Below are positions 1 to 38,184 of a stretch of 38,184 bases of DNA, piece by piece (position 1 is the stretch's first letter; each line of letters starts with the position of its first letter). A program made the translations under genes and the position numbers. The stretch lies in contig LSNK01000005.1 in the NCBI GenBank assembly GCA_003056085.1, forward strand, positions 74,122-112,305, given 5' to 3'. The notes under the pieces are model-generated. The model searched no databases. It was not told where the DNA came from and saw nothing but the letters and a program-made list of their open reading frames with translations. The stretch comes from Parcubacteria group bacterium M6-OD1-1 (GTDB lineage Bacteria; Patescibacteriota; Minisyncoccia; GWC2-36-17; M10-OD1-4).

Positions 1-1723
1 CTTTAAATTCTTGTGTTGTGCCTGTTTTTGCCGCTACATCAATGTTCTTAAAATTAAGATAATTATTTACACCAAAAACAGGAGCTCTTAAAGAATTATC
101 GGAAAGAATAGAGGTTATTGTTTTTGCGATATTCTCATCCAAAACTTTTACGGGTTCGCTTTTCCATTCTTCCAATACATTTCCTTTAGGACCTGTGATT
201 TTAATTATTGACGCAAGAGGGTTTTTTATTCCGTTATTTGAAAAAACACTGTAAGCAGAAGCCATTTCTAAAGGTTTAACCTCCGCTCCTCCAAGAACCA
301 AAGAAAGACCTATCCTGCTTCTGTCGTTTATTGTGTTTATACCCATATTCTTTACTAATTTTAAAACATCATCAATACCGGCTAAATACAAAGTTTTAAC
401 AGCGGGGACATTTAAAGATTGAGCTAATGCGCGCTTTAATGTTACCGGACCTCTAAATCTTCCATCATAATTTTGAGGTTTATAGCTTTTTTTTGGGTCT
501 TTAAGAAGTGAAAATTCTGTTTCAACATCAAATAGCACGGTTTCTGGTGTAAATCCTTTTTCAAGAAGTTTTGCGTAAGCAAAAGGTTTAAAGGAAGATC
601 CGGGTTGTCTTTTTGCGGTTGTTACATTAAAATTTCCTTCATTTTCAACATCAAAATAATTCAAAGACCCAACCATTGCAAGAACTTGTCCTGTTTTTGA
701 ATCAATAACAACCAATGCGGCGTTTGAGGCTTCGTATTTATCCAAAATATCAATACTTTCAGAAATTGTTTTTTCCGCTAATTTTTGGATATCATAATCT
801 AAAGTAGTGTAAATTTTTAAACCGGCTCTTTGTAAATATTTATAACCATATTTATTTTCTAAATATTCTCGTATATAAGCTACAAAATGAGGAGCTTTAA
901 TGCTTTTTGATTCTTTAGAAAAATTTAAAACTTCATTTTTTGCAGAATCCAACTGTTCTTTTGTTATATAGCCAATATCGTACATTCTATTTAAAATATA
1001 ATCTTTTCTTTCCAAAAGCCTGTCTTTGTGTTTGCCGTAAGGAGAGAATGTGCTTGGAGCTTTTGGCAGTGATGCAAGCAACGCAGACTCCGCTAAAGAC
1101 AAATCAGATGCCGATTTATTAAAAAAAGTAATAGCGGCAGATTCAATGCCATAAGCGTTTGATCCGTAAGGTATCTGGTTTAGATAAAAAGTTAATATTT
1201 CATCTTTTGTGTATGATTTTTCAAGCTTCAAAGACAGTAAAGCCTCTTTTATTTTTCTTGTTAAGGTTTTTTCTGATGTTAAAAAAGAATTTTTAACAAG
1301 TTGTTGAGTGATGGTTGAGCCGCCTCGTATCTGTCCGGGATTTCTAATATCATCTATTAAGGCGCTTAAGATTGATTTAAAATCAATTCCTTTGTGCAGA
1401 TAAAATTCATCGTCTTCCGCTGCAAGGGTTGCATCTTTTAAAAATTGATTTATTTTTTCAGACGAAACAATGGTTCTTTTTTCTTCTCCATAAATATTAT
1501 ATAAAAGAATTTTTCCGGTTCTGTCGTATATTTTTGTGGACTCAATTTTTTCATTGGTTGATATTGTGGTTGGGTCAGGGAGGTTTTTTGTTATATTAAA
1601 AAAAGCAACAAAAACAACAGGTATTGATATTATAAAGAACACTAAAAACACCTTAAATATAAATTTAAGGATAGATCTTTTCTTTTTTATTCTTTTGTAT
1701 TTGTGATTACTTTTTTTTGGCAT
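1..1723 (-). CDS. Penicillin-binding protein 1A-type bifunctional transglycosylase/transpeptidase (C-terminus cut by window edge)
   Basis: Open minus frame from ATG at 1723-1721 to the window edge. Lys-rich N-tail plus TM helix, then TLAAEDDEFYLHKGIDFKSI, RGGSTITQQLVKNSFL (GT51 motifs) and KTGTTQEFK (KTG box). Missing from the ORF track because it runs off the edge. Confidence 0.94.
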   Translation of the reverse strand, partial: MPKKSNHKYKRIKKKRSILKFIFKVFLVFFIISIPVVFVAFFNITKNLPDPTTISTNEKIESTKIYDRTGKILLYNIYGEEKRTIVSSEKINQFLKDATLAAEDDEFYLHKGIDFKSILSALIDDIRNPGQIRGGSTITQQLVKNSFLTSEKTLTRKIKEALLSLKLEKSYTKDEILTFYLNQIPYGSNAYGIESAAITFFNKSASDLSLAESALLASLPKAPSTFSPYGKHKDRLLERKDYILNRMYDIGYITKEQLDSAKNEVLNFSKESKSIKAPHFVAYIREYLENKYGYKYLQRAGLKIYTTLDYDIQKLAEKTISESIDILDKYEASNAALVVIDSKTGQVLAMVGSLNYFDVENEGNFNVTTAKRQPGSSFKPFAYAKLLEKGFTPETVLFDVETEFSLLKDPKKSYKPQNYDGRFRGPVTLKRALAQSLNVPAVKTLYLAGIDDVLKLVKNMGINTINDRSRIGLSLVLGGAEVKPLEMASAYSVFSNNGIKNPLASIIKITGPKGNVLEEWKSEPVKVLDENIAKTITSILSDNSLRAPVFGVNNYLNFKNIDVAAKTGTTQEFK

Positions 1724-1902
1724 CTGTTTTTTTATTTATAACATATTTTTTAAAAAAATCAAGATTTGACATTTAAATAAAAATTGATAGAATTATTTTA
1801 AGAAATTATCATTTTAATAAAGAGTGTATTTGCATTCTTCCAAAATCTAAATTTAAAAATTTGATTTTGATTATTTTTTAAGTAAAAATTTATTAAAATT
1901 TT

Positions 1903-2025
1903 ATGATAGAAGAAGAAAACAGTACAGAATTTTTTTTAGAAGATAACATAAACAAAGAAGAGGATTGGGACGACCTTGAAGACGAGACTTTAAGCGAGGT
2001 TGAATTCAATGAAGAAGAATTCTGA
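1903..2025 (+). CDS. Candidate 40-aa highly acidic microprotein
   Basis: ATG...TGA ORF: MIEEENSTEFFLEDNINKEEDWDDLEDETLSEVEFNEEEF. Followed by a hairpin terminator. 19 of 40 residues are D/E. Confidence 0.5.
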   Translation: MIEEENSTEFFLEDNINKEEDWDDLEDETLSEVEFNEEEF

Positions 2026-2045
2026 TATTTTGTAAATAAAAAAAT

Positions 2046-2087
2046 AAAAAAGACCATCGCATGTATTTATTTGTGGTGGTCTTTTTT
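2046..2087. terminator. Bidirectional hairpin terminator between the acidic ORF (+) and ruvC (-)
   Basis: AAAAAAGACCA ... TGGTCTTTTTT inverted repeat with A/T tracts on both sides, located between convergent genes. Confidence 0.7.
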
Positions 2088-2568
2088 ATGACAGTAAAAC
2101 TTCGCTTGTATTGGCTGCGCATATCGCAAGCGCGAGCGCATCTGCCGCATCATCAGGTTTTGGTATTTCAGAAAGGCCTAAAATAGTTTTTACCATCTCC
2201 TGAACCTGTCTTTTTTCAGCTCTTCCATAACAAGCAACAGCTTGTTTAACTTGAAGAGGTGTAAATTCCATTATTTTTAAGTTATGTTTCTGGCAGGTAA
2301 AAAGCAAAACACCTCTTGCTTGCGCAACCTTTATTATTGTTTTTTTATTTTTAAAAAAGAATAACTCTTCTATACTTACAAGGTCTGGTTTGTATTTTTC
2401 CAGTAAACAAGAAAGCTTTTCACTTATCTCAAAAAGTTTTTCAGAGGTTTTTTGTTTAGGCTCCACAACTATACATTCATGGTTGATGTGCTCCAGTTTT
2501 GAGCCGTCTTTTTTTATAACTCCTATTCCTATTAAAGTTTCTCCCGGATCAATTCCTAAGACTATCAT
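2086..2568 (-). CDS. ruvC: Crossover junction endodeoxyribonuclease RuvC
   Basis: MIVLGIDPGETLIGIGVI, SIEELFF, C-terminal PDDAADALALAIC. Confidence 0.95.
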   Translation of the reverse strand: MIVLGIDPGETLIGIGVIKKDGSKLEHINHECIVVEPKQKTSEKLFEISEKLSCLLEKYKPDLVSIEELFFFKNKKTIIKVAQARGVLLFTCQKHNLKIMEFTPLQVKQAVACYGRAEKRQVQEMVKTILGLSEIPKPDDAADALALAICAANTSEVLLS

Positions 2569-2603
2569 TTTTTAATTTATAGTTTTTAATTTATAGTTTT
2601 TAG
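2569..2603. repeat. Heptad array: TTTTTAA TTTATAG TTTTTAA TTTATAG TTTTTAG
   Basis: Read directly: exact 14-bp duplication made of 7-bp units, abutting the ruvC start codon. Confidence 0.9.
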
Positions 2604-2675
2604 ATATCGCTAAAATAACGTAAACTAAAAATAATAAATCGCAAACCACAAATAAATTGTATAAATTAAATATTT

Positions 2676-3125
2676 TTATTTTAACTTTTTATATTTATTA
2701 AAATATTCACTATACTTGTTTAGTGTAAAAGAAAATCCTGTATGAAGTGGTGTTGGTAAATCATCTAATGAGAACCAGCCTATCTCTTCAATTTTGTGAG
2801 GTTCGTTATTTGTTGCTTCATTTGGCTGAATTTTTACAAAAAATGGAATAGCAAGCCAATGTGTTTGTTTTCCTTTCCATTCTCTAAAAATAGAATGTAT
2901 CGGCAGTTGTTCTTGTATTTCTCCATTACAGCCATATTCTTCAAAAATTTCTTTTAAAACATTCTCTTCCGGAGTTAGTCCAAAATCAAGTTTACCGGAA
3001 CCGGGGTCCCACATCCTATGTTCGTCTCTGCAATTTTTAGTTCTTTTGTGTAATAAAAAATTACCGTTTCCATCATTACAATAAAACGGAGTCGTAATTC
3101 CTATATAATCAATTCCTATTTTCAT
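2676..3125 (-). CDS. NUDIX hydrolase
   Basis: Nudix-box-like GSGKLDFGLTPEENVLKEIFEEYG. Confidence 0.85.
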   Translation of the reverse strand: MKIGIDYIGITTPFYCNDGNGNFLLHKRTKNCRDEHRMWDPGSGKLDFGLTPEENVLKEIFEEYGCNGEIQEQLPIHSIFREWKGKQTHWLAIPFFVKIQPNEATNNEPHKIEEIGWFSLDDLPTPLHTGFSFTLNKYSEYFNKYKKLK

Positions 3126-3130
3126 GGTTA

Positions 3131-3853
3131 TTAAAATTCTACATTAGAATAAATATTTTGAACATCGTCGTTTTCATCAATTATCTCAAAAAGTTTTTCT
3201 ATTTTTTCTTTTGTTTTGTCGTCTTCTACTACTAACGGATTTTTTGCTATATAGTCAAATTCACTTTCTGTTATTTTAACACCTTTTTCTTCTAAGGATT
3301 TTGTAACTTTGAAAAGCTCCTCAGGTTTTGTAAGTATTATAATTTCTTCATCTTCTTCTTTAATATCTTCCGCTCCTGCGTCTATCGCTTCAAGTTCAAG
3401 ACTTTCTATATTTATATCCTCGGTTTTTTCTATTGTTATTTTTCCAAATTTATCAAAAAGCCACATAACAGACCCTTCTTGAGCAAAAGTTCCACCGCTT
3501 TTTGAAAGAATATTTTTCAATTCTTGATTTGTTCTGTTCGTGTTGTTTGTGATGGTCTCTATTAAGATTGCGGACTTTCCTGGTCCATAACCCTCATATA
3601 TTATCATCTCAAGTTTTTCATCAGAATCCGGTGACCCTTTTTTTACTGCTCTTTCAATATTGTCTTTTGGCATGTTGGCAGCTCTTGCTTTTGAGATAGC
3701 AGTTCTTAAAGAAGGATTCATTTCCGGGTCTGTGCCTTTTTCTCTTGCGGCAACGGTTATAACATTAGCAAGCTTCGTAAAGACATTAGATCTTTTTGCA
3801 TCTGTTATCGCTTTTTTGTGTTTTATTGTTTTCCATTTGGAGTGTCCTGACAT
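3131..3853 (-). CDS. yebC: YebC/PmpR family protein
   Basis: N-terminus MSGHSKWKTIKHKKAITDAKRSNVFTKLA plus IYEGYGPGKSAILIETITNNTNRT. Confidence 0.96.
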   Translation of the reverse strand: MSGHSKWKTIKHKKAITDAKRSNVFTKLANVITVAAREKGTDPEMNPSLRTAISKARAANMPKDNIERAVKKGSPDSDEKLEMIIYEGYGPGKSAILIETITNNTNRTNQELKNILSKSGGTFAQEGSVMWLFDKFGKITIEKTEDINIESLELEAIDAGAEDIKEEDEEIIILTKPEELFKVTKSLEEKGVKITESEFDYIAKNPLVVEDDKTKEKIEKLFEIIDENDDVQNIYSNVEF

Positions 3854-3864
3854 TATTTTAGTGG

Positions 3865-3892
3865 TTAGGTTATAGTTTATAGGTTTTAGATT
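3865..3892. repeat. Heptad array: TTAGGTT ATAGTTT ATAGGTT TTAGATT
   Basis: Four adjacent 7-bp units (consensus WTAGRTT-like) 11 bp upstream of the yebC start. Confidence 0.8.
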
Positions 3893-3918
3893 CTCATCTA
3901 TAATATATAACTCACGAA

Positions 3919-4911
3919 TTATTTAACTACAAATTTAATACCAAGGTGTTGATATGCTTTTTCTGTTGCGGTTCTTCCTTGGGGCGTTCTTGCTAAAAAG
4001 CCAAGCTGTAAAAGATAAGGCTCATAAACATCTTCTATGGTTTCTGTTTCTTCAAGGGTTGAGGCGGCTAATGTTTTTAATCCTATAGGTCCGCCGTTGT
4101 ATTTTATAATTATAGTCTCAAGAATTTTGATATCTGAAGGCTCAAGACCTATTGCGTCTATTTCCATTAGCTGGAGCGCCTCTTTTGCTAATTTTTCTGT
4201 TATCGCATCAGAGTTATTTACTTGAGAATAGTCTCGGGTTCTTTTTAGTATTCTGTTTGCAATCCTTGGTGTTGATCTTGAAACCTTGGAAATTAAAACA
4301 AGAGCCCCTTTGTCTATATTTACATTTAAAAGTGAAGCAGATCTTTTTAATATTTGTTGAATTTCTTCTTCAGAGTAAAAATCCAATTTGTGGGTTGCGC
4401 CAAACCGAGATCTTAAAGGAGAAGATATAGATCCTATTTTTGTTGTTGCCGCTATTATGGTGAATCTTGGCAGTTGAAGTTGAAGAGTTTTTGCAGAAGG
4501 TCCTTTTCCTATAATAATATCTAAAATATTATTTTCCATAGCAGGGTAGAGGATTTCTTCTATTGATCTATTTAGTCTGTGGACTTCATCTATAAACAAA
4601 ACATCATTTTCTTGCAATCCCGTCAGTATGGAAGCTAAATCTCCTATTTTTTCTATGGCGGGACCCGAAGTTATTTTAACAGAAGAATTTGTTTTTTTGG
4701 CAATCAAATTAGCAAGTGTTGTTTTGCCAAGTCCCGCAGGACCATAAAGCAAAACATGATCAATGGGCTCTTCTCTTTTTTTTGCAGCCTCAATAAGAAC
4801 CTTTAGGTTGTTTTTTGTTTTTTCTTGTCCGATATAATCTTCCCATTGTTTTGGCCGCAGTGCTAGGTCAAATACAATTTCTTTTTTCTGTTTTTCTTCA
4901 GGTGTTGACAT
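3919..4911 (-). CDS. ruvB: Holliday junction branch migration DNA helicase RuvB
   Basis: [59 protein letters not shown]. Confidence 0.97.
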
Positions 4912-4956
4912 TATTTTTTTATTCCTATATAATATTTGTTTAAGTGTGTATAGCTA

Positions 4957-4985
4957 TTGACAGATTTTGTTTTGTGTGCTATGCT
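4957..4985 (+). promoter_or_regulatory. Sigma70-like promoter driving the candidate ncRNA
   Basis: TTGACA - 17 nt - TATGCT. Confidence 0.75.
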
Positions 4986-4991
4986 TGCATT

Positions 4992-5160
4992 AGATGATTA
5001 AAAATCCATTAATCTGTAGGTAATTAAGATAATTTATTATCTTAATTAGGAATGGCATTTAGATGGGTATTTTGGCTCCGGCTGGAATATACCTCTTGGC
5101 TGCTCTTTGCTCTAAACTCCCAAAGTCAGAGTGTTTACCTGCAGATTAATGGATTTTTTT
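4992..5160 (+). ncRNA. Structured small RNA of unknown family
   Basis: 23-bp closing stem (5001-5023 with 5135-5157; the only non-Watson-Crick position is a U-G on the plus strand). Internal 12-bp hairpin 5021-5048, hairpin with UCCG loop about 5066-5093, hairpin about 5103-5129, T7 tract at 5154-5160, promoter upstream. Confidence 0.7.
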
Positions 5161-5215
5161 GTTGAATTTTTTAAAATTCACTGCTAAGCAACATTCTAAA
5201 TCAAGAAGTTGATTT

Positions 5216-6883
5216 TTATTTTGTAACTCTCTCAATTTCTTCCAAGGAAGTGATTCCACCAAGAACCTTCAATAATCCATCCTTTCTCATTTCTATCATA
5301 CCATTTTTTATTGCTGTTTCAATTAAGCCGCTTTGAGTTGGATTAGATACGATTATTTCTTCTGTTTTTTGGTCAACTTTAAATATTTCAAAAATACCTA
5401 TTCTTCCTTTGTAGCCTAAATTATTGCATTTACCGCATCCAACCGCTTTTGATATTTGGGTAGTCTCATTTATCTCCGGTTTTTCTATGTGTTTAGGCAG
5501 GGTGGACAACTCTTTTTTTATCATAGCCAATTCCTCTTTTGTCAGCGTTCTTTTTTCAGAACAAAAAGAGCAAAGTTTTCTTACCAATCTTTGAGCGATT
5601 ATGGTATTTATGGCAGGAGCGATAATGTGAGGATTAAGTCCCATGTCTATAAGACGAAGTACGGCAGAAGGGGCGTTGTTTGTATGAAGAGTAGAAAAAA
5701 CCAAATGACCGGTAAGCGCCGCATGAAGACTAATGTCAGCGGTTTCCGCATCTCTTATTTCACCAACCAAAATAATATCGGGATCTTGTCTTAAGATGGA
5801 TTTTAATCCGGATGCAAAAGTATAGCCTTCGCTAGGTTCAACCTGACTTTGAGAAATTCCTTCGATTTGGTATTCAATAGGGTCTTCTATGGTGATGATC
5901 TTGATTTTCGGAGTGTTGATTTTTTTTAAAAATGAATATAGCGTTGTTGTTTTACCGGAGCCGGTAGGGCCGGTTGCTATTATAAGTCCGTTTGGTCTTT
6001 TAAGGCTTTCTTCAATAGTTTCAAAATCGTGTTTTAAAAATCCTAAATCTTTAATTGAAACGGAAAGTTTATCGGGATTAAGTATTCTAAGAACCATAGA
6101 TTCTCCGTTTGGACCGGGAAGCACTGAGGTTCTTATTTCTATTGATTTTTTATCTGTGGATATGGTAAATCTTCCATCTTGAGGTGTTTGAGTGGTATTT
6201 ATTTTTAATTCAGACAGTAGTTTTATTCTGCTTAGAAGGTGTCTGTATACAGCATCAGATATCTCAACCACTTCTTGGAGAATTCCGTCTATTCTGAACC
6301 TAACTCTTGCTTTATCTCCTTCGGGTTCAATGTGGACATCGGAGCTGTCTAAACTTAAAGACCCTGCGATAATAAGCTCCAAAACAACAGAAATGCTTTT
6401 ATCTTGCACACTTTTAAATATTTTTATAAAATCCTCCACCTGCTTTATATTTTTCTGCAATTTCCATAAGTTTTCAGGAGTTATTTCAAGTTCTCTTGTT
6501 AAGTCATCTTCTTTTTTAGAAATAGATTCGTAAAAATCCCAGGCTTTTTTAATGCTTTGGGAAGATACTAAAAAAAGATCAATAGTAAACCCTCTTTTTT
6601 TTAAGCTTTCTATAACAGAAATAGTTTTTTCGTTATTAGGATTTTTAACGCAAACTTTTAAATCAAAATCGTGTTTGTCTATTATTGCTATTTCTGCATT
6701 TTTTGAAGTTTCTTTGTCTAAGATGGCAAGAGCATCCAAGTTAACGGTTTGAGTAAGTAAATTTACATAAGGCATGTTTAATTTCTGAGCTGTTCTTATC
6801 GTAAAATTCTCCTCTTCTTTTTTTCTGAGTTCTTCAAATTTTTTTAATTCTTCTTCCTCTTTTTTAAAGAATTTATCCGCCAT
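5216..6883 (-). CDS. pilB: Type IV pilus assembly / type II secretion ATPase (PilB/GspE family)
   Basis: GLIIATGPTGSGKTTTLYSFL, DPIEYQIEGISQSQV, LRQDPDIILVGEIRDAETADISLHAALTGHLVFSTLHTN, tetracysteine CSFC...CGKC. Confidence 0.93.
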   Translation of the reverse strand: MADKFFKKEEEELKKFEELRKKEEENFTIRTAQKLNMPYVNLLTQTVNLDALAILDKETSKNAEIAIIDKHDFDLKVCVKNPNNEKTISVIESLKKRGFTIDLFLVSSQSIKKAWDFYESISKKEDDLTRELEITPENLWKLQKNIKQVEDFIKIFKSVQDKSISVVLELIIAGSLSLDSSDVHIEPEGDKARVRFRIDGILQEVVEISDAVYRHLLSRIKLLSELKINTTQTPQDGRFTISTDKKSIEIRTSVLPGPNGESMVLRILNPDKLSVSIKDLGFLKHDFETIEESLKRPNGLIIATGPTGSGKTTTLYSFLKKINTPKIKIITIEDPIEYQIEGISQSQVEPSEGYTFASGLKSILRQDPDIILVGEIRDAETADISLHAALTGHLVFSTLHTNNAPSAVLRLIDMGLNPHIIAPAINTIIAQRLVRKLCSFCSEKRTLTKEELAMIKKELSTLPKHIEKPEINETTQISKAVGCGKCNNLGYKGRIGIFEIFKVDQKTEEIIVSNPTQSGLIETAIKNGMIEMRKDGLLKVLGGITSLEEIERVTK

Positions 6884-6917
6884 ATCTTTAGTTTTTTAAA
6901 ATTAGTTTATTAAGTTT

Positions 6918-7985
6918 CTAATCAAAATTTGTATTTAATAATTTAATTATTTTGCTTTCTGCATTTTTTAAAGTATCTGATTTTACAGAAAATAAAATAA
7001 AATTCTTTTTATAAGAGCTGTTAAATATTTTAGAGAATTTATCCAAACTTTTTTTGTTATCGGATATGAAGATTCCCAAAATTCCAAAACTTTTTAGATT
7101 TTCTTTTGACGGCTCAATTAAAACAACAAGATTTTCTTCAGAAGGTGTCAGTAGTCTTGTTTCTATTATAGCAGAAATTAGTTCATTTGAAGATAGTTTT
7201 AATTTTTCAAATTCAAAATAAGGTATTTTGGAAAAAAGCTGATTTTTTTTCAAATAAGATATATTTTTAAGTATAATTTCCGCAATTTTTCTGTTTTGTA
7301 TGATTTTGTCTTTGTAAAAGTGTTTTATAACAGGAGGGTAGTCGGCTGTTGCCTTTAAAAGATAAGACATTATTTTTAGCAATCTGCTGTCTTTTTGTCT
7401 ATTTTGTTTTTTTGATTCAATAAAGGTTGAAGTAAATAAATTCGTTGCTATTTTTGAGTTCATTGCCGCTTTTATTTTATAAATAAGATCTAAGATGAAA
7501 TCAGAATAAAATTCTTTATTTATAAATTCGATATCAATTTCTGAAAAAACATCAATATTTTTTTTATAAAAATTTTCAATTTGACTTTCTGACTCTGCTC
7601 CAAATACAAGTATTAAGTCATATGGAGAAGTTGAGAATTTTATAGAGATTGCCTCTTTTTTTAATTTTTCATTCTCAGGATCAAGATGAATTTTTATTTC
7701 ATTTTCTGATTTTTCATATCGCAGCTCTTTTATTTTGTCATTTTCAGTATTTATTGAGATAAAAAAATCACCCCTGTCTTTTATTTCAGAAGAAAGATTT
7801 TTAGGGTATTTTAAAAAAGGATATTTTTTATAAGAATTATCCGAAATAACACTTACTTCTTTATCAAGAGCTTCTAAAGCCAAGCTAAATCCAAAAACAG
7901 CGGATAAAAGCTCCACTTTTGGATTTTCCGGGATTATTATAAGGATATTGCTATTTTTAAGTATTTTGTCTTCGGTGCTTTTCAT
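6918..7985 (-). CDS. DHH/NrnA-like phosphoesterase-fold protein, apparently catalytically degenerate
   Basis: N-terminus SNILIIIPENPKVELLSAVFGFSLALEALDKEVSVISD has the layout of the NrnA motif-I region but without HxxPDxDA. No DHH motif found. Confidence 0.5.
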   Translation of the reverse strand: MKSTEDKILKNSNILIIIPENPKVELLSAVFGFSLALEALDKEVSVISDNSYKKYPFLKYPKNLSSEIKDRGDFFISINTENDKIKELRYEKSENEIKIHLDPENEKLKKEAISIKFSTSPYDLILVFGAESESQIENFYKKNIDVFSEIDIEFINKEFYSDFILDLIYKIKAAMNSKIATNLFTSTFIESKKQNRQKDSRLLKIMSYLLKATADYPPVIKHFYKDKIIQNRKIAEIILKNISYLKKNQLFSKIPYFEFEKLKLSSNELISAIIETRLLTPSEENLVVLIEPSKENLKSFGILGIFISDNKKSLDKFSKIFNSSYKKNFILFSVKSDTLKNAESKIIKLLNTNFD

Positions 7986-7987
7986 GG

Positions 7988-8032
7988 TTTAAGGGTGCAA
8001 AATTTAAATAAAATAAATTTTGCACCCTTAAA
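7988..8032. promoter_or_regulatory. Perfect 19-bp inverted repeat, 7-nt loop
   Basis: TTTAAGGGTGCAAAATTTA (7988-8006) / TAAATTTTGCACCCTTAAA (8014-8032), 2 nt upstream of the minus-strand ATG at 7985. Confidence 0.9.
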
Positions 8033-8061
8033 CTAACTTATTTAAAGTATTTAATCAACTA

Positions 8062-8090
8062 TTGACTTTTTATTGATTTTATAGTATGCT
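8062..8090 (+). promoter_or_regulatory. Sigma70-like promoter for the lipoprotein gene
   Basis: TTGACT - 17 nt - TATGCT, 55 nt upstream of ATG; AGGAGGTG Shine-Dalgarno follows. Confidence 0.75.
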
Positions 8091-8145
8091 ATAAACAATT
8101 AAAGATTGCTCTTTTTGAATCAAAAAACACTATAGGAGGTGTAAA

Positions 8146-8631
8146 ATGAAGATTCCCTTAAAAATTACTGTTCTTATATTTACTTTCGCCCTACAGGCTT
8201 GTTCATCGTATGGTTATAAGAGAGAGGTCCTTAAAATAGACCCAGCCTATAACAGGCTCGTCATTTTCAATAGTTCTCAGTATCGTTTTCAGGAAGATGG
8301 AATTCTCAATAGAAGCATTGATCCTGGTGAGACGGTACAGTTGAACATTCCATGTTATGGACGATTTGAAGGGCTTATGACAGCTTACAGAAAGATTGGG
8401 ACTAAAAATGGTAAGGTGGTTTGGAAATATTACGGACAAAGGAGATATTCTGTTCGTATAGACGGTAAAAATTATGTCTACAACCGCAACAACAATCTCA
8501 GCGCAGACTTTTACAGGGAGTTTAGGCAAAGCGAGTTCTATCCGTCCAGAAGGGGTAGAGAGCATTTTGTCGCTCCAAGAAGATCTCTTTGTGAGCTAAA
8601 TTCTTCCGTAAGGATTTTCTTTGGAAGATGA
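8146..8631 (+). CDS. Small putative lipoprotein, unknown function
   Basis: Signal peptide MKIPLKITVLIFTFALQACSS with lipobox-like LQAC, strong SD, own promoter and terminator. Confidence 0.8.
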   Translation: MKIPLKITVLIFTFALQACSSYGYKREVLKIDPAYNRLVIFNSSQYRFQEDGILNRSIDPGETVQLNIPCYGRFEGLMTAYRKIGTKNGKVVWKYYGQRRYSVRIDGKNYVYNRNNNLSADFYREFRQSEFYPSRRGREHFVAPRRSLCELNSSVRIFFGR

Positions 8632-8645
8632 AGTGTTTTAGCCGG

Positions 8646-8679
8646 TCGCACGCAAATACATCTGCGTGCGATTTTTTTT
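8646..8679 (+). terminator. Rho-independent terminator
   Basis: TCGCACGCA-aatacatc-TGCGTGCGA followed by a T tract. Confidence 0.92.
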
Positions 8680-9010
8680 ATTTAGCTGTTTTTGGATTTG
8701 ACTTTTTGTGTTTCTAATGTTAAATTATAAATAATTAAATGTTTAAGCTTAGCATGGCTTAAATTAAATGTTTAAAATCTCTCTAAAATATAAAAATATA
8801 ATTAAATATAAAAAGTAAGCAAAAAACGTTTTAAAACGTTTGAAATTTTTATTGTTATCTATAGTTTCCATAAAATAAATCAGCACATTAAAAATGCGCT
8901 ATTTGTTATGTAGCGGCTGTATTGCAGTAAAAACAGAATCTAAGGTTTGTGTTTTATTTGTAGTTTTAAATTTTTTAAATCAGCATAAAGCACAACAATA
9001 ATTAAAATTT

Positions 9011-10945
9011 ATGATAATTGAAAAAAAGAAAGGGTTTTTAGACCCTAAAAAAAAGAAAGAAAATAAAGAAAACAAAAAAATAGAAAATAAAAAAAGCGCA
9101 AACAGCGCCACATTTAAGCATTCGGCAAAAAAGCATAATAAAAAAGAGACAAAAGTTTCAAGGAAAAAGATGTCTATGGGATCAAGGTATGCAGTAAAAT
9201 CAAGAAAAAGGATGATTCCCACAATAACTCACTTAAGAGATGACATTACTTTAGGCATAAAGCCAAGGAAAGTTTCAAAGGATCATGTCAGAGTTATTCC
9301 TATTGGCGGAGTAGAGGAGATAGGAAGAAATATGATAGCGGTTGAATATGGAAATGACATAATTATCATGGACGCGGGTTTAGAATTTCCAACAAGCGAC
9401 CATCCCGGAGTTGATTATCTTATTCCTAATGTAAGTTATTTAAAAAAATATAAACATCTAATAAGAGCTATAGTTATCAGTCATGGTCATTTGGATCATG
9501 TCGGCGCCTTGCCTTATGTTATAGAAGATCTTGGAAATCCTCCGATTTATACAACAGGGTTCACCGCTGCTCTTATTAAGAAAAAACACTCAGAGTTTAA
9601 ACATTTGCCGACTCCTAACATTATTCAAGTTAAAAAAGGAGATAGATTAAAAATCGGGAAAGAGGGAATGTTTTTCAGGTTTTTTGGGGTTGAGCATGCT
9701 ATTCCGGACTCCATCGGTACTATTTTAGAAACTAAATTCGGAGACATAGTTTATCCGGGGGATTTTAAAGTTGCAAGAGACAAAGATAATAATCCTGTTG
9801 AGGTTGAAGAGTATGAAGAAATGGGCAAAAAAGGTGTTTTGCTTCTTATTTTAGAGAGTACCAATATAGAAAAAGAAGGATTTTCAGGAACCGATGAAGA
9901 GGTTGCGGAAGGACTTGAGTCTGTATACGAAAAAGCAAAAGGAAGGATTATCACAGCCACATTTTCTTCTCAAATAGAAAGAGTTGTTGATATTGTTAAA
10001 ATATCAGAGAAATTAGGAAGAAAAGTAGCGGTTTTAGGATTCTCTTTAAAAACAAACCTTGAACTCGCAAAAGAATACAACATATTTGCTCCAAAAAAAG
10101 ATACTTTAATAGACATTAAAGATGTTGATAAATATCCGCAAAATAAAGTAATGATAATTTGTACAGGAGGACAAGGAGAGGAAAATTCCGCTTTGGTGAG
10201 AATTGTCAACAAAAGAGACAGAAATATAAAAATTCAAAAAGACGACACAGTTGTTCTTTCTTCTTCTATTGTTCCTGGGAATGAGAGACCTGTACAATAT
10301 TTAAAAGATAATTTAGCAAGACAGGGTGCAAAAGTAATTCATTACAAAATGGCAACTGTTCATGCCAGCGGGCACGCTTACAGAGAAGAAGTGGCTGTTT
10401 TGCATAAACTTGTTAAGCCCAAATTCTTTATACCTGTTCACGGTTTTTATTTTAATTTAGTAAGACACAAAGAACTTGCTATGGAGCTTGGCATGCCGGA
10501 AAAAAACATTGCCGTGCCGTTTTGCAACGGAACTATAATAAATCTTAATGATCAAAAAATAGAACAAATAAAAGATTCTATTCCCGCAAATTTTGTAACT
10601 GTTGACGGACTCGGTGTCGGGGATGTAAAAGAGGTTGTTCTGCGAGACAGAAATATTCTTGCGCAAGACGGAATTTTTGTTGTGTTTGCCGTAGTGGATG
10701 AAACAACAGGAAGAGTAAAGACGTCTCCGGATATAATTTCAAGAGGATTTATTTATCTAAGGGAATCTCAAGAGCTTCTTCATGAAGTTAGAAGAATAAT
10801 AAGATCTACAATTGAGGCAAATACAAAAATTCACCCCATAGATGTAGGATTTATAACTGAAGAGGTGAGAGAAGAAGTAGGAAAATTTTTGTTTCAACAC
10901 ACAAAAAGAAGACCGATGGTCTTACCTGTTATCGTTAGGGTTTAA
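9011..10945 (+). CDS. rnj: Ribonuclease J with Lys-rich N-terminal extension
   Basis: RVIPIGGVEEIGRNMIAVEYGNDIIIMDAGLEFP, VISHGHLDHVGALPYV, HVHASGHAYREE-type region, C-terminal RRPMVLPVIVRV. Confidence 0.95.
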   Translation: MIIEKKKGFLDPKKKKENKENKKIENKKSANSATFKHSAKKHNKKETKVSRKKMSMGSRYAVKSRKRMIPTITHLRDDITLGIKPRKVSKDHVRVIPIGGVEEIGRNMIAVEYGNDIIIMDAGLEFPTSDHPGVDYLIPNVSYLKKYKHLIRAIVISHGHLDHVGALPYVIEDLGNPPIYTTGFTAALIKKKHSEFKHLPTPNIIQVKKGDRLKIGKEGMFFRFFGVEHAIPDSIGTILETKFGDIVYPGDFKVARDKDNNPVEVEEYEEMGKKGVLLLILESTNIEKEGFSGTDEEVAEGLESVYEKAKGRIITATFSSQIERVVDIVKISEKLGRKVAVLGFSLKTNLELAKEYNIFAPKKDTLIDIKDVDKYPQNKVMIICTGGQGEENSALVRIVNKRDRNIKIQKDDTVVLSSSIVPGNERPVQYLKDNLARQGAKVIHYKMATVHASGHAYREEVAVLHKLVKPKFFIPVHGFYFNLVRHKELAMELGMPEKNIAVPFCNGTIINLNDQKIEQIKDSIPANFVTVDGLGVGDVKEVVLRDRNILAQDGIFVVFAVVDETTGRVKTSPDIISRGFIYLRESQELLHEVRRIIRSTIEANTKIHPIDVGFITEEVREEVGKFLFQHTKRRPMVLPVIVRV

Positions 10946-11028
10946 AAAACAAAACTTGTTTTTTTTAAAAAATATGGTAATTTACAATTATTGTTCTTTA
11001 ACATTTTAATACAACTGAGGAGAAGATT

Positions 11029-12021
11029 ATGAGTGCGGTAGTCAATAAAGGAAATAGATATGTAGATATTTCTGTTAGTAATAATGAAGAAATTATTAAA
11101 AATCCTGATTTGGAGAGTCATAATATTTCGTACTGGGTAACTTTTATTTACATTATTTTTGTTACTTTTGAAACTTTTTTAAGGAAATTTTTGCCTGCTG
11201 TAAAAAAAGATAATAAGGATGGAATTTTTAAAAATATTATTAGAATTACAGATCTTAAATTTAACTCTATTCTCTTTGATAAGCTAAGCGATTCTTTGAT
11301 GTTTCTAAGAAAGAATAAAGCTTCTTATGCTGCTTTGGACTTGGTTTATCATTGGAAATTCGGGGCAAATATTAAGAACAAAAAAAGAGGTTTAAAAAAA
11401 TTAATAGAAGACATAGCATTCAATTGTAAGGTGAGTATAGGTGTTCGTAATAGATTTGAAATTGTTAAATTTAGCTTACTCGAGAGTGTATTGATAAAAA
11501 AAAGAAAAAGAATAATATCAATCGCGGCTGGCTCTGGTGAGGCTGTAATCTTAGCTATAGCAAAAGCTAAAAAACAAGGTTACCATGTTGATGCTCTTTT
11601 TATAGATATGGATGAAAATGCTCTTTTTTATGCAAAAAATTTAGCAGAAAAATTTGAAGTTTCGAAAAATGTTACATTTTTACACAAGTCTATTTCAGAT
11701 TCTTTCAGAGATATAATTTTATTTAAGCCCGATTTAATTGAAATGACAGGGATTATTGATTATTTCTCAGATGAAAATTTGAAAAAATTTTTAAAGTTTA
11801 TTTGCAGGCAAAATGCTGATGTTTTAACCAGTAATGTAACAAAAAGACCAGGATTTATTAGTTTTGCCGAGAAGATGTTTTTAACAATAACGATAGACTG
11901 GCCAATGTTCTACAGGACAAGAGAAACATTGAGTCGTATTTTTGAAGAAGTTGGTTTTGATGCTAAATTTATCACAGAGCCAATGGGTATGTACACTGTT
12001 GTTTCTTGTGTTAAGAAATAG
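11029..12021 (+). CDS. Putative class I SAM-dependent methyltransferase with unassigned N-terminal region
   Basis: KRIISIAAGSGEAVILAIAKAKKQGYHVDALFIDMDENALFYAKNLA (SAM-binding-like), NVTFLHKSISD. SD-like GAGGAGAAG upstream. Confidence 0.6.
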   Translation: MSAVVNKGNRYVDISVSNNEEIIKNPDLESHNISYWVTFIYIIFVTFETFLRKFLPAVKKDNKDGIFKNIIRITDLKFNSILFDKLSDSLMFLRKNKASYAALDLVYHWKFGANIKNKKRGLKKLIEDIAFNCKVSIGVRNRFEIVKFSLLESVLIKKRKRIISIAAGSGEAVILAIAKAKKQGYHVDALFIDMDENALFYAKNLAEKFEVSKNVTFLHKSISDSFRDIILFKPDLIEMTGIIDYFSDENLKKFLKFICRQNADVLTSNVTKRPGFISFAEKMFLTITIDWPMFYRTRETLSRIFEEVGFDAKFITEPMGMYTVVSCVKK

Positions 12022-12033
12022 ATAATCTTAAGG

Positions 12034-12066
12034 AGAAGTGATATAATAATATCACTTCTTTTTTTT
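12034..12066 (+). terminator. Rho-independent terminator
   Basis: AGAAGTGATAT-aata-ATATCACTTCT plus T tract. Confidence 0.88.
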
Positions 12067-12086
12067 GTACTAAAATAATTGTAATT

Positions 12087-13691
12087 ATGATAACCTACTA
12101 TTCAATATCAGCTGCAATAAATATAATAATTAGTGTTGTTCTTGCTGTTGTGGTGTTTTGGAGCGGAAATACAAAAATAAACAGATCTTTTGTATATTTT
12201 TCACTTAGTGTTGCTTTATGGAGCGTGGGTTATTTTTTTTGGCAGATATCTTCATATCAACAAGAGGCTTTATTCTGGACCCGTTTTCTTATGATGGGGG
12301 CAATTTTAATACCAGCTACTTATGCCCATTTTGTTTTCTCTTTTCTTAATATCTATGAGAAAAAGAAAAAGATTCTTTTTGTAAGTTATGTTGTAACTGT
12401 ATTTTTTGAAGTCTTTGTTTTTAGTAATTTGATTGTAAAAAATGTAAGCCCAATATTAGGGTTTGATTTTTGGCCTGTTCCAGGATATTTATTTCATCCA
12501 TTTTTATTTTTATGGATAATTTACACTGCGTATGTAACTTATATTCTTTTTAAAAAATATTTATTATATGTAAATTCAGAAAAAACACAAATAAAATATT
12601 TGTTATTAGGTTTATCCATGGGGTTTTTAGGGGGTGCCACAAATTATTTTTTATGGTACAACATACCAATTCCTCCTGTGGGAAATGCCTTTGTGGCTCT
12701 TTATGTCATATTTATATTTTACGCGATAGTAAAACACAGTCTTTTTGATATTAAGGTAATAATAGCTGAAGCTCTTGTTTTTTCATTGTGGATTATTTTA
12801 TCTGTAAAACTAATTTTTTTAAAATCATTATCCGACATATTAATAGAGTCGGCAGTTTTAATTTTATTTATATTTTTCGGGGTTCTTTTAATAAGAAGTG
12901 TATCAAGAGAAGTTAAAAGAAGGGAAGAAACAGAAAAATTAGTAAATGAATTAAAAAAGGCTAATGAGAAATTAAAACAGGTAGATGAACAAAAATCTGA
13001 ATTTATATCAATAGCATCTCATCAGCTGAGAACACCCTTAACAGCCATTAAGGGCTATACTTCAATGCTTATTGAAGGAACTTATGGCGAGGTGTCTGAT
13101 AAGGCAAAAGGTATTGTCAGTAAGATATTTCAATCAAGTCAGCGTTTGGTGTATATTGTAAATGATATGCTCGATGTTTCTCGAATAGAAGAAGGAAGAT
13201 TAAAGTATACTTTTGAGGATGTTAAGATTAATAATTTGGTAAAAGATGTAATTGGAGAGCTTAAAGTGAATGCTGATTTTAAAAAATTAAAATTTAATTT
13301 TAGTGCGGATTCTGAGAGTTTAGATGTTGTTATAAGCGCTGATTATGGAAAAATCAGACAAGCTATAATAAATATTATAGACAATTCAATTAAATATACC
13401 GAAGAGGGGTTTGTTTCGGTATCTCTTGAGATATCCAAAAATAAAAATAGTTTGATATTGAATATCAAGGACTCAGGTATAGGAATGACAAAAAATCAGT
13501 TAAAAACTATTTTTGAAAAATTTAAAAGATCAAAAAATGCCATAAAGATGCATACAGAAGGTTCCGGACTGGGGCTTTATGTTGCAAAAGAAATGATAAA
13601 AAGTAACAAAGGTGTTATTTGGGCAACATCAGACGGTTTAGGAAAAGGTTCACAGTTTTATATAGAATTTCCAATTAAAAAAGAAAAGTAA
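12087..13691 (+). CDS. Membrane sensor histidine kinase (multi-TM N-terminus)
   Basis: About 8 hydrophobic segments, then FISIASHQLRTPLTAIKGYTSML (HisKA), INIIDNSIKYTEEG, DSGIGM, GSGLGLYVAKEM (HATPase). Confidence 0.92.
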   Translation: MITYYSISAAINIIISVVLAVVVFWSGNTKINRSFVYFSLSVALWSVGYFFWQISSYQQEALFWTRFLMMGAILIPATYAHFVFSFLNIYEKKKKILFVSYVVTVFFEVFVFSNLIVKNVSPILGFDFWPVPGYLFHPFLFLWIIYTAYVTYILFKKYLLYVNSEKTQIKYLLLGLSMGFLGGATNYFLWYNIPIPPVGNAFVALYVIFIFYAIVKHSLFDIKVIIAEALVFSLWIILSVKLIFLKSLSDILIESAVLILFIFFGVLLIRSVSREVKRREETEKLVNELKKANEKLKQVDEQKSEFISIASHQLRTPLTAIKGYTSMLIEGTYGEVSDKAKGIVSKIFQSSQRLVYIVNDMLDVSRIEEGRLKYTFEDVKINNLVKDVIGELKVNADFKKLKFNFSADSESLDVVISADYGKIRQAIINIIDNSIKYTEEGFVSVSLEISKNKNSLILNIKDSGIGMTKNQLKTIFEKFKRSKNAIKMHTEGSGLGLYVAKEMIKSNKGVIWATSDGLGKGSQFYIEFPIKKEK

Positions 13692-13700
13692 TAAATTGAT

Positions 13701-14186
13701 ATGAGCATTACTATTACAAAAAATGCTGAAGAAACAAAAAAATTTGCCTCTGACTTGGCAAAAGATTTATTAAATAAACCAAATAAAGAAAAAAATGCGG
13801 TTGTTTTGGCTTTAGAGGGAGTTTTAGGAGCGGGGAAAACAACTTTTACTCAAGGATTTGCTGAAGGCTTGGATATGAAAGAGGATATAACAAGTCCAAC
13901 TTTTGTAATTTTAAAAGAGTATAAAATAAAAGCAAAAAGTAAAAAGTCAAAAGTAAAAAGTCACGACAAATCACTCGAAAGGTTTTATCATATAGATTGT
14001 TACCGCTTAAAAGACGAAAGTGACTTGGACAGTATCGGGTTTTTTGAGATTTTAAAAGATCCAAAAAATATTATTTTAATAGAATGGGCGGGGAAAATAA
14101 AAAAAGCGTTGCCTAAAAAATACACAAGCATAAAATTTTATTATATTTCAGAAAATAAAAGAAAAATATCAATAAATCTGAATTGA
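13701..14186 (+). CDS. tsaE: tRNA threonylcarbamoyladenosine biosynthesis ATPase TsaE
   Basis: LEGVLGAGKTTFTQGFAEGL, ITSPTFVILKEY, FYHIDCYRLKDESDLDSIGF, IILIEWAGKI. Confidence 0.94.
   Translation: MSITITKNAEETKKFASDLAKDLLNKPNKEKNAVVLALEGVLGAGKTTFTQGFAEGLDMKEDITSPTFVILKEYKIKAKSKKSKVKSHDKSLERFYHIDCYRLKDESDLDSIGFFEILKDPKNIILIEWAGKIKKALPKKYTSIKFYYISENKRKISINLN
13928..13962. repeat. In-frame heptad array: AAAAGCA AAAAGTA AAAAGTC AAAAGTA AAAAGTC
   Basis: Exact 14-bp tandem duplication inside tsaE; encodes the K/S-rich stretch KAKSKKSKVKS. Confidence 0.9.
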
Positions 14187-14217
14187 CTTTTGTTTTTGCT
14201 GTTGTTAGTATAAAAAT

Positions 14218-14418
14218 ATGAATAAATTAAAGCTGAAAATAAAACAAAAATCCAGTAATTTAGTTGTGGAAATGGATGCTGGCAGGTTTGAAAAATTAGC
14301 TGCCAGTTTTGGTATGTTTAATCCGGATTTTTTAAAAAGCGTCAAAAGAGCAGAGTCTGATTATAAAAAAGGACGTGTAAAAAAAATAAAGTCTTTAAAA
14401 GAACTCACAAAAAAATAA
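14218..14418 (+). CDS. Putative antitoxin of a type II TA pair
   Basis: Small ORF 4 nt upstream of a RelE/ParE-like toxin; C-terminal YKKGRVKKIKSLKEL resembles the toxin-binding tail of such antitoxins. Confidence 0.65.
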   Translation: MNKLKLKIKQKSSNLVVEMDAGRFEKLAASFGMFNPDFLKSVKRAESDYKKGRVKKIKSLKELTKK

Positions 14419-14422
14419 TTTT

Positions 14423-14701
14423 ATGATAGAGATTCTTATAGCGGAGGAGTTTGAAAAATTGTATATAAAACTTCCAATATCCATACAAAAAAAAGCTATA
14501 AAACAACAGGAATTGTTCTTAATAAATCCATTTTACACGTCTCTTAATACAGAAAAACTTGAACCCAAAGGAAAACAACTTTGGAGTTTTCGTATTAATA
14601 AAACCTATAGAATTGTTTTTCGTTTTGTTGATGGCAATAAAGTGCTTTCTCTTACAGTTGGTATGCATGATTGGATATATAAAATAGTCGGAAAATTTTA
14701 A
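14423..14701 (+). CDS. RelE/ParE-superfamily toxin-like protein
   Basis: KLPISIQKKAIKQQELFLINPFYTSLNTEKLEPKGKQLWSFRINKTYRIVFRFVDGNKVLSLTVGMHDWIYK: RelE fold-like LWSFRI..YRIVF pattern. Confidence 0.8.
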   Translation: MIEILIAEEFEKLYIKLPISIQKKAIKQQELFLINPFYTSLNTEKLEPKGKQLWSFRINKTYRIVFRFVDGNKVLSLTVGMHDWIYKIVGKF

Positions 14702-14717
14702 AACTAAAAACAGCTAA

Positions 14718-17282
14718 ATGAAAAAAGAAAAATTAGTTATTATAGATTCAAATGCGTTGGTGCATAGGGCTTTCCATGCATTACCTCCTTTAAGCTCTCA
14801 AAAAGGAGAACTTACCAATGCAGTTTATGGTTTTACCAGTACGCTGATTAAAGTTATAAAAGAGATGAATCCGGACTATATGGTTGCATGTTTTGATCTT
14901 CCTGAGCCCACTTTCAGGCATAGGGAGTTTGAAGAATATAAGGCGCATAGACAAAAGACTCCGGAAGATTTAATTCCTCAGTTTAATAAGGTTAAAGAGG
15001 TTGTTCGCGCTTTTGATATTCCTATTTTTGAGAAGTCCGGTTTTGAAGCAGATGATCTTTTGGGGACAATAACAACTATTGTTAAAAAACAAAATCCAAA
15101 TATTCAGAGTATAATTTTAACGGGAGATTTAGACACGCTTCAATTGGTTAATGACAGTACGGTTGTTTATACTCTAAAAAAAGGAATAACAGACACGGTT
15201 ATTTATGATAAAAAGGCGATTTTTGAAAGATATGGACTCAAGCCTAACCAAATGACAGATTACAAAGGGTTGGTGGGGGATCCATCAGACAATATTCCCG
15301 GAGTTCCTGGGGTGGGAGCAAAAACAGCAAGCAAACTCCTTTTGGAATATAAAACATTAGAGGGGGTTTATGAGAACATCGCTTTGCTTCCGGAAAGAAA
15401 TAGAAAGAAGTTGGAGGAATATAAAGATCAGGCCTTTTTCTCAAAAAAATTAGCCACTATAAAAAAAGATGTTGATATTGATTTTAGTCTTTCAGATGCA
15501 AAGTTTGGAAACTATGATATGGACAAGGTAAAAAAGCTTTTTTTAGAGCTTAATTTTTTTACTTTGGCGTCAAGACTAAATTCAAAAGAAACAGAGAAAA
15601 AAAAACAAAAAGAATTAGAAAAAATAAAAATAGAGAATTTTAAAACAGAAGATTTAGAAAAAATAAAAAAAGCGGACCACATCGCAATATCTTTTTTAAA
15701 TGAAAAAATTTTAATTTGTTTTTCGGATAAATATTTTATTTCAGCTGAGCAGGAAGATATAAAAAATATTTTGGAGGATGAAAGTATAAAAAAAGTTGGT
15801 TTTAATCTTAAAAATACAATAAAAAAATTAAAAGAAAAAAATATAAATTTAAAAGGTGAGTATTTTGATGTTCAAATAGCAAGTTACCTCCTTGCGCCAG
15901 GGCTTAGAAGCTATGATCTTAAAAAAGTGATTTTTGAGCAGCTCGGAGATGATTTATCAGCAGATGAGGTTAAAGACAAAGAGGCGTATTTTTGTTTTTT
16001 AGTAAAAAATAAATTAGAAGAAAGACTTAAGCAAAACGATATTTTAAATATTTTCTTTGATATTGAAATGCCCCTTGTTCATATTTTAGCAAATATGGAG
16101 ATTGCGGGTATTGGTGTAAATTCTGAAAAGCTAAAAGATTTATCCAATGAGCTTGAAAAAAAATTAAATAATTTGAAAAAAGATATATACAAATTTGCAG
16201 GCAAAGAATTTAACATTAATTCTCCGTCGCAGCTGGGTCCAATATTGTTTGAGGACCTAAAAATTCAAGAAGACGCTAAAGTTAAAAAAACAAAAACAGG
16301 AGCTTATTCTACAAATGAAAGTGAGCTTGAAAAATTCAGAAAAAATCATAAAATAATAAAAGAGATTTTAGAATACAGAGAATTGTTTAAATTAAAAACC
16401 ACTTATTCAGATGCGTTGCCAAAGCTTATAAATAAAAAAACAAAAAAGATTCACACAACTTTCAATCAAACAGGAACAGCAACAGGCAGGCTTTCGTCTT
16501 CCGATCCAAATATGCAAAATATTCCTCAGGCAGGAGAATTTTCTTCTAAAATAAGAGAGGCTTTTGTAGCTGAAAAAAACTATAGTTTTGTTGCTTATGA
16601 TTATTCTCAAATTGAATTAAGAATAATAGCCCATCTTTCAGGAGATGAAAAAATGATTAAGATTTTTAAATCTGGAGGCGACATTCATACAGCAACCGCA
16701 ATGGAAATAAATAAAGTTTCTGAAGATGATGTTACAAAAAAAATGAGAAAAATGGCAAAAGTTTTGAATTTTGGAATCTTATTTGGTATGAGTGTTAAAG
16801 GTTTTTCAAACGCCGCTGAAGTTGATATGGATACGGCAAAAAAGTTTATGGAGGGTTATTTTGTTAATTTTCCAAAAGTTGCCGAATTTATTGATAAGAC
16901 TGTAAAATATGCAAAACAATATGGATATGTAAAAACAGAGCTTGGCAGAAAGCGCTGGCTCCCGGACTTAAAAAGTCCAAATTGGATTTTAAGAAATTCA
17001 GCGGAAAGAATGGCTCAAAATATGCCCGTTCAAGGATTTGAGGCTGACATATTAAAGCTCGCTATGATAAATGTAGATAAAAAATTTCTAAAAAATGAAA
17101 AAGATAATATAAGAATGATTATTCAGGTGCATGACGAATTAGTTTTTGAAATAAAAGATGATATAATCAAAGATGTAAAAGAGGAAATTAAATTAATTTT
17201 GGAGGATGTTTATCGCTTAAAAGTTCCTCTTACAGTTTCTGTTTTTGCCGGCAAAGATTGGGGTAATATGGAAAAAATATAA
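14718..17282 (+). CDS. polA: DNA polymerase I
   Basis: 5' nuclease (LTGDLDTLQLV, GLVGDPSDNIPGVPGVGAKTASKLL) and family A polymerase (TATGRLSSSDPNMQNIP, YDYSQIELRIIAHLSGD, KVLNFGILFGMSVKG, QVHDELVFE). Confidence 0.97.
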   Translation: MKKEKLVIIDSNALVHRAFHALPPLSSQKGELTNAVYGFTSTLIKVIKEMNPDYMVACFDLPEPTFRHREFEEYKAHRQKTPEDLIPQFNKVKEVVRAFDIPIFEKSGFEADDLLGTITTIVKKQNPNIQSIILTGDLDTLQLVNDSTVVYTLKKGITDTVIYDKKAIFERYGLKPNQMTDYKGLVGDPSDNIPGVPGVGAKTASKLLLEYKTLEGVYENIALLPERNRKKLEEYKDQAFFSKKLATIKKDVDIDFSLSDAKFGNYDMDKVKKLFLELNFFTLASRLNSKETEKKKQKELEKIKIENFKTEDLEKIKKADHIAISFLNEKILICFSDKYFISAEQEDIKNILEDESIKKVGFNLKNTIKKLKEKNINLKGEYFDVQIASYLLAPGLRSYDLKKVIFEQLGDDLSADEVKDKEAYFCFLVKNKLEERLKQNDILNIFFDIEMPLVHILANMEIAGIGVNSEKLKDLSNELEKKLNNLKKDIYKFAGKEFNINSPSQLGPILFEDLKIQEDAKVKKTKTGAYSTNESELEKFRKNHKIIKEILEYRELFKLKTTYSDALPKLINKKTKKIHTTFNQTGTATGRLSSSDPNMQNIPQAGEFSSKIREAFVAEKNYSFVAYDYSQIELRIIAHLSGDEKMIKIFKSGGDIHTATAMEINKVSEDDVTKKMRKMAKVLNFGILFGMSVKGFSNAAEVDMDTAKKFMEGYFVNFPKVAEFIDKTVKYAKQYGYVKTELGRKRWLPDLKSPNWILRNSAERMAQNMPVQGFEADILKLAMINVDKKFLKNEKDNIRMIIQVHDELVFEIKDDIIKDVKEEIKLILEDVYRLKVPLTVSVFAGKDWGNMEKI

Positions 17283-17300
17283 ATTAAAAAAATAGATTAA

Positions 17301-18674
17301 ATGGAAGATAAAAAACAAAAAGAATTAAATAAGAAATTTTACTCTGTTTTATGGCGCAATCTTTCAGTCGTGTTGATTTTGGTTGTTATTTCCTTAGTTT
17401 TTTGGATATTTGCCTTTTTAAATAATATAGAAGAGAAGGTTTTATTTTTACTTGGATCGGGAGTCGTTGTATTTTTGGTAATGACAATTCTTATTATAAA
17501 AAACAGTATGGTTGTTGTCAGGCTTTTGAGAAAAATGGAAAATGAAAAAAAACAGACAGAGATAATAGTTTCAAACCTTATTAATGGAGTAATTCAATAT
17601 GACGCTAATTTTAAAATTCTCTTGATAAATCCTATGGCAGAAGAGATTTTAGGCGTTAAAAAAGATGATATTTTAAGAAAAAAAATCACCTCAGACACTT
17701 TAAAAGAAGATCCAAAATACGAATCTTTGGTAAAAGTTTTATACCCCGCTCTTGCAGAAGACTCCAATAAGATTTTAACAAAAGGAAATAAGCAAAAAAT
17801 ATTGGAAATGAAAATTTCAAAACCGAGAGAAACCGATATTCAGATTACAACTATTCCGCTCTCCAATGAGTCCGGAGATGCAGGAGGATATCTAAAAATA
17901 ATAAGAGATGTTTCAAGAGAAAAAGCAATATCAAAAACAAAATCAGAATTTATTTCAATAGCGGCTCATCAACTGAGAACCCCGCTTTCTGCCATTAAGT
18001 GGATTTTTAAAATGCTTATTGATGGAGATGTCGGAGAGCTTTCAAAAGATCAAAAAGATTTTTTGCAAAAAGGATATGATTCAAATGAAAGAATTATCCA
18101 GCTTGTCAGTGATATGTTAAATGTTGCAAGAATAGAAGAAGGCAGGTTTGGGTATGAATTTTATTTCGTAGACATGGAAGGATTAATAAGAAAAAGCATA
18201 GCCGGATTTGAGTTGAAAGCGGAGGAAAAGAAGATAGAAGTAACTTTTATTGATTTAAAAGAAAAAATTAATCCTATTAAAATTGATCCTGCGAAAATAG
18301 AGCTTGTTTTACAAAACCTTATAGATAATGCTTTAAAATATACTCCAAATGGAGGAAAGATTTTTATTAAATTAGAAAAGATAAATGATGACTTTATTGA
18401 AGTGAGTGTTAGAGATACGGGAGTCGGAGTGCCGGAAGATCAAAAAAACAGATTATTTTCTAAGTTTTTCAGAGGCTCAAATGTTATAAAAATGGAAACC
18501 GAAGGAACAGGTCTTGGATTATTTATAGTAAGAAATATTATTCAAAGACACGGAGGGAAAATTTGGGTGGAAACAAAAGATGAGGAGGGGACAACATTTT
18601 TATTTACACTTCCAATAAAAGAATCTCAAATACCGGAAGAAGAAAACAGTAAAAAAGATGATATTAATTTATAA
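17301..18674 (+). CDS. PAS-containing membrane sensor histidine kinase
   Basis: Two TM segments, PAS-like IVSNLINGVIQYDANFKILLINPMAEEILG, FISIAAHQLRTPLSAIKWIFKML, GTGLGLFIVRNII. Confidence 0.93.
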   Translation: MEDKKQKELNKKFYSVLWRNLSVVLILVVISLVFWIFAFLNNIEEKVLFLLGSGVVVFLVMTILIIKNSMVVVRLLRKMENEKKQTEIIVSNLINGVIQYDANFKILLINPMAEEILGVKKDDILRKKITSDTLKEDPKYESLVKVLYPALAEDSNKILTKGNKQKILEMKISKPRETDIQITTIPLSNESGDAGGYLKIIRDVSREKAISKTKSEFISIAAHQLRTPLSAIKWIFKMLIDGDVGELSKDQKDFLQKGYDSNERIIQLVSDMLNVARIEEGRFGYEFYFVDMEGLIRKSIAGFELKAEEKKIEVTFIDLKEKINPIKIDPAKIELVLQNLIDNALKYTPNGGKIFIKLEKINDDFIEVSVRDTGVGVPEDQKNRLFSKFFRGSNVIKMETEGTGLGLFIVRNIIQRHGGKIWVETKDEEGTTFLFTLPIKESQIPEEENSKKDDINL

Positions 18675-18686
18675 AAACTTAAGAAT

Positions 18687-18959
18687 ATGAAAAAAGAAAA
18701 AAAAGTAACTTTGAAAGTTAAAAAATCTGTAAAAAAAACAACATCTAAAAAAGCTGTTAAAAAAACAAAAAAAATAACCAAAGATATGACTATTTCAGAT
18801 GTGGTTAAAAAATATCCTCAAACAATGGAAGTATTTTTTAACTATGAACTCCATTGTGTTGGATGTTTTGCGGCTGAATTTGAAACTATAGAGATGGGGG
18901 CTGAGGTGCATGGTATTAATGTGGAGCATCTTTTATATGATTTAAATAAAAAGATTTAA
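18687..18959 (+). CDS. DUF1858-like (redox disulfide) domain protein with Lys-rich N-terminus
   Basis: MTISDVVKKYPQTMEVFFNYELHCVGCFAAEFETIEMGAEVHGINVEHLLYDLN, containing CVGC. Confidence 0.8.
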   Translation: MKKEKKVTLKVKKSVKKTTSKKAVKKTKKITKDMTISDVVKKYPQTMEVFFNYELHCVGCFAAEFETIEMGAEVHGINVEHLLYDLNKKI

Positions 18960-18972
18960 ACTGTAAATTAGT

Positions 18973-19692
18973 ATGAATATACTGGAGATTAAAAACCTAT
19001 CCGTTAAATATGACAAAATACAAATTTTAAAAAACATATCCTTTTCTTTAAAAGAAGGCAAGACACTTGCCCTGCTTGGTCCAAATGGAGCAGGCAAGTC
19101 CACATTATTTAAGGCTATCTTGGGTCTTGTAGATTATGAAGGGGAAATTATTTGGAATAAAAAACCAAAAATAGGATTTGTTCCACAAAGATTTGATTTT
19201 GATAAAGGCGTTCCAATGACCGTTAAGGAGTTTATATTATTGCATGCAAATTCAAATTGGAATTTTTGGGCGCCTTCAAAAGAGATATTAAAAAATATTA
19301 AAAAACACTTGAAATATCTTAATGCGGAAAAATTAATAAACAAAAAGATAGGCGAGTTATCATCCGGTCAATTTCAAAGAATTTTAATAGCAAGAGCTCT
19401 TTTTGGAAAGCCAAATGTGCTTCTTTTTGATGAGCCTACGGCAGATATTGATGTTGAGGGTGAAATGACTATATATCCTCTCATTAGAGATTTATCAAAA
19501 AAACTTTCTTTTACTCCGATAGTTATATCGCATGACTTGAATATAGTTTATGAGTTTGCGGATAATGTTATATGTTTAAATAAAAAAATGATGTGTTCCG
19601 GCGCGCCAAAATCTGTTTTGACACAAGACCAGTTAAATGAACTTTATGGAGAAGGTGTTGGGTTTTATGTGCATCATAATCATCATAAGTAA
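18973..19692 (+). CDS. znuC: Metal (Zn/Mn-type) ABC transporter ATP-binding protein
   Basis: LLGPNGAGKSTLFKAILGL, ELSSGQFQRILIARALF, LLFDEPTADID; C-terminal HHNHHK. Confidence 0.8.
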   Translation: MNILEIKNLSVKYDKIQILKNISFSLKEGKTLALLGPNGAGKSTLFKAILGLVDYEGEIIWNKKPKIGFVPQRFDFDKGVPMTVKEFILLHANSNWNFWAPSKEILKNIKKHLKYLNAEKLINKKIGELSSGQFQRILIARALFGKPNVLLFDEPTADIDVEGEMTIYPLIRDLSKKLSFTPIVISHDLNIVYEFADNVICLNKKMMCSGAPKSVLTQDQLNELYGEGVGFYVHHNHHK

Positions 19693-19710
19693 TGAAATTT
19701 TAAATAAAGT

Positions 19711-20463
19711 ATGGATATAAGTGTAATCATAGTCAGTTTAATAGTTGGTGTGGCAGCGTCAATCTTGGGGGTTTTCATTATTTTAAGAAGACTTGCTTTA
19801 GTATCTGATGTTTTATCTCACGTTGCTTTGCCCGGTATGGCTTTGTCTTTGTTTTTTGGCATTAATGTATTTTTTGGTGCATTTGCGGCGTTGATATTTG
19901 CCGTTCTTGGGATATATTTTTTAGAAAATAAATCAAAAATCTCTCTTGAAGCAATTGTCGGCATTATGTTTACAACGTCTTTGGCTTTGGGTATGATTTT
20001 TTTCCCTGACAAAGAGCAATTGATAGACGGACTTTTTGGAAATATAAACAGCATAACAACAGAAGATGTTTTTTTAACTTACATCTTGGGTGGATTTATT
20101 ATTTTAATAACTTTAGTATTTTTTAGGAATTTTGCTCACACAACTTTTTCAAAAGAATTAGCTCAAAGCGAAGGTTTTTCGGTGAAGAAAATCAATTTGA
20201 TATTTTTGGTGCTACTTGCTGCTGTTATAGCATTAGGAGTAAAGGTTGTCGGAACTTTACTGATAGGGGCATTGACCATATTACCTGTCTCAATAGCAAA
20301 AAATTTATCCGGGAGCTTAAAATCAATGACCGTACTCTCTGTTTTTTTTGGTGTATTTATTGTCATTTTAGGAATCTTGGCTTCTTTATTCTTCAGCATC
20401 CCGCTTGGAGCCGCAATTATTTTATCAGGCAGTATATTATTTATTCTTTCTTTATTTAAATAA
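19711..20463 (+). CDS. znuB: Metal ABC transporter permease (ABC-3/ZnuB family)
   Basis: GVFIILRRLALVSDVLSHVALPGMALSLFFG, VKVVGTLLIGALTILPVSIAKNL. Confidence 0.85.
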   Translation: MDISVIIVSLIVGVAASILGVFIILRRLALVSDVLSHVALPGMALSLFFGINVFFGAFAALIFAVLGIYFLENKSKISLEAIVGIMFTTSLALGMIFFPDKEQLIDGLFGNINSITTEDVFLTYILGGFIILITLVFFRNFAHTTFSKELAQSEGFSVKKINLIFLVLLAAVIALGVKVVGTLLIGALTILPVSIAKNLSGSLKSMTVLSVFFGVFIVILGILASLFFSIPLGAAIILSGSILFILSLFK

Positions 20464-20465
20464 AA

Positions 20466-20855
20466 ATGTTTTTAAAAGGATGGCTACCCGTTTTTTTATG
20501 GGCGGGATTAATATTTTATCTATCTTCTGTGCCAAATTTAGAAAGTGGTTTTGAAGCTGATTTTTTTCTAAGAAAAGCCGCTCATATCTTTGAGTATGCT
20601 GTTTTGGTAATTTTGCTGTTTAATGCGTTTTTCAGAAGTTTTGAAAAAAAACAAAAACAACCGAGTTTTAAAACCGTTGTTTTTTATGTTTTTTTAATAT
20701 CTTTTTTATATGCTGTATCAGATGAGTTTCATCAAACTTTTGTTTTTGGAAGAAGCGGAAATATAAAAGATGTACTTATAGATTCCGTGGGTATTATTTT
20801 GGGAATTATAGTTTTTTTAGTAAGCGTAAAATCTAAAAATCGCCATTTAAAATAA
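20466..20855 (+). CDS. VanZ-like family membrane protein
   Basis: WAGLIFYLSSVPN, RKAAHIFEYAVL, YAVSDEFHQTFVFGRSGNIKDVLIDSVGIILG. Confidence 0.85.
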   Translation: MFLKGWLPVFLWAGLIFYLSSVPNLESGFEADFFLRKAAHIFEYAVLVILLFNAFFRSFEKKQKQPSFKTVVFYVFLISFLYAVSDEFHQTFVFGRSGNIKDVLIDSVGIILGIIVFLVSVKSKNRHLK

Positions 20856-20867
20856 ATGGCGATTTTT
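20836..20867. terminator. Bidirectional terminator between vanZ-like (+) and rplT (-)
   Basis: AAAAATCGCCATTTA-aa-TAAATGGCGATTTTT perfect 15-bp inverted repeat between convergent genes. Confidence 0.9.
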
Positions 20868-20877
20868 TATAGAATTT

Positions 20878-21225
20878 TTATTTTGTTGCTTTCTCTACTA
20901 TTTTAGAAAATATTTCCGGATGTTCTTGTCCAATCTCAGAAAGCATTTTTCTGTTGATTTTTATGTTGTTTTTATTCAAATCTCCAATAAGCTTGCTGTA
21001 AGTTGTTCCGTTTGTTCTTGCTGCTGCATTTACCTGAATATTCCAAAGTCTTCTGAAATCCCCTTTTTTCTTCCTTCTGTGGGCAAACATATAAGACCAA
21101 GCGTGTAAAACCGCTTCTTTCATTTTTCCATACTTGGAATTTCTTCCCCACTTGTAACCTTTGGTGTATTTTCTTAGGTTTTTCCTTCTTTTATTTGCTA
21201 TAACTCCTCTTTTTACTCTCGGCAT
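20878..21225 (-). CDS. rplT: 50S ribosomal protein L20
   Basis: MPRVKRGVIANKRRKNLRKYTKGYKWGRNSKY...RRLWNIQVNAAAR. Confidence 0.97.
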   Translation of the reverse strand: MPRVKRGVIANKRRKNLRKYTKGYKWGRNSKYGKMKEAVLHAWSYMFAHRRKKKGDFRRLWNIQVNAAARTNGTTYSKLIGDLNKNNIKINRKMLSEIGQEHPEIFSKIVEKATK

Positions 21226-21252
21226 AGTTTTAAAATTTTCTTATTAATTAAA

Positions 21253-21444
21253 TTAAGCTAATCTTTTCATTAATTTCTTAATATCTCTTTTGTGAACATT
21301 TTGTGTTGTGTGTTTTTTTCTCGTTTCATTTCCAGTTGCTCTTGCATTAAAATGATTTTGACTTGCAGCTCTTCTTACCATTTTTTTATTTTTGGTAATA
21401 CGCATTCTCTTTGTTATTGATTTATTTGTTTTTATTTTTCCCAT
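21253..21444 (-). CDS. rpmI: 50S ribosomal protein L35
   Basis: MGKIKTNKSITKRMRITKNKKMVRRAASQNHF; between infC and rplT. Confidence 0.92.
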   Translation of the reverse strand: MGKIKTNKSITKRMRITKNKKMVRRAASQNHFNARATGNETRKKHTTQNVHKRDIKKLMKRLA

Positions 21445-21454
21445 CTGTTTATTT

Positions 21455-22018
21455 TTATTTTGATATTATCATTGAAAACCCGCTTGGCAAGCTTCTCATT
21501 GGTTGGTCTATTTTGTATTCAATAGAGATTAAGTCTATAAACTTTTTGAATTTTTCTTTCGCAAATTCTTTATTAGCTCGTTGCCTTCCTTTTAAAAATA
21601 TTTCAACTTTTACTTTATCTCCTTCTTCTAAAAATTTTTCAAGCTTTTTAATTTTTATCATAGAGTCATGTTCGGATATTGAAAGACCTACTTTTACAAT
21701 TTTCAACTCAGATGATTTTTGCTTTGCTTTCCTCTCTTTTTTTGCTTTTTCCTGCTGGTAAAGATGTTTCCCCATATCTATTATTTTTGCAACGGGGGGT
21801 TTGGCATCTTTTGATATTTCTACAAGATCAAGCCCTGCTTGCCTTGCCATTTGAAGCGCTTTCTGCGTGTCTACAACACCGACATTCTCTCCTTTTTCGT
21901 TTATAAGCCTTACTTCAGGAATTCTAATCTGCTCGTTTGACCTTGGTTTTATTTGCCTTGGTGTAAATTTTCTAAATGGTCTTCTGATATTTTTTATAAG
22001 ATTAAGAATGAAAATCAA
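21455..22018 (-). CDS. infC: Translation initiation factor IF-3
   Basis: NEQIRIPEVRLINEKGENVGVVDTQKALQMARQAGLDLVEISKDAKPPVAKIIDMGKHLYQ. Start codon uncertain (AUU codons near the annotated ATG). Confidence 0.95.
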   Translation of the reverse strand: MIFILNLIKNIRRPFRKFTPRQIKPRSNEQIRIPEVRLINEKGENVGVVDTQKALQMARQAGLDLVEISKDAKPPVAKIIDMGKHLYQQEKAKKERKAKQKSSELKIVKVGLSISEHDSMIKIKKLEKFLEEGDKVKVEIFLKGRQRANKEFAKEKFKKFIDLISIEYKIDQPMRSLPSGFSMIISK

Positions 22019-22054
22019 TAAGGTGTATTATCAAGATAAAACACTCATTTTGTT

Positions 22055-22089
22055 TTCTAAATTCTTAATTCTAAATTCTTAATTCTAAA
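22055..22089. repeat. Heptad array: TTCTAAA TTCTTAA TTCTAAA TTCTTAA TTCTAAA
   Basis: Exact 14-bp duplication built of 7-bp units, upstream of infC. Confidence 0.9.
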
Positions 22090-22110
22090 ATCTACCGAAG
22101 GTGGATTTTT

Positions 22111-22505
22111 TGGTGGAGATGGCGAGAGTTGAACTCGCATCCAAAAAGTTTTTAAAAACACTTCTACAAACATAGCTTATTTTATATGAATTTTAGAATT
22201 TTTAATCTATAAAATAAGCAAAATGATTAAAAATTCCTATCCGCTGATCCTTTGCAACATATTGCGGAAAATACATTGCGCATTTCGATGGATATAACAC
22301 CTAAGCTCCACTTATCGAAAATCAGTGGGTCAGATGGCAAAAGTTAAACTCTTGCGAAAGCTAAAGATGGAGCAAATGCACTTGCAAGTGCCGCCTTTGC
22401 TTTTGAAAATAAGTTTGCACTTATTGTTTTGCTTCAGATTTACGAGTTAAAGCAGCTCGGTTTGCATATTTTTAAAGAGTCTTTTTGTCGAAGCCCGACA
22501 TCCCC
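22111..22505 (-). ncRNA. ssrA: Transfer-messenger RNA (tmRNA)
   Basis: 5' GGGGATGTCGGGCTTCGAC; 3' GGATGCGAGTTCAACTCTCGCCATCTCCACCA. GGGGAUG/CAUCUCC acceptor stem with one G-U. Tag ORF 22418-22344 with stop in a hairpin loop. Pseudoknot 22175-22236. Next to smpB. Confidence 0.95.
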
Positions 22506-22548
22506 ATTTGTTTTGTCAGGGCTAATCTTAGAAGTATAAAAGGTGTTT

Positions 22549-23001
22549 TTACCGCCTTTGTTCTTTTAAGATTCGTTCTGCTTGGCGCTTAAATTCCATT
22601 TTTTTTATTTTTTCGCGCTTTTCAAATTTCTTTTTAGACTTAACTAAAGCAAATTCAAGCTTTATTAAACGTCCCTTAGTATATACAGAAATAGGTACTA
22701 ATGTCAAGCCTTTTTCAGCTGTTTTACCTATTAAATACTGAATTTCTTTTTTTTTCAAGAGTAATTTTCTGGGTTTTTTTGAATCGTAGTTTTTTGGCGT
22801 ATTTTTCGGCTGATAAGAAGAAATATCTGCGTTTACCAGAAAGGCTTCCTCGTTTCTTAAGGCTACATAGGATCCGCGCATGTTTATAAGTCCATTTTTT
22901 GCGGATTTTACCTCAAAACCGCGCAACGAAATACCGGCCTCAAATTTATCCAACACCTCATAATCAAATAATGCTTTTTTGTTTTCCGCTAATTTTGGCA
23001 T
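22549..23001 (-). CDS. smpB: SsrA-binding protein SmpB
   Basis: NKKALFDYEVLDKFEAGISLRGFEVKSAKNGLINMRGSYV; C-terminal basic tail. Confidence 0.96.
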   Translation of the reverse strand: MPKLAENKKALFDYEVLDKFEAGISLRGFEVKSAKNGLINMRGSYVALRNEEAFLVNADISSYQPKNTPKNYDSKKPRKLLLKKKEIQYLIGKTAEKGLTLVPISVYTKGRLIKLEFALVKSKKKFEKREKIKKMEFKRQAERILKEQRR

Positions 23002-23146
23002 AACACTTATTATTATAAATTTATGATATATTATGCTTGCTTATTTTACAAATTTAAATCTCTTTTATTTTTTTCTAATTTGTGTATTCTTAAAGAAGGT
23101 GCGCTTTAGGTTTTTTTTATTCCTTAAATAAAGGAGGATTTAAATC

Positions 23147-23497
23147 ATGAAATTTGGACGTTTTTTCTTTTTTGCCTTATTTTTTAGCTTAATATCAGGA
23201 TGTGCCTCAGAGAGTTCATTAAAAAATAAAATATCTGAAAAATCAGATTTTTATATAAGTATATACAAAGAATATAAAAAAGGTTCTTTTTCTTCAAAAT
23301 TTGAATTAGTTGAAAAGTCTATGAAGGGCTCTGTTATTTTAGATAATACTCATGTGATATATATCCCTGATAAAAATTTTCAAGATGGTGAGGATTATTT
23401 TGTTGTAAAAATTTCAAAGAAAGAAGCAGTCTATATAACTGTGACAATAAAAAAAAGCGGGGAAAAAAATGTGAAAATTTTTTATTTTGGTATTTAA
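23147..23497 (+). CDS. Small putative lipoprotein, unknown function
   Basis: MKFGRFFFFALFFSLISGCASES (lipobox SGC), AAAGGAGGA SD upstream, hairpin terminator downstream. Confidence 0.75.
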   Translation: MKFGRFFFFALFFSLISGCASESSLKNKISEKSDFYISIYKEYKKGSFSSKFELVEKSMKGSVILDNTHVIYIPDKNFQDGEDYFVVKISKKEAVYITVTIKKSGEKNVKIFYFGI

Positions 23498-23502
23498 TAC
23501 AA

Positions 23503-23540
23503 AGGACTCAAGATAATTCTTGAGTCCTCTTTTCTTTTTT
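23503..23540 (+). terminator. Rho-independent terminator
   Basis: AGGACTCAAG-ataatt-CTTGAGTCCT followed by a T-rich tract. Confidence 0.88.
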
Positions 23541-23565
23541 CAGTTATTTAGGTATCCTTATCAAT

Positions 23566-25299
23566 ATGAATATAAAAAAAGATATTAGAAACTCTGTGCT
23601 TGAAGCGGTAAAAAACCTTCAAAAAAGGGGTATTTTTGATGTTTTGAAAATTGATGATTTTGAGATAGAAAGACCGGAAAAGAGCTCCTTTGGTGATTAT
23701 TCTGTAAACATTGCGTTAAAGTCATCCAAGATTTTAAAAAAATCTCCCCAAGAAATAGCAGAAAATATAAAAAATGAACTTAAGGATAATAAAATTTTAA
23801 AAAAAGTGGAAATAGCAGGTCCGGGATTTTTAAATTTTTTTTTGAAAGACGAAGTTTTTGTTTTAAATACGGAAAATATTTTAAAAGAGAAAGAAAATTA
23901 TGGAAAAAATAATCTTTTAAAAGATGAAAAAATTACAATTGAGTATACGGATCCAAATCCATTTAAAGTTTTTCATATAGGACACTTAATGTCCAATTCA
24001 ATAGGTGAGTCTATTTCCAGAATTTTAGAATTTAGCGGAGCTAAAGTAAAAAGAGTTTGTTATCAAGGTGATGTTGGGCTTCATGTTGCAAAGGCGATTT
24101 ATGGAATGAAGATTTTAGAAAAAGAAGAGAATTTTCCTAAAGAGGACGATTCATTGAATGATAAGATTAACTTTATGGCCAAAGCCTACGCTATGGGGTC
24201 GTCCGATTATGAAAATGATGCTCACAAAAATGAAATAAATAATTTAAATAAGATTATTTATGAAGAAAGCGATAATGAGGTGAATAAGTTGTATAAATGG
24301 GGAAAGAAGTTGAGCCTTAAGCATTTTGAAGAAATTTATAAAAAACTTGGAACAAAATTTGATGACTATTTTTTTGAAAGCGAAACAGGAAAGTTAGGAA
24401 AAAAAATAGTTGAGGAGGGGTTAAAAGACGGCATATTCAAAAAAAGCAACAATGCTGTTGTTTTTGAGGGTGAAAAACATGGCTTACATACAAGGGTTTT
24501 TATAAATTCGGAAGGACTGCCAACGTATGAGGCAAAAGAGCTCGGGTTGGCAAAAATAAAATATGATAAAACAAAATATGACAAATCGATTATTGTAACA
24601 GGAAATGAAGTGGCGGAATATTTTAAAGTTGTCTTAAAAGCTATGGGGTTGATTTTTCCTGAACTTTTAGAAAAAACAGAGCACATACCGCACGGAATGC
24701 TGCGTTTACCAACGGGAAAAATGTCATCTCGCACCGGAGATGTTGTCTCTGCAGAAGATTTAATTTCTGATGTGGCAGGCGGTATTTCTATTAAAATGAA
24801 AGAAAATAATATTGTAAGCAGTGATGAGAAAGAAAAAATTATTCAAAAAATTTCAATTGCCGCTATAAAATATTCAATTTTAAAACAAAAAACAGGAAAG
24901 GATATTGTTTTTGATATTAATAAATCTATTTCTTTTGAGGGAGGGTCGGGTCCTTACTTGCAATATGCTTATGTAAGAACCAAGTCGTTGCTCAAAAAAG
25001 CGGAAGAAAAAAATATTAAAATTTCTACAAAAAATATATATGATGAAGTTGGTGAGTTGGAAAAAGTTTTGCAAAGATTTCCGGAAATTGTACAATTAGC
25101 ATCTTTTGAAAGAGCGCCGCATTATATAGTTACATATCTTCTCAATTTATCCCAAACTTTTAACAGCTACTATGCAAAAAATAAAATAATTTCAGATTCC
25201 AAAGAGGACTCTTATAGGTTGGCTTTAACACAAGCTGTATCTGTTGTTTTAAAAAACGGTCTTTTTATATTGGGCATTTCCGTTCCGGAAAAGATGTAG
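23566..25299 (+). CDS. argS: Arginyl-tRNA synthetase
   Basis: TIEYTDPNPFKVFHIGHLMSNSIGESISRILEFSGAKVKRVCYQGDVGLHVAKAIYG; GMLRLPTGKMSSRTGDVV. Confidence 0.97.
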   Translation: MNIKKDIRNSVLEAVKNLQKRGIFDVLKIDDFEIERPEKSSFGDYSVNIALKSSKILKKSPQEIAENIKNELKDNKILKKVEIAGPGFLNFFLKDEVFVLNTENILKEKENYGKNNLLKDEKITIEYTDPNPFKVFHIGHLMSNSIGESISRILEFSGAKVKRVCYQGDVGLHVAKAIYGMKILEKEENFPKEDDSLNDKINFMAKAYAMGSSDYENDAHKNEINNLNKIIYEESDNEVNKLYKWGKKLSLKHFEEIYKKLGTKFDDYFFESETGKLGKKIVEEGLKDGIFKKSNNAVVFEGEKHGLHTRVFINSEGLPTYEAKELGLAKIKYDKTKYDKSIIVTGNEVAEYFKVVLKAMGLIFPELLEKTEHIPHGMLRLPTGKMSSRTGDVVSAEDLISDVAGGISIKMKENNIVSSDEKEKIIQKISIAAIKYSILKQKTGKDIVFDINKSISFEGGSGPYLQYAYVRTKSLLKKAEEKNIKISTKNIYDEVGELEKVLQRFPEIVQLASFERAPHYIVTYLLNLSQTFNSYYAKNKIISDSKEDSYRLALTQAVSVVLKNGLFILGISVPEKM

Positions 25300-25395
25300 T
25301 CTGAGGGTTTAATACTTTTTATTAAATTGATTTTTTAGCTGTTTTTAGATAAGATGTTTTTATTAAATTGAAAATAAAATAAATATTTAATTTTA

Positions 25396-28300
25396 ATGGA
25401 CAAGAAAAATAACAAATCAAAAATAGCTCAAATGGAGGAGGATGTTTTGAGGTTTTGGAAAGACACAGATACATTCAGTAAGAGTTTAAAAAAAACAAAA
25501 AAAGGGAAACCTTTTGTTTTTTATGAAGGACCTCCAACAGCAAATGGAAGGCCGGGAATTCATCATGTTATTGCAAGGTGTTTTAAAGATATTTTTTTAA
25601 GGTACAAGTCAATGAACGGATTTTATGTTGAGAGAAAGGCAGGTTGGGACACTCATGGGCTTCCTGTTGAACTTGAGGTTGAAAAAAGACTTGGTATAAA
25701 GTCAAAACCGGAAATTGAAAAGTACGGAATAGAAAAATTTAATAAAGAATGCAAGAAGTCGGTTTGGACGTATAAAGACGAGTGGGAAAAAATGACGGAC
25801 AGAATGGGTTATTGGTTGGATATGGAAAATCCGTATGTGACGTATAAGTCTGACTATATGGAAACTCTTTGGTGGATTATCAAACAATTTTCAAATAAAA
25901 AACTTTTAACGGAAGATTATAAAGTTATACCTTTTTGTACTCGTTGTGGAACGGGCTTATCTTCTCATGAAGTGGCGCAGGGATATAAAACAATAAAGGA
26001 CAGGTCTGTATATGTGAAATTTAAATTTAAATTTCACAAAAATAAATTAGAAGATAAAGGTTTAAGCGAATATTTTTTGGTTTGGACAACAACCCCGTGG
26101 ACATTGCCTGCTAATGTAGCTCTTGCTGTAAATAAAGATCTTTTGTACGCAAGAGTAAAAGTAGAGAATGAAATTTTAATAATAGCAAAAGACAGAGTTA
26201 AAGATGTTTTGGGGGATGATGTCTATGTTTTGGGCTATATAAAAGGGAAGGATTTAGTCGGGCTTTTTTATGAACAGCTGCTTAGTTTTGCAACTCCAAA
26301 AGAAGATAAAAATGTTTTTTGTGTAGTTGAGGATGATTTTGTTTCTGCGTCCGATGGTTCCGGAGTTGTTCATATAGCGCCTGCTTACGGAGAGGATGAT
26401 ATGCGAGTGGCAAAGAAAAATAATTTGCCGGTTCTTAATGTTGTTAAAGAAACAGGAGAATTTAAAGACGAGGTGTATTTATGGAAAGATAAATTTGTTA
26501 AAGATACAGATATTGAAATAATTAAATTTTTGGAGGAAGAGGGAAAATTATTTAAAACTGAACTTTACGAACACGAGTATCCTTTTTGTTGGAGGTGTAA
26601 AACACCGCTTATTTATTTTGCAAGAAAATCATGGTTTGTAACAACAACTAAAGTTAAAAAAGAGATATTAGAAAATAATAAAACAGTTAACTGGGTTCCT
26701 TCTCATATAAAAGATGGAAGATTTGGAGAATGGTTAAAAGACAACAAAGACTGGGCTTTTTCAAGAGATAGATACTGGGGCACTCCTTTACCTGTTTGGA
26801 AATGTGAAAGTTGCGGGGAAAATGAAGTTTTAGGTTCTATTTCTGACATCTTAAAAAAGAGCAAGTTTAACAACCGGTATTTTATTATGCGTCATGGCGG
26901 AGCGGAATTTAATACAAAAGATATAATCGCGTCTTCAAATAAACATAAAAATAAATTAACAAAGAAAGGAATTTTTGATGTTAAAAAATCAGCGGAAAAA
27001 TTAAAAGATGTGGATGTTATCATTACTTCTCCTTTTGACAGAACTTTCAACACGGCGGAAATTATTGCAAAAGAGTTCGGTATTAAGAAAACAAATGTTA
27101 TAAAAGAGCCTTTGATTTCGGAGATAAACACAGGAGTTTTTGATGGTTGTCCGGTAAAAGATTATCATGCATTTTTTAATGAAGGAAAAGCTCCAAAAGG
27201 ATATAAAGAATATTTAAATTCTTTATTGCTCAAATTTGAGAAAAAACCTAAAAAGGGAGAAAATTTGAGAAATCTCAAAAAGCGTATGGTTCGCGCTGTT
27301 TTAAAAATAGAAAAAAAATACAAAGGAAAAAATATTCTCATAATAAGCCATGAGTATCCTTTATGGATATTAGAAACCGCTCTCATGGGGCTTAGCAACG
27401 AAGCGTCAGCAAAAAGAAAGGCAAAGATGAAGTCTCCCGATTATATAAAAACAGCAGAAGTTAGAAAAATAAAAACAGGCAAGCCTCCTTTAAACAAAGA
27501 TGGAGATTTAGACCTGCACAGACCGTATGTTGATGAAATAAAAATTGATTGCAAAAAATGTAAAAGTGAAATGACAAGAGTTCCAGAGGTTTGCGATGTT
27601 TGGTTTGACTCAGGTGCTATGCCGTTTGCGCAACTTCACTATCCTTTTGAAAATAAAAATAAAATAGATAAAAAAGAATTTTTCCCCGCAGATTATATTT
27701 CTGAAGCGGTGGATCAAACCAGAGGCTGGTTTTATACTTTACTTGCAATATCAACATTGCTTGGCTTTGAAGCGCCATACAAAAATGTTGTATCTTTGGG
27801 TCATATTTTAGATAAAAAAGGAAAAAAAATGTCCAAGTCTTTGGGTAATATTGTAAGCCCATGGGATGTTGCAGATAAGTACGGCATGGATGCTGTAAGA
27901 TGGTATTTTTATATAGCAAATTCTCCCGGTGAGCCAAAGAAATTTGATGAAAAAGATCTTGCCGGGTATCAAAGAAAACACATAATGGCTCTTTTAAATA
28001 CATTTAATTTTATTGGTTCATATATTGATTTAAATGAGGGGAAAAATAAAAAACAAGAATCCAAAAATATTTTAGATAAGTGGATTATATCAAGGTTAAA
28101 CGAGCTTGTTTTTACTGCAACTGATTATATGGAAAAATACAATCCTCAGTTTGCGGCAAGAGAGATAGCTTTGTTTGTTGATGATTTAACAAATTGGTAC
28201 ATCAGGAGGTCAAGAAGAAGGTTTCAATACAAAGAGGAGAATAGTAAGGATTTTATCCAAGCAAAAGATACTCTGCTTTTTGTTTTTTCCGAACTGCTTA

Positions 28301-28914
28301 AATTAACCGCTCCTTTTACACCATTTGTTGCAGATCATCTTTGGTTAAAGCTTTTAAATAAAAAGTCTGTACATTTGGAGGACTATCCAAAAATAAACAA
28401 AAAAAAGATTAACAAGAAAATATTGGAAAATATGAAAGAAGCAAGAAGTTTTGTTTCTGACGCACTCAAAAAAAGAGCAAAAGCCGGGATAAAAGTAAGA
28501 CAACCATTGCAAGAATTAAGAATTAAAAATCAAAAATTAAGCAAAGACTTTTTAGAATTAATAAAAGATGAAGTAAATGTAAAAAAGGTAATTCTTGATA
28601 AAAATATTAAAGAAAGTGTTAAACTTGATGTAAAAATCACAAAAGAACTAAAAGAAGAAGGCATGATGAGAGATTTAATAAGAAATATTCAGGGAGAAAG
28701 AAAAAATAAGGGACTCGTAAAAAGTGATTATATAAAAATTGAATTTGCGGAAACATCTTTTATTTCTAATCTTATAAAAAAATATAATAATCAAATAAAA
28801 TCAGAAACCGTTACAGAAAAAATAGAAATTATTTCAAAAAAAGAAGATATGACAGAAGCAAAAATAGGAGAAGAGATTGTTATGTTTAAAATAAGCGTCA
28901 AAAATACAAAGTAA
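25396..28914 (+). CDS. ileS: Isoleucyl-tRNA synthetase with inserted histidine-phosphatase domain
   Basis: PFVFYEGPPTANGRPGIHHVIAR, AGWDTHGLPVELEVEKRLG, TTPWTLPANVAL, DVWFDSGAMPFAQLHYPFE, KKMSKSLGNIVSP. Insert at about aa 486-700. Confidence 0.97.
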   Translation: MDKKNNKSKIAQMEEDVLRFWKDTDTFSKSLKKTKKGKPFVFYEGPPTANGRPGIHHVIARCFKDIFLRYKSMNGFYVERKAGWDTHGLPVELEVEKRLGIKSKPEIEKYGIEKFNKECKKSVWTYKDEWEKMTDRMGYWLDMENPYVTYKSDYMETLWWIIKQFSNKKLLTEDYKVIPFCTRCGTGLSSHEVAQGYKTIKDRSVYVKFKFKFHKNKLEDKGLSEYFLVWTTTPWTLPANVALAVNKDLLYARVKVENEILIIAKDRVKDVLGDDVYVLGYIKGKDLVGLFYEQLLSFATPKEDKNVFCVVEDDFVSASDGSGVVHIAPAYGEDDMRVAKKNNLPVLNVVKETGEFKDEVYLWKDKFVKDTDIEIIKFLEEEGKLFKTELYEHEYPFCWRCKTPLIYFARKSWFVTTTKVKKEILENNKTVNWVPSHIKDGRFGEWLKDNKDWAFSRDRYWGTPLPVWKCESCGENEVLGSISDILKKSKFNNRYFIMRHGGAEFNTKDIIASSNKHKNKLTKKGIFDVKKSAEKLKDVDVIITSPFDRTFNTAEIIAKEFGIKKTNVIKEPLISEINTGVFDGCPVKDYHAFFNEGKAPKGYKEYLNSLLLKFEKKPKKGENLRNLKKRMVRAVLKIEKKYKGKNILIISHEYPLWILETALMGLSNEASAKRKAKMKSPDYIKTAEVRKIKTGKPPLNKDGDLDLHRPYVDEIKIDCKKCKSEMTRVPEVCDVWFDSGAMPFAQLHYPFENKNKIDKKEFFPADYISEAVDQTRGWFYTLLAISTLLGFEAPYKNVVSLGHILDKKGKKMSKSLGNIVSPWDVADKYGMDAVRWYFYIANSPGEPKKFDEKDLAGYQRKHIMALLNTFNFIGSYIDLNEGKNKKQESKNILDKWIISRLNELVFTATDYMEKYNPQFAAREIALFVDDLTNWYIRRSRRRFQYKEENSKDFIQAKDTLLFVFSELLKLTAPFTPFVADHLWLKLLNKKSVHLEDYPKINKKKINKKILENMKEARSFVSDALKKRAKAGIKVRQPLQELRIKNQKLSKDFLELIKDEVNVKKVILDKNIKESVKLDVKITKELKEEGMMRDLIRNIQGERKNKGLVKSDYIKIEFAETSFISNLIKKYNNQIKSETVTEKIEIISKKEDMTEAKIGEEIVMFKISVKNTK
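26851..27510 (+). other. Histidine-phosphatase (phosphoglycerate mutase-like) domain embedded in IleRS
   Basis: R499-H500-G (FIMRHGG), S545-PFDR549-TFNTA, E576-INTGVFDG, IIS-H652-E. Flanked by canonical IleRS segments VWKCESCGENEVLGSISDI and DLHRPYVDEIKIDCKKC. Confidence 0.85.
28511..28545. repeat. In-frame heptad array in ileS: AAGAATT AAGAATT AAAAATC AAAAATT AAGCAAA
   Basis: Five consecutive related 7-mers encoding LRIKNQKLSK. Confidence 0.65.
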
Positions 28915-28996
28915 CGAAAAACACAAGTGTTAGAATTAGGATTTTATAACTTATAACCTAATTGCTAAAACTTACATTGAATTTTTAACTTTTAAG

Positions 28997-29551
28997 ATGT
29001 ATTTAACCTGCGGAATTATCATAAAAAAGCAAGATAAGGGAGAAAATGACAAACTCATAACTCTTTTTACAAAAGATTATGGAAAGATTACTTTGATTGC
29101 AAAAAGCGTGAGAAAAAACAAATCAAAGCTTTCCGGTCATCTCAATCTTTTTTCTTTTTCTGAAGTTGGATTTGTTTTAGGAAGAGGTTTTAAGGTTTTA
29201 ACATCCGCTATTGAAGTAAATAGCTTTTCTTCGGTTAAAAATAATCCAAATAAGTTAAAAATTACAGATTATATATCAAGTCTAATTTTTAAGTATACGC
29301 AATCAGAAGAAAAAGATGAGAAAATATTTAATTTGATTTTATTGGCAATTTCATATCTTGATGGAAAAGAATTTTCAGAATTAAAATTAGAATATCTATC
29401 AAGGTATTTTGAATATAGATTTTTATCTATTTTAGGATATCAGCCAAACGAAAAAGAGGTTGTAGATTTTATCTCTTTGAGGACGACAAATAGAGAATCT
29501 CTTAGAAAAATTAAGTTGGTTTTTTTGAGATATTTTGAAAGTATACTATAA
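28997..29551 (+). CDS. recO: DNA repair protein RecO (short form)
   Basis: GIIIKKQDKGENDKLITLFTKDYGKITLIAKSVRKNKSKLSGHLNLFSFSEV. Confidence 0.85.
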   Translation: MYLTCGIIIKKQDKGENDKLITLFTKDYGKITLIAKSVRKNKSKLSGHLNLFSFSEVGFVLGRGFKVLTSAIEVNSFSSVKNNPNKLKITDYISSLIFKYTQSEEKDEKIFNLILLAISYLDGKEFSELKLEYLSRYFEYRFLSILGYQPNEKEVVDFISLRTTNRESLRKIKLVFLRYFESIL

Positions 29552-29584
29552 TAAAGAGTCAAGAATAAAGAATTAGGATTAAGC
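29550..29584. repeat. Degenerate heptad array: AATAAAG AGTCAAG AATAAAG AATTAGG ATTAAGC
   Basis: Read directly between recO and the DUF11-like gene. Confidence 0.6.
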
Positions 29585-29634
29585 ATTTTTTACAGATATT
29601 TTATTCTTACTTCTTTGTTTATAGCTTATATTTT

Positions 29635-31515
29635 ATGAAAAAAAATGATTTAGAAAAATTAGAAAAAAAAGTTCTAAGCAAAAAATGGGGTCAAAAAAAA
29701 CAAATACCGGATTATGAGGTTTACAGAGAAGAGGATCAGGTGGCGAAGAAATTAGGTTGGCAGGAAAGAGGAGGTAAGAGAATTGGAGTAAAAAAGGCAA
29801 AAATTTCAAAAATATTTTGGTTCTTTTTGTTTTCTTTGGCTTTTACCGCATTTTTATATTTTTATTATTTTTCATCCCCAGTTTTTGATTCAAAAAGTGT
29901 AAAAATGTATATCAATGGTCCAAGAAGCGTGACATCAGGAGAGCTTGTTTCTTACAAGGTTGCGTATCGCAACGAATCAAATGTTGTTTTAAAAAATGTC
30001 AATATTGCATTTGAGTGGCCTGCCGGTTCTATTTTTGAAGGAACCGAATATTTTGAACCTGTAAAAATTGAAAAAAAAGCGGGAGTATTGATGCCTAATC
30101 AGGAAAAAACATGGATACTTCAAGGAAGAGTATATGGAGAAAAAAATTCAACAAAAAAAGTAAAAGTTAATTTAACATATACCCCGGCAGAATTTAACAG
30201 GTCATATAATATATCCAATGACTTTGAGGTTAGTGTTGAGGCGGTTCCTATATTTTTAAATTCCACACTTCCAAGTCAAGTTGTTGCCGGTAAGGATACT
30301 GAAATTAAAATAGAGTACATAAATCAATCAGATGCATCTTTTTCTAATATGGAGGTTAGGGTGGAGTATCCTGCCGGTTTTGAGTTTATTTCAAGTGATC
30401 CAAATCCAGCGGAATCAAATAATGTATGGCAGCTTGGTACGGTTTTGGGTAATGAAAGCGGAGTTATTTTATTAAAGGGAAAATTTAAAGGAGCTGATGG
30501 CGAAAATCAAACCCTCTCTTTTGATATTGGACAAGCAGAGCCTAATGGAAAAGGATTTTATTCTATTGCAAATTCAATAGCGGAAACGCAAATATCTTCT
30601 TCCGCATTATTGGTTTTTCAAACTGTGAACGATTCTCGTGATCCTTCCGCAGATTTAGGAGATGTTTTAAGATACAAAATAAGTTATAAAAATACAACAG
30701 ACACACAAATTTCAAATGTTATAATTCTTGCTCAAATAGAAGATAGTCTTGTTGATCTTAAAACATTAAATATTCCTTGGGGGTCTTTTGACGGAAGAAC
30801 AAATTCTATTATTTGGAATCAATCCGGAGTTCCTGAGCTTTCGATTTTAGATCCGAAAGAAGAGGGCTTTGTGACTTTTTCCGTAAAAATTAATTCAAAC
30901 TTTACTCCAAGATCAGTTTCAGATAAGAATTTAAAAATAAGATCATCAGTTCAAATAGCGTCAGGGTCCATACCGGAAACATTAGAAGGCTTGCCGACCG
31001 AAGATGAGGATGTAATTGATGTTAAATTGAATACAACTTTAGGATTTAATGTTTCCGGTTATTATAAAGATGGACCTATACAAAATACCGGTCCGTTGCC
31101 TCCGAAGGTTGGATTTGAAACAACATATGCTATTTCTTGGCAAATAGTAAATACCACAAATGATGTAAAAAATGCAGTTGTAACGGCATCTGTTCCTCCA
31201 AATGTAAAATGGACCGGAGTTATTGATCCGAAAGACACTGATATAACTTTTGATCAGGAAAAAGGCTCAATAACTTGGAAGCCGGGTATTGTTTTTGCAG
31301 GCTCCGGATTTGTGATTCCTTCTCAAAGAGTCGATTTTCAATTGTCATTTTTACCCGCTTTGGTTCATTTTGGTCAACCGTTTAAGTTAATTTCTGAATC
31401 TACTTTATCCGGCATAGATATGTTTACAGGCAAAGAATTTAAAAAAACAACTACAAAAGTAGACTCTTCTTTGAAAGGGGCTATTAAGTCGGGCGAAGCA
31501 AGAGTTACCAGGTAA
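29635..31515 (+). CDS. Membrane-anchored surface protein with DUF11-like repeats
   Basis: Basic N-tail, one TM (IFWFFLFSLAFTAFLYFYYFSS), repeated YKVAYRNESNVVLKNV / IKIEYINQSDASFSNMEV / YKISYKNTTDTQISNV modules. Confidence 0.75.
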   Translation: MKKNDLEKLEKKVLSKKWGQKKQIPDYEVYREEDQVAKKLGWQERGGKRIGVKKAKISKIFWFFLFSLAFTAFLYFYYFSSPVFDSKSVKMYINGPRSVTSGELVSYKVAYRNESNVVLKNVNIAFEWPAGSIFEGTEYFEPVKIEKKAGVLMPNQEKTWILQGRVYGEKNSTKKVKVNLTYTPAEFNRSYNISNDFEVSVEAVPIFLNSTLPSQVVAGKDTEIKIEYINQSDASFSNMEVRVEYPAGFEFISSDPNPAESNNVWQLGTVLGNESGVILLKGKFKGADGENQTLSFDIGQAEPNGKGFYSIANSIAETQISSSALLVFQTVNDSRDPSADLGDVLRYKISYKNTTDTQISNVIILAQIEDSLVDLKTLNIPWGSFDGRTNSIIWNQSGVPELSILDPKEEGFVTFSVKINSNFTPRSVSDKNLKIRSSVQIASGSIPETLEGLPTEDEDVIDVKLNTTLGFNVSGYYKDGPIQNTGPLPPKVGFETTYAISWQIVNTTNDVKNAVVTASVPPNVKWTGVIDPKDTDITFDQEKGSITWKPGIVFAGSGFVIPSQRVDFQLSFLPALVHFGQPFKLISESTLSGIDMFTGKEFKKTTTKVDSSLKGAIKSGEARVTR

Positions 31516-31555
31516 AAATAAATAATTTAGCCTTTTTTAAGGGTTTGTTACAGAT

Positions 31556-32824
31556 ATGTTCAAAAAAGAAAAATTAAAAAATAATATCAGATTGATTACC
31601 GCTCCTACAAAAGGAACAAAAACTATAACAGTTTTAGTTTTTATCGGGACGGGTTCAAAATATGAAACAAAAAATATTTCCGGAATATCGCATTTTTTAG
31701 AACATATGATGTTTAAAGGAACTAAAAAAAGAAAAGACAAAAAAGCAATCTCAGAAGAATTAGACAGTGTCGGCGCTGAGTACAATGCATTTACAGGGAG
31801 TGAGTATACCGGATATTATGTAAAGTCAGATTATTCCAATTTGGAGCTTGCATTAGATGTGGTTTCTGACATACTTATAAATTCAAGACTTGACACTAAA
31901 GATATTAAAAAGGAAAAAGGGGTAGTTATTGAGGAGATAAATATGTATAGGGATAATCCGATGCGTCAAGTTGCGCAAAATATTGAGCATTTGCTTTATA
32001 AAGATCAGCCGGCGGGTTGGGATATAGCTGGAACCAAAAAAACAGTTTTATCTTATACAAAAAAAGATGTAGCGGATTATTTTAGATTACAATACACTGC
32101 AAAAAATACGGTTGTTTGTGTGGCGGGAAATTTTGATAATAAAAAAATAAAAAATCAGGTCAGTAAGTATTTTTCATCTATAAATATTGGAAGTCCCAAA
32201 GAAAAAGAAAAGGTGGTGGAGCACCAGAAAAATCCCGAGAGTTTTATTGAATACAAAAAAACAGATCAAACACATTTAATTTTTGCTTTTCGTTCGTTTT
32301 TTTCTTTGCATTCAGAAAAAAAATTTCCACTTATGCTTTTAGCAAATATATTAGGAGGAAATATGTCATCTCGAATGTTTATAAATATAAGAGAGAAGCA
32401 GGGATTGGCTTATTACATAAGCTCAGGAGCTGATCTTAGCACTGATACGGGTTATTTGTACATTAGGTCGGGGGTAGACAACAAAAGAGTTCACGGAGCA
32501 ATCAAAGGCATATTAAAAGAGTTGAAAAAAGTAAAACAAAAAGGCGTTACAGCATCGGAGCTTAAAAAAGCCAAAGAATATTTTAAGGGAAAAACTATTA
32601 TGGATTTAGAATCTTCTGATGAGTTAGCGGAATTTTTAGGTTCCCAAGAAATTTTAACAGGAAATGTTTTATCTCAAGATGAGCTTATAAAAAAAATCAA
32701 TTCAGTTAAACTATCCGATGTTAATTTGCTTGCAAAAGATATTTTTAAAAATGAAAATTTAAATTTAGCTCTTATAGGGCCATTTAAAAATAAGAAAGAA
32801 TTTGATGATTTATTAAGAGTTTAA
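31556..32824 (+). CDS. M16 family zinc peptidase
   Basis: GISHFLEHMMFKGTKKR (HxxEH), EEINMYRDNPMRQV, GNMSSRMFINIREKQGLAYYISS. Confidence 0.93.
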   Translation: MFKKEKLKNNIRLITAPTKGTKTITVLVFIGTGSKYETKNISGISHFLEHMMFKGTKKRKDKKAISEELDSVGAEYNAFTGSEYTGYYVKSDYSNLELALDVVSDILINSRLDTKDIKKEKGVVIEEINMYRDNPMRQVAQNIEHLLYKDQPAGWDIAGTKKTVLSYTKKDVADYFRLQYTAKNTVVCVAGNFDNKKIKNQVSKYFSSINIGSPKEKEKVVEHQKNPESFIEYKKTDQTHLIFAFRSFFSLHSEKKFPLMLLANILGGNMSSRMFINIREKQGLAYYISSGADLSTDTGYLYIRSGVDNKRVHGAIKGILKELKKVKQKGVTASELKKAKEYFKGKTIMDLESSDELAEFLGSQEILTGNVLSQDELIKKINSVKLSDVNLLAKDIFKNENLNLALIGPFKNKKEFDDLLRV

Positions 32825-32949
32825 TAACTTTATTTTTTGGTAAAATATATAATATTTAAATAATTTTAAAAATTTAGTTTTCAGTGAGATTTTTTAAAAT
32901 TTTAATTTTATGATATTATTATTTATACTGTGTAATTAAATTAGATTTT

Positions 32950-34326
32950 ATGATTAAATTGAAGTTTTGTGGTGGTGTAGCGGGGTCTGTGACAGGTGCT
33001 TGTTACTTAATAGAAACCAATAATACAAAGATATTAGTTGATTGCGGAATGTTTCAGGGTTCTCGTTTTTCTGAGTTTTCCAATTCAGATCCTTTTCCAT
33101 TTAATCCAAAAGATGTCAGCGCTGTCATTGTGACTCATGCTCACATAGACCATTCCGGGCGATTGCCCAAACTTGTAAGAGATGGCTTTGGAGGAAAACT
33201 TTATGGAACAGAGCCAACATTGGATTTTGCGCACACGCTTTTAAATGATTCTGAACATGTTATAAAGGAGGAGGCAAAAAGAGAAGGTTTGCAGCCTTTC
33301 TATACTTTAAAAGATGTTGCAAAAACTTTTGAACTTACTAATCCAAAAAAATACAATGAAGAGGTAGTGGTTTCGGAAGATATAAGGTTTATTTTAAGAA
33401 ATGCAGGTCATATTTTAGGTTCTTCAATTGTTGAGCTTTTTGTAAAAAACAGCAAAGGAAAAGAGATAAAAATTGTATTTTCAGGGGACTTGGGAAATTA
33501 CCCGGCTCCTGTTATTGGTCAAACAGAATTTATAGATGATGCAGATTATGTTTTAGTGGAGTCGGCATACGGTGACAGGATTCACGAAACCACAAAAAAA
33601 AGAAAAGATATTTTGGAAGACGTAATAGAAGAAACCATCAACAAGGGAGGGGTTTTAATGATTCCCGCTTTTGCAACAGAAAGGACTCAAGAATTGCTTT
33701 ATGAATTAAACGAACTTGTTGAAAATGGAAGAATAGCGAGAGTTCCAATATTTTTAGATTCCCCGCTTGCTATTAAAATAACAGAAATTTACAAAAGACA
33801 TGAAAGTTATTTTGACAAAAAAACAAAACATCTCATAGAAACAGGAGATGATATTTTTAATTTTCCCGGTCTTAAATTTACATCCGACACGGAAGAATCA
33901 AAAGCGATAGTGCGTCATGAGGGCGCTAAGATAATAATCGCCGGATCAGGTATGTCAAACGGAGGAAGGATTGTTCATCATGAAATAAATTATCTTCCGG
34001 ATCCAAAAAACACTCTGTTAATTATCGGGTATCAAGTTAGAGGGTCTTTAGGCAGACGTTTGCTTGATGGTGAAAAGGAAGTGAGAATTTTAGGCCGTAA
34101 GGTTTTAGTGAGAGCAAAAATAATAAATATTGGAGGATATTCCGCTCACGCAGATCAAAAACAGCTTTTAAATTGGCTTTCTCCAATGCGTCATACGGCA
34201 AAAAGAATTTTTGTTGTTCAAGGAGAAGAGAAGGCAGCAGCAGCATTATCTCAACATATAAAAGATGAATTAGCCGCAGAATCCGAAGCGCCAATTATGA
34301 ACCAAGAAGTGTTTTTAGAAAGTTAA
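32950..34326 (+). CDS. Metallo-beta-lactamase/beta-CASP RNA-processing nuclease
   Basis: VTHAHIDHSGRLPKLV, IVFSGDLGNYPAPVIG, MIPAFATERTQELLYEL, IIAGSGMSNGGRIVHHEINYL, GGYSAHADQKQLLNWL. Confidence 0.93.
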   Translation: MIKLKFCGGVAGSVTGACYLIETNNTKILVDCGMFQGSRFSEFSNSDPFPFNPKDVSAVIVTHAHIDHSGRLPKLVRDGFGGKLYGTEPTLDFAHTLLNDSEHVIKEEAKREGLQPFYTLKDVAKTFELTNPKKYNEEVVVSEDIRFILRNAGHILGSSIVELFVKNSKGKEIKIVFSGDLGNYPAPVIGQTEFIDDADYVLVESAYGDRIHETTKKRKDILEDVIEETINKGGVLMIPAFATERTQELLYELNELVENGRIARVPIFLDSPLAIKITEIYKRHESYFDKKTKHLIETGDDIFNFPGLKFTSDTEESKAIVRHEGAKIIIAGSGMSNGGRIVHHEINYLPDPKNTLLIIGYQVRGSLGRRLLDGEKEVRILGRKVLVRAKIINIGGYSAHADQKQLLNWLSPMRHTAKRIFVVQGEEKAAAALSQHIKDELAAESEAPIMNQEVFLES

Positions 34327-34366
34327 TTTTTTAGATTTATTAGCAATATTAAATAAATACAAAGTT

Positions 34367-34966
34367 ATGGAAAATACACACAAGACGCATGATTTGGAGA
34401 AATCATCATTAAAATATAAAATTTGTATTTCGGGGGCTGCAAAGTCAAATCTCTGTGCTGAAAATGCTCTTGAAATGTCGGAAGAACTCGGCAGAGAAAT
34501 TATCCGGCAAAATGGAGTTGTTGTTACAGGGGCGACATCAGGAATACCTTATTGGGCCGCAAAAGGAGCAAAAGAAGAGGGCGGCATATCAATAGGGATT
34601 TCACCGGCATCATCTGAAATAGCTCATATAAAATCATACAAGCTTCCCACGGATTATTTTGATTTAATAATATATACCGGCTTTGATTATTCCGGAAGAA
34701 ATCTTCTTTTGACAAGAGCCTCAGATGCTGTTATTACGGTTTGCGGAAGGATGGGTACTTTAAATGAATTTACGATTGCCTTTGAAGATAAAAAACCCCA
34801 AGGTGTTCTGTTGGGCAGCGGAGGAACAGCAGATCGCATAAAAGACTTGGTTGAAGAGATGCATAGAGGTCCCGGGAAGATTGTTTATGATTCTAACCCC
34901 AAAAAACTTATAGAAAAAGTTATTAAACTTATAGAAAAAGAAAAATCAGCAAATAATAAAGATTAA
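34367..34966 (+). CDS. LOG/TIGR00725-like Rossmann protein
   Basis: ICISGAAKSN, GVVVTGATSGIPYWAAKGAKEEGGISIGISPA, CGRMGTLNEFTIAFEDKKPQGVLLG. Confidence 0.75.
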   Translation: MENTHKTHDLEKSSLKYKICISGAAKSNLCAENALEMSEELGREIIRQNGVVVTGATSGIPYWAAKGAKEEGGISIGISPASSEIAHIKSYKLPTDYFDLIIYTGFDYSGRNLLLTRASDAVITVCGRMGTLNEFTIAFEDKKPQGVLLGSGGTADRIKDLVEEMHRGPGKIVYDSNPKKLIEKVIKLIEKEKSANNKD

Positions 34967-35040
34967 TAGAGTTTGCACATCTGAGTACGGTTTAATTAAA
35001 AAATGTGCTGAATGTGTAAATCCTAATTAATATAAAAAAT

Positions 35041-35505
35041 ATGGATTTTTTAGGACCAATTGATATTGAAATACTTATTAAGATAATTTTGGCGTTTTTT
35101 CTCGGGATTGTTATCGGTATAGAAAGAGAATTTGCCGGCAAAGAAGCTGGGCCAAGAACATATTCCATGGTGACGGTTGGTGTTACTTTATTTACAATTT
35201 TATCTTTGGATTCAAGGTTTGCCGGTGAGAACGCGAGAATAATCGCTCAAATAATAACAGGTATCGGTTTTTTAGGCGCCGGACTTATAATATTTCATGG
35301 CAGTAAGGTGCATGGGCTTGCAACAGCGGCAAGTATTTGGATAATGGCTGCAATAGGAATTGCGGTTGGAATGGGATATTATGCTGTAGCTGTATTTTCC
35401 ACTACTGTTGCTCTTTTTGTTTTGTATGTATTTAGAAAATTTGACTTTGATGAAAGACTTCATAAAATAAGCGGTTACAAAGAAGAGGATCATCTTAGAA
35501 AGTAA
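35041..35505 (+). CDS. MgtC/SapB family membrane protein
   Basis: LAFFLGIVIGIEREFAGKEAGPRTYSMVTVGVTLFTIL, ITGIGFLGAGLI, VHGLATAASIWIMAAIGIAVGMGYY. Confidence 0.93.
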   Translation: MDFLGPIDIEILIKIILAFFLGIVIGIEREFAGKEAGPRTYSMVTVGVTLFTILSLDSRFAGENARIIAQIITGIGFLGAGLIIFHGSKVHGLATAASIWIMAAIGIAVGMGYYAVAVFSTTVALFVLYVFRKFDFDERLHKISGYKEEDHLRK

Positions 35506-35570
35506 AATTATAAAGAAGCTCCTATAAAACTTAAAAACATTATTTGTTTTACGAGTTATAGTTTAAAAAA

Positions 35571-36701
35571 ATGGATAAAAGTTTTTGGTATGCAGTATCT
35601 ATATTAATGGGTACCATGGTTGGTGTTGGTATGTTTGCCCTGCCTTATGTTTTTTATAAGGCAGGGTTTTTTATTGGATTTTTTTATCTAATTATCTTAT
35701 TTTTTATTTTACTCAATTTACACTTAATGATGGGGGAGATTGTTTTAAGAACTAAAGAGCGTCATAGGTTTATCGGTTATATTGGAATGTATCTTGGGGA
35801 TAAACAAAAAGGCATCGTTGCTTTTACAAATATTTTTGGAGTTTTTGGAAGTTTGCTCGTATATATTCTAGTTTCCGGACTATTTTTAAAAATAGTAAGT
35901 TACAATTTTTTGCCCAATATTGATTTAAATCAGATTTTTTTCTGGTTTGTAATGAGCGTTGTTTTGTTTTTTGGAGTCAAAATAGTAAAAAGATCAGAAT
36001 TGGTGCTCATGATATTTTTAATTGCTATTGTTTTTGTAATGCTTTTTTTCGGCATTTCAAATATTGATGCTGTTAATTTTTTAAGTTTTGACATCAGTAA
36101 TGCTTTTTTGCCGTACGGAGTCATTATGTACTCTTTGGTTGGGATTTCAGCAATTCCTTTAATGAGGGAATTTTTAAACGGAGAAGAAAGAAAACTTAAA
36201 AAATCTATTTTCGCAGGAGTTTTCATTCCTGCTCTTATATATCTTTTGTTCGCTTTTTTGGTTATTGGTGTTAGCGGACCTTTGGTTTCTGAAGATGCAC
36301 TGTCCGGATTAACTGACATATTAGGGCAAGGGGTTGCTTTTTTAGGAGCTTTATTTGGTCTTTTTGCTATTGCTACTTCATATGTCGCTTATGCTTTTTA
36401 TTTAAAGCAGACTTTAGTTTTTGATTTTAACATAAGTGAAAAAGCGGCTCTTTTTCTTGTTTTTACAATTCCGGTACTGACTTTATTTTTAATGCCGGTT
36501 GGATTTATAGAGATAATCATATTTTTAGGAGCGGTTTTTGGAGGAGTGGATGCTATTTTTCTAACTTGGTTATATCAAAAAGCAAAAAAAACAGGTAGAA
36601 GAAATCCGGAATATTCTTTAAAGGTTCCGGTTTTTTTAGTTTATTTTATGATAGCTTTGTTTTTGGGAGGAATATTTTACGAAATAATTTATAATATCTA
36701 A
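35571..36701 (+). CDS. Amino-acid permease (aromatic amino-acid transporter-like)
   Basis: ILMGTMVGVGMFALPYVFYKAGFFIGFFYL, about 11 TM segments, ISAIPLMREFLNGEERKLKKSIFAGVFIPALIYLLFAFLVIGVSG. Confidence 0.82.
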   Translation: MDKSFWYAVSILMGTMVGVGMFALPYVFYKAGFFIGFFYLIILFFILLNLHLMMGEIVLRTKERHRFIGYIGMYLGDKQKGIVAFTNIFGVFGSLLVYILVSGLFLKIVSYNFLPNIDLNQIFFWFVMSVVLFFGVKIVKRSELVLMIFLIAIVFVMLFFGISNIDAVNFLSFDISNAFLPYGVIMYSLVGISAIPLMREFLNGEERKLKKSIFAGVFIPALIYLLFAFLVIGVSGPLVSEDALSGLTDILGQGVAFLGALFGLFAIATSYVAYAFYLKQTLVFDFNISEKAALFLVFTIPVLTLFLMPVGFIEIIIFLGAVFGGVDAIFLTWLYQKAKKTGRRNPEYSLKVPVFLVYFMIALFLGGIFYEIIYNI

Positions 36702-36702
36702 T

Positions 36703-38001
36703 ATGGATAAAATTTTTAAAATAGAAAAATATTTATTTTATCTTTTAGTATTTTCTATTCCATTTCAGATAAGGGTTTTTGTATATGAATGGGGAGCTAA
36801 AAGAGATGAGTTTTTTTCAGCTTTTTTTTATTTTACAGATGCTCTAATTTTGGCAATTTTCTTTCTCTGGATTTTTAGAGGATTTAAAATGAAAATAGAA
36901 AAATATGACTATTTCCTATTCGGTTTTTTGTTTGTTTTTCTTTTCTCCGTTTTAAATATGGAGTATCTAAGTTTTGGATTTTATCAAATACTGAAACTTT
37001 TGGAATTTGTTCTTTTGTATTTTTATATAAAGAGCAATATGAAATATTTTAATTTAAACACCATTTTATATATTTTTGTTTTTTCCGGTGTTTTTCAGGC
37101 TCTTTTGGGAATTTTTCAGTTTTTAACACAAGGCAGTTTAGGATTTAAATATTTGGGGGAGACAAATCTTTCCGCTCAAATACCCGGTGTCGCAAAAATA
37201 GATACAACGGACGGAAAGATTATGAGACCTTATGGGACATTTACTCATCCAAATGTTTTAGCGGCTTATTTGTTTTTTTCTTTGGCATTTTTTTACCTTT
37301 TACTGAAAGACAAAGTTTTCAAATTGCAAATTAAAAAGTTTTTTACATTACAAACAGGTTTTTGGTTTGATGTCTCCATTTTTTTTGTTTTGTTTTTAGG
37401 ATTTTTTCTAACATTTTCAAGGAGTGTCTTTTTAGTCTTTGCTCTTTTTTCGCTAACTCTTTTTTTAAAAAGTAAAAAAAAGAGCTTAGTCAGGAAATAC
37501 ATTGTATTGTCAGCCATTTTATTTTTAATATTTTCAGCCGTTTTTTCAAATGAGTTTTACCCCAGAGTTAATATTTTAAATGACTCAGAAAATTTAAATT
37601 TCAGAATGATTTATAAAGAAACAGCCGTCAATTTTATATCAGAAAACACACTATTTGGGGTTGGTCCGGGTAATTTTGTAAACAGCTCCAAAGTTTTAAA
37701 TATTTTTCCGGAAAATATGTCCTGGGCTTACCAGCCTGTGCATAATACATATTTTTTAATTGCCTCGGAAATTGGAATTTTTGGTTTTTTATTCTTTTTG
37801 GCTTTCCTTGTTTTTTTAATGATAAATTTAAATAAATTTCAAAAAAATGGTAATTTTAAAATGATATTTTTAGGTATTTTGTTTTCTGTTGCGTTGCTTT
37901 TCTTTTCTGATCATTATTTTTGGGATCTCCAGCAAGGAAAATTAATGTTTTGGTTTTTTTTGGGTATTTTAGCTTGGTATGGTTCCAATAATAAAGTATA
38001 A
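36703..38001 (+). CDS. O-antigen ligase (WaaL) family polysaccharide polymerase/ligase
   Basis: Polytopic; IMRPYGTFTHPNVLAAYLFFSLAF, FFLTFSRSVFLVFALFSL, NTLFGVGPGNFVN, PVHNTYFLIASEIGIFGFLFFLAFL. Confidence 0.88.
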   Translation: MDKIFKIEKYLFYLLVFSIPFQIRVFVYEWGAKRDEFFSAFFYFTDALILAIFFLWIFRGFKMKIEKYDYFLFGFLFVFLFSVLNMEYLSFGFYQILKLLEFVLLYFYIKSNMKYFNLNTILYIFVFSGVFQALLGIFQFLTQGSLGFKYLGETNLSAQIPGVAKIDTTDGKIMRPYGTFTHPNVLAAYLFFSLAFFYLLLKDKVFKLQIKKFFTLQTGFWFDVSIFFVLFLGFFLTFSRSVFLVFALFSLTLFLKSKKKSLVRKYIVLSAILFLIFSAVFSNEFYPRVNILNDSENLNFRMIYKETAVNFISENTLFGVGPGNFVNSSKVLNIFPENMSWAYQPVHNTYFLIASEIGIFGFLFFLAFLVFLMINLNKFQKNGNFKMIFLGILFSVALLFFSDHYFWDLQQGKLMFWFFLGILAWYGSNNKV

Positions 38002-38112
38002 ATCTTAGATAGAGAAATTTATATAATAAATAATTTGAGCTTATTTATAACTTCCATATTCTATGCAATACATGATACAATAAAAACACAAAATAAATTT
38101 TAACTTTCTATT

Positions 38113-38184
38113 ATGATCTCAAATAAATTAACAAAAACACTCTCTCTAACACTTTTTGTTTTCATCTTTCTAATCTTAGGCTCT
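38113..38184 (+). CDS. 5' end of a secreted/membrane protein (cut by window edge)
   Basis: ATG-initiated frame MISNKLTKTLSLTLFVFIFLILGS (signal peptide-like), open to the window end. Confidence 0.5.
   Translation, partial: MISNKLTKTLSLTLFVFIFLILGS

Follow-up and report, generated by a model that had tools for sequence, protein, structure and literature searches.

The ruvB-pilB interval and its predicted transcript

In the window, that is, the whole stretch of 38,184 nucleotides that was analysed, ruvB and a gene for a pilB-type ATPase both lie on the minus strand, and the interval between them very probably encodes, on the plus strand, a genuine RNA, about 170 bases long and transcribed independently, judging from the sequence. 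Its start was placed 7 nt past the -10 box of a sigma70-type promoter and its end at a T-tract. The features of the locus are as follows.

3919-4911, minus strand: ruvB, divergent neighbour in conserved synteny (Pfam RuvB_N, 1.4e-72)
4957-4985, plus strand: sigma70-type promoter as read from the sequence, with -35 TTGACA at 4957-4962, a 17-nt spacer and -10 TATGCT at 4980-4985
4992-5160, plus strand: predicted mature RNA, about 169 nt (ends from the promoter and T-run; fold z-score; homologues over the full model)
5000-5022, plus strand: closing helix P1, 5' strand, 23 bp, conserved inner end CTGTAGGTA (MFE, covariation)
5023-5046, plus strand: hairpin P2, 5023-5032/5037-5046 (MFE, alignments), variable in sequence and missing in some homologues
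5048-5107, plus strand: arm P3 (MFE; invariant or covarying pairs in alignment A3; covariation)
5048-5051/5104-5107 and 5053-5056/5099-5102, plus strand: lower helices of P3
5061-5063/5094-5096 and 5065-5066/5092-5093, plus strand: middle helices of P3
5067-5076/5081-5090, plus strand: apical helix of P3, with a UCCG (UNCG) loop at 5077-5080
5109-5132, plus strand: hairpin P4, 5109-5113/5128-5132 and 5116-5118/5124-5126 (MFE; covarying pairs in the model-fitted alignment)
5136-5158, plus strand: closing helix P1, 3' strand (MFE, covariation)
5154-5160, plus strand: T7 tract directly on the base of P1, 3' end of the RNA and probable terminator (sequence)
5216-6883, minus strand: pilB-type ATPase, convergent neighbour in conserved synteny (Pfam T2SSE, 1.6e-121)

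The preliminary description had reported the two flanking genes, the TTGACA-17-TATGCT promoter and the T7 tract, all of which are present, and had seen no convincing reading frame; neither strand of the window has an open frame that runs across the RNA. Farther along, a beta-CASP nuclease is encoded at 32950-34326 on the plus strand. It most resembles the archaeal aCPSF1 (TIGR03675) and the type VII Cas14 MBL (NF045584), with scores well below both cut-offs, and is separate from the RNase J of the window (9011-10945).

Fold and covariation

The MFE of the RNA is -61.5 kcal/mol, compared with -35.8 +/- 3.9 for dinucleotide shuffles (z = -6.67), and 0 of 200 shuffles were as stable. The closing stem does have the 23 bp previously attributed to it, but its coordinates had been one base off, since in the MFE structure it pairs 5000-5022 with 5136-5158 rather than 5001-5023 with 5135-5157. 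The three internal hairpins that had been recognised within it are P2, P3 and P4. P1 is long and variable in its outer part, with a conserved inner end (CUGUAGGCA/UGCCUACAG), and P4 varies among homologues. P3 is the most conserved element and follows the pattern GGRUA...CUGG-Y-UNCG-R-CUGG...UAUUCC, which includes two wobble pairs, U.G and G.U. Its apical G-C pair is invariant in 58 of 58 homologues, and the Y-R pair that closes the UNCG-type loop covaries, alternating between C-G, U-A and U.G. One homologue (L058, 1501-1716) carries a long GC-rich inverted-repeat insertion inside the tip loop of P3.

With RNAalifold, 58 model-aligned homologues gave 52 consensus pairs, 50 of them with two-sided compensatory change. 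Covariation was also assessed by an R-scape-like procedure, a G-test with APC in which the null is generated by re-dealing the substitutions along a FastTree tree. Applied to 83 model-aligned sequences, it returned 33 significant pairs, all within the structure and none outside. Since the model had guided this alignment, 65 sequences were also aligned with MAFFT from sequence alone and tested in the same way; here all 19 significant pairs were base pairs of the window MFE structure, the signal being carried by P1 and by the apical helix of P3. Covariation in homologues, which had been named beforehand as a check on the proposed RNA, is thus very strong in both alignments.

The plus strand had been assigned from wobble pairs, among them T5017/G5141, which does exist and belongs to the pairs that covary. 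Over the homologues, the paired cells on the plus strand contain 537 G-U against 89 A-C and the promoter is likewise conserved on that strand, so that the assignment holds. Most loci have a TTGACA-17-TATAAT-like promoter: of 78 homologous loci, which take in those of the types B and C described below, 50 show a match of at least 10/12 just upstream of the RNA on its own strand and 0 on the opposite strand, the mean match of shuffled sequence being 7.9/12. Of 83 loci, 38 have a T-run of at least 5 at the 3' end of the RNA, compared with 7 for a control window. Own-strand promoter, wobble counts and T-runs taken together, the RNA most likely has its own gene, read against both neighbours. Some model matches on the opposite strand (about 30 to 50 bits) were considered as second copies and, where examined, rejected as shadows of the same hairpins.

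A new RNA family, nearly universal among the sampled members of its class

When Rfam 15 was run on the window, the sole match was the tmRNA (22111-22505, minus strand). At the gathering score the RNA region had no match, and at E <= 10 it had three chance-level matches to eukaryotic snoRNA/scaRNA families (E 6 to 8). Rfam on the homologues in other genomes gave nothing of note, a search of the plasmid collection with the RNA gave no match, and no description of it was found in the open-access literature on CPR/Patescibacteria ncRNA, 6S, SRP or ruvB/pilB. The RNA, which we call type A, is a new family, outside all those tested. It had been presented as an orphan: this is right in so far as no known family takes it in, even at relaxed thresholds, and an understatement in that the RNA is a class-wide family of its own.

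By BLAST, the RNA is found at 81% in the same genus and at 83% (over the matched part) in the same family; two distant class genomes also gave weak matches. A model of 167 positions, R1, built from five sequences that include the window RNA, matches 195 of 387 class genomes and 158 of 297 genera, with a match that is nearly always single and spans all 167 positions. For the genomes that R1 missed, ruvB was located in 26, 23 of which had the full ruvB locus. Seventeen of these 23 match a second model, R2, directly upstream of ruvB and divergent from it, and three more (L164, L167 and L169) have, by eye, a long-stem RNA with a promoter. With 20 of the 23 checked genomes carrying the RNA at the ruvB site, it comes near to being universal among the sampled genomes of the class. 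In the other three it seems to be missing from that site, so that type A is apparently not strictly universal. Two of these (L168 and L170, family f16) have neither the RNA nor pilB beside ruvB, and in the third (L171) pilB is so close to ruvB that no space is left for the RNA; all three are candidates for true loss.

The window RNA, itself among the source sequences of R1 and R2, falls within the family by its full-length match, its ruvB-pilB site and its own-strand promoter. That type A is a conserved RNA gene we regard as near certain, the comparison supporting it well and the transcript itself being a prediction.

Similar RNAs in other classes

Outside the class, about 265 genomes of the phylum were searched with R2, and 9 of them gave a match. 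Two further types of RNA were distinguished. Type B (L135, L136, L137, L139 and, by eye, L191) keeps an inner helix CUGUAGRCA/UGUCUACAG and an arm ending in ...CUCCUCG, and is a neighbour of ruvB in four cases (L135, L137, L139 and L191). Type C is a second RNA with good support. Sixteen genomes of other classes contain CACGACAAGCATGG exactly, the invariance of this motif being due to the fact that the type C sequences were picked by it. In alignment A6 of this CACGACAAGCAUGG family (15 sequences), 20 of 29 pairs show compensatory change. The type C loci (L138, L140, L142, L143 and L244 to L254) are unannotated, structured regions of about 100 to 130 nt around CACGACAAGCATGG, one of which (L143) immediately follows an rRNA operon. 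In Rfam, type C had no convincing match.

Type C resembles type A in its long closing helix and in a P3-like arm with G.U, G-C, Y-R and a UNCG-type tip, and in one locus (L249) CUGGUUCCGACUGG is identical to that of type A. It differs in that a 10-nt asymmetric bulge, ACGACAAGCA, replaces P2 and P4, and in its neighbourhood. One genome (G559) holds both an A-like RNA (L141) and a type C RNA (L140), which suggests that A and C are separate genes there. The shared tip nevertheless favours types A, B and C being one family. That they are divergent members of a single phylum-wide family, and that this RNA belongs to an unrecognised, probably essential ribonucleoprotein of Patescibacteria with a role in a core process, is a more tentative proposal, possible though with the odds against it. 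If true, the role may be in protein targeting, translation or transcription control.

An independent gene or an element of the interval

Among 68 class loci, ruvB is upstream and divergent in 64, pilB is downstream and convergent in 66, and both hold in 62, so that in these 62 the RNA is opposite in orientation to both neighbours. Of the six exceptions, some of which are at contig ends, ruvB went undetected in the flank of four and pilB in that of two. The question arises whether the RNA is rather a cis-acting element of the interval, such as a bidirectional terminator of pilB, an antisense RNA or a minus-strand leader of ruvB. The conserved linkage, which would then be functional, is what is expected of a cis element; the base of P1 abuts the 3' end of pilB, with T-runs there in many homologues, and the hairpins can fold on either strand. 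However, the promoter is on the plus strand only, the wobble pairs are compatible with that strand only, and neither neighbour is read in the same direction as the RNA. Moreover, the spacing to ruvB is not fixed, ranging from about 15 to 280 nt, the P3 motif in the interior is conserved far beyond the needs of a terminator, and one locus (L092) carries the RNA beside a different upstream gene, with no detectable ruvB in the flank. We therefore consider a cis-acting role unlikely.

We favour, with a probability of roughly 0.7, a separate gene whose product would be a stable structured RNA that acts in trans as the scaffold of a housekeeping ribonucleoprotein, a reading that comes from sequence comparison. 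The comparison shows a sigma70-type promoter of its own, a four-way junction closed by P1, and one copy kept at one site throughout a class of bacteria with small genomes. According to this proposal, the transcript would run from about 4992 to 5160, and P1, by tying both ends together, may shield them from exonucleases, as in other long-lived RNAs. P2 and P4 would be spacers, free to vary or to be lost. P3, with its UNCG cap, its succession of C-G, U.G, G.U, G-C and Y-R pairs and its asymmetric internal loop, would be the docking site of a conserved protein partner, and it is plausible that the UNCG-capped knob with its tandem wobbles is where this protein binds. The RNA would then act neither as an antisense nor as a leader.

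Near-universal single-copy structured RNAs are few, namely rRNA, tRNA, RNase P, tmRNA, SRP and 6S RNA, and Patescibacteria (CPR), to which the class probably belongs, judging from genome size, the lack of SRP and the genomes sampled, make up a very large, hardly cultured share of bacterial diversity, with reduced machinery in which SRP was not detected. That a class with streamlined genomes has kept one more such RNA throughout speaks for a core function, and an extra conserved RNA in Patescibacteria may show how a basic process was replaced or rewired. That nearly every member examined has type A at one and the same site beside ruvB suggests a housekeeping RNA that has gone unrecognised.

Comparison with known RNAs

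The closest parallel is 6S RNA (SsrS, RF00013), which type A resembles in its length of about 170 nt, its own promoter, its ends joined by a long helix, its single copy per genome and its conservation within a clade. One might accordingly take it for a second 6S RNA, or a derivative of one, with the long helix as its binding site for RNA polymerase, all the more as the 6S RNAs of the class are very divergent and score below threshold in Rfam. Sub-threshold RF00013 matches with a CACCCACCUGG core were found in three class genomes, and a model built from these, R3, detects 6S RNA in 61 of 144 class genomes, including one of the same genus (G001) and one of the same family (G002), in both of which 6S and type A lie on different contigs. 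In the window's genome, no 6S was found with either model. The class 6S RNAs, including L031, L032 and L033, remain below the Rfam gathering cut-off, and the Rfam model under-reports them. Against kinship, the RNA region has no RF00013 match at E <= 10, and recognisable 6S RNA occurs elsewhere in relatives that also carry type A (for example G002, G016 and G047). The structure differs as well: in both the MFE and the consensus, P1 is fully paired, without a central bubble resembling an open promoter, and leads into a four-way junction. The faint likeness to 6S noted earlier is therefore not kinship, the multibranched interior being unlike 6S, as had also been pointed out, and a 6S origin is quite improbable.

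Still less probable is that type A replaces SRP RNA in a lineage without SRP. The SRP54 M domain (PF02978) was found in 0 of 288 phylum genomes, the window's genome included, with 14 of 14 controls positive, and no SRP RNA scored over the cut-off in 37 class genomes (RF00169 in 0 of 37), while type A is class-wide; a CPR genome paper likewise notes that many CPR lack SRP subunits (PMC8080830). SRP RNA (small, RF00169; large, RF01854) is likewise stable and of housekeeping type, and also has a long helix and an arm capped by a tetraloop. However, the loss of SRP is phylum-wide and type A occurs mainly in one class; neither SRP model matches, the domain IV loop is not seen in type A, and no Ffh-like partner was found. 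A pattern of "RNA where SRP is lost" was also considered and dropped, SRP being missing throughout the phylum sample. Finally, the resemblance of P1 to a long terminal inverted repeat might suggest a mobile element such as a MITE, a negligible possibility refuted by a single copy per genome at one conserved site and by compensatory evolution; the MITE-like copy pattern raised earlier was not found, and neither were the two other outcomes named beforehand as refuting, a strong hit to a known family and a lack of covariation.

RNase P and tmRNA, which the preliminary description had set aside together with SRP, gave no model match to the RNA region at E <= 10. RNase P RNA, which in CPR can be divergent (PMC8172020), is larger than type A and has a different fold, and the tmRNA (RF00023) has a separate gene in the window. 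The P3 tip of some homologues, UGGUUUCGACUGG, bears a superficial likeness to the tmRNA 5' region; a relation was dropped, as the tmRNA of this genome starts with GGGGATGTCGGGCTTCGACAAAAAG and the tip is a covarying hairpin.

Orphan structured RNAs of bacteria such as raiA and OLE have an elaborate conserved fold, are spread over a clade, are probably bound to protein and were long of unknown function. Type A, which has no Rfam match, differs from this class in architecture and host lineage, and is like it in the elaborate conserved fold and the clade-wide spread.
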